Assembly: GCA_947448325.1 (NCBI GenBank)
Contig: CANFMK010000002.1
Location: 1-51,984, forward strand
From: Comamonadaceae bacterium
GTDB lineage: Bacteria > Pseudomonadota > Gammaproteobacteria > Burkholderiales > Burkholderiaceae_C
DNA: 51,984 nt
Reading direction: 5' to 3'
The notes below the pieces were generated by a model, which worked only from the letters and a program-made list of their open reading frames with translations, was not told the DNA's origin and searched no databases. Shown in pieces: positions 1 through 51,984 of this stretch (position 1 is its first letter; every line of letters begins with the position of its first letter). Both the position numbers and the translations under genes were made by a program.

Positions 1-3000
1 ACGACTACGAAGCCAAACTCAAAGAGTACGGTGACGAGTTCCAAGCCAAGATGGGCGCTGAAGGTATCAAGGACTTGCTGCAAGGCATTGAAATTGAATC
101 CGAAATCGAACGTCTGCGTGGTGACTTGACTGGCTCTGAAGTCAAGGTCAAGAAAAACTCCAAGCGCTTGAAAGTGCTGGAAGCCTTCAAGAAATCAGGC
201 ATCAAGCCCGAGTGGATGGTCCTGGAAGTGCTGCCCGTGTTGCCACCGGACTTGCGTCCTTTGGTGCCACTGGACGGCGGCCGTTTTGCGACCTCCGACC
301 TGAACGATCTGTATCGCCGCGTCATCAACCGCAACAGCCGTCTGCGCCGTTTGCTGGAGTTGAAAGCGCCCGAGATCATTGCACGCAACGAAAAGCGCAT
401 GTTGCAAGAAGCCGTGGACAGCTTGCTGGACAACGGCCGTCGCGGCAAAGCCATGACCGGCGCCAACAAGCGCGCCTTGAAGTCTTTGGCCGACATGATC
501 AAAGGCAAGTCAGGCCGCTTCCGCCAGAACTTGCTGGGCAAGCGCGTGGACTACTCCGGTCGTTCAGTCATTACCGTGGGCCCAACCCTCAAACTGCACC
601 AGTGCGGTTTGCCCAAGTTGATGGCGATCGAGCTGTTCAAGCCGTTCATCTTTGCCCGTCTCGAGTCCATGGGCATTGCCACCACCATCAAGGCGGCCAA
701 GAAAGAAGTCGAAGCCGGTACACCGGTGGTCTGGGACATCTTGGAAGAGGTCATCAAAGAGCACCCCGTGATGCTCAACCGTGCACCGACGCTGCACCGT
801 TTGGGTATCCAGGCCTTTGAGCCCTTGTTGATCGAAGGCAAAGCCATTCAATTGCACCCCCTGGTTTGCGCCGCGTTCAACGCCGACTTTGACGGTGACC
901 AGATGGCCGTTCACGTGCCTTTGTCGGTGGAAGCACAGATGGAAGCGCGCACCTTGATGCTGGCTTCGAACAACATCTTGTTCCCGGCCTCGGGCGAACC
1001 CTCGATCGTGCCTTCGCAAGACGTGGTGCTGGGTTTGTACTACACCACCCGTGACCGCATCAACGCCAAGGGCGAAGGCCTGATCTTCTCCGACATCGGT
1101 GAAGTGCAGCGCGCGTTGGACGCCGGCGTGGTTGAGCTGACCGCCAAGATCAGCGTGCGCATGACCGAGTGGACCAAGAACGCCGAAACCGGCGAGTTTG
1201 ATCCCTCCGTCTCCATGGTCTACACGACCGTGGGCCGCGCGCTCTTGTCTGAGATCTTGCCCAAAGGCCTGCCCTTCTCCAACCTGAACAAGGCTTTGAA
1301 GAAGAAAGAAATCTCCAAGCTGATCAACACCTCTTTCCGCAAGTGCGGTTTGAAAGAGACGGTGGTGTTTGCCGACAAATTGCTGCAAAACGGTTTCCGT
1401 TTGGCGACACGCTCAGGCATCTCGATCGGTATTGACGACATGTTGGTGCCGCCCGAAAAAGGCAGCATCATTGCCGACGCAGAAAAAGAAGTCAAAGACA
1501 TCGAGCAGCAATACGTCTCCGGTCTGGTGACTTCCGGTGAGCGCTACAACAAGGTGGTGGACATCTGGGGCAAAGCCGGTGACTCCGTCTCCAAGGTGAT
1601 GATGGACCAGCTGCGCAAAGAGCGCACCATCGACCGCCATGGCAAAGACGTCGAGCAAGAATCCTTCAACTCGATCTACATGATGGCCGACTCCGGTGCC
1701 CGCGGTTCTGCAGCGCAGATTCGCCAGCTGGCCGGTATGCGGGGCCTGATGGCCAAGCCCGATGGCTCCATCATCGAAACGCCCATCACGGCCAACTTCC
1801 GTGAAGGTCTGAACGTGTTGCAGTACTTCATCTCGACCCACGGTGCGCGTAAAGGTCTGGCCGACACGGCGTTGAAGACCGCCAACTCGGGTTACCTGAC
1901 CCGTCGCTTGGTCGACGTGACGCAAGACTTGGTTGTGACCGAGCTCGATTGCGGCACGTCGGATGGCTCGCTGATGCGCGCCATCGTCGAAGGCGGTGAA
2001 GTGATTGAATCGCTGCGTGACCGTATCTTGGGCCGTACAGCAGCCGAAGATGTGTTGGATCCTGAAAACCGCACAGTCTTGGCCAAAGCGGGCGTGATGC
2101 TCGACGAAGACCTGATTGACGTGCTCGAAGCCGCCAACGTGGACGAAGTCAAAGTGCGCACTGCACTGACTTGTGCCACACGTTTTGGCTTGTGCGCCAT
2201 GTGCTACGGCCGCGACTTGGGTCGTGGCGGTTTGGTCAACAACGGTGAAGCGGTCGGCGTGATTGCCGCCCAATCCATCGGTGAACCGGGTACCCAGCTG
2301 ACCATGCGGACCTTCCACATCGGTGGCGCGGCTTCGCGTGCCGCAGTGGCCTCCAGCGTGGAAGCCAAGTCCAGCGGTTTGATTGGCTTTAACGCCACCA
2401 TGCGCTATGTGACCAACAGCAAGTCTGAGTTGGTGGTGATTGCCCGTTCCGGTGAAATCATCATCCACGACGAACACGGCCGCGAGCGCGAGCGTCACAA
2501 AGTGCCGTATGGCGCGACGTTGACGGTCAAAGCCGACCAGGCCATCAAGGCCGGCGCTATTTTGGCCAACTGGGATCCATTGACCCGACCCATCATCACG
2601 GAATTCGCCGGTAAGGTGCAGTTCGAGAACGTGGAAGAAGGCCTGACTGTGGCCAAGCAGCTGGATGAAGTGACCGGTCTGTCCACCTTGGTGGTGATCG
2701 ATCCCAAGCGCCGCGGCTCGACCAAAGTGGTGCGTCCACAGGTCAAGCTGATCGATGCGGCTGGCAAAGAAGTCAAGATCCCAGGCACCGATCACTCGGT
2801 GACGATTGGCTTCCAAATCGGCTCTTTGATCCAGGTGCGTGATGGCATGGACGTGGGCCCTGGCGAAGTGCTGGCGCGTATCCCGGTTGAAGGTCAAAAG
2901 ACCCGAGACATCACCGGTGGTTTGCCCCGTGTGGCCGAGTTGTTCGAAGCCCGCAGCCCGAAAGACAAAGGCATGCTGGCCGAGATGACCGGTACCGTGT

Positions 3001-3728
3001 CGTTCGGCAAGGAAACCAAAGGCAAAGTGCGTTTGCAGATCACCGATCCAGAAGGCAAAGTCTGGGACGAGTTGATCCCCAAAGAGAAAAACATCTTGGT
3101 CCACGAAGGCCAAGTGGTCAACAAAGGCGAAAGCATTGTGGACGGCCCCGCCGACCCACAAGACATCTTGCGCCTCTTGGGTATCGAAGAGCTGGCCCGC
3201 TACATCGTGGACGAAGTCCAGGATGTGTACCGCTTGCAAGGTGTGAAGATCAACGACAAGCACATTGAAGTGATTGTTCGTCAGATGCTGCGCCGCGTGG
3301 TCGTGGAAAACGCTGGCGATTCGAACTACATTGCTGGCGAACAGGTGGAGCGCTCTGAAATGCTCAACACCAACGATGCGCTGCGCGCTGATGGCAAGAT
3401 CCCTGCGACCTTCACCAACTTGCTCTTGGGTATCACCAAAGCTTCGTTGTCGACCGACTCTTTCATCTCGGCCGCTTCCTTCCAGGAAACGACCCGCGTG
3501 CTCACCGAGGCTGCCATCATGGGCAAGCGCGACGAGTTGCGTGGTTTGAAAGAAAACGTCATTGTGGGCCGCTTGATTCCAGCCGGTACCGGTTTGGCTT
3601 ATCACAAAGCCCGCGCCGCCAAGGACGAGATGGACGAGGCCGAGCGCCGTGCCATTGCCGAAACAGAAGCCAGTGAATTGGCCGATGCGCAGCAATTGGT
3701 GGCCGATGCCGACCAAGCCAGCGAGTAA
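1..3728 (+). CDS. rpoC: RNA polymerase beta' subunit, 5' end outside window
   Basis: This is the 3' part of the gene for the beta' subunit of RNA polymerase; the frame is open from base 3, so the true start lies before the window. The catalytic magnesium-binding motif NADFDGD is encoded near base 880. The bridge-helix/trigger-loop region ([20 protein letters not shown] and the following [20 protein letters not shown]) is at about 1770-1900, and the second zinc site cysteines (CGTSDG, then [11 protein letters not shown]) are at about 1950-2205. Roughly 1,240 of the usual ~1,400 residues are present, and the C-terminus looks complete. A strong terminator follows, consistent with the last gene of a rpoBC operon. 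Nothing is odd in it. Identification is secure. Confidence 0.98.
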
Positions 3729-3760
3729 GCCCGGACCGGGTGACCGGTTGCGCTGACCCA

Positions 3761-3798
3761 AGCCCCTGGACCGCTGAGCGTGGTCCAGGGGCTTTTTT
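3761..3798 (+). terminator. Intrinsic terminator after rpoC
   Basis: A perfect 12-bp stem AGCCCCTGGACC / GGTCCAGGGGCT (3761-3772 and 3782-3793) with a 9-base loop runs into six T. It lies 32 bp after the rpoC stop and 30 bp before the next start. Confidence 0.93.
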
Positions 3799-3828
3799 CA
3801 AACAAGGCATTGAGATGGGAACAAGACC

Positions 3829-4383
3829 ATGACAGGGCTGATTGTGGCGGCGTTGGTTTTCTTTTGGGCGGTGGGCGCTTACAACCGCTTGGTGCGTTTG
3901 CGCGCGGCCTGTTCACAGCAGTTTGCTGTGGTCGATGCGCAGTTTGTGCGCCTGTGGGCGTGGGTGCAAGGCAGTTTGCCGGCCAGCGTGCGCGATGAAG
4001 ACGCTGCACCTGACAAAGCGATCACCACTTTGACCGAAGTCTGGACCGCCTGCGAAGTGTTTGCCGAAAGCCTGGCCCAAGCCCGCGCCACGCCCTGGTT
4101 GGCCGCGCCGATTCAGCGTGTCAACATCGCCCGTGTGCAATTGTTCAAATTGCTGCGGCAAGAAAAAGACTTCCATGCCGCCGACGAATCGGCTTGGTTC
4201 AGCGCCCCTTTGCAAAAGAAATTTGAGCGCTTGAAAACCCAGTCCTGGCCCATGATCGTGGCCTATAACCAGTCAGTGCAAACCTACAACGATGCGATAG
4301 CTGAATGGCCGGCGCGCATTTTGGCGCGCCAGTTCCGGTTTGAAGCCGCCGCCAAACTCGACAGCGCCGATCCTTTGGCTTGA
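3829..4383 (+). CDS. LemA-family-like membrane-anchored protein
   Basis: A 184-residue protein with one N-terminal membrane segment (residues 2-16, GLIVAALVFFWAVGA) followed by YNRLVRLRAACSQQFAVVDA. This matches the N-terminal signature of LemA proteins, in which a single anchor is followed by helices. The C-terminal part (YNQSVQTYNDAIAEWPARIL) also fits the LemA pattern YNxxVxxYNxxIxxFP. The rest is helical and rather divergent, so it is a distant member. The function of LemA proteins in bacteria is not settled. The stop overlaps a possible TTG start of rsmB, suggesting the two are co-transcribed. No signal cleavage site is seen, so the bulk probably faces the periplasm from an uncleaved anchor. 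Confidence 0.7.
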   Translation: MTGLIVAALVFFWAVGAYNRLVRLRAACSQQFAVVDAQFVRLWAWVQGSLPASVRDEDAAPDKAITTLTEVWTACEVFAESLAQARATPWLAAPIQRVNIARVQLFKLLRQEKDFHAADESAWFSAPLQKKFERLKTQSWPMIVAYNQSVQTYNDAIAEWPARILARQFRFEAAAKLDSADPLA

Positions 4384-4391
4384 AACCCAGC

Positions 4392-5747
4392 ATGCCCTCC
4401 ATGTCCCCAAGTTCTCCGGCTGCGCGATCTTCAGCGACCAGTGTTCCTTTGTGGCAACTGCTGCAAGGCACGGCAGGCGTGGTGGCCGCAGTGCGAAGTG
4501 GCCGGTCCTTGACCGCCTTGTTGGATGCGCAGCCGCCCGCGCTGCGCCCTGGCGTGCAGGCCTTGTCTTTTCAAGTGATGCGCTGGTTGGGGCGCGCTCA
4601 GGCGCTGCGTGTGCAACTGGCCCGCAAAGCGCCACCAGCGCCGGCGGATGCCTTGTTGTGTTCAGCTTTGGCGCTGTGTTGGGACGATACCCTGGCACCT
4701 TATTCGGCTTTCACTTTGGTAGACCAAACGGTGGAGGCTGCGCGCAAAAACAAGGACACGCGCGCCCAGGCCAACTTCATCAATGCTTGTTTGCGCCGGT
4801 TTTTACGTGAACGCGCTGAATTGATTCGCGTGACCGACGCCGATCCGATCGCACAATGGAACCATCCGTTGTGGTGGATTCACAAGGTCCAAGCGGATCA
4901 CCCCGCTCAATGGCCCAGCATTTTGACGGCCTCGCAGTCGCCTGCGCCGATGACGCTGCGGGTGAATGCGAGCCGCAGCAACGTGACCGACTACCTGACC
5001 CATTTGCAAGCCGTGGGCTTGAGCGGGCATGCGGTGGGCGAGTTCGGCATTGAATTGACCAAAGCCGCGCCCGTGCAGCAATTGCCCGGTTTTGCGCAGG
5101 GCATGGTCTCGGTGCAAGACGCGGCAGCCCAGTGGGCGGCGCCCTTGCTGCTGCAAGGGCTCGACACCACACAAAGTTTGCGGATTTTGGATGCCTGCGC
5201 CGCCCCGGGCGGTAAAACTGGGCATCTGCTCGAAATGTGCCCCAGCGCGCAGGTGACGGCACTGGATGTGGACCCCGCGCGTTGCGAACGGGTGCAACAC
5301 AACCTGGACCGGTTGCAAGTCCAAGCCCGAGTCATCGCGGCCGATGCCGCCCAGCCTGCCAGTTGGTGGGATGGCGCGCAGTTTGATGCGATTCTTTTGG
5401 ACGCGCCCTGCACGGCCTCGGGCATTGGACGCCGGCACCCCGATGTGCGATGGCTGCGCCGCGAAAGTGACGTGGGGCAATTGGCTGCCATTCAAAAAAA
5501 GCTGCTGCAAACCCTGTGGCCCCTGCTCAAACCGGGGGGGCATCTGGTGTACTGCACCTGTTCGATTTTCTTGGCAGAGGGTCACAGTCAAATCCAAACG
5601 TTTCTTCAGCACAACACTGACGCAGTCTTCTTGCCCTCTCCAGGACATTTGATGCCCCAAAATCGCACGATGAGCCCGTCTGTCCAGGACAATCAGACGG
5701 GTGAACACGATGGGTTTTATTACGCACGGCTGCAAAAGCGTCCTTGA
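4392..5747 (+). CDS. rsmB: 16S rRNA (cytosine-967-C5)-methyltransferase
   Basis: RsmB methylates C967 of 16S rRNA with S-adenosylmethionine. The N-terminal ~150 residues are a NusB-like RNA-binding domain. The C-terminal Rossmann domain shows the SAM motif ILDACAAPGGKTGHLLEM (from about base 5188), motif IV LDAPCTASGIGRRHP and motif VI VYCTCS, which carries the catalytic cysteine. I chose the ATG at 4392; a TTG at 4380 overlapping the previous stop and an ATG at 4401 are alternatives. It lies 8 bp after the LemA-like gene and 16 bp before the DUF4390 gene, so all are probably one operon with ntrYX. Confidence 0.95.
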   Translation: MPSMSPSSPAARSSATSVPLWQLLQGTAGVVAAVRSGRSLTALLDAQPPALRPGVQALSFQVMRWLGRAQALRVQLARKAPPAPADALLCSALALCWDDTLAPYSAFTLVDQTVEAARKNKDTRAQANFINACLRRFLRERAELIRVTDADPIAQWNHPLWWIHKVQADHPAQWPSILTASQSPAPMTLRVNASRSNVTDYLTHLQAVGLSGHAVGEFGIELTKAAPVQQLPGFAQGMVSVQDAAAQWAAPLLLQGLDTTQSLRILDACAAPGGKTGHLLEMCPSAQVTALDVDPARCERVQHNLDRLQVQARVIAADAAQPASWWDGAQFDAILLDAPCTASGIGRRHPDVRWLRRESDVGQLAAIQKKLLQTLWPLLKPGGHLVYCTCSIFLAEGHSQIQTFLQHNTDAVFLPSPGHLMPQNRTMSPSVQDNQTGEHDGFYYARLQKRP

Positions 5748-5763
5748 CACCAAGGCGCTGTGG

Positions 5764-6378
5764 ATGCGCGCAGGGCTGCAGCGCTGTGCACAGTGGCTGC
5801 TTGCATGCGTCTGCATTTTTGCAAGCGCGCTCTCCAGCGCTTGGGCGCAAGCCCCCGCGATTGAATTGACCGAGTTGCGTGTTGAGCGGTTGGACAATGC
5901 GATTGTGCTGACCAGCAATGTGCGCTTGGAGTTGGGTGCCGCCGTTGAAGACGCCTTGCTCAAAGGGGTGGCCATTCATTTTGTCGCCGAAGCCACCGTC
6001 ATGCGAGAGCGCTGGTACTGGTATGACACGCGCACCACAGGGGCTACTCGCCGCTACCGCCTGGCCTATCAGCCGTTGACACGCCGTTGGCGCTTGACCC
6101 TCTCCAGCGAAGCCACTGGCGCGCTGGCCGCCAGTGGCAGTTTGTCGCAACAATTTGACAACTTGCCAGACGCTTTATCGGCCATCCGGCGAAACCTCAA
6201 TTGGAAAGTGGCTGATGTCTCAGACATCGACGTCGATACCAAATACAACTTGAATTTCCAGTTCCGTATCGATACCTCCCAATTGCCACGCCCGTTTCAA
6301 ATCACCGCCGGTGGTCAAAACGAGTGGAACTTGGCTTTGAGCCGAAGCGTACGTTTGTCTAACGACTTGGTGCGTTGA
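5764..6378 (+). CDS. DUF4390 secreted protein
   Basis: A protein of 204 residues. With the ATG at 5764 it begins with a clear Sec signal peptide (MRAGLQRC, then a hydrophobic stretch, cleavage likely after SSAWA), and an AAGG lies about 8 bases upstream, which decides the start over the GTG at 5701. The mature part is beta-rich (IELTELRVERLDNAIVLTSN; RWYWYDTRT; YQPLTRRWRLTLS), matching the DUF4390 family of periplasmic proteins that sit directly before ntrY in many betaproteobacteria. No enzymatic motif is visible and the role is unknown. Its stop is one base from the ntrY start, so it may be a periplasmic partner of that sensor; this is inference from context. Confidence 0.8.
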   Translation: MRAGLQRCAQWLLACVCIFASALSSAWAQAPAIELTELRVERLDNAIVLTSNVRLELGAAVEDALLKGVAIHFVAEATVMRERWYWYDTRTTGATRRYRLAYQPLTRRWRLTLSSEATGALAASGSLSQQFDNLPDALSAIRRNLNWKVADVSDIDVDTKYNLNFQFRIDTSQLPRPFQITAGGQNEWNLALSRSVRLSNDLVR

Positions 6379-6379
6379 G

Positions 6380-8698
6380 ATGAGCGATCTCAAATCAAAG
6401 ACACTGCAAAGACGCCTGAAAGGCTCACCGGGTGTGCGCTGGATGGTGGGTTTGGTCTCCGTGTTGATGGTGCTGATTGCCCTGCTGCTGTTGGTGCTGC
6501 TGACGCAAGCGACCAGCAACCGTGCCTTGTACGACGAGAACTATGAAAAACTGTACATCGTCAACCTGGTGGTCGCGACCTTATTGTTGATCGGGATCGT
6601 GACGGGCCTGGTGCGTCTGCTGGTGCGACTGCGCCAAGGCCAATTTGGTTCACGCTTGCTGGTGAAGTTGACGGCCATTTTTGCGCTGGTGGGCGTGGTG
6701 CCCGGCGGTGTGATTTATGTGGTGTCTTACCAATTCGTGTCGCGCTCGATTGAAAGCTGGTTCGATGTGAAGGTCGAAGGGGCACTGAACGCTGGCCTGA
6801 ATTTGGGCCGCGCCACTGTGGACACCCTCAGTGCCGATTTAGCCAAGCAAGCCCGCTCGGCAGCACAGCAACTGCTGGAGGTGCCTGAGCCCAGTGCGGG
6901 TTTGGTGCTGGACCGCATTCGCGAACAAATGGGGGCGAATGACGCGGTGCTCTGGACTGCCAAAGGGCGCTTGATCGCCAGCGCCGGGCAATCACGATTT
7001 CAACTGCGTCCCGACCGACCCAGTTCAGAGCAAATTCGCCAAGTGCGCAACAAACTCAGCATTGAATGGGTGGAGGGCTTGGAAGACAACGCGGCGGGTG
7101 CGCCCTCTGGTCGAATCAAGGTGCTCAGTTTGGTGCCGCAAAACAGTTTGAGTTTGCGCGACGACCCTTGGGTGCTGCAAATCACCCAAGAGCTGCCTGC
7201 CACGCTGGTGGCCAATGCCTTGGACGTGCAAGCGGCCAACCGCGAATACCAAGAGCGCGCCTTGGCCCGTGAAGGTTTAAAGCGCATGTACATCGGCACT
7301 TTGACGCTCAGCTTGTTTTTGGCCGTACTCGGTGCGGTGCTGTTGGCGGTGCTGTTGGGCAATCAATTGGCGCAACCTCTGCTTTTGCTGGCGCACGGTA
7401 TGCGGCAGGTGGCAGCCGGCGACTTGACGCCCAAAATGGCCTTGCAAGGCAAAGACGAGCTGGGCGGGTTGACGCGCTCGTTTGCCGACATGACACAACA
7501 ACTGTCCGATGCCCGCTCGGCTGTGGAGCGCAGCTTGGTGCAATTGGACGCGGCGCGCGGTAACCTCCAAACCATTTTGGACAACCTGACCGCTGGCGTG
7601 ATCGTGCTCGATGCGGCCGGACGCATCCAGTCGTCCAACCCGGGCGCCACGCGCATCTTGCGTGTGCCACTGGCCGCGCGTGAGCATACGGCCTTGATCA
7701 GCTTGCCAGCGATGCAGTCATTTGCCGTGGGTGTACAAGAGCAATTTGAGCTTCTGAGTGCCGACAAAGACAGTCACGAGCTGGACCACTGGCAAAAATC
7801 TTTCGAAGTGCATGCCGCAGGGCAAGGGCTGGACGCCACCGCCGTGACCCTGATTGCCCGTGGCGCCGTCTTGCCCGATGGCATGCGCCTGCTGGTCTTT
7901 GACGACATTTCCGAAATTGTTTCTGCGCAGCGCGCTCAAGCCTGGGGCGAGGTGGCGCGCCGCTTGGCCCATGAAATTAAAAATCCTCTGACCCCGATCC
8001 AGCTTTCTGCAGAACGGCTCGAGCGCAAGTTAGACGGCAAATTGGATGCGCCCGATCAGGCCGTGCTGGTCAAGTCCGTCAAGACCATCGTCGATCAAGT
8101 CGACGCCATGAAGCGACTGGTCAATGAATTCAGAGACTACGCCCGTTTGCCTTCGGCCGATCTCAAACCCTTGGACCTGAACGCGCTGATCCACGACGTG
8201 ATGGGCCTGTATCTGCAAGAGCCGACAGATATGCCAGGCCATGCCCCTATCGCTCTGATGTTGGACGCTGATTGCCCCATGATCCAAGGTGACGAACAGC
8301 AACTGCGCCAAGTGGTGCACAACTTGTTGCAAAACGCCCAAGATGCTTGCGAGGCACAAAATGGCAAAGGGTCTGTGATTTCAGACGCGTCAGGGGTGAC
8401 CGTGAAGACCCAATGGAGCCCTGCTCGGCAGCGCGTGCGCTTTACCGTCACCGATGCAGGTCCTGGATTTGCCCCGAATATTCTGCGACGCGCCTTTGAG
8501 CCCTACGTCACGACCAAGGCCAAAGGCACTGGTTTGGGCTTGGCGGTGGTGAAAAAAATCGCCGATGAACACGGCGCGCGCCTGGACATCAGCAATGTGA
8601 TCGAGGACGATCAAATCAAAGGTGCCCAAGTATCGTTATCATTCAGCATTCCCAAGGGTGCCACTGCATCGGTGGGCATCACAGACACAACCTCCTAA
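6380..8698 (+). CDS. ntrY: NtrY-type sensor histidine kinase
   Basis: A 772-residue membrane sensor kinase. Order seen: three N-terminal membrane segments (about residues 16-40, 54-76 and 91-116), a periplasmic region of about 190 residues, a fourth membrane segment (about 305-330), a HAMP domain (QLAQPLLLLAHGMRQVAAGD), a PAS-like domain (ILDNLTAGVIVLDAAGRIQS), then the HisKA box RRLAHEIKNPLTPIQL with His531 as the phospho-acceptor, and an ATPase domain with GTGLGLAVVKK. This is the NtrY architecture; NtrY senses nitrogen or redox state in alphaproteobacteria, but its signal in betaproteobacteria is unclear. It is 15 bp before the response regulator gene, its obvious partner. Confidence 0.9.
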   Translation: MSDLKSKTLQRRLKGSPGVRWMVGLVSVLMVLIALLLLVLLTQATSNRALYDENYEKLYIVNLVVATLLLIGIVTGLVRLLVRLRQGQFGSRLLVKLTAIFALVGVVPGGVIYVVSYQFVSRSIESWFDVKVEGALNAGLNLGRATVDTLSADLAKQARSAAQQLLEVPEPSAGLVLDRIREQMGANDAVLWTAKGRLIASAGQSRFQLRPDRPSSEQIRQVRNKLSIEWVEGLEDNAAGAPSGRIKVLSLVPQNSLSLRDDPWVLQITQELPATLVANALDVQAANREYQERALAREGLKRMYIGTLTLSLFLAVLGAVLLAVLLGNQLAQPLLLLAHGMRQVAAGDLTPKMALQGKDELGGLTRSFADMTQQLSDARSAVERSLVQLDAARGNLQTILDNLTAGVIVLDAAGRIQSSNPGATRILRVPLAAREHTALISLPAMQSFAVGVQEQFELLSADKDSHELDHWQKSFEVHAAGQGLDATAVTLIARGAVLPDGMRLLVFDDISEIVSAQRAQAWGEVARRLAHEIKNPLTPIQLSAERLERKLDGKLDAPDQAVLVKSVKTIVDQVDAMKRLVNEFRDYARLPSADLKPLDLNALIHDVMGLYLQEPTDMPGHAPIALMLDADCPMIQGDEQQLRQVVHNLLQNAQDACEAQNGKGSVISDASGVTVKTQWSPARQRVRFTVTDAGPGFAPNILRRAFEPYVTTKAKGTGLGLAVVKKIADEHGARLDISNVIEDDQIKGAQVSLSFSIPKGATASVGITDTTS

Positions 8699-8713
8699 GA
8701 CTCTACAGGCAAC

Positions 8714-9385
8714 ATGGCAAACATTTTGGTGGTCGATGACGAGTTGGGCATCAGGGACCTGCTCTCTGAAATCCTGAACGACGAAGGGCATACCGTCGAA
8801 CTCGCTGAGAACGCGGCCCAAGCGCGTGAGATCCGCGGCCGCATTCGCCCTGATCTGGTCTTGCTCGACATCTGGATGCCAGACACCGATGGCGTGACCT
8901 TGCTCAAAGAATGGTCCGCCACCGGGCTGCTGACCATGCCGGTGATCATGATGAGTGGCCACGCCACCATCGATACCGCGGTGGACGCTATCCGCATTGG
9001 TGCCCAAGCCTTTTTGGAAAAACCCATCACACTGCAAAAACTGCTCAAGGCGGTGGAGCAAGGCTTGGCCAGAGAGCAAGTGCGCCAAGCGGTGGCCGCG
9101 CACCAAGAGGCGATGCGTGCACCAGCCGTGACTGCGCCTGCCGCCGAACAGCCTGTGGTGCCCGAGCCCGATGCGGGTCCTGCGGTGTCGCAAATATTCG
9201 ATTTGGATCGCCCTTTGCGAGACGCACGAGACGCTTTTGAAAAAGCCTATTTCGAATTCCACCTCAGCAATGAGGGTGGCTCTATGACACGCGTGGCCGA
9301 AAAAACAGGTTTAGAGCGCACGCACCTGTACCGCAAACTCAAACAATTGGGCGTGGACGTGACACGCAACAAACGCAGCAACTGA
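8714..9385 (+). CDS. ntrX: Short NtrX-type response regulator (receiver plus Fis helix-turn-helix)
   Basis: A 223-residue regulator paired with the upstream kinase. The receiver domain (1-120) has the acidic pair D8/D9, the phosphorylation site D52 (VLLDIWMPDTDG), SGHAT and the conserved Lys in FLEKP. The C-terminus (about 165-223) is a Fis-type helix-turn-helix (SMTRVAEKTGLERTHLYRKL). Between them there is only an Ala/Pro/Glu-rich linker: the ~240-residue AAA+ sigma-54 activation domain of classical NtrX (about 450-470 residues) is missing, with no frameshift or remnant. It therefore should not activate sigma-54 promoters; it probably binds DNA as a phosphorylation-controlled activator or repressor. 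The Fis-like end and the partner kinase make the NtrX assignment likely. Confidence 0.85.
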   Translation: MANILVVDDELGIRDLLSEILNDEGHTVELAENAAQAREIRGRIRPDLVLLDIWMPDTDGVTLLKEWSATGLLTMPVIMMSGHATIDTAVDAIRIGAQAFLEKPITLQKLLKAVEQGLAREQVRQAVAAHQEAMRAPAVTAPAAEQPVVPEPDAGPAVSQIFDLDRPLRDARDAFEKAYFEFHLSNEGGSMTRVAEKTGLERTHLYRKLKQLGVDVTRNKRSN

Positions 9386-9393
9386 CATTGCTT

Positions 9394-9415
9394 CGGACCT
9401 GCGCCAGGTCGTCCG
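9394..9415 (+). terminator. Possible weak terminator hairpin after ntrX
   Basis: GACCTG-CGC-CAGGTC (9396-9410) forms a 6-bp stem 10 bp after the ntrX stop, but no T-tract follows directly, so termination is uncertain. Confidence 0.3.
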
Positions 9416-9444
9416 GTCGTTTGTGTGCTCAGGACGGGTGTTTT

Positions 9445-9475
9445 TCAAAGTAGTCCCTTGCAACTCTGCTATAAT
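9445..9475 (+). promoter_or_regulatory. Probable sigma-70 promoter of tRNA-Phe
   Basis: A perfect TATAAT (9470-9475) lies 12 bp before the tRNA. The -35 is poor; TTCAAA at 9445 with a 19-bp spacer is the best candidate. Confidence 0.55.
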
Positions 9476-9487
9476 TTTGGTCTGCCC

Positions 9488-9563
9488 GGCCCGGTAGCTC
9501 AGTTGGTAGAGCAGCGGATTGAAAATCCGCGTGTCACTGGTTCGATTCCAGTCCAGGCCACCA
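9488..9563 (+). tRNA. tRNA-Phe (anticodon GAA)
   Basis: A 76-base tRNA with encoded CCA. The D-arm TAGCTCAGTTGGTAGAGCA, the anticodon stem GCGGA/TCCGC with loop TTGAAAA (anticodon GAA) and the T-arm ACTGG-TTCGATT-CCAGT are all intact. The acceptor stem GGCCCGG/CCAGGCC has one mismatch, C5 (9492) against A68 (9555). A terminator follows 5 bases after the CCA. Confidence 0.97.
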
Positions 9564-9568
9564 ATTAG

Positions 9569-9602
9569 AACCGCCGTTTTACGCTGTAGAACGGCGGTTT
9601 TT
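9569..9602 (+). terminator. Terminator of tRNA-Phe
   Basis: A 10-bp stem AACCGCCGTT / AACGGCGGTT (9569-9578 and 9590-9599) is followed by a short T run. Confidence 0.85.
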
Positions 9603-9856
9603 CTCATTCTGGCTAGCGTAAAACACGCTGCTGCCACGCTGTTCCTACTTGCTACACGCTGGGGTGCTTGCTAATTGATGCAGCCACCGCAACAGAGCCA
9701 GTATTTAGACAGCCAGCGATACGTGGATGGGGAAAAGTCTGCGTTTCAAAAAACCACCCTCCGTTCGTTTCTCACAGCCCTCCAACCCGCACAACCCACA
9801 GCCATATTGAATCGCCCCGAAGCGATTCAGATGGACGGTGTGTGCGCACCGTTCTC
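9603..9856. other. Gene-free stretch between tRNA-Phe and cbbA
   Basis: About 250 bp without a convincing gene. The only structure seen is a 7-bp hairpin GAATCGC / GCGATTC (9809-9828), 29 bp beyond the cbbA stop on the - strand and without a T-tract, possibly a weak terminator or an RNA-stabilising 3' hairpin. No integrase remnant and no second copy of the tRNA 3' end is visible, so there is no evidence that this tRNA is an occupied attachment site. Confidence 0.4.
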
Positions 9857-10897
9857 TCAGTGCGCGTACCGCGCTGCCATGGCTTCCAGCGGGACCGGCT
9901 TGATGCGGCTGGCTTGGCCGGCGCAGCCAAAGGCTTCAAAACGGGCCTGGCAGATGCCTTGCGCGGCTTTGCGGGCGACGGCCAGGGCCTTGCGTGGGTC
10001 GAACTCGGTGGGTTGCTGCGCCAGCAGCTGGCGCATGGCACCGGTCATGGCCAGGCGGATATCGGTGTCGATGTTGACCTTGCGCACGCCGCTTTGAATG
10101 CCCCGCACGATCTCTTCGACCGGCACGCCATAGGTTTGTTTGATCTCACCGCCGTATTGGCGAATGATCGCCAGCCACTCTTGCGGCACGCTGGAGCTGC
10201 CGTGCATCACCAGGTGCGTGTTGGGAATGGCCCCATGGATGGCGGCGATGCGGTCGATCGCCAAAATATCGCCAGTGGGTGGACGGGTGAATTTGTAGGC
10301 GCCGTGGCTGGTGCCAATGGCGATGGCCAATGCGTCGACACCGGTCTGGGCCACAAAGTCTTTGGCCTGGAGCGGGTCAGTGAGCATCTGGTCATGGCTG
10401 AGCTGACCTTCGGCCCCGACCCCGTCCTCTTCACCGGCTTCGCCCGTCTCCAGCGAGCCCAGACAGCCCAGATCGCCCTCGACCGACACGCCCACGGGGT
10501 GGGCCATCTCACACACCCGCTGCGTGACGGCGACGTTGTACTCGTAGCTGGCGGGCGTCTTGGCGTCTTGCATGAGCGAGCCGTCCATCATCACGCTGGG
10601 AAACCCAGAACGGATCGATTGCTGGCATTGCGCTGGCGAGGCGCCATGATCTTGGTGCAGTACCACCGCAATGTCGGGGTGGGTCTCGATGGCGGCCAGC
10701 ACCAAGTGACGCAAATAGGCCTCTCCCGCGTATTTGCGTGCCCCGGCCGAGGCTTGCAAAATCACCGGGCTGTCGGTGGCCTGAGCGGCCTCCATGATGG
10801 CCTGCACCTGTTCGAGGTTGTTGACATTGAAGGCTGGTACGCCGTAGCCGTGTTCGGCGGCATGATCCAGCACTTGGCGAAGAGCAACGAGGGCCAT
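9857..10897 (-). CDS. cbbA: Class II fructose-bisphosphate aldolase (Calvin cycle)
   Basis: A 346-residue zinc-dependent aldolase that condenses dihydroxyacetone phosphate with glyceraldehyde 3-phosphate, or with erythrose 4-phosphate in the Calvin cycle. The zinc-binding HQDHG motif and the family signatures [25 protein letters not shown] and [17 protein letters not shown] are all present, and the length is normal. The ATG at 10897 has AAGGA upstream. It is the last gene of the cbb operon, separated from cbbG by 60 bp. It may also serve as the glycolytic aldolase if no other copy exists. Confidence 0.95.
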
Positions 10898-10957
10898 GGG
10901 TTTTCCTTGTCAATAAAAAAAGGGAGCTTTTAAGCGCTGAGGCCGATGGCCGCAGAT

Positions 10958-11977
<1,020 letters not shown>

Positions 11978-12640
11978 TTATAACAATTTTGAAAAATCGG
12001 CGATCACGCGGTCCGGCTGGCAGGCCGAGACCGCCTCACCCATGTTGTAGCCATAGGGCAGCAACCAGACCGCGATGCCGGCCTGCCGCGCTGTGGCGGC
12101 ATCGATGGAAGAATCGCCGACAAACAGCGCATGCGCTTTGTCGACGTTCCACAAGCGCAGGCCATGCAGCACCCCGACCGGGTCTGGTTTTTTGGTCGAA
12201 AACGTGTCGCCACTGACCACCAGGTCAAAAGCGTTGCGCAGTTGATGGGCCTGCAGCACGGTGTCGGTGTAGCGGCCTTCTTTGTTGGTCACCACCGCCA
12301 GGCGGCACCCGCTTTCGCGCAAACGGCTCAGCGTGTCCCGCACATGCGGGTACAGCGTGCTGCGGGTGCCACAACGCTGTTGATAATGGCGGTCAAAGAT
12401 GGGTAAGGCGTCGCGCAAAATCCCACCCTGGCGCACCTGCGCTTGGCTTTGACCACTCACTTGGGCCAGCGCTTGAATCAGCAGTTCGCGCGTGCCGTGA
12501 CCGATCCAGCGGTCAACGTCGCGCTGCAAGACCGCAGGCCAGTCAAAGTAGCGCAGTGTGTCGTTGACGGCGTCGGCAATTTCGGGGGCGGTCTCGACCA
12601 GCGTGCCGTCGAGGTCGAAAAATATGGCTTTCCAAGGCAT
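11978..12640 (-). CDS. cbbZ: Phosphoglycolate phosphatase (HAD family)
   Basis: A 220-residue HAD phosphatase that removes phosphate from 2-phosphoglycolate, the product of RuBisCO oxygenation. HAD motif I FFDLDGTLVE (Asp9 nucleophile, Asp11), motif II VVTNK, the motif III lysine in STKKPDP and motif IV FVGDSSIDA are present. The ATG at 12640 is preceded by GAGGG at good spacing; a TTG 15 bases upstream is less likely. It lies 11 bp after cbbP and 15 bp before cbbG. Confidence 0.9.
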   Translation of the reverse strand: MPWKAIFFDLDGTLVETAPEIADAVNDTLRYFDWPAVLQRDVDRWIGHGTRELLIQALAQVSGQSQAQVRQGGILRDALPIFDRHYQQRCGTRSTLYPHVRDTLSRLRESGCRLAVVTNKEGRYTDTVLQAHQLRNAFDLVVSGDTFSTKKPDPVGVLHGLRLWNVDKAHALFVGDSSIDAATARQAGIAVWLLPYGYNMGEAVSACQPDRVIADFSKLL

Positions 12641-12651
12641 GCGCTGCGCCC

Positions 12652-13536
12652 TCAACCGAAACCCATGGCGCGCTTTTTACGCTCCATCATGCGCCAGACA
12701 AAGGGCGTGAAGATCAGTTGCATGGCCAACTCCATCTTGCCGCCGGGCACCACGATGGTGTTGGCCCGGCTCATCCAGGCGTTTTGGATCATGCTCAGCA
12801 GGTACTGGAAGTCGATGCCCTTGGGGTTGGCAAAGCGGATCACCACCACGCTCTCGTCCGCGCTGGGGATGTCGCGCGCAATGAAGGGGTTGGAGGTGTC
12901 GACCAAGGGCACGCGCTGGAAGTTGACATGGGTGTGGGCAAACTGCGGCACGATGAAATTCACATAGTCGGGCATGCGGCGCAAGATGGTGTCGGTGACC
13001 GCCTCGGTGCTGTAGCCGCGCTGGTTTTGGTCTCGCCAGAGTTTTTGGATCCACTCCAGATTGATGACCGGCACCACACCGACACGCAGGTCGGGGTATT
13101 GCGCAATATTGTGCTCGGCTGTGACCACCGCGCCATGCAAGCCTTCGTAGAACAGCATGTCGGTGTCTGCTGGCAAAGCCTCCCAAGGGGTGAAGGTGCC
13201 AGGCGCTTGTTGGTAAGGCGCGGCCTCTTGCGCGTTGTGCAGGTATTTGCGCGATTGGCCTTGCCCGGTTTCGCTGTAGGTGCGAAACAGGTTCTCGATC
13301 TCGCCAAACAGGTTGTTTTCAGCGCTGAAATGGCTGAAGTGGTGGTTGCCGTCTTGCTCGGCCGTGGCCGCACGGCCTTTCATTTCTTGGCGGTCATAGC
13401 GGTGGAAACTGTCGCCCTCGATGATGGCGGCTTTCACACCTTCGCGGCGAAAGATGTTGGTGAAGGTGCGTGTGACCGTGCTGGTGCCTGCACCGGACGA
13501 GCCGGTGATGGCGATGATGGGATGGCGCTCGGACAT
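12652..13536 (-). CDS. cbbP: Phosphoribulokinase
   Basis: A 294-residue kinase making ribulose 1,5-bisphosphate from ribulose 5-phosphate and ATP, the step that with RuBisCO defines the Calvin cycle. The P-loop GSSGAGTS (residues 12-19), the substrate-binding GDSFHRYDR and LFYEGLHG motifs, and the bacterial-type length (about 290) identify it as the proteobacterial class. It lies 39 bp after cbbF. NADH is the usual allosteric activator in this class; this is family knowledge, not visible here. Confidence 0.96.
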   Translation of the reverse strand: MSERHPIIAITGSSGAGTSTVTRTFTNIFRREGVKAAIIEGDSFHRYDRQEMKGRAATAEQDGNHHFSHFSAENNLFGEIENLFRTYSETGQGQSRKYLHNAQEAAPYQQAPGTFTPWEALPADTDMLFYEGLHGAVVTAEHNIAQYPDLRVGVVPVINLEWIQKLWRDQNQRGYSTEAVTDTILRRMPDYVNFIVPQFAHTHVNFQRVPLVDTSNPFIARDIPSADESVVVIRFANPKGIDFQYLLSMIQNAWMSRANTIVVPGGKMELAMQLIFTPFVWRMMERKKRAMGFG

Positions 13537-13575
13537 GGGCTGTCTCCTGAAATAGAAATGGGGGCTTCGCGTGCC

Positions 13576-14673
13576 TCAGTCGCGAAACAGGCTGCGCTCG
13601 GCAAACAAGGGGGTTTCATCCCTGAAGCTCACGGGCTCTGCGTGGTAACGCTCGATGCGCTCGACCTCGTTGCGTGAACCAAATACCAGTGCGATGCGCT
13701 GGTGCAATTCCTGCGGTTGCACAGTGAGCATCGGCGCCCGCCCGGTGCTGGCCCGCCCGCCCGCTTGTTCCATGATCATGCCCACCGGATTGGCCTCATA
13801 GAGCAGGCGCAGTCGGCCGGCCTTGCCCAGGTCTTTGGTGTCGCGCGGGTACATGAAGACGCCTCCACGCATCAGGATGCGGTGCGCCTCGGCCACCATG
13901 GAGGCGATCCAGCGCATATTGAAGTCTTTGCCGCGAGGACCGGTCCTGCCGGCCAAGCATTCGTCCACATAACGCTTGACCGGCGCTTCCCAGAAACGGG
14001 CGTTGGAGGCGTTGATGGCAAATTCCTGCGTATCGGCGGGCACTTGCAGGTCGGGGTGGGTGAGCATGAATTCGCCCATCACCGGGTCCAGGGTAAAGCC
14101 GTTGACCCCGGTGCCCACCGTCAGCACCAGCATGGTGGTGGGGCCATACAGCGCATAGCCGGCGGCCACTTGCTGGCAGCCGGGTTGCAGGAAATCGGTT
14201 TCGGTGAGATCGGCACCGCCTTGCACATGGGCGGGGGCGCGCAGCACGCTGAAAATGCTGCCCACCGAAACGTTGACATCGATGTTGGACGAACCGTCCA
14301 GCGGATCAAACACCAGCAGGTATTTGCCTTTGGGCAAATGCGAGGGAATCGGGTACGGGTGCGTCATCTCTTCAGACGCCATGCCCGCCAGATGCCCGCC
14401 CCACTCGTTCATGCGGATGAACAAATCGTTGCTGAGCACATCGAGTTTTTTTTGCGTTTCGCCTTGTACATTGACGCTGGCACCGCCCTCATCGGGGTGG
14501 TTGCCCAGCAGATCGGCCAGGGCACCATAGGCCACAGATTTGGCAATCGCTTTGCAGGCCAAGGCCACGTCCAATATCAAGGCATTGAAGTTGCCGCTGG
14601 CGTCGGGGTAGCGGCGGCGCTGCTCGATCAGAAACTGGGTGAGTGTGGTCGATGTGCGGGGAGTAAGCGTCAT
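13576..14673 (-). CDS. cbbF: Class I fructose-1,6-bisphosphatase
   Basis: A 365-residue FBPase hydrolysing fructose 1,6-bisphosphate, and in autotrophs often sedoheptulose 1,7-bisphosphate. The metal-binding signature [17 protein letters not shown] is present, and [16 protein letters not shown] near the C-terminus fits class I enzymes. The start ATG at 14673 (MTLTPRTS) follows a GGAGA. It sits between cbbY and cbbP with 19 and 39 bp gaps. Confidence 0.95.
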
Positions 14674-14692
14674 CCAAATCTCCGATGTTTTT

Positions 14693-15415
14693 TCAGGCGG
14701 CGCTGAGTGCTTGGTGATGCCATTCGCGCAGCTCTGGCAGGCCAATGCCTTCCAGGTTGGGCAGGACGCGCAGCGCACCCCTGAAGTCGTGGTGTGCGGT
14801 AAAAGAATTGACCGTGATCACCGTGGGCAAACCGGCCTTACGCGCCGCCTTCAAACCATTGGCCGAATCTTCCAACACCAGACAAGCTGAGGCCGGCAAG
14901 CCCAACCGAGCCAAAGTTTGCCGGTACACCATGGGATCGGGTTTTTTGCGTGGCGCGGTCGAGGCGTCTTCAATCACCGCAAAGCGCATGCGCCAGTCAG
15001 GGCCGATGGTGCGTTGGAGCAAGCTGGCAATGTTGACGGGCGAGGTGGTGGTGGCAATGGCCAATGCCAGACTGTCTTGGGCAGCGGCATGGATCAAGTT
15101 CAACACCCCTGGCCGCAGTTGGACCAGGCCGTCTTGCACGGCTTGCTCATAGGCGGCTGTTTTGATGTCATGGATGCGGCCAATCGTCTGCTCTACAGCC
15201 CCACCATAAATGCCCTTTGGCAGATCACCCCGGCTTTCCCAGTAGGCGCGGATGCGCTCCTTGCCACCAGACACTTCCAGCAGCTTGGTGTACAGCGGCA
15301 CATCCCAGTGCCAGTCCAGGTCGACTTGCGCGAATGCGTGGTTGAAGGCGCTCAGGTGCGCCATCTCGGTGTCGGCCAGGGTGCCGTCGACATCCAAAAT
15401 CAAGGCATGCAACAT
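14693..15415 (-). CDS. cbbY: CbbY, xylulose-1,5-bisphosphate phosphatase (HAD family)
   Basis: A 240-residue HAD phosphatase. Motif [14 protein letters not shown] (Asp8, Asp10), motif [10 protein letters not shown], the lysines in APRKKPDP and motif [14 protein letters not shown] are all seen. CbbY proteins of red-type RuBisCO systems degrade xylulose 1,5-bisphosphate, an inhibitory misfire product of RuBisCO. Its place directly after cbbX, the RuBisCO activase gene, fits this metabolite-repair role. Confidence 0.93.
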
Positions 15416-15434
15416 GGGTGATTCCTTGGGTTAT

Positions 15435-16436
15435 TCAAGCTGCACTGGCCGCTGCAAACAAGCGGCTGGCGCGGATGTCCGCCGCACTCAGGGTGCTCAA
15501 GTCTTGCGCGCTGTGCTCTACCTCGGCTTGGTTGAACAAGCGACTGGCCTGGCGCAGCCGGGCGCGGTCGAGCGCATTGCGCACGCTGCGGGCGTTGGCA
15601 AAGTGAGGCTCGCGCATGCGCAGTTGCAAATAGGCCTCAAAGCACGTGCGGGCATCCTCGATGGCCGCGCCATCGCCCGGCTCAAACCGGTAATGGAGTT
15701 CGACCAACATCTGCTGGGCAATGCGCAGCAGCTCGGGCACGCTGTAGTCCGGAAAATCCAGATGGTGGGCGATGCGGCTGCTCAGGCCCGGGTTGGAAGA
15801 AAAGAAAGTGTCCATGCGGTCCTTGTAACCCGCCAGAATCACCACCAAATCGTCGCGCTGATTTTCCATCACCTGCAGCAAAATCTCGATCGCCTCTTGC
15901 CCATAGTCGCGCTCGTTCTCTGGGCGGTACAGGTAGTAGGCCTCGTCGATGAAGAGCACGCCGCCCATGGCTTTCTTCAGCACTTCTTTGGTCTTGGGTG
16001 CGGTGTGGCCGATGTACTGGCCCACCAGGTCGTCGCGCGTCACCGCCACGAGATGGCCTTTGCGCACATAGCCCAGTTGATGCAGAATTTGCGCCATGCG
16101 CAGCGCCACCGTGGTCTTGCCAGTGCCCGGATTGCCGCTGAAGCACATGTGCAGACTGGGCGCCTGCGCTGTCAGCCCCCGGTTCTTGCGCAGACGGTCG
16201 ATCACCAGCAAGGCGGCGATGTCGCGCACTCGCTGCTTGACGGGCGCCAATCCCACCAAACCTTGGTCCAGTTCGGTCAGCACGCTTTGCACCTGTGAGT
16301 CGGCCAGCACCTGGGCCACGGTGTGCGCTCCAGCGGCGAGCTCGTGCACCCCCGCAATGGGTTGCGCGGTGGCCCCATCGGTGCGCGCAACAGAGCTTGC
16401 GGGTGCGCTGGAGGTCTGTCCGGGGATGTTGTACAT
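15435..16436 (-). CDS. cbbX: Red-type RuBisCO activase CbbX
   Basis: A 333-residue AAA+ ATPase that frees red-type RuBisCO from bound inhibitory sugar phosphates by pulling on the large-subunit C-terminus. Walker A GNPGTGKT (residues 101-108), Walker [13 protein letters not shown], and sensor/arginine-finger elements ([18 protein letters not shown]) are present. The start at 16436 (MYNIPGQ) gives the usual start-to-Walker distance plus a ~30-residue low-complexity N-terminus. It is 19 bp downstream of cbbS, which is the standard order for form IC RuBisCO. Confidence 0.95.
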
Positions 16437-16455
16437 GGCGCTGACCTGCGGTTTA

Positions 16456-16890
16456 TCAGTAACGCTCGCCTTCGGGCTTGTCGGTGGCGTAGCTGTGCAC
16501 GGTGTAGCGCATCGTGCGGTTGTGCCATTCCTGCCGCGCCAGACCAAAGCCGGGTTCTTTGCTGGGTCGGTTGACGATGAAGCTCATGGTGATGGACTCC
16601 ACGCCACGGGTGGAGTCGAACGCCATCAGGCGGATGTAGTGCTGCGGGAAAGTTTGGCGGCACTGGGCCAGCTCGACCATCACGCCGGCAGCGTCTTGAA
16701 GATCGAACATCGGCATGCCGTACATCTCCCAGTAGGTGTTGCGCGGGTGCGGGTCGTCGGTGTACTCTACGCTCCAGGCGTAGCCTTTTTTCAGGCCGTA
16801 TTCGATCTGCAGGCGAATTTCGTCGTCGCTGAGTTCGGGCAGAAAGCTGAATTGGCCTTGCGTGATGCGGCCGGTGGGGTTGGTCATCAT
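16456..16890 (-). CDS. cbbS: RuBisCO small subunit, form I red type
   Basis: A 144-residue small subunit. The N-terminal motif [17 protein letters not shown] and the catalytic-interface region [32 protein letters not shown] are diagnostic. The C-terminal extension after [14 protein letters not shown] is the red-type beta-hairpin tail that shapes hexadecamer assembly. The first of two adjacent ATGs (16890) has GGAGA seven bases upstream and was chosen. It lies 25 bp after cbbL. Confidence 0.95.
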
Positions 16891-16915
16891 GGTGGGTTCT
16901 CCGGGTAAGGGCTGA

Positions 16916-19442
<2,527 letters not shown>

Positions 19443-19666
19443 GTGTTGAAAATTTAATTTTCAATGTGTCGACATATGAATTGAACCAATTGGCACCGCC
19501 AGACTTGGCAACAGCTGATCCGCTCAGCACATGACAATTTAAATTGCGCAGCTTAGAAGACTCCCTTTGCCTGCAAGAGCAGGGATGTGGCGGTTGATCT
19601 CTGAATACAAAAAAACTAATTTCAAGCTGGCTCAAGTAAGTCGCGTTCCGACCGATTCAATTGTTG
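19443..19666. other. Intergenic stretch after cbbR
   Basis: About 220 bp without a gene. It starts with a palindrome TTGAAAATT-T-AATTTTCAA (19446-19464), which could act as a weak terminator for cbbR. It is AT-rich near 19600-19620. No clear promoter or ribosome-binding site is seen for the next gene. Confidence 0.5.
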
Positions 19667-22600
19667 ATGAGCCTCGTTCAAAGCGTCACAGCCAGTTCTA
19701 ACTATTACCAGCAGAGCAGTGTCTCGTCTGCGGTGACGGTTGCTGCCGTGTTTTCAGCCATCAAACTCAACCCTCGAGCTAAGTTTGACATCGTTGATAC
19801 GGCCGAAAACATCGAAAAGAATCTGGATGAGTTGAAAAAGGTTGTCAATAACGTCAAGTCGATCGGCTTGGATGGCGCTTCGAGCGGCGTGGTCCATCTC
19901 ACGGGCAAGCAATTAACGACCCAAGGGGTCTTGACGCTGCTGAACAAAAAAACCCAATCAGGTTCAGATAACGGTATCACCCTGAGCGTTTCTGATGCCT
20001 TGGCCAAAGACGTATTGGCCATCAATTCGAACTCCAACTACGCTAAGGTGAGTCAATATTCCATCAATGACTCCGCCAAAAACATTGCATTGAAATTAAG
20101 CAACCTGAAGACAAGCGGGTCTAAGTTGCAGGAAATCAGGCTGACTGATTCAACCGCGCCTGTCAAAGTGACCTTTGACCAATACACTGCCAATAATGAT
20201 GTATTGCTCAAAATGCGGGGTACTTATGGACTGGATGTGTCCGCAGCAACCGCAGAAGAAGCTTTGACTTTGGCCGGGGATGCTCACGTCAGTTCTGTGA
20301 GCATCCTTGACCACTCGCAAGCGATTGCGGATCACTTAGATGCCCTTCAATCAGACCTGGGCCTCAAAGTCAAAGCCTTGGCGAGCGATGACAACGCCAT
20401 CTTGAAGGTCAATGCCAGTCAACTTAATACGGACCAGGCCGTTATCGGAAAGCTTTACAAAGGTTATCAGTTGGCGGTTTTCAATGTGGACTCGATGTCC
20501 GCCATGAGTCTGAAGTCGAATAAAAAAATAGTCACCATGGACATTGTCGATTCGGCCGCCAATGTGTCCAAAAACCTGGTTTTGTTAGATCGCCTGGGCA
20601 GTCAGATCCATTCTGTGCGCTTGACAGATGCCGATCCGGCGGCCAATCCTTTGACCATGTCGTCCCTTGATTATTTAAGCCACGGCACAGTATTGAGCAA
20701 AGTCATCAGTACGACCTATACGCAAGGTGTCGCAGATCAGCAGCAGTCATCAACACCAGCATCAGCGAACAATATTTACAACCTCAATATTGTGGGCGCC
20801 AGTGCGGTGGATGCGCAAGTCATTCAAAATGACGCGCACATTCAGTCCATAGCGGTCACAGACAGCAGTTCGGCCATATCGGTGAATTTGGACGACTTGA
20901 GTTCGAACATCAAGGTGACGAGCATCAGCCAAACGGGGACTCCGACAGCGCTCAATATCACCGCAACGCAGTTGGCGAACATCACCGCTGCACAGTTGGT
21001 AAATGAGCACAATGCTCTGACGCTGTTGGGCAACGAAAACTACATGCTGAATGTGCGTGGCGTCCAAGCCCAAGACGCTTTAGGGCTTTTAGACAATGCC
21101 CATATTGCCAACATATCTGTCAGCGACAGCGCAGATCATCTGTTGGCGCATTTAGACGACTTGGCCCAGTTGGGCAAAAACCTCACCACCATCACTCAAA
21201 CAGACGCGGGACAATCGCTGAGTTTGACCGCTGGCAATTGGACTTCGCACATTGGCGTATTGTCAAAAATCGTGGGTGGTTATGGTGTGGACTTGACGGC
21301 CGTGAGCGCAACCCAGGCCATCAGTATGGCGCCCGATTTGCGCGTGCGAAGCTTGACCGTGTCGGACTCGGGCGCAGCCATCTCCGCCAACTTGGATGCC
21401 TTGATGGGTTTAGGGACCAAGTTGACGGCTATCAACCAGTCCGATTCCACGTCGATTCAAGTCACAGGCAGGCAATTCGATGCCTATGCGGCCAGTGCAC
21501 TGGTGAAGTTGGGGACCGATTACAAGTTGTCGGTCAGCAATGCCAAGGCCAATCAAATTCAGACCGTGGCCGCCAACACGCATGTCACAGACGTTCAGGT
21601 GGCAGACACCGTCAGCAACGTCGGTGCGCAACTGTCAGCGCTTCAAACCACTGTGACCGCAACGTCAGCACCTCAAATTCAAGTGAATTTGCTGGGTCAA
21701 CCCAGCTCCTTCACTCTGACAAAAACACAATTGGGTGATTACGCGGATGCACTGGGCGCCATCAATGGCAATTACACCGTCAAGGCGATCGATGTGGCGC
21801 TGAGTGAAATCAGCGATGTGGCGGCCAATGCACATGTGGTGAGCATGGATGTGAAAGCCGCGGCATCAGACTTGTCTGATCCTGCCCAGCTGAGCGATTT
21901 GAGCGCGCTGGGCACCAAATTGAGCCGCATTGTGCAGACCGATGCGGGTACCGCCTTGTCCATGTCGGTCTCGAATTGGTCAGCCAACCTGGGGGTGTTG
22001 GAAAAAATCAAAGGCTATACCGTGGCCTTGAGTCAAGCCCGTGTGGCCAGTGGCTTGAATTTACTGACCAAACCGCATGTCAGTTCGATCAGCGTGAGCG
22101 ACTCGGCGAGCCAAATTTCCGGAAATTTTGGCAAGCTCATGGCTTTGGGTAAATCCTTGGATGGCATTACGCAAACAGATGCAGAGCATTTGAAATTGTC
22201 CATGTCGCAATGGAATGCATCAGGCGCTGCGCCCACATTGGCCAAATTGACAGGAAACTTCCTGGTCGATCTCAATGGTGCCTCGGCAGATCAGGCACAA
22301 AGCTTCGTGACCACGCCAAATCAGCACATCTCAACGATCTCTGTCACTGACACGGCAGCTAATTTCAATGTGCAACTCGATGCGCTCGCAGCCAACTCCA
22401 AAGTGTCGTCGCTGCAGTTGTCTGACCCTGCAACGCCCATCAGCATGACCATGCAACAGTTCAGCGATGACTCGGCATTGTTAGCGAAGTTCACAGGGGG
22501 TTACGGGTTTGCCGTGACCCAAGTCACGACCGCCGATGCAGGTCAGGTTTTTGCAAATGGGCATGTGGTCAGTGCCGAAGTGCAAGGCACAGCGAGCCAA

Positions 22601-24028
22601 ATCCAAAGCACAGCCACAATGACTGTTTTGCTGCAAAACAGCGCACGCATCAAGTCATTGAAACTCACCGATGCCAATCCGTCTATGAGCTTGGCGTACA
22701 GTGATTTCCAAAAAGAAAAAGCCGTATTGGGCTTGATCAAAACACCTTTCGCCGTGGTCTTGAATCAAATTTCGGCCAACGCGGCCTTGATCGAAGCGCA
22801 AAACGTCCAATTCAATATCAGCAGCCTGAACGTCAAAGACAGTGCGGCCCAAGTGGCAGCCAATCTGGGCGGGTTGAGTAATCTGGGATCTAAATTAGCT
22901 GGCTTGACAACCAGTGAGGCTGCACCTGCTTTGACCGTGACGGCTGCCCAATATGTAGCCCACCAAAATACCTTGGCCAAAATCAACAAGATAGGCGCCA
23001 ACGAGGGTGTTTACACATTGACGGTGACGGGCGCGGACATGACTTTGGCCAGCAACATGGTGAACAACGCCCATGTGCAAAACATAGCGGTCATCGACAA
23101 TGCCAACACCGTCGCCAACCAAATCAATTTATTGCCTAACCAGAAAATTGCATCCGTGAAATTGACGGTTGACGGCTCAGAATTGGGCATCACAGGTTCG
23201 CAATACAGCAACAGCCTGGGCAGTTTCAGCAAAATCAAGAGCCCTTTCAGCTTGAATGTCACCGCCGCTCAACCGCAGCAGGCAGCCGCTTTGCAAGCCG
23301 ATGACAATGTCGGTCGTTTCGCCTTGACCTCTGCCTCTAATGTGGGCTTGGATGTGGCCACATACATCGGCGTCGACTTCCCCACGGTCGTGGCCATGAG
23401 CAAGTTGGAGAGAATTGACTTTACCCAAACCAACGCGCGCGTGGCGTTGACTGTGGCGCAACTGTCCGATGTTCAAGCCAACCAAAGCAAGCTGCATGGT
23501 GATTATGTCTTCGATGTCTCCGGTGTGTCCATGGCCGATTTGAATGACTTCCTGAATACAGATCCAAGCCCAAGCCGCCTGGGCAGTGTGCAGGTGTCAG
23601 ACACCAGCCAAGCTATTTCCACCGGTTGGGATGATCTGCTCAACTTGAGTACAGACGGGCTGGCAGGCTTGACTGTGACGACGCCGCAGACGCCAGTAGC
23701 CATCACATTGGAACAGTACAAGCAATCTGCCACGGCCCTTGCTAAGTTGCCAACCCAGCCTTTGGCTTTGTTAGATGTCGCAGCAGGTCAGGCCACAGAG
23801 GCCTCAGCCTACGCCAATGTGGCAACAGTGTCGATCAAAGGCAGTTCTGCCGAAGTGGCTGCAGAATTTGACAACTTGGTCACTCTGGGCGACCAAATTG
23901 ATGCCATCGACATCACCGACGATGGCCCACTGATGCTCACCCAAGCCCAAGTGGACAACAACCAAGCCACTCTGGACAAAATCAACGGCGGTCATTTCAA
24001 CGTCCTGATCCTGGATCCAGCTACCTAG
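19667..24028 (+). CDS. Large repeat protein, ~17 copies of an ~83-residue module
   Basis: A 1,453-residue protein of unknown function. After ~40 N-terminal residues (MSLVQSVTASSNYYQQSS) the whole chain is degenerate repeats with a consensus like V-x-S-I-S-V-x-D-S-A-x-x-I-x-x-N-L-D-x-L, then LGxKLxxIxQTDA, then LxLTxxQ, then L-x-K-I-x-G-x-Y-x-L-x-V. Clear unit starts include FDIVDTAEN, MDIVDSAAN, ISVSDSADH, ISVSDSASQ and ISVTDTAAN. I saw no cysteine, which is usual for secreted surface proteins. There is no Sec signal peptide, no membrane segment and no glycine-rich calcium nonapeptide; a C-terminal type I secretion signal is possible but not shown. The ATG at 19667 is preceded by TTGTTG and lacks a good Shine-Dalgarno. 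Best guess: an extracellular adhesin-like or matrix protein. Confidence 0.75.
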   Translation: MSLVQSVTASSNYYQQSSVSSAVTVAAVFSAIKLNPRAKFDIVDTAENIEKNLDELKKVVNNVKSIGLDGASSGVVHLTGKQLTTQGVLTLLNKKTQSGSDNGITLSVSDALAKDVLAINSNSNYAKVSQYSINDSAKNIALKLSNLKTSGSKLQEIRLTDSTAPVKVTFDQYTANNDVLLKMRGTYGLDVSAATAEEALTLAGDAHVSSVSILDHSQAIADHLDALQSDLGLKVKALASDDNAILKVNASQLNTDQAVIGKLYKGYQLAVFNVDSMSAMSLKSNKKIVTMDIVDSAANVSKNLVLLDRLGSQIHSVRLTDADPAANPLTMSSLDYLSHGTVLSKVISTTYTQGVADQQQSSTPASANNIYNLNIVGASAVDAQVIQNDAHIQSIAVTDSSSAISVNLDDLSSNIKVTSISQTGTPTALNITATQLANITAAQLVNEHNALTLLGNENYMLNVRGVQAQDALGLLDNAHIANISVSDSADHLLAHLDDLAQLGKNLTTITQTDAGQSLSLTAGNWTSHIGVLSKIVGGYGVDLTAVSATQAISMAPDLRVRSLTVSDSGAAISANLDALMGLGTKLTAINQSDSTSIQVTGRQFDAYAASALVKLGTDYKLSVSNAKANQIQTVAANTHVTDVQVADTVSNVGAQLSALQTTVTATSAPQIQVNLLGQPSSFTLTKTQLGDYADALGAINGNYTVKAIDVALSEISDVAANAHVVSMDVKAAASDLSDPAQLSDLSALGTKLSRIVQTDAGTALSMSVSNWSANLGVLEKIKGYTVALSQARVASGLNLLTKPHVSSISVSDSASQISGNFGKLMALGKSLDGITQTDAEHLKLSMSQWNASGAAPTLAKLTGNFLVDLNGASADQAQSFVTTPNQHISTISVTDTAANFNVQLDALAANSKVSSLQLSDPATPISMTMQQFSDDSALLAKFTGGYGFAVTQVTTADAGQVFANGHVVSAEVQGTASQIQSTATMTVLLQNSARIKSLKLTDANPSMSLAYSDFQKEKAVLGLIKTPFAVVLNQISANAALIEAQNVQFNISSLNVKDSAAQVAANLGGLSNLGSKLAGLTTSEAAPALTVTAAQYVAHQNTLAKINKIGANEGVYTLTVTGADMTLASNMVNNAHVQNIAVIDNANTVANQINLLPNQKIASVKLTVDGSELGITGSQYSNSLGSFSKIKSPFSLNVTAAQPQQAAALQADDNVGRFALTSASNVGLDVATYIGVDFPTVVAMSKLERIDFTQTNARVALTVAQLSDVQANQSKLHGDYVFDVSGVSMADLNDFLNTDPSPSRLGSVQVSDTSQAISTGWDDLLNLSTDGLAGLTVTTPQTPVAITLEQYKQSATALAKLPTQPLALLDVAAGQATEASAYANVATVSIKGSSAEVAAEFDNLVTLGDQIDAIDITDDGPLMLTQAQVDNNQATLDKINGGHFNVLILDPAT

Positions 24029-24062
24029 GCCGTCAACTCGGTGACCTTGACCCTGCTACTGT

Positions 24063-24090
24063 CAACTAAACTGCAGACAGTTTGCAGTTG
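24063..24090 (+). terminator. Hairpin after the large repeat protein
   Basis: CAACT-AAACTG / CAGTTT-GC-AGTTG forms an 11-bp stem with a two-base bulge and a four-base loop, 35 bp after the stop. The T-tract is weak. Confidence 0.4.
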
Positions 24091-24114
24091 ATCTTCACAC
24101 AGGGGCTGTTCTGT

Positions 24115-25593
24115 ATGTCATGCGTCATGGGTTGGGATGAGTGGGCCAAGCACGATGCCGTGGGCTTGGCCGAGCGAGTGCGCCAGGGTGAGGTCACGCC
24201 CAGCGAGTTGGCGCAACAGACTGCGGCGGGTATCGCCAAGCTCAACCCCGCACTGAGCGCTGTGGTCGAGGTGTTTGACGATGTGGTGGCCGATCCCTTG
24301 CGCGACGGTCTGAACCCCCAAGGCCCCTTTGCCGGCGTACCGTATTTGATGAAAGACCTGGGCCCCACCTTGAAAGGGCGCTTGCAGGAAATGGGCTCCA
24401 GGTTGATGCAGGGCCACCGCGCTGCCGCCGACAGCTTCTTGACCGGGCGCATCCGGCAAGCAGGCTTGAACATCATGGGGCGCACCACCACCCCCGAATT
24501 TGGCGTGTGCAGCTCGGCCGAAAACCCGGCGGTCTATGTCACCCGCAACCCCTGGAACTTGGACTACACCACCAACGGGTCTTCTGCCGGTTCGGCTGCA
24601 GCGGTTGCGTCAGGTGTTTTGCCGCTGTCGCACGCCACCGATGGCGGCGGCTCTATCCGCATCCCTGCAGGTGCCAATGGCTTGATTGGTTTGAAAGCCT
24701 CGCGCGGTGTGTTTTCGATTGCGCCGGGCTTGTCCGATTTGTCGGGTTTGGTGTCGACCCAGGGCTGCCTGAGCCGCTCGGTGCGCGACACGGCCGCCTT
24801 TGTCGACCACTGCCGTGGCGGCGCGCCGGGCGAGTTCATGCCTTACTGGTCGCCTGCAGAGCCGTATAGCCAATTGATCCAACGTGATCCGGGCCGATTG
24901 CGCATCGCCTTGTCGCATGAGTGGGGCCACTACAAAGCGGTGCCTCACTTTGTCGCGGAGTTGGAGCGGGTAGGGCGGTTTTTGGAGGATTTGGGCCACC
25001 ATGTGGAATGGGCCTTGCCTGATGTGGATCTGCCTGCTGCGTTTGCCGCGCAGACCACCTGCTACATCAGCAACTTTGCGCAAACCATCACCAACCTGCT
25101 CAAGCCTTTGGGCTTGGAGAGACCGCCTGCTGACCGGGTGGAGCCGATCAATATTCAAATTTGGGAAGAAGGCCTGAAAACCAGTTACGCCGAGCGGGCG
25201 CAAATGCAAGCGGTGTTCAATGTCACCTCACGCGGCTTTGGTCAGTTCTTTGAAACCTGGGACATCATTCTGACCCCCATCACGGCCAAGCCCACGCCTT
25301 TGATCGGCACCACCGAATACCTCACGCAAAGCACCAACCCTTCGGTGTACGACTGGTTTGAGAATCTGTGGCAAAACTTTGCCTATACCCCGTTGTCCAA
25401 TCTGTGCGGCATCCCTGGTATTTCTCTGCCCATGGCCACGCAAGAAAGCGGATTGCCTTTGGGCATTCAAGCGCAAGCTCGGCAAGCCAACGACGGTGTG
25501 CTGTTGCAGCTGGCGGCGCAAATTGAGCGGGCCTTGAACGGCCAATGGAACACCGGCCAAAGACCTGCAGCGCATGTCAGCCATTCACTTTGA
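24115..25593 (+). CDS. Amidase-signature family hydrolase
   Basis: A 492-residue amidase. The Ser-cisSer-Lys triad is visible: Lys80 in GVPYLMKDLG, cis-Ser156 in NGSSAGSAA, and nucleophile Ser180 in TDGGGSIRIPA. The spacing 76 and 24 is typical of this family. No GatA-specific context (gatB, gatC) is present, so it is a stand-alone amidase; the substrate cannot be told from sequence. The ATG at 24115 has AGGGG nine bases upstream; ATG 24127 is an alternative. The MFS transporter gene starts 5 bp after it, so transport and hydrolysis of the same amide is likely (inference). Confidence 0.88.
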   Translation: MSCVMGWDEWAKHDAVGLAERVRQGEVTPSELAQQTAAGIAKLNPALSAVVEVFDDVVADPLRDGLNPQGPFAGVPYLMKDLGPTLKGRLQEMGSRLMQGHRAAADSFLTGRIRQAGLNIMGRTTTPEFGVCSSAENPAVYVTRNPWNLDYTTNGSSAGSAAAVASGVLPLSHATDGGGSIRIPAGANGLIGLKASRGVFSIAPGLSDLSGLVSTQGCLSRSVRDTAAFVDHCRGGAPGEFMPYWSPAEPYSQLIQRDPGRLRIALSHEWGHYKAVPHFVAELERVGRFLEDLGHHVEWALPDVDLPAAFAAQTTCYISNFAQTITNLLKPLGLERPPADRVEPINIQIWEEGLKTSYAERAQMQAVFNVTSRGFGQFFETWDIILTPITAKPTPLIGTTEYLTQSTNPSVYDWFENLWQNFAYTPLSNLCGIPGISLPMATQESGLPLGIQAQARQANDGVLLQLAAQIERALNGQWNTGQRPAAHVSHSL

Positions 25594-25598
25594 AACCT

Positions 25599-26837
25599 AT
25601 GCACAACCAACCCGCCTCCGCCGAACTGATCGATTCGCATTATGCCTTCAAACGCCTGATGCTCACTTTGTTGATCGTGACCTTGGGGAGCAGCAGCATG
25701 TATGTGGTGGCCGTCGTTCTGCCCGCCGTGCAATTGGAGTTTGGCGTCAGCCGCGCGGACGCGTCTTTGCCTTACACCGTGATGATGCTGGGCTTGGGCA
25801 TCGGCGGTATTTACATGGGCCGCTGGGCCGACCGCAAGGGCGTGCATGTGCCCTTGTTCTGGGGTGGTTTGGGTGTGGGCGCAGGTTTTATATTGGCGGG
25901 GATGTCCCAGAACATTTGGCTTTTTGCCTTGGCCCATTGCGTGCTCTTGGGCATGCTGGGCGCGTCTTCGACCTTTGCGCCCTTGTTGGCTGACACCTCT
26001 TTGTGGTGGGATAAGCGCCGAGGCATTGCGGTGGCCATCTGTGCCAGTGGCAACTATGTGGCGGGCACCGTTTGGCCGGCGTTGGCGCAGCGCGGTGTTG
26101 AAACCTGGGGCTGGCGCTCGACCTATATTGCACTGGGTTTGGTGTGCGGATTGGGCATGATGGGCCTGAGTTTTTTCATGCGTCAACGCCCACCATTGCT
26201 GGTCGCACCTGTGCCTGGCAAAACGTCAGCTGCTGCATCAGACCGGCCGTTTGGTTTACGGATGTCGCATGCGCAAGCCTTGCTCTGCGTGGCCGGCGTG
26301 GCTTGCTGTGTAGCCATGTCCATGCCGCAGGTGCACATCGTGGCCTATTGTTCCGACTTGGGCTTTGGCGCAGCGCGGGGCGCAGAGATGCTCTCGCTCA
26401 TGTTGGCTTGTGGCATCGCCAGTCGTTTGATTTCCGGGGTGATCTGTGACCGCATTGGGGGCTTGCGCACTTTGCTGCTGGGCTCGATTTTGCAAGGTCT
26501 GGCCTTGTTGCTGTTTTTGTTTTTTGACGGTTTGGTCTCGTTGTATGTGATCTCGGCGATGTTTGGCTTGTTCCAAGGCGGTATCGTGCCGTCTTACGCC
26601 ATCATTGTGCGCGAGTACTTTCCGCCGAAAGAGGCCGGCGCTCGGGTGGGCAGTGTGATCTTTGCCACCATGATAGGCATGGCCTTGGGCGGATGGATGT
26701 CGGGCAAAGTGTTCGATTTGACCGGCTCCTACCATGCAGCCTTCATCAATGGACTGGCCTGGAACCTCTTGAACCTGAGCATCGCCACCGGTTTGCTGTG
26801 GCGTTTGTACAAGCTCAAACCAGCCAAGCCGACATGA
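25599..26837 (+). CDS. Major facilitator superfamily transporter
   Basis: A 412-residue polytopic membrane protein with about 12 hydrophobic segments. The loop 2-3 motif GRWADRKG matches the MFS signature GxxxDRxGR, and its second-half counterpart is SGVICDRIGG. The overall pattern resembles the monocarboxylate/oxalate-formate-type subgroup, but the substrate is unknown. It starts 5 bp after the amidase gene and so shares its transcript; an imported amide or exported acid product is a reasonable guess. Confidence 0.88.
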   Translation: MHNQPASAELIDSHYAFKRLMLTLLIVTLGSSSMYVVAVVLPAVQLEFGVSRADASLPYTVMMLGLGIGGIYMGRWADRKGVHVPLFWGGLGVGAGFILAGMSQNIWLFALAHCVLLGMLGASSTFAPLLADTSLWWDKRRGIAVAICASGNYVAGTVWPALAQRGVETWGWRSTYIALGLVCGLGMMGLSFFMRQRPPLLVAPVPGKTSAAASDRPFGLRMSHAQALLCVAGVACCVAMSMPQVHIVAYCSDLGFGAARGAEMLSLMLACGIASRLISGVICDRIGGLRTLLLGSILQGLALLLFLFFDGLVSLYVISAMFGLFQGGIVPSYAIIVREYFPPKEAGARVGSVIFATMIGMALGGWMSGKVFDLTGSYHAAFINGLAWNLLNLSIATGLLWRLYKLKPAKPT

Positions 26838-26892
26838 GTTGAAAACGCCTGTGGCCCTTGAGGCTTGCAAAATCAGCTAGCATCTGCCCCCT

Positions 26893-27621
26893 ATGCACAC
26901 CTCTGCTTTGGTTTTGTTTTCGGGTGGCCAAGACTCCACCACCTGTTTGGCTGACGCCTTGTCACGTTACACCCGTGTGGAAACCGTGGCCTTTGACTAT
27001 GGCCAGCGGCATCGCATCGAGCTCGATGCGCGCTTGCAGGTGCTGGCCGCCTTGCGAACCCAGTTTCCCACTTGGGCCCCGCGCATGGGGCAAGACCATT
27101 TGCTGGACGCATCGGTGCTGGGGCAGGTGAGCGAGACCGCATTGACGCGCGACACCGCCATTGCCATTCAGGCCAATGGCCTGCCCAACACTTTTGTGCC
27201 GGGGCGCAATTTGCTGTTCTTGACCTTGGCGGCGGCGCTGGCTTATCGCCGAGGTTTGGACGTGATCGTGACTGGCGTGTGCGAGACCGATTACTCCGGC
27301 TACCCCGACTGCCGCGACGACACCATGAAAGCCATGCAGGTGGCCTTGTCGCTGGGCATGGACAAACGCTTGCGCATTGACACGCCTTTGATGTGGATCG
27401 ACAAAGCGCAGACCTGGCAAATGGCCTACAACCTGGGCCAAGCCAGCGGCCAGACTGGCGGCGGACAGCAATTGGTCGACTTGATTGTGGAGCACAGCCA
27501 CACTTGCTACCTGGGTGAGCGCGCCCAGCGTCACGATTGGGGTTACGGTTGCGGCGCCTGCCCGGCGTGCGAACTTCGGTCAGCGGGGTATGCCCGCTAT
27601 GCCCAAAAAGTGACTCCCTGA
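26893..27621 (+). CDS. queC: 7-cyano-7-deazaguanine (preQ0) synthase
   Basis: A 242-residue QueC, which converts 7-carboxy-7-deazaguanine with ammonia and ATP to preQ0 in queuosine synthesis. The PP-loop [11 protein letters not shown] near the N-terminus, [12 protein letters not shown], the [20 protein letters not shown] helix, and the zinc-binding cysteines (CYLGER, then CGACPAC) are all present. It stands alone, with its own terminator; no other queuosine genes are in the window. Confidence 0.96.
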
Positions 27622-27627
27622 ACGCAC

Positions 27628-27662
27628 AAAGGCGGATGTCTGCTGAACAGACATCCGCCTTT
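27628..27662. terminator. Bidirectional terminator between queC and the carbonic anhydrase gene
   Basis: A perfect 15-bp stem, AAAGGCGGATGTCTG with its complement (27628-27642 and 27648-27662) around loop CTGAA, lies between two convergent genes. The A and T ends serve both directions. Confidence 0.92.
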
Positions 27663-27680
27663 GGAGTTGACTCAAGACGT

Positions 27681-28937
27681 TCAGTTGGTCTGAATCACAC
27701 GCTCATTGAGCGGCTGCACCGGACGTGCATTCTTCTTGAACGGGAAGGCGCCCACTTGCTCGCGTGCAATATTGACTTGCGACTTGAGAATGAAGAACTT
27801 CACCTTTTCTGTACAAGGCGGTGTGGTCAACGAGCCTTCGTAGCTGTAGAAGTCCATTTCGCGTGGCAGCAAGTTGCTGGGGTTGAAGCTCACGTTTTCG
27901 GGCATGACCTCTGGGCCTTCTTTGGCAGGCAGGTTGGCCCACAGGGTTTTGATACCAGGGTTCTCGTTGCCCTCTTTGAGCAGTACGCCAATCACAGCCA
28001 ATTGACCGGCCGCGTTCTTGTGCACAAAATGGATCACCATGGCGGCAGGCTTGCCGTCGATCAATTCTTCGCTGGGCTTGTGGAAGTGGAACTGCAACAG
28101 GTCATAAGCCATGCCATCAATGCGCACCTTGCTGCCCGGCTCCACGTTCACTTGGATGGTGTGGCCATTGTTCAAAATTTTCAGTGGGCCGTTTTTGTAA
28201 TCGGTGGCAATCGAGACTTTCACCTTTTCAAATGGGCCTTTGATGTCCAAAGGTGACTGTGATTTGCCTTTGGCACAAGTAGGGAACTCTTTACCCCAGT
28301 TTTCAGGACCCATGGGGCCTTCGTAATCCCAATGCGGTGCGGCGTGAGCCCCAGCAGGCGCAGCGTGTGCATCCTTGGCATCACCTTTACCGTGGTCATC
28401 AGCCCCGGCTTTGGCGGCATTGATGCCTTCGCATTCCGACATCACATTGACTTTTTGACCCGCTGCCGCCAAGGCACTTTGCGCGGCACAAACAGCTTTA
28501 GAGCGACTCTTCCAGTCGGTCAACTCCAGTGTCTTTTGGAATGCCGCAATCGTGCTCGGGTCTTTGCTGCCCAGCGTCAATAACCGTACCGCCGCGACAC
28601 CCAGTTGGCGCTCGGTGGACAGGCCTTTTTGCTTGCTGTAGGTGGCTTCCAAATCTTTCAAGATCTCGCCGCCCGAAAAAGCGCCTTTCACAGCATCGAG
28701 CTCTTGCGCTTTGGTCTTCAATGGCGCGGCGGCTTCTTCTTGTTCTTTCGCTTCAGCCTGCGCTTTGGTCAATTCTTCTTTGGCCTCAGCGAGCTTTTCT
28801 TCAGCCTCTTTAGCTTTGGTTTCCAGCTCGGCGACTTGGCCCGTGGAGGCACCAGCACTCTTGTGCTGTGTCCAGCCAAAGGCACCGGCGCCAATCAAGG
28901 CCAATACCAGCACTACTTCTGCAATGATTCTTGTCAT
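27681..28937 (-). CDS. Membrane-anchored coiled-coil alpha-carbonic anhydrase
   Basis: A 418-residue protein. Residues 4-22 form a hydrophobic anchor or uncleaved signal (IIAEVVLVLALIGAGAFGW). Residues ~33-85 are an Ala/Glu/Lys-rich coiled coil, then a ~110-residue helical region with two cysteines, a His/Ala/Gly-rich linker, and an alpha-class carbonic anhydrase domain (about 205-418: HWDYEGPMGPENW, then QSPLDI). Zinc ligands are the two His of LLQFHFHKPSEE and the first His of VIHFVH. The residue two before the third ligand, a Glu in most alpha enzymes, is Val here. It likely interconverts CO2 and bicarbonate in the periplasm. The ATG at 28937 has AGGATAA upstream. Confidence 0.88.
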   Translation of the reverse strand: MTRIIAEVVLVLALIGAGAFGWTQHKSAGASTGQVAELETKAKEAEEKLAEAKEELTKAQAEAKEQEEAAAPLKTKAQELDAVKGAFSGGEILKDLEATYSKQKGLSTERQLGVAAVRLLTLGSKDPSTIAAFQKTLELTDWKSRSKAVCAAQSALAAAGQKVNVMSECEGINAAKAGADDHGKGDAKDAHAAPAGAHAAPHWDYEGPMGPENWGKEFPTCAKGKSQSPLDIKGPFEKVKVSIATDYKNGPLKILNNGHTIQVNVEPGSKVRIDGMAYDLLQFHFHKPSEELIDGKPAAMVIHFVHKNAAGQLAVIGVLLKEGNENPGIKTLWANLPAKEGPEVMPENVSFNPSNLLPREMDFYSYEGSLTTPPCTEKVKFFILKSQVNIAREQVGAFPFKKNARPVQPLNERVIQTN

Positions 28938-29056
28938 GTCGTTATCCTGAATAGGGTCGAGGGATGGAGCGCGAGCGCGCACCAGCGCATAGGGGCGTCA
29001 ATATCATCGACACCCAAAGTGAAAACTTGAGTCTGGAGGGGACGAGGCCGTGTGGC

Positions 29057-29842
29057 TCAGCGGTCGGCCTTGAATGAAATGCCTTGGCCACTGGGTGTAG
29101 AGGCAACCCAAATCATGCGTTTTGCAACCCCAGATTCTGGATTCAATAATACAAATGCAACGCCTGAAAGAGTTTGATCTGAAAATTGGGGGCAGTTGGT
29201 TTTTTCAATCAGTAAGTTGAGATTGAAAAAGGAGGCGTTTGAATTGGCCACTGTCAGTTTGCTTCCAGCTTTGATGTGACAGTCGCTATTTTGTCCAAAA
29301 ACACTACCCGAGGAAATATCACCTGCACTGTTGACGGCCACAGAAAAATTCGTCGGAGAGCCCAAGCCATATGAAAATTTACCTGTCCAGTTGGTCGCGA
29401 CATTGTTGATATCTGCCGCTTGCAGGGCGTTGGGCGTTGCTGTAAAACTCAGAGGCGTCGTCGCAGGTTGAGTCAATTCGATGCTTAACTGCGTGCTATT
29501 GAAGGGGGTGATCTTGGCACTGACGGTATAGGATTTTGCTTCGGTATTTTTATAAAAATTCAAAGCCGTGACCTCTGCTTTTGTGGTGTCTACGCCCGCA
29601 ACCATCCCATCGTAAATGTCGTCAGGTGCGCTGGTTATAGAGTTAAAGTGAATGCCATAGAAATGGGCGCTCGTCAGGGCGCCTACGAAACTGCGTTGAG
29701 ACACGCTGCCGGTATAGACGCCCGCTGAAACCACTGGAGGCGGCCCGCTTATCCCTTGAGCTGCCCCCCCACCTCCGCACCCCTGTAAACCCGCAGTCGC
29801 GGCCCAAAGTAAACACAAAGCAAAGAAGTATCGAAAAGTCAT
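29057..29842 (-). CDS. Hypothetical lipoprotein
   Basis: A 261-residue protein with a lipoprotein signal: a hydrophobic N-terminus and lipobox LQGC, with Cys22 followed by a Gly-rich stretch. The mature part is beta-rich with much Ser/Thr/Asn (GVYTGSVSQRSF, NWTGKFSYGLG), and holds two cysteines (SDCHIK, KTNCPQF) that may form a disulfide. I recognise no family. Its start is 34 bp from the divergent adhesin-E-like gene, so the two promoters must overlap the opposite coding starts. Confidence 0.75.
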   Translation of the reverse strand: MTFRYFFALCLLWAATAGLQGCGGGGAAQGISGPPPVVSAGVYTGSVSQRSFVGALTSAHFYGIHFNSITSAPDDIYDGMVAGVDTTKAEVTALNFYKNTEAKSYTVSAKITPFNSTQLSIELTQPATTPLSFTATPNALQAADINNVATNWTGKFSYGLGSPTNFSVAVNSAGDISSGSVFGQNSDCHIKAGSKLTVANSNASFFNLNLLIEKTNCPQFSDQTLSGVAFVLLNPESGVAKRMIWVASTPSGQGISFKADR

Positions 29843-29876
29843 GGTGTTTCGGTCAAGCCTGATTTATAGTTTGCGC

Positions 29877-30266
29877 ATGCACTTATTACACAAATCGCTG
29901 GTTGCAGCAATGGCCGTTTTGGGCTTGCAAGCTGCGCACGCCGACTGGAAGATGATCGGCACCTTTCCTGCGGGCACTTATTACATTGAAGCCAACACCG
30001 TGGAGCGTAACGGACCGCTGCGTGATTTTTGGACCATGTTGGACTACCCTTCGGTGCAAAAATCGGCACGTGGCGCCAGCTTTTTGTCCACCCGTACCCA
30101 CATGCAGCTCGATTGCAAAAAGCAAAGTGTGCGGGTTTTGCAATTCTCCATGCACACGGGTCGTATGCTTTCTGGCGAGTTGATTGATCAACAAGGCGTG
30201 ATGCGCGAGTGGCAATCGATTCCGCCCGACACCCCTTTGGTGAGCTACCTCAAAGCGGTTTGCTAA
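29877..30266 (+). CDS. Small secreted protein, surface-adhesin-E-like
   Basis: A 129-residue protein with a Sec signal peptide (MHLLHKSLVAAMAVLGLQA, cleavage likely after AHA). The mature part DWKMIG...YYIEANTVERNG...FWTMLDYPSVQ...LDCKKQSVRVL resembles the surface-adhesin protein E family: a small beta fold starting with Trp-x-x-Ile, and paired cysteines (LDC, and the terminal KAVC). The role of most members is unknown. It is convergent with the next gene, with a 5-bp gap and no terminator visible between them. Confidence 0.7.
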   Translation: MHLLHKSLVAAMAVLGLQAAHADWKMIGTFPAGTYYIEANTVERNGPLRDFWTMLDYPSVQKSARGASFLSTRTHMQLDCKKQSVRVLQFSMHTGRMLSGELIDQQGVMREWQSIPPDTPLVSYLKAVC

Positions 30267-30271
30267 AGCGC

Positions 30272-30982
30272 TCACGGGCGCACCCATCCGGCTTGCAGCC
30301 AATGCCAATACCCCGGCTTCATGGCCCATGCCATGTTCGTCAGGCAGGTTCCTTCCGGGAAAATCGAATCCGTCAAATGATCCAACCATGGACTTTGTGC
30401 GCCCATGCGACCTAGCCACTGTTGAGTCGCTGACGCTTCGTTGGCTTGCCCTTGCACCGTTTGCCCACCTTCGGGCAAGGGCTCATGTGGCCAGGCCTTC
30501 AAGACCCGACCCGACATTCGGTCATGCACGCTTCCCCAATGCCTTGAACGCAGGGCCTGCGTGATGGAGTGCAAGCGCCTTTCAGTCTGATCGGTTCGGG
30601 CGGTTTGAAAGCGAATTTGTCCCAACACATTGTCAAAAAAAATGGTGGCTTGGGGTTGTTCGTTGAGCAGGTTGGGCAATTGGGTGAGGGCATCGCCTGT
30701 GCGGCATTCCAAGCGAACGCCCTGTATCTTCAAAGCCGCGCCATGGCGCCATCGGAACAAGGGGGCGGCCAGGGGGTCAATGTCCCAAGTTTGCACAGAC
30801 CGATAACGCCCCAGCCAAGTTGAAGACATCATCCAGCCCGCACTCGCACCAATCAAGATCAGGTCATCGCTGGACACCGGTTGTGCCAGCAACCAATCTT
30901 CAATCTGGGCACGGGTGCTCCTCCATCGCGCTTGAGCGCGCCAGGCGCGCCAGTGCCAATGCAATCCGCCTGTGAGGTTCAT
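30272..30982 (-). CDS. Conserved hypothetical protein, Rossmann-like
   Basis: A 236-residue protein rich in Trp. The segment DLILIGASAGWMMSSTWL followed by WDIDPLAAPLFRWRHG resembles the first two strands of a SAM-dependent methyltransferase-like Rossmann fold, but the motif is weak. No signal peptide or membrane segment is seen. It begins 10 bp after fliJ and is probably the last gene of the fli transcript. I cannot name a function. Confidence 0.6.
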   Translation of the reverse strand: MNLTGGLHWHWRAWRAQARWRSTRAQIEDWLLAQPVSSDDLILIGASAGWMMSSTWLGRYRSVQTWDIDPLAAPLFRWRHGAALKIQGVRLECRTGDALTQLPNLLNEQPQATIFFDNVLGQIRFQTARTDQTERRLHSITQALRSRHWGSVHDRMSGRVLKAWPHEPLPEGGQTVQGQANEASATQQWLGRMGAQSPWLDHLTDSIFPEGTCLTNMAWAMKPGYWHWLQAGWVRP

Positions 30983-30992
30983 GGCGAAAATA

Positions 30993-31442
30993 TCATGGCG
31001 CCGATCTTAAATTGAATTGCATCACGCCCAATGCATCCATCTGGCGCTGTTCGCGCTTTTCTGCCAAGTCCAAAACGGCCTGCGCATTTTGATCGGCCAG
31101 TGTTTGCATTTTGAGCCGCTCGCGTTCAGCGGCCATCAGGCGAGCACGGGCATCAGCCCAATTTTTTTCAGCCTGCGCCACATCGTTGGCCACACGTTGC
31201 ATCAAAGTCAGCAGTTGCGTCATGAATTGGCGCTGGTTCATCACTTCGCGCATGCCCTGCAAACTGTGGTTTGCTTGGTTTTCTTGCTGCCGGTAATCTT
31301 CGTAGAGTTTTTCAAGTCGCGCCTTGCTGGCATTTAGACTGTCCAGTCGCAAGCGAATTTGGCCCAATTCCGTTTGAATTTGGCTGACTTCGTCTTGGGA
31401 TCTTTGAGCCAGTACGGTCCAACAATGACGTTCAGTGGTCAT
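30993..31442 (-). CDS. fliJ: Flagellar export protein FliJ
   Basis: A 149-residue, strongly charged coiled-coil protein (ELGQIRLRLDSLNASKARLE; AEKNWADARARLMAAERERL), the size and shape of FliJ. FliJ fits in the centre of the FliI hexamer and helps deliver substrates to the export gate. Its start overlaps the fliI stop as ATGA, indicating translational coupling, and gene order supports the call as much as sequence does. Confidence 0.85.
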   Translation of the reverse strand: MTTERHCWTVLAQRSQDEVSQIQTELGQIRLRLDSLNASKARLEKLYEDYRQQENQANHSLQGMREVMNQRQFMTQLLTLMQRVANDVAQAEKNWADARARLMAAERERLKMQTLADQNAQAVLDLAEKREQRQMDALGVMQFNLRSAP

Positions 31443-32761
31443 GACTCAAGCAGGGCGCGGAGGTTTTCACGGGTGAGGGATTCATCTTCCCCCAAGTGCA
31501 TGTCTTGGCGGAGAAAATTTTCCATCGATTCGCGCAATCGGATGGCTTCATCCAAGGTCGGGTTGGTGCCGGTTTCGTAGGCGCCGACTTGGATCAAATC
31601 TTGGTTTTGTTGGTACAGCGACCACATGCGGCGAAAACGGTTGGCCGCTTTCAGGTCTTCCGGATTGAGCAAATTTTGCATCACCCGAGAAATCGAGCCA
31701 TTCAAATCGATCGCAGGGTAATGTGCGGCATCGGCCAGTTTGCGTGACAACATCACTTGACCATCGAGCGAGGCACGTGCAATGTCGACAATCGGATCGT
31801 TGGCGTCGTCGCCCTCGGCCAGCACCGTGTAAATCGCGGTGATTGCCCCATGACCGTGACGGCCTACGCCTGCGCGCTCAATCAAGTTAGGCAGCAATGC
31901 AAACACCGAAGGCGGATAGCCTTTGGCGGTCGGAGGTTCGCCAATGGCCAAGCCGATTTCGCGCTGCGCATGGGCCACGCGGGTCAGGCTGTCGACCAAC
32001 ATCAAGACGTTGAGGCCTTGATCGCGAAAGTATTCGGCAATCACATGCGTCATTTGTGCGGCTTTCAGGCGCAGTACGGGCGAGACGTTGGCCGGGGCTG
32101 CCACCACCACGGATTTAGCCAACCCCTCTTCACCCAAGGATTCTTGAATAAAGGCCTGTACTTCACGGCCACGCTCGCCAATCAAGCCGATCACCACCAC
32201 ATCGGCTTTGGTGAAGCGGGTCATCATGCCCAGCAACACGCTTTTGCCTACGCCTGAACCTGCGACCAAACCTATGCGCTGGCCTCGGCCTAAAGTGAGC
32301 AGGCCGTTGATGGCTTTGACGCCCACATCAAGCACACTGTCTATCGGGCCACGTTCCATCGGATTGATAGGCAGGCCAAGCAGACTCAAACGTGAAGTGC
32401 CTACAGGCTTGGGTTTGCCGTCCAATGGTTCGCCACGTCCGTCAATCACGCGGCCCAAGAGTTCGGGTCCCAAACTCGCGGTACCCAAGTCACTGGCCAC
32501 GCGCACCGAAGCGCCCGGGCCAATGCCAATCGGATCGGTCAAGGGCATCAGGTATAAAGTTTTGTCGTTGAAGCCGACGACCTCGGCTTCAATCCGGTGC
32601 CCGTCTGGACTCATGATTTCGCAACTTGAGCCCATCGGCGCCATGATGCCGCGTGCTTCCAAGCGCAAACCGACCAATCGCACCAAAGTCCCGCACCGCT
32701 CAGGGCTACCCGCACGGATGCGGCTCATCGAGCTGGCGACTTCCTGAGCAAAGCTAGTCAT
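31439..32761 (-). CDS. fliI: Flagellum-specific ATPase FliI
   Basis: A 440-residue ATPase powering flagellar type III export. Walker A AGSGVGKS (residues 167-174, Lys173), Walker B LNVLMLVDSLTR, and the F1-beta-like signature PAIDLNGSISR are all present. Length is normal for the family. The start overlaps the fliH stop by 8 bp and the stop overlaps fliJ by 4 bp. Confidence 0.97.
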   Translation of the reverse strand: MTSFAQEVASSMSRIRAGSPERCGTLVRLVGLRLEARGIMAPMGSSCEIMSPDGHRIEAEVVGFNDKTLYLMPLTDPIGIGPGASVRVASDLGTASLGPELLGRVIDGRGEPLDGKPKPVGTSRLSLLGLPINPMERGPIDSVLDVGVKAINGLLTLGRGQRIGLVAGSGVGKSVLLGMMTRFTKADVVVIGLIGERGREVQAFIQESLGEEGLAKSVVVAAPANVSPVLRLKAAQMTHVIAEYFRDQGLNVLMLVDSLTRVAHAQREIGLAIGEPPTAKGYPPSVFALLPNLIERAGVGRHGHGAITAIYTVLAEGDDANDPIVDIARASLDGQVMLSRKLADAAHYPAIDLNGSISRVMQNLLNPEDLKAANRFRRMWSLYQQNQDLIQVGAYETGTNPTLDEAIRLRESMENFLRQDMHLGEDESLTRENLRALLES

Positions 32762-33941
32762 CGAGCTTGTCCAGTTCCAGCGTGATGTCGTTCAAAGTGT
32801 CATTGAATTGCGCGGTCATGTCTTCGGGCACAGGCGGCGTAGCCTTTCTGACTTGATGTGCTTCGTAGGTGTGTTCCTCTTCATCGCCTGGCGCATGCGC
32901 ATCGTCGAATGCATCATCCGTTTCAAATGCTTCGTCCGCCAGTGTTGTCTGCTCGAAAGCGCTGGTTGTTTCGGCGTGCGCACTGGCCAGCGGTTCAGAT
33001 TTCATCGACGCTGGCTTGGCTTGTGCATCTTCCACCGTCTGCGCATTGCCGCGCTGCGCCGTCAATCGACTGGCCAATTTAGAAGGGGAAAATGCAGAAT
33101 GGGCTTGCCAAGCTTGGGGATCATTGAGCAGGCTGTGTGCCAATGACTCTAAACGGTTTTCAATCAAATCACTCACCACGGCGTCATCCGCGCGCACACG
33201 CACGCTGCCAGGTAAAAGCAAATGATCTGCCTGCAAACGCCAAGCGGGTTTGGGTTGGCCGTCAACCCGCTGTTGATTCTGCAATAAGGCCAAGTCTTGC
33301 GTGTTCAACTCGACCACCATTGCCGAAGCGTCAGAGGCATCCAGCGTGTCCATGCAGCGCTCAATCAGGTGTTCTATGGCTTGAGGCGACAAGGTTAATT
33401 CGGTCAAGACCAATTGCTCTGCCAAATGCAGAGCCAGACGTTTGAGTGGTTCTTGAAGCTCAGATGGGTCTTCTATCAGTGCGTCGACTTTGTGCGAGAT
33501 CTCTTGCAGCAAAGCCTGTGTTTGTGCGGCGATTTGCGCTGCCATCGCTTCTTGCTCAGTGGCGGCTTGATTTTGCAGCGCTTGCTGTTGTGCCTGTTCT
33601 AAGCCCTGAGCCAAACCTTGCGCAAACGCTTGTGAACGGATCGCTTCAATGTCTGGGGCCTCAACGCCTGAATCTGATGGATTCTCATGCGCTGCAAGAC
33701 TATCGCTTTCCACTTCATCTGATGTATTGACGTCCGCATCCATCTCGCTGGACTGCGCAATGTCGTCAGTGTGCTCTTGTGCGTGCACAGTCGGGGTGAA
33801 AAGCAGTCCCTTTTTATGTGTAAAGTGTTCTTTGGCAAAAACCTGCTTGACCATAGAGGCGCGCAGGGAGTCCATGGGCCGCCAAAGCGGCTTGGCTTTC
33901 GCGATTCCCGTGGGCTGGCGCGTGGCTTGCACGTCAGACAA
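32754..33941 (-). CDS. fliH: Flagellar assembly protein FliH, extended
   Basis: FliH is the regulator and stator of FliI. The core is recognisable: the Gln/Ala-rich AFAQGLAQGLEQAQQQALQN, then KVDALIEDPSELQEPLKRLALHLAEQLVLTEL, and a C-terminal domain with WRLQADHLLLPGSVRVRADD. At 395 residues it is much longer than the usual 220-270. An acidic ~110-residue N-terminal part precedes the core, and a ~115-residue acidic, low-complexity tail (FETDDAFDDAHAPGDEEEH) follows it. The 8-bp overlaps with fliG and fliI show the frame is genuine. Confidence 0.88.
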   Translation of the reverse strand: MSDVQATRQPTGIAKAKPLWRPMDSLRASMVKQVFAKEHFTHKKGLLFTPTVHAQEHTDDIAQSSEMDADVNTSDEVESDSLAAHENPSDSGVEAPDIEAIRSQAFAQGLAQGLEQAQQQALQNQAATEQEAMAAQIAAQTQALLQEISHKVDALIEDPSELQEPLKRLALHLAEQLVLTELTLSPQAIEHLIERCMDTLDASDASAMVVELNTQDLALLQNQQRVDGQPKPAWRLQADHLLLPGSVRVRADDAVVSDLIENRLESLAHSLLNDPQAWQAHSAFSPSKLASRLTAQRGNAQTVEDAQAKPASMKSEPLASAHAETTSAFEQTTLADEAFETDDAFDDAHAPGDEEEHTYEAHQVRKATPPVPEDMTAQFNDTLNDITLELDKLDD

Positions 33942-34980
33942 AGTCTGCGCCTCCGCCTAGCACCAGGTCGCCAGAGTCGGACAGCTTGCGTGCAATGCGC
34001 ATGATGGTCTTTTGTGCTTCTTCCACATCGGAAATTCGCAGCAAACCTTTGGCGTTCATATCGTCTACAAACATACCGCGTGCACGTTCTGACATGTTTT
34101 CCAGGAACTTGGTGCGCACACCTTCGTTGGCGCCCTTCAAGGCAATCATCAGCATGTCGGGTTCGACATTGCGCATCAGCACCTGAATGCCTTTGCTGTC
34201 CACGCTCAACAAATTGTCGAAGGTGAACATATTGTCTTGAATCTTCATCATCAACTCGGCATCGAGCTTTTCCAAGCCGCCCATCACCTGCGCTTCCAGC
34301 GCGGTCTTGGTGGCGTTCATGATCTTGGCTGCAGCTTTGATACCGCCAAAGCTGGAGGAAGCGGCGCTCGAACTGTTGGAGAATTGTTTCTTCATGATGG
34401 CTTCGAGTTCGGCCATGGCCGAAGGCTGCACAGTTTCCAAACTGGCGACACGTTGAATCACTTCGGAACGATTTTCTTCGGGCAAAAACAGCAGCACGTC
34501 CGCCGCGACTTCATGCTCCAGCACCGACAAAATGATGGCGCACACCTGCGGGTGCTCGCCGCGGATCATGTCGGCGATGGCGCGTGCATCCATCCATTGC
34601 AAAATATCCAAACCTTTGGTGCTTTGTCCCGGCAAAATACGACCCAGTACAGAGGCGGCTTTGTCGTCGCCCAGGGCGCGCTTGAACACTTTTTCAACGT
34701 AATCGGTGGTGCCCAAACCAATGCTGGTTTGCTTTTTGATGGTCATCACAAAATCGTCCAGCACCTGATTCACTGCCTCTTGCGACAAATCGGCGACCGA
34801 CACCATGGCGCCGCCCAAAGATTGAACTTCTTTAGGGTCCAAAAATTTCACAATTTCGGCGGCTTGTTGCTCACCCAGCAGCAGCATCAATACGGCTGCG
34901 CGTTGCGAACCCGACATCGCTGCCATTTCCAGGCGCAGCGCTTCGGCTTTGGCTGCATCGTCGAGCATTTCGGTCGCCAT
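33934..34980 (-). CDS. fliG: Flagellar motor switch protein FliG
   Basis: A 348-residue rotor protein that carries torque from the stator. The N and middle domains (SGSQRAAVLMLLLGEQQAAEI; EHPQVCAIILSVLEHEVAADVLLFLPE) and the C-terminal torque helix region (MKIQDNMFTFDNLLSVDSKGIQVLMRNV and RARGMFVDDMNAKG) are clear. It starts four bases after the fliF stop and overlaps fliH by 8 bp. Confidence 0.96.
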   Translation of the reverse strand: MATEMLDDAAKAEALRLEMAAMSGSQRAAVLMLLLGEQQAAEIVKFLDPKEVQSLGGAMVSVADLSQEAVNQVLDDFVMTIKKQTSIGLGTTDYVEKVFKRALGDDKAASVLGRILPGQSTKGLDILQWMDARAIADMIRGEHPQVCAIILSVLEHEVAADVLLFLPEENRSEVIQRVASLETVQPSAMAELEAIMKKQFSNSSSAASSSFGGIKAAAKIMNATKTALEAQVMGGLEKLDAELMMKIQDNMFTFDNLLSVDSKGIQVLMRNVEPDMLMIALKGANEGVRTKFLENMSERARGMFVDDMNAKGLLRISDVEEAQKTIMRIARKLSDSGDLVLGGGADFV

Positions 34981-34984
34981 GGCT

Positions 34985-36817
34985 TTATCCTGCTTTGATC
35001 ATGTTTTTGAGCACGGCTGCCACGCGAGCCGCATCGTCGGCGACGATGATGCGCACCAGCGCCACTTTGTCGTCGTAGGTGTTGGCAGTGTCCAGCATTT
35101 CGGCAGAGATGTTGGACTTTTTGGGCATCATCTTCGCTTTGAGCTCTTCCATGCTTTCCACGCCACCGTCTTGCAAAGCTTGCTTGTCGGCCTCGCTCAA
35201 TTCGCCATCGGCCAATGGGCCCTCCAACAAAGCGGGGTCCACAGGCGGTGGCTCGGGTGCAATAAAGTGCATCACTGCGGGCCGGATCACCATCATGATG
35301 AAAGCCACAAACAGCAGGCCGAGCAAACCGGTTTTCAGGTTGTTCACCACCGATTCGTCTTTGTACCAGGGCACTGACATGTCATAAACCTGCTCAGGCT
35401 CAAACTTGGCTTGGACCACGGTCACCACGTCACCGCGTTTCTCGTCAAAACCCACGACGCCACGCACCAAACTTTGCATGCGGGTGATTTCTTCTTCGGT
35501 GTAAGGGTTCGGTTTAGGGTCCATCGGCTCACCCTTCTCATTCTTCGTCAAGGGCGCACGTTCATTGATGACCACCGCCACGCTCAAGCGCTCCACGGTG
35601 CCGCTGGCTGCCTTCACGTAACGCACCGAGCGGTCCAGCTCAAAGTTGCGCGTGCTGCGACTTGTTGAGGTGCTCTTGTCACCTGCTGCACTGGCGCCCG
35701 TGGCCGTGGTGTTGGTGTTGGCCGACGGCGCTGCGGGCGGCGTGTTCGACAAAGCACCAGGGATGCCGCTGGCGTCCTTCAAGGTGTTTTTGTCTTCGCT
35801 CAAGGCTTCAGATCGGGTCTTGGGGCCTTCTTTGCGGTTGTCAAAATCTTCGGTGGTGGTCTCGGTCTGTGTGAAGTCCAAGGACATATTCACTTGCGAG
35901 CGCACATTGGCATCACCCACAATTGGCGCCAGAATTTGGGAGACACGCTGGCGATACACATCTTCCAGTTTTTGTTTGTGTTGGGTTTGTGCTGAGGTCA
36001 AACCCAAGGCGGCTTCTGACGTGGTGTCGGTGATCAGTTTGCCTTGGTTGTCCACCACGGTCACGTTCTCAGTGCTCATCAATGGGACGCTCGAGGCGAC
36101 CAGATGGACCAAAGCTTGAACTTGGGTGGGACTGACATACCGACCCGGAAATGGCGTCACGATGATCGAAGCTTTAGGCGCAGTGCGGTCTCTTACAAAC
36201 ACTGACTGCTTGGGCATGGCCAAATGAACGCGAGCCGTTTGAATGGAATCGATCTGCGTGATTGTGCGAGCCAGCTCTTGTTCCATGGCGGCGGTATAAC
36301 GCACCTGCTCCATGAACTGGCTGGTGGTCATGGCTGACTGGTCTTTGAGCGATTCGATGCCGGTGTTGGTGGTCTTTGGCAATCCCTTGGAAGCCAAGAA
36401 AATCCGCGCCTCGTGGTACCTGCTGGTGGGCACCGTGATTTGTCCATTGGCGGCGTCCAGCACGGGTTTGAAATCGGCTTGCTTGAGCGCTTCAAAAGCT
36501 GTCTGCTGATCGGCCTCATTCATGCCCGGCATGATCGGGCGGTAGTTGGGCGCGTTCATGGTGAGGTAAGTCAACACAAACAAGAGTATCGCCAAGCCCA
36601 TCAAAATGAAAGGCATCGCTTTTTTGACGCCGGGCTGCTGCAGCATTTGCTGCATGGGGGTAAACAAGCCCGGCGCAGGCACGGGGGCGCCGTCTGCACC
36701 GGCCAAGGCAGTGCCTGAGCCTGAGGTGGCCAATGCGCCACCTGTGGCATTGCCTGCAGCACCAGGGGTGCCTGCAAAATTGTTCGGCTGAAAAGTAGCG
36801 GCTGTAGCGGTGGCCAT
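34985..36817 (-). CDS. fliF: Flagellar MS-ring protein FliF
   Basis: A 610-residue membrane ring protein. Two membrane segments (KAMPFILMGLAILLFVLTYL near residue 70 and TGLLGLLFVAFIMMVIRPAV near 490) bracket the periplasmic ring-building domains (YHEARIFLASKGLP; ARVHLAMPKQSVFVRDR; NVTVVDNQGKL). The C-terminal tail that binds FliG is present. Extra length is in an Ala/Gly-rich N-terminus and in a Thr/Ala/Ser-rich loop. The ATG at 36817 was preferred to an upstream TTG because AAGGAT spacing fits. Confidence 0.96.
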   Translation of the reverse strand: MATATAATFQPNNFAGTPGAAGNATGGALATSGSGTALAGADGAPVPAPGLFTPMQQMLQQPGVKKAMPFILMGLAILLFVLTYLTMNAPNYRPIMPGMNEADQQTAFEALKQADFKPVLDAANGQITVPTSRYHEARIFLASKGLPKTTNTGIESLKDQSAMTTSQFMEQVRYTAAMEQELARTITQIDSIQTARVHLAMPKQSVFVRDRTAPKASIIVTPFPGRYVSPTQVQALVHLVASSVPLMSTENVTVVDNQGKLITDTTSEAALGLTSAQTQHKQKLEDVYRQRVSQILAPIVGDANVRSQVNMSLDFTQTETTTEDFDNRKEGPKTRSEALSEDKNTLKDASGIPGALSNTPPAAPSANTNTTATGASAAGDKSTSTSRSTRNFELDRSVRYVKAASGTVERLSVAVVINERAPLTKNEKGEPMDPKPNPYTEEEITRMQSLVRGVVGFDEKRGDVVTVVQAKFEPEQVYDMSVPWYKDESVVNNLKTGLLGLLFVAFIMMVIRPAVMHFIAPEPPPVDPALLEGPLADGELSEADKQALQDGGVESMEELKAKMMPKKSNISAEMLDTANTYDDKVALVRIIVADDAARVAAVLKNMIKAG

Positions 36818-36840
36818 GGTCAATATCCTTCAGGCAACCG

Positions 36841-37185
36841 TCAAACGGGCATGTTCAAGATGTCTTCATAGGCCTTGAGCACCTTGTTGCGCACTTGCAA
36901 GGTGGCTTCAAAGGACAGGGAAGACTTTTGCATGGCCAAGACCACATCGGTCAAAGGCACAGGCTCGCCGCTCATGTAAGCGCTTTCGAGGTCGTTGGCG
37001 GTTTTCTGATTTGAATTGACGTTTTCAATCGTCTGGCGAATCATGTCGCCAAAACCCATGGGCTGAGTGCCCTTGGTTTTGTCGGCATGGGGCGCTTCGA
37101 TACCGTTACCGGCTTCGGACTGGTAAGCCCGCAGCGTTTGCAGCATGGAAGAAATATTGGCTTGTGAGGTGACTTTGTCGATCAT
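36841..37185 (-). CDS. fliE: Flagellar hook-basal body protein FliE
   Basis: A 114-residue rod-adaptor protein linking the MS ring to the rod. The C-terminal signature DVVLAMQKSSLSFEATLQVRNK, ending in LKAYEDILNMPV, is typical. The ATG at 37185 has AGGGGA upstream. It is 13 bp after the enhancer-binding protein gene, so the two genes probably share one transcript from the sigma-54 promoter at 38749. Confidence 0.95.
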   Translation of the reverse strand: MIDKVTSQANISSMLQTLRAYQSEAGNGIEAPHADKTKGTQPMGFGDMIRQTIENVNSNQKTANDLESAYMSGEPVPLTDVVLAMQKSSLSFEATLQVRNKVLKAYEDILNMPV

Positions 37186-37198
37186 GTGGATCCCCTGG

Positions 37199-38698
37199 TC
37201 AACGAGCCAAAGCCATCGAAGACAACTCATTGCCTCCTTTGAGCTTGGCTAATTTATAACGCAACGTACGTGGGCTGATGCCCAGTTGACGAGCCGCTTC
37301 AATTCGACTTTCGGTGTTTTGAATGGCGGCCATGATCAACTGGTGTTCGTTGGATTTCACGGCGGTTTGCAAGTGGCCCACACTGGCCATACCGTTGCTT
37401 GGCAACTGGAACAAGGCTTTGTATTCTTCTTCGCACAAGGGCCCGTGCATTTCATACGGCGCCTCAGCGCGAGGAATCGGAACGCTGTGCGCCTCGGCCA
37501 ATGCATGAGCACGGTAGGGCGTTGGCAGCGTTTGGGTTTCCAATTGCGTATCGTCAAACATCAAATGCATGGCCTCGATTTGCGCGTCTGGGCACAGCAC
37601 CACAGCGCGCTGCACCACGTTTTCCAACTCACGCACATTGCCTGGCCAAGGGTAAGACAGCAACAGGGCTTGGGCCTCGGCACTCACGGTGAACTCGCTG
37701 TCTTTGGCATGTCTCACCAACAATTGGGCCACCAGCGGGAGAATGTCACCTGGCCGATCGCGCAGTGCGGGCACCCGCAACTTGAAGGTGCTGATGCGAA
37801 AGTACAAGTCTTCGCGGAACTCTCGCGTGCCGATCGCTTGACGCAAATCTTTGTTGGTCGCAGCCACCACGCGCACATCCACCGCCACTGGGCGCTCGGC
37901 ACCCAGACGCGTGAGTTGGCGCTCTTGCAAAACGCGCAGCAACTTGGCTTGCAAGTGCATGGGCATTTCGCCAATCTCGTCTAAGAACAAGGTGCCGCCT
38001 TGCGCTTGTTCAAACAGGCCTTTGAAATCTTTGTGTGCACCGGTGAAGGCGCCTTTTTCATGACCAAACAGCATGTCGTCAATCAATTGCTCAGGCAGGG
38101 CTGCGCAGTTCAATCCGACAAATGGGCCTTTGGCGCGATTCGATGACTCATGCAACACGCGGGCCAAGACTTCTTTACCTGCGCCAGTGGGTCCTTCAAT
38201 CAAGGCCGTGACTTGGGCTTTGGCCACGCGCTGCGCCAGAGCCAGCAGATGGCGGCTGACGGGGTCCACATAGACCACGCTGCGCTGAACCGCGGGGGGG
38301 TGAGCAATGGCTTGTGCCGTCGCGCCTTTTTGTTCGGGTCTGTGCAAAGCTGCTTGCCAAGCCGGCACAGACCACTCGTCTGCGGCCATCACATGGTAGG
38401 CGCCCAAGCGCATGGCTTGCACGGCCAAAGACAAATGCTGCCTGTCGACTCGGCAAATCACAGGCACAGCCATTTGCGCTTGCTGTTGCACGTTCAATAC
38501 GGCCACCAAACGCTCCAAGCTGTTGTCCAAGCGCACCACCACCCAGTCGGCATCAGTGAGTTGTTTTTGAATATCTTCGAGCGTGTGCAGACGATGCACC
38601 GACAAGCCAGCCAAGGCCAGTTGGGCGTGCTCTGGCGCGGCCAGTGGGTGGAGAGGGTCCAACCACAATGCGTGTTGCGCGATATTGAAAGAGCTCAT
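37199..38698 (-). CDS. Flagellar sigma-54 enhancer-binding regulator (FleQ/FlrC-like)
   Basis: A 499-residue activator of sigma-54 RNA polymerase. The N-terminal ~120 residues look like a degenerate receiver: the acidic pocket and the conserved Thr and Lys of true receivers are not recognisable, so phosphorylation control is doubtful. The AAA+ domain has Walker A EGPTGAGKE, the sigma-54 contact loop GAFTGAH, Walker B GGTLFLDEIGEMP and REDLYFRI. A Fis-type helix-turn-helix ends the protein (AARQLGISPRTLRYKLAKL). Position before fliE matches FleR/FlrC of gammaproteobacteria; no sensor kinase gene is adjacent. Start 38698 or 38719 is uncertain; neither has a strong Shine-Dalgarno. Confidence 0.85.
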   Translation of the reverse strand: MSSFNIAQHALWLDPLHPLAAPEHAQLALAGLSVHRLHTLEDIQKQLTDADWVVVRLDNSLERLVAVLNVQQQAQMAVPVICRVDRQHLSLAVQAMRLGAYHVMAADEWSVPAWQAALHRPEQKGATAQAIAHPPAVQRSVVYVDPVSRHLLALAQRVAKAQVTALIEGPTGAGKEVLARVLHESSNRAKGPFVGLNCAALPEQLIDDMLFGHEKGAFTGAHKDFKGLFEQAQGGTLFLDEIGEMPMHLQAKLLRVLQERQLTRLGAERPVAVDVRVVAATNKDLRQAIGTREFREDLYFRISTFKLRVPALRDRPGDILPLVAQLLVRHAKDSEFTVSAEAQALLLSYPWPGNVRELENVVQRAVVLCPDAQIEAMHLMFDDTQLETQTLPTPYRAHALAEAHSVPIPRAEAPYEMHGPLCEEEYKALFQLPSNGMASVGHLQTAVKSNEHQLIMAAIQNTESRIEAARQLGISPRTLRYKLAKLKGGNELSSMALAR

Positions 38699-38724
38699 GC
38701 TGTGCGTTCTCTGTGTCATGAAAG

Positions 38725-38740
38725 TGGCAAGTTATTGCCA
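38725..38740. promoter_or_regulatory. FleQ-box-like palindrome at the regulator's transcription start
   Basis: TGGCAA-GTTA-TTGCCA is a perfect palindrome with the same G-x-CAA-N4-TTG-x-C layout as the FleQ box of Pseudomonas. It overlaps the expected +1 of the sigma-54 promoter at 38749, so self-repression is plausible. Confidence 0.55.
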
Positions 38741-38748
38741 GAGAGGTA

Positions 38749-38764
38749 AGCAATGGCCGTGCCA
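38749..38764 (-). promoter_or_regulatory. Sigma-54 promoter of the enhancer-binding protein gene
   Basis: Read on the - strand, TGGCACGGCCATTGCT matches the consensus TGGCACG-N4-TTGC(A/T) at every defined position. The expected start is near 38738, 40 bp before the preferred ATG. It probably drives the regulator gene together with fliEFGHIJ. Confidence 0.85.
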
Positions 38765-38872
38765 CTCAAAACAGTAAACCTAAGAATTCGTCATGACATG
38801 CAAAGCGGCAAAGTCAAGCTGCCATGGACGTAATTCCGACAGCTGAATTCAACGGTTTTCAAACACGTGGGC

Positions 38873-39139
38873 TCAGGCCAAAGTGTTGACGGATTTGGAA
38901 TGGGCAGTGGGGAGAGGTTTGGCTGTGAAGCCCATGCACATGCGACCGTCAATGCGCATCACTTCGATGGCGGGAAGCACTCGAGATTTGAAGCCCAGCA
39001 AGCGACACGCATAAGGTGCGCTGGGTTGCCAGCTGATGGCAAAGTGTTTGCACTGGTAACAGTTGGGCCCGCGTGCAGCGGCCTGAGCGCCTGTTGCACC
39101 CACAGCTTTACCCCCGCCTGACATTGGCGCAGGGTTCAT
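38873..39139 (-). CDS. Small four-cysteine protein in flagellar cluster
   Basis: An 88-residue protein of unknown function. The pattern CYQCKHFAISW, then APYACRLLGFKS, then MRIDGRMCMGF gives four spaced cysteines (CxxC, C, C) that could bind zinc. The Gly-Phe-Lys-Ser segment and the spacing suggest a conserved compact fold, which I recall as a family of small uncharacterised proteins with similar CxxC and GFKS elements. The Ala/Gly-rich N-terminus is variable. It lies 35 bp after the long flagellin gene and may be read from its transcript. Confidence 0.65.
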   Translation of the reverse strand: MNPAPMSGGGKAVGATGAQAAARGPNCYQCKHFAISWQPSAPYACRLLGFKSRVLPAIEVMRIDGRMCMGFTAKPLPTAHSKSVNTLA

Positions 39140-39174
39140 GGCATGGCCTTGTACGATTGCAATAGAGTCTGCAA

Positions 39175-40842
39175 TTACTGCAGCAGTTTCATGACGGTTT
39201 GCATATCGGTATTGGCCTGAGCCAACACCGCAGTAGCGGCTTGTTGCATGATTTGGGTTCGCGCCAACTCGGTACTGGCGGCAGCGTAATCCGCGTCTTC
39301 AATCTGGCTGCGCGAAGCCTCTTCGTTCATCGATACGTTAGTCAAGTTATCGACCACATGCTGCAAACGATTCATCACCGCGCCCATGGTGGAGCGGCTG
39401 GTGGCTACCGCATCGAGTGCCACGTTGACTTTTTGAATCACGTCATTAGCAGATGCTACTGTTGCAACATTGGCTTGCGCGGTATCTCTGGTCAGTCCGC
39501 CAGTGATATTCCCATCTTTGCCGTAATCGGCCATGTCGATGGTGATAACTTGATCAGGTGATGGCCCCACTTGGAAGCTCAATCGACCAATATTTTGAGG
39601 CGTCACAGGGCCCGGCTTAAAGCCCAAACCTTGTTCGATCTTGGTGATGGGATCGATGTTGGTCAAGTGATCCAAAGGATTGGGGTTTGCAACAGTAGCT
39701 TCACCTGCTTTGAGTGTGAAGGCACTGTTGGATGTCATGGTGACCGTGCCGTAAACGGTAGATGCACCGACAGCGCCAACACCCCCAAGAGAACCGGTTG
39801 CAATGCCTGTCACACCTGGCGGATTGGAGGTCGTGGCGGTGTCCATGGCCAAACCCATATCACTCGCAGAGACCTCATTTTTGTCGTACCAGACTGAAAG
39901 GTTGCGACCATCAACGGTACTCAGGCTCAAACCGCCTGTGCCGGGGTCACCCGCTTTCACGCCATGCGTAAGTGTTTTGGCGTTGATGGCGTCGATCACA
40001 TATTGCCTGCGTTCAACCGCGGTTTGTCCTTTGGTCAAGTTCAGGTCAATGGCTTCACCGTTGACGTACAAGGTGGTTTGTATGGATTTATCCGGATCAA
40101 CCGTTGTTTTGCTGGCCGTGATGATGGCGGGATTGGCTGTGGCTGTTACTCCAGTCTCTGCCGTCTTTGAATTGATCGCCGCTGCAATGGCAATGGCGCT
40201 GGCAGCGGGGTCACTGGAATCAGCATAGTCATTGCTGACGCCATCTGCGGTTGATGCTGGGATGGCTGTAGATTGATAGTTCGGTAAACCATCCGCATCG
40301 GTATCACCGATGGGGATATCAATGGCTAAATCGGATTCTTGCAATCCAACAGCCGTACCGCCCGCAGCAACTGGGGCCCTCGGCGATGTGGTGGAGATGG
40401 GAACGCCAACAGGCGTACCCGCTTTGCCATTCAAAATCGGAAAGCCGTTCCACTCATGGGTGTCGGCAATGCGCACAATTTCCTGCTTGAGTTGCTGGAA
40501 TTCTTGATCCAGGTAACCCCGCTGCTCTGGCGAGTAGGTGGCGTTGGCTGCTTGTACCGCCAACTCGCTCATGCGCTGCAGCATGGTGGTGATGTCGTTG
40601 GTCGCACCTTCAGCCGTTTGGATGAACACGATTGCGTCACCCGCATTGCGCACAGACTGATTCAGGCTCTGTATGTTTTGCGTCATTCGCGCGGCAATCG
40701 CCAAACCAGCGGCATCGTCCTTGGCGGAGTTGATGCGTTTGCCGGACGACAACTGCTGCATGGCCACGCGCGATTCGCGCTGTGAAATCTTCAATGCGCC
40801 CTGGGTATAAAGCGCTTTGATGTTGGTATTGATGACTGTCAT
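39175..40842 (-). CDS. fliC: Flagellin, long form (555 aa)
   Basis: A flagellin with conserved ends. The N-terminal D0/D1 region (MTVINTNIKALYTQGALKIS; INSAKDDAAGLAIAARMTQN) and the C-terminal region (ASRSQIEDADYAAASTELAR) are typical. Between them is a ~300-residue surface-exposed insert (about residues 145-450) rich in Thr, Ala and Gly, making it twice the size of the other three flagellins here. The last residues (MQTVMKLLQ) also differ from the others, which end in LALLK or LSLLK. It follows a small TPR gene by 64 bp and shares its sigma-54 promoter. Probably a minor or specialised filament subunit. Confidence 0.92.
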   Translation of the reverse strand: MTVINTNIKALYTQGALKISQRESRVAMQQLSSGKRINSAKDDAAGLAIAARMTQNIQSLNQSVRNAGDAIVFIQTAEGATNDITTMLQRMSELAVQAANATYSPEQRGYLDQEFQQLKQEIVRIADTHEWNGFPILNGKAGTPVGVPISTTSPRAPVAAGGTAVGLQESDLAIDIPIGDTDADGLPNYQSTAIPASTADGVSNDYADSSDPAASAIAIAAAINSKTAETGVTATANPAIITASKTTVDPDKSIQTTLYVNGEAIDLNLTKGQTAVERRQYVIDAINAKTLTHGVKAGDPGTGGLSLSTVDGRNLSVWYDKNEVSASDMGLAMDTATTSNPPGVTGIATGSLGGVGAVGASTVYGTVTMTSNSAFTLKAGEATVANPNPLDHLTNIDPITKIEQGLGFKPGPVTPQNIGRLSFQVGPSPDQVITIDMADYGKDGNITGGLTRDTAQANVATVASANDVIQKVNVALDAVATSRSTMGAVMNRLQHVVDNLTNVSMNEEASRSQIEDADYAAASTELARTQIMQQAATAVLAQANTDMQTVMKLLQ

Positions 40843-40874
40843 AAGTGACTCCGGTGATTCAGTGTGTGCAAAGT

Positions 40875-40904
40875 GACAAAAGTTGCCGCTGGCAAAAGTT
40901 TGCC
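40875..40904. promoter_or_regulatory. FleQ-box-like palindromes before the long flagellin
   Basis: GGCAA-AAGT-TTGCC (40891-40904) is a perfect palindrome and GACAA-AAG-TTGCC (40875-40887) a near copy. Both lie between the TPR stop and the flagellin start. Confidence 0.45.
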
Positions 40905-40906
40905 GC

Positions 40907-41374
40907 TCAGTTGCGTTGTGCCGCCGCCGGCAGATGGTGGGTGCTGTCAGCCATACTGAGAAGCTCTTGCAAAAGCACAGGGTCTGCAGGCCATGCGCGC
41001 AGACCTTCTTCCAGCACCAGACGGGCCTGGGGCAGTTCCATATTGCAGAACAAAGCGCGGGCCAACATTTGGTAGGTCATGGGTTGCACCTGGTCTTGCT
41101 GAACTTTGCGCAGGTCTTGCAACAATTCAATGGTCAAAGGCCAGTCTTGCTGGGCAGCGGCCAGCAAACCTGCAATGGCCAATACATCTTCGCTTTCAGG
41201 ATGCAGGCTCAAACCGGCATCGGCCAAAGCCTGTGCCAGTTCCACCTTGTCATGCGCCAACAGCCATTGAATGCCTGTGCGGAAATCGGCAGGCGTGAAC
41301 CTTGAAACCGCGTTCAAATCCAATGACTGAACGTCCACGAATTGCTGCAGGCTTTGCTGAATTTGTACTTTCAT
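40907..41374 (-). CDS. Small TPR protein paired with the long flagellin
   Basis: A 155-residue, wholly helical protein with about three tetratricopeptide-like repeats (GIQWLLAHDKVELAQALADAG; DVLAIAGLLAAAQQDWPLTI; MTYQMLARALFCNMELPQAR) and a short polar tail. No signal peptide. A close paralogue (46732-47199) also sits directly upstream of a flagellin gene; both share Y/HPESEDxLAIAGLLA and QPMTYQMLARAL. The size and layout resemble class II type III secretion chaperones (LcrH/SycD). A role as flagellin-binding chaperone or regulator is inferred from position only. Its leader holds a sigma-54 promoter and two palindromic boxes. Confidence 0.75.
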   Translation of the reverse strand: MKVQIQQSLQQFVDVQSLDLNAVSRFTPADFRTGIQWLLAHDKVELAQALADAGLSLHPESEDVLAIAGLLAAAQQDWPLTIELLQDLRKVQQDQVQPMTYQMLARALFCNMELPQARLVLEEGLRAWPADPVLLQELLSMADSTHHLPAAAQRN

Positions 41375-41390
41375 CTCAAATCCTTAAAAG

Positions 41391-41406
41391 TGTCAACGCA
41401 TTGACA
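41391..41406. promoter_or_regulatory. FleQ-box-like palindrome downstream of TPR1 start point
   Basis: TGTCAA-CGCA-TTGACA is a perfect palindrome; its core GTCAA-N4-TTGAC equals the outer positions of the Pseudomonas FleQ box (GTCAATAAATTGAC). It lies at about +25 to +40 from the predicted start at 41430. Confidence 0.6.
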
Positions 41407-41411
41407 GGAAC

Positions 41412-41425
41412 TGCCAAAAATGGCA
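41412..41425. promoter_or_regulatory. Palindrome in the TPR1 leader
   Basis: TGCCA-AAAA-TGGCA is a second perfect dyad at about +5 to +18 of the TPR1 transcript. Its half-site order is reversed relative to the other boxes, so it may bind something else. Confidence 0.4.
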
Positions 41426-41440
41426 TTTGGAAAGGATCAA

Positions 41441-41456
41441 AGCAAAATAAGTGCCA
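41441..41456 (-). promoter_or_regulatory. Sigma-54 promoter of TPR1 and long flagellin
   Basis: On the - strand TGGCACTTATTTTGCT fits TGGCACG-N4-TTGC(A/T) with a single mismatch (position 7). The predicted start near 41430 gives a 56-base leader. Confidence 0.82.
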
Positions 41457-41512
41457 GGGTCTTTCAGAGGAGAAACAGTTAAACCAGAAGGACTTTGGAA
41501 TCAGGCCTAATT

Positions 41513-41528
41513 TGGCACCCTAATTGCT
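41513..41528 (+). promoter_or_regulatory. Sigma-54 promoter of the LicD-like / CDP-ribitol operon
   Basis: TGGCACCCTAATTGCT fits the sigma-54 consensus with one mismatch (position 7). The predicted start is near 41539, 26 bp before the GTG. Half-boxes TGGCAA (41535) and GTCAA (41543) and a 6-bp dyad CTTACT/AGTAAG surround the start point. Confidence 0.8.
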
Positions 41529-41564
41529 TCTTACTGGCAACTGTCAAAAGTAAGAGGTGTCCCT

Positions 41565-43262
41565 GTGTCTGAACACAAAATGAAAATTGCCCTGTCCCAA
41601 TTGAAGCCGTTGGTGGGTGGGGAGCACTTTGATGTGCTGGAAACCATCATCATGGAGCACGGACTGGACTTCATCATTGGCAATGAATTCATTGATTTTT
41701 GCCGCCGCAAAAAAGAACCCCGTATCGTCGTCTTTGTGGCGACGTTGGGGATGCACAACTCAACGCAACCGGCCAAACCCGAGCTGCTGGAAGCTTGCTA
41801 CAGCTCGATTTTGCAAAAAGAGATGCGCTTGAAGAACGAGCGCAATGGCGTGACGCATATCTTGCGAGCCACATTGCAAAGCATCATGGACGATGCCGAT
41901 ATTGCGCGCGATAAAAAGACTTTTCAAAAATTGACCGGTTCTGACAATGATTGGCACTTGGCTTTTGAGCTCTGCTTGGACCATCACCAAGAAAGTAATG
42001 CATATCAATTAATCTATAAACGACTTGAAAAAGGGAATAACCCAGAGTTGGTTTTGATGTGCGCCCGCTCATTGGTGGAAAGATCTATCGATGTCACAGG
42101 AACGGACAATATCGACTGGGATAACTGGATTCAATGCCAAAAGAGGATTCACCAAGAGCTGATTAAATACAAGATTGCTCATGTGCCCAGTAAAATGGCC
42201 ATGTTGATTGCTCAATATTATTCATTTATCAATGAACATGACGCATCGATCGAGTGGTATCGCAAAGCCAAAGACGACCATGTCTTGGCAACATACCAAA
42301 TTGCGCAGTCTTATGGCAACAAGAAAGACTTTAAAACAGCGCTGAGTCACTTGGATCAATTTTTACGAAAAATGTGCGATCAGACGCATGAATGGATCGA
42401 CAAGAACTTTAAAAATGCTGATTCCACAGGTAAGAAACATGAAGGCTTGGAATTCAACAGCCATGCAGCCACCAAGGCACTGACCGATCTTCAAAATACA
42501 TTGGACGAAGTCAATACCAAAGCGTTTTTGGTTTCGGGGACCTTATTGGGTTATGCCCGGCAAAAGTCATTTTTAAGCCATGACAAAGATATTGATGTGG
42601 GTATTTTTGAGGCCGATAATATTTTCGATGTCATCAATACCTTGATGTCTAGCGGAAAATTCAGTGTCAAAAAGGGATATTTCAATATAGAACGCATGTA
42701 CCAAATGCCGGTGGTGCATTTGGCAACTGGTTTTGCCATTGATGTATTTATTTACCACAAGGATGGCGATGGTTTAGTAACTGGGGTGCAAAGTAATTTT
42801 GGGTATACGCAAAACTTCAGATTTTCTCAGTTTGACTTGCAAGAAATCGAATTCATCAATACCCGTTTTTATGCCCCTGCGGATATTGATCAAAACCTGA
42901 CTGAAAACTTTGGCGACTGGAAAACCCCAGACCCCCACTTCATTTCCCACCTGCAATGCCCGACGACAGTGGACGTGGGTGGCGAGGTCTACATGATGGT
43001 GTGCCGACTCGAAATGGTTCGCTCCATCGTCGAGGGTAAAAAAATCAAAGTGGATCGGATTGTGAATATCTTGCGTGATCATGCGCATGCTGAGCAGGCC
43101 ATGGAGCCTGCTTTGATCCAAGATTTGTCATCACGGTTTGGCACGGCTAGCGAAAAATCCAGCGACGTACCGTTGAATTCAAATCCGCATACAAACAGTC
43201 AGTTGTTGACACAGTTGCATCAATTGAGTTCAAAGGCAGCCATGGTAAATTCCGATGCCTGA
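41565..43262 (+). CDS. LicD/fukutin-like phosphotransferase with helical-repeat N-terminus
   Basis: A 565-residue protein. The first ~310 residues are helical, with TPR-like units near 215-275 (AQYYSFINEHDASIEWYRKA; YQIAQSYGNKKDFKTALSHL). From ~320 comes a LicD-type nucleotidyltransferase-fold domain: FLVSGTLLGYARQKSFLSHD followed by KDIDVGIF, the family's G-T-LLG-R...HD-x-D-x-D signature with its metal-binding aspartates, and later AIDVFIYH. LicD proteins transfer phosphocholine; human FKTN and FKRP of this superfamily transfer ribitol 5-phosphate from CDP-ribitol. The start is GTG with AGAGG seven bases before it. It overlaps the downstream CDP-ribitol-type synthase by 8 bp, so a ribitol-phosphate transferase is the best inference. 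Confidence 0.8.
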   Translation: MSEHKMKIALSQLKPLVGGEHFDVLETIIMEHGLDFIIGNEFIDFCRRKKEPRIVVFVATLGMHNSTQPAKPELLEACYSSILQKEMRLKNERNGVTHILRATLQSIMDDADIARDKKTFQKLTGSDNDWHLAFELCLDHHQESNAYQLIYKRLEKGNNPELVLMCARSLVERSIDVTGTDNIDWDNWIQCQKRIHQELIKYKIAHVPSKMAMLIAQYYSFINEHDASIEWYRKAKDDHVLATYQIAQSYGNKKDFKTALSHLDQFLRKMCDQTHEWIDKNFKNADSTGKKHEGLEFNSHAATKALTDLQNTLDEVNTKAFLVSGTLLGYARQKSFLSHDKDIDVGIFEADNIFDVINTLMSSGKFSVKKGYFNIERMYQMPVVHLATGFAIDVFIYHKDGDGLVTGVQSNFGYTQNFRFSQFDLQEIEFINTRFYAPADIDQNLTENFGDWKTPDPHFISHLQCPTTVDVGGEVYMMVCRLEMVRSIVEGKKIKVDRIVNILRDHAHAEQAMEPALIQDLSSRFGTASEKSSDVPLNSNPHTNSQLLTQLHQLSSKAAMVNSDA

Positions 43263-44598
43263 TCAACACGCCGTCATTTTGCTGGCCGGTGGTTCCGGCT
43301 CGCGCATGGGCAGTGACCAAGCCAAGCAATTCATTCGCGTCGCGGGTAAACCGGTCCTGGTCCACAGCTTTGATGCCTTGCGGCAGCACTTGCCAGAAGC
43401 GTTCATTGTGGTGGTTGCCCCGGTAGAAGCGCTGGCCCATGTGAAAGACCTGATTGGCAGTGACCCGTTGGCCAAAGTTGTACCGGGCGGCAGTTCAAGA
43501 CAGGCTTCTACGCTGCAAGGCCTTAAAGCCCTGGCCGAGCGCAATCCGCACAACGTCATCATCCATGATGCGGCGCGCCCTTTCATCAGCGGTCAGATCA
43601 TCCACGATGTGGTCGATGCTTTGGTGAAATGCGAGGCCGTGGATGTGGCCATCCCGACAACGGACACCATCATTGTCGAGCGCGATGGTTTCATTCAAAA
43701 CATCCCGCCACGGCTGCACATCATGCGCGGCCAAACACCGCAAGCCTTCAGGTACGCCAGCTTGGTTCGCAGCTATGCCGAAATCGGCGAAGAACAGCTC
43801 GACAAGTACACCGACGATTGCGGCATTTACCTGGCGTGCCACCCCTTTGGCCAAGTGCGCATCGTCAAAGGGCATGAAGAAAACATCAAAATCACCACCC
43901 CTGTGGACCTGGTGCTGGCCGACGAATTGTTTCGCATCCGCATGCCCGCCAGCGAAAAAGAAAATCAAGGCATATCGGTCCGTGGCAAAAAGGTGTTGAT
44001 CTTTGGCGGCACGGCCGGGATCGGCAAAGCCTTGTCTCAATTGCTGGAGGATGCGGGGGCACAGATTGTGGTCACTTCGCGGTCCAAGGGCTGTGATATT
44101 TCTCAAGAAAAAGATGTCCGCAAAGCCATCAGCGATGCCGATGAAGCCATGGGTGGTATTGACTACATCGTCAATTCAGCAGGCATTTTGGATACCGGAT
44201 TGATCACTGAGCAAGACGGGGTGGACATGGCCCAGCAAATTGCCGTGAACCTGACGGGCGCAGCCTATATTGCCAAATGGGGTTTCGCCCCTTTGGCCCA
44301 GTCCAAGGGCATGCTGTTGCAATTCTCTTCTTCGTCTTACACCCGTGGGCGTGCCAACTCCGTGATTTATGCCGCGACCAAAGCCGCCATTGTGAACATG
44401 ACGCAAGGTTTGAGCGAAGAGTGGGCCGAGTCGGGCATCAGGGTCAACTGCATTGTGCCTGGTCGTACTGACACAGAGATGCGTCGGGTGAATTTTGAAA
44501 ATGAAGCGCAGGCTTCACTGAGTAATCCATTTGAGGTGGCGATCAAGGCTGCAAAATTAATGAGTTCACAGGTGAATGGTCAAATCGTGAGAGCTTAA
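43255..44598 (+). CDS. Fused cytidylyltransferase-SDR, Acs1/Bcs1-like CDP-ribitol synthase
   Basis: A 447-residue two-domain enzyme. Residues 1-225 are an IspD/TarI-type cytidylyltransferase: LLAGGSGSRMGSDQAKQF, HDAARPFI, PTTDTI, and ENIKITTPVDLVLAD. Residues ~240-447 are a short-chain dehydrogenase: nucleotide-binding FGGTAGIGKAL, NSAG, and catalytic Tyr372/Lys376 in YAATK. This order matches the bifunctional ribulose 5-phosphate reductase/CDP-ribitol pyrophosphorylase of Haemophilus capsule loci (Acs1/Bcs1), which makes CDP-ribitol from ribulose 5-phosphate, NADPH and CTP. A plain IspD of isoprenoid synthesis is unlikely, because of the fusion and the lack of ispF. It is translationally coupled to the LicD-like gene. 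Confidence 0.83.
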   Translation: MPDQHAVILLAGGSGSRMGSDQAKQFIRVAGKPVLVHSFDALRQHLPEAFIVVVAPVEALAHVKDLIGSDPLAKVVPGGSSRQASTLQGLKALAERNPHNVIIHDAARPFISGQIIHDVVDALVKCEAVDVAIPTTDTIIVERDGFIQNIPPRLHIMRGQTPQAFRYASLVRSYAEIGEEQLDKYTDDCGIYLACHPFGQVRIVKGHEENIKITTPVDLVLADELFRIRMPASEKENQGISVRGKKVLIFGGTAGIGKALSQLLEDAGAQIVVTSRSKGCDISQEKDVRKAISDADEAMGGIDYIVNSAGILDTGLITEQDGVDMAQQIAVNLTGAAYIAKWGFAPLAQSKGMLLQFSSSSYTRGRANSVIYAATKAAIVNMTQGLSEEWAESGIRVNCIVPGRTDTEMRRVNFENEAQASLSNPFEVAIKAAKLMSSQVNGQIVRA

Positions 44599-44622
44599 TA
44601 ATAATATTTGAGCGCTGAAATT

Positions 44623-45768
44623 TCAAAAAATAGATCGAATCGCTGCGTCGAAATTATCAACACTCGCCTGGAAAGTCCGTGCATCTTTGAATTTTTGATC
44701 CCTGAATTTCATTCTATTTTTAAATAAAGGGTCGTATTGAATTTCTTTTAAAAAGTTTGAAAGTGGAGTGCTCTCATAATCCCAAAGGTAGCAAACACTT
44801 CTCAGCTCTTTATTGAAATTCATAGATAATTTAGTTCGAGAAAATGGCGCAATAATGGGTTTTCCTGTAAATAGATACTCGCTCGTGACACCAGAGGCGT
44901 CACAAATAGCCGCACTGGAGAGATTGAAGAGATTAGCTTTGTCAGATGAAGGATTGCTTGCTTTTTCAAGTAACTGATCGGACAGTTCTTTGTACTCTTT
45001 TTGCCGCAGTCCCATGGCTGGGTGCGGATGATAATAAAATGAAAATTTTTTCTTACTAATTTCTTTAGTCAGTGTTTTGTGAATTTTCTCAAGAGAGGAG
45101 TAATTCATGAGGCTACTGGGGCCTTCAAATGTAGGGATGTAAAGTATATTTTTAAAAGGGATCGGTTGATCAATAACATTTAAATCTGGAAAAATAGGGG
45201 CGCCCATTTTTAAAAAATGATCCACAGGAAGATGAATATTATTTTTAGCGTAACGAAGTTCAGCTATATCATCGGCAATCAGGCTGTGGTCGTAAATTTT
45301 CTGGACACGTGTGGAAGATGATGATTTGTCAGAGTCGCCGTGACCAATATGAATATGCTTGATATTCTTATTGGTATGATCTTCTTTGGGGAGCGTATAA
45401 AAATACATCCAGTTGCGAGAGATATTTGCAGGATAGAGCAGGGCTTTAATACTGGTTATATAACCAAGATCATTGATGTTGAATCCGGTTTCTTCGCTAA
45501 ATAGTGGGATGGAAGTTTTTAAGTGATTGCTATTTTGCTGGTGATAATAACTTTTGTAGGAGTAGCAAACAATACATGCTTTGAGTGTGGTCTTTGTCAA
45601 GTAAGCCTCCCACACTTTGAAGTGGTGTGGGTCAAATTCGCCTGCAAAGACCAAGATGATCTCAGGTTCTAATGCCTTGATTTTTTCAAAAGCATTCTCT
45701 TTCAGCAGCGTAAAAGACGTCCCCTCGCGTGAGCCTACAGCTTGTCCATTTAAAAAGATAGGATTCAT
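44623..45768 (-). CDS. CDP-glycerol/ribitol phosphotransferase-like protein (TagF/TarB fold)
   Basis: A 381-residue protein with GT-B-type polyol-phosphotransferase marks: HIHIGHGDSDKS (compare the HG...K motif of TagF), TFEGPSSLMNYSSLEK, FYYHPHPAMG, and AAICDASGVTSEYLFTGKPI. Such enzymes move glycerol- or ribitol-phosphate from the CDP form. No membrane segment is present. The gene is strikingly AT-rich (about a quarter G+C in 44701-44760, roughly 35-40% overall by eye), unlike its neighbours, which suggests recent transfer. It is convergent with the Acs1-like gene (24-bp gap), and its start lies 14 bp after a terminator behind a flagellin gene, so it seems to depend on read-through. The ATG at 45768 has only a weak GGGA before it. 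Confidence 0.75.
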   Translation of the reverse strand: MNPIFLNGQAVGSREGTSFTLLKENAFEKIKALEPEIILVFAGEFDPHHFKVWEAYLTKTTLKACIVCYSYKSYYHQQNSNHLKTSIPLFSEETGFNINDLGYITSIKALLYPANISRNWMYFYTLPKEDHTNKNIKHIHIGHGDSDKSSSSTRVQKIYDHSLIADDIAELRYAKNNIHLPVDHFLKMGAPIFPDLNVIDQPIPFKNILYIPTFEGPSSLMNYSSLEKIHKTLTKEISKKKFSFYYHPHPAMGLRQKEYKELSDQLLEKASNPSSDKANLFNLSSAAICDASGVTSEYLFTGKPIIAPFSRTKLSMNFNKELRSVCYLWDYESTPLSNFLKEIQYDPLFKNRMKFRDQKFKDARTFQASVDNFDAAIRSIF

Positions 45769-45781
45769 GAAAATTCCCAAA

Positions 45782-45808
45782 AAAAACCAACTTCAATGAA
45801 GTTGGTTT
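45782..45808. terminator. Terminator behind the flagellin gene at 45828
   Basis: AAAACCAACTTC-AAT-GAAGTTGGTTTT is a perfect 12-bp stem with T/A ends, 19 bp after the flagellin stop and 13 bp before the ATG of the next gene on the same strand. Confidence 0.88.
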
Positions 45809-45827
45809 TCATAAGCGCGCGCAGGTG

Positions 45828-46658
45828 TTACTTCAATAATGACAGCACACCTTGCTGCGATTGGTTGGCTTGCGCCAACATGGCTGTTGCCGCTTGGGCG
45901 ATGATTTGGCTACTGGCCAGCTTGGTTGTTGCCACAGCGTAGTCCGTATCCAAAATCTGACTGCGAGATGCGGTCGTGTTTTGAATCACGTTGTTCAGGT
46001 TGTCGGCGGCATAGGTCAGCTGGTTGATACCTGCACCCAGAGTGGCGCGAGCCTCGTTGATGGATTGCAGGGCAGTATCGATTGCGGATAGCGCGGACAT
46101 GGCGCCACTGGCGTCGCTGATGCTTTCACCTGAAAGCGCCAAGCCAGATGAGGATGTTGTGACTTTGGGAATCACGACCGTGATGGTTTGTCCACTGGCC
46201 GCGCCAACCAGAAAATCATACGAACCAGAAGTATTGACGCTTTGATCCAGAATGGCATCGCCATTCCATGTGGTTTGAGTCGCAATATTTTCAATTTGCT
46301 TGGTGAGAGCAGAAAATTCCAATTGCAAATAGCCGCGTTGCGCCGAGCTATAGGTGGCAGTGCCTGCTTGTACGGCCAATTCACGCATGCGCTGGAGCAT
46401 GTTGGTCTGCTCAATCATCGCGCCTTCAGCGGTTTGCAGCATGCTGATGCCGTCATTGGCGTTGCGAACAGCCTGTGTCAAACCCCGAATGTTCGAAGTC
46501 ATGACGTTGGTAATGGCTAAACCTGCGGCATCGTCTTTGGCCGAGTTGATGCGTTGGCCGGTGGAGAGCTGCTGCATGGCCGATGAAAGGGTACGGTTGT
46601 TCACCTTCATCGCATTCTGCGAGAACAAGGCGTTCACGTTGGTGTTGATAACTGTCAT
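45828..46658 (-). CDS. fliC: Flagellin, short form (276 aa), TPR-linked
   Basis: A flagellin with the conserved start (MTVINTNVNALFSQNAMKVN), INSAKDDAAGLAIT, and the conserved end (ASRSQILDTDYAVATTKLAS, then SQQGVLSLLK). The central variable part is only ~80 residues (QTTWNGDAILDQSV to SGAMSALSAI). It lies 73 bp after the second TPR gene and a strong terminator follows it. CAGGAG precedes the start. No promoter of its own is evident, so it is probably read from the sigma-54 promoter at 47268. Confidence 0.95.
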   Translation of the reverse strand: MTVINTNVNALFSQNAMKVNNRTLSSAMQQLSTGQRINSAKDDAAGLAITNVMTSNIRGLTQAVRNANDGISMLQTAEGAMIEQTNMLQRMRELAVQAGTATYSSAQRGYLQLEFSALTKQIENIATQTTWNGDAILDQSVNTSGSYDFLVGAASGQTITVVIPKVTTSSSGLALSGESISDASGAMSALSAIDTALQSINEARATLGAGINQLTYAADNLNNVIQNTTASRSQILDTDYAVATTKLASSQIIAQAATAMLAQANQSQQGVLSLLK

Positions 46659-46709
46659 GATCTGCTCCTGAGAGTATGGATTGGTGTGGTGGCAATCACT
46701 GTCCGCTGC

Positions 46710-46723
46710 GGAAAGACTTTGCC
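46710..46723. promoter_or_regulatory. Degenerate box before the flagellin at 46658
   Basis: Read on the - strand, GGCAA-AGTC-TTTCC has one position off the palindrome found at the matching place before the long flagellin (40891-40904); both follow the TPR stop codon. Confidence 0.3.
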
Positions 46724-46731
46724 GCTAGGGG

Positions 46732-47199
46732 TTAGTTACGCGTCAAATTGGCCGGCATGGCGTTTTCAGCCACGGCCATTTCAGCTTGCTCTGCCATCAA
46801 AATAGCATGATCGGGGTAGGCTTTGAGGCCTTCACCAATGATGTAACGGGCTTGGCTCAGATCCAGGTTGCACCACAGTGCGCGGGCCAACATCTGGTAA
46901 GTCATGGGTTGAATCAAACCTTTTTGCACGGTGCACAGGTCGCTCAACAGTTCAATGGCCAATGGCCAGTCCATACGGGTAATGGCCAGCAAACCGGCAA
47001 TGGCCAAAATGTCTTCGCTCTCGGGGTACAGGCTGATGCCGGCATCGCACAGGGCCTGTGCCAAGTCCATTTTGTCTTCCGTCACCAAGGCTTGAATGCC
47101 TTCGCGGATGTCGGAGGGGGAAAATTGAGAAATGTCTTTGAGAGAGGGTGCGCCAACGGTGGCCACTTCTTGCATGTAGCTTTGGAATCCTGGGGTCAT
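46732..47199 (-). CDS. Small TPR protein paired with a short flagellin
   Basis: A 155-residue paralogue of the protein at 40907-41374, identical in length. Shared segments include SPSDIREGIQALVTEDKMDL, YPESEDILAIAGLLA, QPMTYQMLARAL and the ending xAxxxRN. About three TPR-like helix pairs; no signal peptide. Both copies stand directly upstream of a flagellin gene behind a sigma-54 promoter, so the TPR-flagellin unit was duplicated as a pair. A cognate cytosolic flagellin chaperone or a regulator of filament assembly is likely but inferred. Start ATG 47199 has AGGAG. Confidence 0.75.
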   Translation of the reverse strand: MTPGFQSYMQEVATVGAPSLKDISQFSPSDIREGIQALVTEDKMDLAQALCDAGISLYPESEDILAIAGLLAITRMDWPLAIELLSDLCTVQKGLIQPMTYQMLARALWCNLDLSQARYIIGEGLKAYPDHAILMAEQAEMAVAENAMPANLTRN

Positions 47200-47219
47200 G
47201 TTTTACTCCTGTGATCGGT

Positions 47220-47233
47220 GTCAATAAAACGAC
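47220..47233. promoter_or_regulatory. FleQ-box-like site in the TPR2 leader
   Basis: GTCAATAAAACGAC matches the FleQ-box consensus GTCAATAAATTGAC at 12 of 14 positions. It lies at about +25 to +38 from the predicted start at 47257, the same place as the box in the TPR1 leader. Confidence 0.55.
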
Positions 47234-47267
47234 GACCCCACATGGGTTGCCGCATAACACCAAGAGT

Positions 47268-47283
47268 AGCAAGAGCAATGCCA
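47268..47283 (-). promoter_or_regulatory. Sigma-54 promoter of TPR2 and short flagellin
   Basis: On the - strand TGGCATTGCTCTTGCT matches TGGCACG-N4-TTGC(A/T) except positions 6 and 7. The invariant GG and GC have the right 10-base spacing. Expected start near 47257, a 58-base leader, as for TPR1. Confidence 0.78.
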
Positions 47284-47286
47284 ACG

Positions 47287-47312
47287 AAAAAGGCCACCGG
47301 GAAGGTGGCCTT
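47287..47312 (-). terminator. Terminator behind the flagellin gene at 47351
   Basis: On the - strand AAGGCCACC-TTCCC-GGTGGCCTT followed by TTT is a 9-bp GC-rich stem plus T-run, separating this flagellin from the TPR2 promoter. Confidence 0.85.
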
Positions 47313-47350
47313 GGAGGGAATTAAGTACGCTTTATATGCGTTCTTAAAAA

Positions 47351-48178
47351 TTACTTTAGGAGCGCCAATACATACTGAGGGCTCTGGTTGGCTTGAGCCA
47401 GCATGGCCGTTGCCGCCTGTTGGATAATTTGCGCACGGGCCATGTTGCTGGTGGCCGTGGCGTAATCCGTGTCTGCTATTTGACTCTTGGAAGCCGCATA
47501 GTTCGTGATCGTATTGCTCATATTGTCAGCGGCATAGGTCAGCTGATTGATACCAGCGCCGATCGAGGCCCTGGCCGAGTTCAGTGTGTCCAAAGCGGTA
47601 TTGATGGTGGTAATGGCCGTGGTAGCACCCGAGGCTGTGCTGATATCGCCTGAAACACTCAAACCGCTGGAGGAAGTCGTCACATTGGAAATAGCCACCG
47701 TGATGGTCTCGCCACTGGATGTGCCCACTTGGATGTCAAAGGATCCACTGCTGCCGCCCGTGCCGTCCAAGATGCTGATGCCGTTCCAAGTAGTTTGGCT
47801 GGCGATGTTGCTGATCTCCGTCGTCAAGGCGCTGAATTCCGTTTGCAGATAACCGCGTTGTGTTGACGAATAGGTGCCGGTGGAGGCTTGCACTGCCAAT
47901 TCACGCATGCGCTGCAAAATATTGGCTTGTTGGCCCATCGCACCATCAGCGGTTTGCAACATGCTGATGCCGTCGTTGGCATTGCGCACGGCTTGGTTCA
48001 GCCCGCGAATTTGGGCCGTCATGGTCGAGGCAATGGCCATGCCTGCTGCGTCATCACCTGCGGTGTTGATGCGAGAGCCCGTTGACAATTGTTGAATTGA
48101 TTTGCTCAACTCACGATTATTCACTTTCAAAGCGCTTTGTGCAAAAAGTGCGTTGGTGTTGGTGTTCACGACAGCCAT
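47351..48178 (-). CDS. fliC: Flagellin, short form (275 aa)
   Basis: A typical small flagellin: MAVVNTNTNALFAQSALKVN at the start, AGDDAAGMAIASTM, a short variable centre (GTGGSSGSFDIQVGTSSGET), and ADTDYATATSNMARAQIIQQ near the end. It is very similar to the gene at 48261. It starts only 27 bp after a strong terminator with AAGGAG before the ATG, and no promoter fits in that gap. It is therefore probably expressed by read-through from the upstream flagellin, at a lower level. Confidence 0.96.
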   Translation of the reverse strand: MAVVNTNTNALFAQSALKVNNRELSKSIQQLSTGSRINTAGDDAAGMAIASTMTAQIRGLNQAVRNANDGISMLQTADGAMGQQANILQRMRELAVQASTGTYSSTQRGYLQTEFSALTTEISNIASQTTWNGISILDGTGGSSGSFDIQVGTSSGETITVAISNVTTSSSGLSVSGDISTASGATTAITTINTALDTLNSARASIGAGINQLTYAADNMSNTITNYAASKSQIADTDYATATSNMARAQIIQQAATAMLAQANQSPQYVLALLK

Positions 48179-48205
48179 GAATTCACTCCTTGAATTAGAT
48201 CAAAC

Positions 48206-48243
48206 AAAAAAGCTCAACCATTCGAGATCATCGAATGGTTGAG
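48206..48243 (-). terminator. Terminator between two tandem flagellin genes
   Basis: On the - strand CTCAACCATTCG / CGAATGGTTGAG forms a perfect 12-bp stem (7-base loop), followed by GC and six T. It stands 27 bp before the ATG of the next flagellin. Confidence 0.9.
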
Positions 48244-48260
48244 TCAGGCATTTTTGAGAA

Positions 48261-49079
48261 TTACTTCAAAAGGGCCAACACAGACTGAGGTGCTTGATTG
48301 GCTTGCGCCAACATCGCTGTGGCTGCTTGCTGAATGATCTGCGTGCGTGCCAACTGGGTTGTGGCCGTCGCGTAGTCCGTGTCCATCACCTGACTGCGTG
48401 AGTTAGAGTAGTTCTGAATCACGTTGGTCAAGTTGTCGGCCGCATAGGTCAACTGGTTCACGCCTGCACCAATGGAGGAACGGGCTGAGTTCAAGGTGTC
48501 GAGCGCATCATTGATCGTGGTAATGGCTGTAGACGCGCCAGACGCTGTGCTGATGTCTCCAGAGACGCCGAGTCCGCTGACAGAGACATTGGCAATGGTC
48601 ACGGTGATGGTCTGGCCACTCACAGCACCGACTTGAATATCAAAAGAGCCAGAGTTGGTAGAACCATCCAAGATGTTCATGCCGTTCCATGTGGTTTGGG
48701 AGGCAATGTTGTCGATCTGCGAGCTCAATGCAGAAAATTCAGTCTGCAGGTAGCCACGTTGGGCAGAGGAGTAAGTTGCGGTAGAGGCTTGCACAGCCAA
48801 CTCACGCATGCGCTGCAAAATATTGGACTGCTCGTTCATCGAGCCTTCAGCGGTTTGCAACATGCTGATGCCGTCGTTGGCGTTGCGAACAGCTTGTGTC
48901 AGACCACGAATTTGGGCGGTCATGGTTTGGCCGATGGCCAAGCCTGCAGCGTCATCGGCTGCAGAGTTAACGCGCGAACCTGTCGACAATTGCTGCATGG
49001 CTTGCGACAAATTGCGACCGTTCACTTTCATTGCGCCTTGGGCAAACATTGCATTGACGTTGGTGTTAATGACTGGCAT
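48261..49079 (-). CDS. fliC: Flagellin, short form (272 aa), sigma-28 driven
   Basis: A flagellin with MPVINTNVNAMFAQGAMKVN at the N-terminus, ADDAAGLAIGQTM, an ~75-residue variable middle (NILDGSTNSGSFDIQVGA) and the C-terminal SRSQVMDTDYATATTQLART / QAPQSVLALLK. AGGAG precedes the ATG, and a good sigma-28 promoter lies 120 bp upstream. By promoter type and position it is the best candidate for the main filament subunit. Confidence 0.96.
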   Translation of the reverse strand: MPVINTNVNAMFAQGAMKVNGRNLSQAMQQLSTGSRVNSAADDAAGLAIGQTMTAQIRGLTQAVRNANDGISMLQTAEGSMNEQSNILQRMRELAVQASTATYSSAQRGYLQTEFSALSSQIDNIASQTTWNGMNILDGSTNSGSFDIQVGAVSGQTITVTIANVSVSGLGVSGDISTASGASTAITTINDALDTLNSARSSIGAGVNQLTYAADNLTNVIQNYSNSRSQVMDTDYATATTQLARTQIIQQAATAMLAQANQAPQSVLALLK

Positions 49080-49198
49080 GTTGTTTCTCCTAAAGAAATT
49101 TGAAAGGTTGGTTTCTAGCTATCTATTAAATGGTTCTCAAACCCAAGGCTTTTGAACCGCTTAACTCAGAAAGCTTGAAACACTCCCTGATACTTGAT

Positions 49199-49225
49199 GA
49201 ATCGGTGCTGTTGGAAATTTCTTTA
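49199..49225 (-). promoter_or_regulatory. Sigma-28 (FliA) promoter of the flagellin at 49079
   Basis: On the - strand TAAAGAAA, 11 bases, ACCGATTC resembles the enteric FliA consensus TAAAGTTT-N11-GCCGATAA at the key TAAAG and CCGAT positions. Confidence 0.7.
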
Positions 49226-49241
49226 GTCCCAACTGCAAAAA

Positions 49242-49637
49242 TTAAGCTTTGGCGTTGTAAAGAATGCCCTTGAGCTCGTCCAGTCTGTGTGCCAGACGAA
49301 TCAGGTCCGTAGAAGGTATTTGCCTCACCACCTGGCCAGACTCCAGATTGCGCACGGTCACAACAGGGGTCTTGGTGCTATCGTCATAGGAAAAGCCCAA
49401 GCCTTGCGTCTTTGAGCTCATTTGATCATTGAGCAGTTTGATGGCATCTTTCAAGCTTCTCTCCATGGCCGAACGATCGTATTGAATGTTCGACGTTGGT
49501 GTGGGCGTCAACTCCACCTTCTTCAAGGCTTGCGGTGCCACATTGTGCGGAATGCCGTTCGCAGCGTTTCCTTGGCCGCTCAAGCCAGGAAAGGGACCGG
49601 CAGAGATGCCGCTCGTGGAATTAATTTCTGTAGACAT
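49242..49637 (-). CDS. flaG: FlaG family flagellar protein
   Basis: A 131-residue protein with a Gly/Ser/Pro-rich N-terminus and a conserved C-terminal FlaG domain: DAIKLLNDQMSSKTQGLGFS, then TPVVTVRNLESGQVVRQIPS and LIRLAHRLDELKG. FlaG proteins influence filament length in several species, but their mechanism is unclear. The ATG at 49637 follows AAGGATT; a long upstream in-frame extension has no start support. It has its own sigma-28 promoter and precedes the tandem flagellins. No fliD or fliS is seen in the window. Confidence 0.88.
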   Translation of the reverse strand: MSTEINSTSGISAGPFPGLSGQGNAANGIPHNVAPQALKKVELTPTPTSNIQYDRSAMERSLKDAIKLLNDQMSSKTQGLGFSYDDSTKTPVVTVRNLESGQVVRQIPSTDLIRLAHRLDELKGILYNAKA

Positions 49638-49709
49638 CAGAATCCTTTTCTGTCTGGCCCTATCAAGACGGTTCGATGGAACGCGTAAAAGCGTGGGCTG
49701 ACGGATAGT

Positions 49710-49736
49710 GATTCGGCATGAGTATTCGAAACTTGA
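49710..49736 (-). promoter_or_regulatory. Sigma-28 (FliA) promoter of flaG
   Basis: On the - strand TCAAGTTT, 11 bases, GCCGAATC differs from TAAAGTTT-N11-GCCGATAA at few positions and keeps the exact spacer; it lies about 70 bp before the flaG ATG. Confidence 0.78.
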
Positions 49737-49785
49737 GATGTTTTGAAAAACAAGCTTGTTGGCCTTTGATGTCCTCAACCTCAAA

Positions 49786-49813
49786 CAAGTACAGCCCCGA
49801 AGGGCTGTACTTG
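49786..49813 (-). terminator. Terminator of the octad-repeat protein gene
   Basis: On the - strand CAAGTACAGCCC-TTCG-GGGCTGTACTTG has a 12-bp stem and an extra-stable UUCG tetraloop, then TTTGAGG. It is 33 bp after the stop. Confidence 0.75.
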
Positions 49814-49845
49814 TGGAGACCCCAAGGCCGGGGGCTAATCAGCCA

Positions 49846-51984
49846 TCAAAATGGCAATGCTGTCACTTGATCTGTCGTCATATTTTCAATCTGAGCAGAT
49901 GTCAATGCAGCCGTCTGCGCACTGGTCAATACAGAGATTTGTTCCGTAGAGAATGATGAGATTTGATCTGTACTGATATTGGCCATTTGCGCCGTGGTCA
50001 ACGCATTGATTTGTGCAGTCGTCAAGGCATCGATGTCTGCAGTTTCCATGCTGTTGATCTGTGCAGAGGTCAAGGAAGCCACTTGAGCTGTGCTCAAAGC
50101 ATCCACTTGCGCTGTGGTCAATGCAACCACCTGATCGGTGCTCAACTGAACCAGTTGAGCGGTGCTCAGGTTGTTGATCTGCGCTGTGGTCATCTCAGCC
50201 AGGTCGGCCACCTCAATCGCGCCCAGTTGTGCACTGGTCAGCGCATTCAGAGCAGAGCTGGTCAAGGCCGTGATTTGGTCAGTGGTCAAGCCGGCAATGG
50301 CATCGGTGGACAAGACCTTCGCTTGTGCAGAGGTCAAGGCTGCGATGTCACGGGTTTCCATCACTGCAACTTGTGCGCTAGACAAGTTAGTCACTTGTGC
50401 CGTTGTGAGGCTGCGCACTTGCGCGGTGGTCAAGGCAACAACGTCATCCGTGGCCATGTTGTTGAGCTGCTCAGAGGTCAACGAGGCGACTTGTGCAGTG
50501 CTCAGTGCTTGTACCTGCTTGGTGGTCAACAACACCATCTGATCTGTGCTGATCGCACTGGCTTGCGCCGTTGTCAGAGCACTGATCTGTGCCGTGGTCA
50601 AGGCTTGCAGGTTGTCGCTGGCCAAGCCATTCAATTGAGCAGATGTCAGCGTTGTCAACTGAGCTGTTGTGATCGATTGAACTTGCTTTGTTGTCAGCAA
50701 TGCCAACTGATCCGTGCTGAGATTGCTGATCTGGCTTGTTTTCAAGCTGCTGATTTGAGCCGTGGTGATCGTTTGGAGGTCATCACTCGACATGTTGTTC
50801 AATTGCTCAGATGTCAAAGCAGTCAGTTGACTTGTGAGCAAAGCTTTCACTTGAGCCGTTGTCAAATTACTGATTTGATCTGTACTCAACAGTATCAATT
50901 GGGCTGTCGTCAATTTGACGACTTGGGCTGTGGTCAAAGCGGATACATCCGCCGTTTCCATGGCTGCGAGCTGATCACTGGTCAAGGCGTTCAGCGCAGC
51001 GCTGGTCAACGCTTGTGTTTGTTCTGTGGTCAATGCCACGATCGCATCAGTGGACAGCACTGCAGCTTGAGCACTTGACAGGGCTGCAACGTCACGTGTT
51101 TCCATCAGCGCCATTTGATCGCTGGTTAAGTCACCCAATTGCGTTGTGCTCAGTGCGCGCACTTGAGCAGTGGTCAAAGTTTGCCAATTGTCACTGGTCA
51201 GGTTGTTGATCTGATCAGACGTGAAGGCCGTGATTTGAGCAGTGGTCAAAGCCTGCATTTGGGCCGTGGTCAACAACGCCAATTGATCTGTACTGATCGA
51301 ATCGAGCTGGGCAGATGTCAGGCTGCGGATTTGGTTCGTGGAGATCACTTGCAGATCATCGCTGGACATGCTGTTCAATTGGTCAGATGTCAACGCAATC
51401 ATCTGGCTGGTTCCCAAGGCATGAACTTGGGCTGTAGTCAGGTTGCTGACTTGGTCGGTACTCAGCAGCGCCAATTGGGCTGTGCTGAGCTTGCTTATTT
51501 GAGCCGTTGTCAATTCGGCAACATCTGCGGTCTCCATGGCTGCGAGCTGGTCGCTGGTCAAGGCGTTCAGGGCTGCACTGGTCAAGGCCTGTGCCTGCGC
51601 TGTAGTCAATGCCACGATGGCGTCAGTAGACAAAGATGCAGCTTGTGTGCCGGACAATGCGGCGACATCACGTGTTTCCAGCAAGGCCATTTGGTCACTG
51701 GTCAGCGCGCTGAGCTGATCTGTACCCAGCGCGCGAACTTGCGCAGTGGTCAGTGCTTGCAGGTTATTGCTGGACATGTTGTTCAGCTGGTCCGAAGTCA
51801 GGGCACTGACTTGATTGGTGCCCAGGGCTTGAATTTGAGCCGTAGTCAAGTTGCTGACCTGGTCGGTGCTCAGCAGTGCCAATTGGGCTGTAGAAAGTTT
51901 GCTCACCTGGCTGGTGGACAAAGCGGCGACGTCTTCGGTCTCCATGGCTGCGAGCTGGTCGCTGGTCAAGGCGTTCAGGGCTGC
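49846..51984 (-). CDS. Giant octad-repeat protein, C-terminal part; start outside window
   Basis: The last ~712 residues of a protein of unknown function; the frame stays open to the window edge. It consists entirely of 8-residue units of the form (S/T)(S/T)-x-(Q/D)-(V/I/L)-x-x-(L/M/I), e.g. TTAQVQAL or STDQLALL, 88 complete copies with no break in phase, then Pro-Phe and stop. I saw no cysteine. Each unit starts with a Ser/Thr and has Gln/Asp three residues later, like a helix N-capping box, so a solenoid of short helices is plausible; a beta-solenoid cannot be excluded. No secretion signal is visible in the part seen. Large extracellular repeat proteins of this composition are usually adhesins, but that is inference. 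The adjacent genes are flagellar. Confidence 0.8.
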   Translation of the reverse strand, partial: AALNALTSDQLAAMETEDVAALSTSQVSKLSTAQLALLSTDQVSNLTTAQIQALGTNQVSALTSDQLNNMSSNNLQALTTAQVRALGTDQLSALTSDQMALLETRDVAALSGTQAASLSTDAIVALTTAQAQALTSAALNALTSDQLAAMETADVAELTTAQISKLSTAQLALLSTDQVSNLTTAQVHALGTSQMIALTSDQLNSMSSDDLQVISTNQIRSLTSAQLDSISTDQLALLTTAQMQALTTAQITAFTSDQINNLTSDNWQTLTTAQVRALSTTQLGDLTSDQMALMETRDVAALSSAQAAVLSTDAIVALTTEQTQALTSAALNALTSDQLAAMETADVSALTTAQVVKLTTAQLILLSTDQISNLTTAQVKALLTSQLTALTSEQLNNMSSDDLQTITTAQISSLKTSQISNLSTDQLALLTTKQVQSITTAQLTTLTSAQLNGLASDNLQALTTAQISALTTAQASAISTDQMVLLTTKQVQALSTAQVASLTSEQLNNMATDDVVALTTAQVRSLTTAQVTNLSSAQVAVMETRDIAALTSAQAKVLSTDAIAGLTTDQITALTSSALNALTSAQLGAIEVADLAEMTTAQINNLSTAQLVQLSTDQVVALTTAQVDALSTAQVASLTSAQINSMETADIDALTTAQINALTTAQMANISTDQISSFSTEQISVLTSAQTAALTSAQIENMTTDQVTALPF
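49852..51967 (-). repeat. 24-bp coding repeats arranged in 168-bp sets of seven
   Basis: Eighty-eight tandem 24-bp units encode the octads. A three-octad linker, TSAALNAL-TSDQLAAM followed by an ET(A/E)DV-type octad, recurs and separates runs of 14, 21, 28 and finally 14 octads, i.e. 2, 3, 4 and 2 sets of seven. Within a set, column 3 is usually STDQ and columns 6-7 TS(D/E)QLNNM-SSDDLQ. Confidence 0.85.

Follow-up and report, generated by a model that had tools for sequence, protein, structure and literature searches.

What do three polyol-phosphate-type genes do between flagellin genes? The window, that is, the whole stretch of 51,984 nucleotides analysed here, contains these open frames just as a preliminary description of this DNA had reported them, including an exact 8-bp overlap between the first two. 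The features referred to below are the following:

39175..40842, minus strand: flagellin, 555 aa (PF00669, PF00700)
40907..41374, minus strand: small TPR protein (PF13428), 5' of the flagellin gene
41441..41456, minus strand: sigma-54-type site, 11 of 12 scored positions, preceding the TPR-flagellin pair; TGGCACTTATTTTGCT
41513..41528, plus strand: sigma-54-type site, 11 of 12 scored positions, preceding the LicD/cytidylyltransferase pair; TGGCACCCTAATTGCT
41565..43262, plus strand: gene 1, two-module transferase, 565 aa, with a helical (TPR-like) N-domain and then a LicD/FKRP-like catalytic domain at about residues 295-470
43255..44598, plus strand: gene 2, fused cytidylyltransferase-SDR, 447 aa, probable CDP-ribitol synthase (PDB matches, NCBIfam TarI-type model)
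44623..45780, minus strand: TagF-family-like protein, 385 aa, 38% GC, outside the conserved pair
45828..46658, minus strand: flagellin, 276 aa (PF00669, PF00700)
49846..51984: ALTTAQ-repeat protein, adjoining flagellins

Regarding gene 2, its protein matched the Pfam family IspD (PF01128) at residues 6-225 with 167.1 bits against a cut-off of 27, and then adh_short (PF00106) at residues 280-416 with 114.7 bits against 26.6. This cytidylyltransferase-then-SDR order is that of CDP-ribitol synthases, and we take it to be the order in Acs1 and Bcs1, Bcs1 of H. influenzae being presumably of the same fused type as Acs1. The two best PDB matches were ribitol-5-phosphate cytidylyltransferases (7e-39 and 3.8e-34). 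With the NCBIfam model NF001183 (D-ribitol-5-phosphate cytidylyltransferase, TarI-type) gene 2 reached 162.1 bits and the four fused proteins that were scored, gene 2 among them, gave 151-165 bits, all under the cut-off of 166, although this is a single-domain model and thus no test of the fused class. Three of these four proteins exceeded the cut-off of the broad IspD model.

Two other roles of the fused enzyme have to be weighed here. The score of gene 2 with TIGR00453 (ispD), 186.8 bits against a cut-off of 181.3, would fit an enzyme of housekeeping isoprenoid synthesis acting on methylerythritol phosphate. However, we give this practically no credence and rejected it, because the genome has its own separate IspD elsewhere, adjoining an IspF-family gene. 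Furthermore, the fused gene was found in just 4 of the 90 genus genomes, and gene 2 shares 26.9% identity with the genome's own IspD, which misses the TarI-type model at 1e-30. The enzyme might also activate another polyol phosphate or another phospho-compound, as in the CDP-threonine hypothesised for C. difficile type A (PMC10714395), and the missed TarI cut-off would agree with that. We consider this very improbable, given the solved structures that gene 2 matched best and the bacterial fusions of ribitol-5-phosphate cytidylyltransferase to ribulose-5-phosphate reductase already described, with H. influenzae named (PMC4873967). The product of gene 2 is probably a CDP-ribitol synthase. Its cytidylyltransferase domain is 39.2% identical to the Parabacteroides counterpart (L086); the cytidylyltransferase tree had long branches and did not resolve. 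Scanning the genomes of named species for the fused enzyme gave three loci, namely two uncultured Burkholderiales assemblies (L013 and L014) and one SDR-only match.

Gene 1 carries the HD-x-D-x-D signature that had been attributed to it, in the form HDKDID at H339-D344. The residues H339, D340, D342 and D344, as well as the distal D393, are invariant in all six full-length proteins aligned, the window's own included, and the protein has the DxDxD plus distal Asp conserved in LicD/FKRP-type transferases. Its match to the Pfam family LicD was of 25.7 bits (cut-off 22.6), the best stretch aligning just 31 residues. A sequence-only search of the PDB with this protein gave no match. The structural comparison that had been proposed as a check placed human FKRP as the top PDB match of the gene 1 model, which shows an FKRP-like nucleotidyltransferase fold and is a weak model of low confidence, built from two sequences and with a mean pLDDT of 57.3. 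The suggested pairing of a fused enzyme of the CDP-ribitol-synthase type with an FKRP-like LicD transferase is therefore backed by the PDB matches of gene 2, by its contrast with the genome's own IspD in the TarI-type model and by the fold match to FKRP. Judged from their sequences, genes 1 and 2 look able to make CDP-ribitol and to transfer ribitol phosphate, as human ISPD and FKRP do.

The N-domain of gene 1 reached 19.4 bits with Pfam TPR, below the cut-off of 25.7, and comparison of profiles showed no homology between this domain and either the small TPR proteins or the unambiguous TPRs in G467, G510 and G706. We also considered a recruiting domain that the LicD proteins might share with further flagellin-modifying enzymes in the genus. 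Searching the 90 genus genomes with the N-domain (alignment A3) gave one match in each of seven genomes, always the LicD protein itself; therefore no sharing of the domain with such enzymes was seen, and this candidate was discarded. Relatives of the small TPR protein adjoin flagellins in L016, L018, L019, L020 and L021.

The survey for co-occurrence of the pair with flagellin bore out the proposed association: the transferase is present in 7 of the 90 genus genomes and stands at flagellin genes in every one of them, as in an FlmG-like design. A CDP-ribitol-type enzyme adjoins it in four of these carriers, and in the other three a TagD-type CDP-glycerol synthase lies beside a flagellin gene. 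The transferases with the former partner and those with TagD fell into separate groups in the tree. The pairing at flagellar genes was also found in a second genus, in a second family (with TagD) and on a plasmid of Octadecabacter arcticus (with a TagD-like partner), and ribitol-type supply was found in five genomes. In O. arcticus 238 (L083) the flagellin, cytidylyltransferase and LicD-like genes follow one another directly. These domains, pairings, flagellin contexts and partner swaps can be read directly from the sequences. Some relatives have kept the transferase while its partner is swapped for a CDP-glycerol maker, and this suggests that bacterial flagella can bear sugar-alcohol phosphates. 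When 150 genomes were searched across the family, the LicD protein was found in two, both within the genus. In G510 and G706 LicD has an IspD-like frame as its neighbour, and a scan of viral contigs gave six relatives with a LicD domain.

The third gene behaved differently. The preliminary description had called it a TagF-like CDP-polyol phosphotransferase; the family match stood, weakly, with 25.0 bits to Glyphos_transf (PF04464, cut-off 22.1) over 102 residues, and no TagF appeared in a PDB sequence search with the protein at E<=1. However, its membership in a conserved pathway did not stand, as the gene was found in only one of the 90 genus genomes, the window's own (E<=1e-10), and a conserved trio was therefore ruled out.

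Regarding regulation, the two divergent near-consensus sites were found where they had been reported. The window holds seven sites of at least this quality, against about 1.9 expected by chance per 52 kb according to 30 simulated sequences, scored with what we take to be the sigma-54 consensus. The minus-strand site faces the TPR gene and then the 555-aa flagellin gene. The claim of co-regulation with the filament is upheld in part: sigma-54-type sites occur here and in some relatives, but of the nine flagellar genomes scanned just four have a good one in front of LicD or in front of its immediate upstream neighbour, and O. arcticus has none there.

The explanation that we favour, as rather probable on this genomic evidence, is that genes 1 and 2 form a cytoplasmic module for protein decoration, probably tied to sigma-54, that would put ribitol phosphate via CDP-ribitol onto flagellin or a flagellin sugar before export. 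We infer its substrates, acceptor and regulation, and it is the position of the genes that points to flagellin or its glycan as acceptor. The fused enzyme would reduce ribulose 5-phosphate to ribitol 5-phosphate and then activate it to CDP-ribitol, from which the LicD domain would move ribitol phosphate onto the acceptor. The N-terminal helical domain would recruit the enzyme to that acceptor, most likely flagellin or a flagellin-borne sugar, prior to export, and expression would probably follow the flagellar sigma-54 programme. In the relatives the same module would be fed by CDP-glycerol made by TagD.

As to the acceptor sugar, no glycosyltransferase able to install it was recognised in the window when it was read by eye and some of its frames were searched. 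A common O-GlcNAc transferase was rejected as its maker, since among nine genomes GT41 was found in just five at E<=0.001, four of them over the cut-off, and not in G000, G087, G189 or G467. NeuB of the pseudaminic/sialic type was found in three of nine, one of them weak.

The pair could instead act on a polysaccharide of the cell surface, be it a capsule linker, an O-antigen or a lipooligosaccharide, its flagellar position being incidental. A close parallel is the Cps7C/Cps3C and Cps7B system of Actinobacillus pleuropneumoniae, where a predicted TPR domain precedes a LicD/FKRP-like catalytic domain, much as the TPR-like N-domain does in gene 1, Cps7C being a capsule-linker enzyme; these capsule transition transferases also resemble our case in a CDP-polyol donor made within the cluster and in essential Asp residues (PMC11666461). 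The TagF-like protein is near Cps7A in length (385 and 380 aa; PMC11666461). Furthermore, Paracoccus, Phaeobacter and Parabacteroides have LicD relatives within loci for capsule or polysaccharide, and a surface-sugar locus of the NeuB/UDP-GlcNAc-2-epimerase kind occurs in another part of G000. Cps7C and Cps3C involve glycerol, a capsule-linker acceptor and a capsule cluster (PMC11666461), whereas here we found flagellar loci and ribitol-type supply. However, the KpsC/KpsS family was found in only one of nine LicD genomes, weakly (G000, 1.8e-4), the TagF-like gene is not conserved, and the LicD gene lies at flagellar genes in 9 of 20 LicD genomes and in O. arcticus, a count obtained with a query built from flagellar members. 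We regard the polysaccharide explanation as unlikely. The acceptor could also be a different protein encoded nearby and not flagellin; one candidate is the ALTTAQ-repeat protein, whose gene lies beside the flagellins and which has a relative adjoining the LicD locus in G173. This is highly improbable, as among the matches listed for the stretches compared only G173 has such a relative, whereas flagellin is present at all seven genus loci.

Other known systems share parts of the design that we favour. In the human route an IspD-type CDP-ribitol maker (ISPD) works with LicD-domain transferases (FKTN/FKRP), and ribitol phosphate is put on the protein-borne glycan of alpha-dystroglycan; bacterial ISPD-LicD fusions were noted too (PMC4873967). 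That route belongs to the eukaryotic secretory pathway, and the relevant parts of that paper mention no TPR domain or reductase fusion for the human enzymes. FlmG of Caulobacter combines an N-terminal TPR domain with a C-terminal transferase in cytoplasmic flagellin modification, a layout that gene 1 with its TPR-like N-domain would resemble, but it is a GT-B glycosyltransferase adding pseudaminic acid, without LicD (PMC7591256). Acs1 of Haemophilus influenzae is a fused cytidylyltransferase-reductase like gene 2 (PMC4873967), and in Parabacteroides a cytidylyltransferase-SDR gene lies directly 5' of LicD, although the Acs1/Bcs1 and Parabacteroides pairs stand in capsule or O-antigen loci. The C. 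difficile type A and P. aeruginosa type A-like flagellins carry a phosphodiester-linked group on the flagellin sugar, with a proposed route of cytidylyltransferase plus phosphotransferase; there, however, the phosphotransferase of C. difficile is TagF-like and the group N-methylthreonine, and the passages concerned mention neither LicD nor a polyol (PMC10714395). Finally, ribitol-biosynthesis genes were predicted in flagellin islands of two enterobacterial strains (PMC4875605), and a Geobacillus island was predicted to contain tagD and pgs (PMC5109656); these are genomic predictions of polyol or CDP-glycerol genes within flagellin islands, as here, and LicD pairing goes unmentioned in the relevant sections.

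The preliminary description knew of no flagellin modification of this kind. In the open-licence PMC literature consulted, we found no report of a LicD enzyme acting on flagellin, but the claim has to be softened because phosphodiester-linked decorations and predicted ribitol island genes exist (PMC10714395, PMC4875605).

We also considered, as quite unlikely, that the filaments bear short chains resembling teichoic acid, which would consist of poly(ribitol phosphate) in this bacterium and of poly(glycerol phosphate) in its relatives, the donor swap being an antigenic or phage-receptor switch. Cps7C, with the same TPR-LicD design, makes a glycerol phosphate polymer (PMC11666461), and in the window's genome the adjacent TagF-like protein could then work like Cps7A.

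If the favoured explanation is true, bacteria would have their own version of the human ISPD-FKRP route, with a secreted protein as its target, and polyol phosphates would add a chemically new type of flagellin decoration whose donor choice is genetically visible. The swap between ribitol and glycerol gives a sharp prediction, a flagellin mass shift of +214 or +154 Da that tracks the partner gene. Computed from the formulas, the shift would be +214.02 Da per site for ribitol phosphate and +154.00 Da for glycerol phosphate, the latter being predicted for O. arcticus 238. This would concern the filament surface, which is the contact face for phages, grazers and immune receptors.

The preliminary description had placed three polyol-phosphate genes between flagellin genes, and the positions agree with this:

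39175-40842, minus strand: flagellin, flanking the three-gene group
41565-43262: gene 1, LicD (565 aa; Pfam LicD 25.7 bits against a cut-off of 22.6)
43255-44598: gene 2 (447 aa; IspD-type cytidylyltransferase, PF01128, at residues 6-225, joined to a short-chain dehydrogenase, SDR)
44623-45780, minus strand: gene 3, weak TagF-family match
45828-46658, minus strand: flagellin, flanking the group on the other side

Gene 1 stands as a LicD-like transferase, its above-cut-off match covering a short stretch only, and gene 2 as a fused cytidylyltransferase-SDR; gene 3 does have a TagF-family match, although a weak one. The 8 bp common to genes 1 and 2 were also found as described. Judging the junctions by eye, the LicD gene and its partner overlap by a few bases in the surveyed genomes G200, G087, G605 and G467 and in Octadecabacter arcticus too, and apparently do not overlap in G205.

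Regarding base composition, GC is 44% in gene 1, 55% in gene 2 and 38% in gene 3, against 55.6% in the whole window; the low values of genes 1 and 3 show a pattern as in horizontally acquired, exchangeable cassettes. Paralogous 155-aa TPR proteins are encoded at 40907-41374 and 46732-47199, each ahead of a flagellin gene; their relatives lie close to flagellins in loci L016, L018, L019, L020 and L021, and their similarity to type III secretion proteins is weak and under the cut-off. At the contig end, adjoining the flagellin cluster, an open frame (49846-51984, minus strand) coding for over 700 aa matches the ALTTAQ repeat (PF20080) in 26 stretches, and a relative lies within the flagellin cluster of G173 (L018 2986-6183). 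Long flagellins with large central inserts (555 aa at 39175-40842; 877 aa at L021:2110-4743) occur in clusters that also contain short ones of about 275 aa.

Gene 2 is likely a CDP-ribitol synthase, judging from sequence comparisons. The top two solved-structure matches of its cytidylyltransferase half are ribitol-5-phosphate cytidylyltransferases (4jis, 7e-39; 6xhp, 3.8e-34), with methylerythritol-type entries ranking after them. On the NCBIfam ribitol-5-phosphate cytidylyltransferase model it scores 162.1 bits, slightly under the cut-off of 166, and three relatives score 157.7, 165.1 and 151.2 bits; the genome's own IspD, on a separate contig adjoining an IspF-family gene, gave no match to this model at 1e-30. 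Identity to the gene 2 domain is 39.2% for a Parabacteroides fused cytidylyltransferase-SDR, 32.0% for an annotated Staphylococcus ribitol-5-phosphate cytidylyltransferase and 26.9% for the own IspD. However, gene 2 also exceeds the cut-off of the broad IspD model (186.8 against 181.3), which counts against a ribitol role, and a tree built from the domain gave no resolved branching; therefore the assignment is graded as likely and not as proven.

The LicD protein was found in 7 of 90 genomes of the genus, that of the window (G000) included. The fused synthase (E<=1e-40) occurs in four (G000, G205, G200, G087) and adjoins LicD in all of them, the LicD gene of G205 being divided between two contig ends with the synthase next to its 3' piece. 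TagD, the glycerol-3-phosphate cytidylyltransferase (TIGR01518, E<=1e-35), also occurs in four, and three of these, G173, G189 and G196, are precisely those LicD genomes that lack the fused synthase; their TagD proteins exceed the curated cut-off of 165.4 (168.2, 176.0 and 166.8 bits) and each is encoded next to a flagellin gene, although in G196 LicD lies on a different contig, likewise next to a flagellin gene. The fourth TagD (G163) is under the cut-off, and flagellin was not found on its 16.7-kb contig. Thus either enzyme is present in 7/7 LicD genomes against 1/83 others; the synthase/LicD association has a Fisher p of 1e-9, which presumes independent genomes, a premise that does not hold here. 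The LicD-domain tree (16 of 20 domains) contains a ribitol-paired flagellar group (G000, G605, G087, G200; support 89/90) and a glycerol-paired one (G173, G189, G196; 91/88), supports that are good yet under the tool's strong mark. A fit between each transferase and its donor would be expected to give such separate groups.

With a profile of six flagellar members, matches were found in 13 of 399 genomes of the order (1e-15) and 6 of 398 of the phylum (1e-20), giving 20 LicD genomes with those of the genus. All 20 have a cytidylyltransferase and in 9 LicD lies at flagellar genes (the seven genus members, G467 and G605), the latter share being biased upward since flagellar members supplied the query, a bias that does not affect the former. 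A fused synthase adjoins LicD in five, TagD adjoins it in five (G173, G189, G436, G467, G671) and lies elsewhere, next to another flagellin, in one (G196); in seven, all of one genus, the cytidylyltransferase domain is in the LicD frame (by Pfam for three, by phmmer or tblastn for the others), and in two (G510, G706) an adjoining IspD-like frame may be the housekeeping IspD. In the single-frame loci (L051, L052, L054, L053, L056, L057, L058) the domain is C-terminal, and genes for small RTX-repeat proteins lie alongside (PF00353, checked for L051 and L052); G510 (L055:7570-11158) has TPR-LicD, IspD-like and RuBisCO-large-chain-like frames in tandem. In G467, from another family, a flagellin gene diverges from TPR-LicD-TagD; G605, from another genus of the same family, has FlhA and FlgM close to LicD, and no flagellin in the surrounding 19.9 kb. 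In the other 11 genomes flagellin was not found in the 5 to 20 kb stretches examined. In the tree the G467 protein is placed apart from the others, so LicD may have been recruited to flagellar loci more than once.

Among 72,556 plasmid records, six carry a LicD relative (E<=1e-8). On pOA238_118 of the alphaproteobacterium O. arcticus 238, flagellin, cytidylyltransferase (TIGR01518 133 bits, under the cut-off) and LicD-like genes are consecutive inside a flagellar cluster, followed by an Stf0-type sulphotransferase gene (L083:9880-10620), possibly another flagellin modifier. The Paracoccus and Phaeobacter relatives are in capsule loci.

The divergent sigma-54-type sites in the window are genuine matches, each with 11/12 scored positions, where about 1.9 as good are expected by chance per 52 kb. 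In G000, G205 and G087 a site scoring at least 11 precedes LicD, and in G087 it overlaps the beginning of the longest open frame; in G173 such a site precedes the GT41 gene that lies upstream of LicD. None precedes LicD in the other five of the nine flagellar genomes scanned, nor the LicD-like gene of O. arcticus.

Regarding the acceptor, the main rival is that the pair acts on surface polysaccharide. Cps7C is known to do so; this predicted TPR-LicD enzyme takes CDP-glycerol as donor, and its catalytic domain is described as resembling FKRP (PMC11666461). Of nine LicD genomes, just one (G000) gave a match, a weak one, to the KpsC/KpsS capsule family, although a polysaccharide acceptor is possible because G000 has a NeuB/UDP-GlcNAc-2-epimerase locus elsewhere. 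Turning to flagellin as acceptor, in G173 the gene immediately upstream of LicD, with its own sigma-54-type site, encodes TPR and GT41 (O-GlcNAc-transferase-like) domains (L018:6413-10647, flagellin cluster), which by analogy suggests a flagellin-borne GlcNAc as the acceptor in that genome, as described for C. difficile type A (PMC10714395). This is not general, since GT41 occurs in 5/9 genomes scanned and was not found in G000. Downstream of the ribitol-type pair in G087 (L016:1-9249, L028) lie genes for an 845-aa protein with a HAD domain and for a 594-aa protein that matches no Pfam family, and also pseudaminic-acid-synthesis-like genes (PF02719, PF01041, NeuB); the whole set adjoins flagellins.

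The claim that no such flagellin modification had been described holds in part: phosphodiester-linked flagellin groups are already known, and ribitol or CDP-glycerol genes in flagellin islands appear as genomic predictions in PMC4875605 and PMC5109656, but our searches of the open-licence literature gave no instance of a LicD enzyme with flagellin as its assigned target, of an ISPD-FKRP-like pair among flagellin genes or of a donor swap. In the proposed mechanism, gene 2 would convert ribulose 5-phosphate to ribitol 5-phosphate and then to CDP-ribitol, and gene 1 would move ribitol phosphate in the cytoplasm onto flagellin or a flagellin-borne sugar. Its helical TPR-like N-terminal part would serve in recruitment. 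For the design as a whole there are two biochemical precedents, Cps7C and FlmG, the TPR domain of the latter being reported to bind flagellin (PMC7591256).
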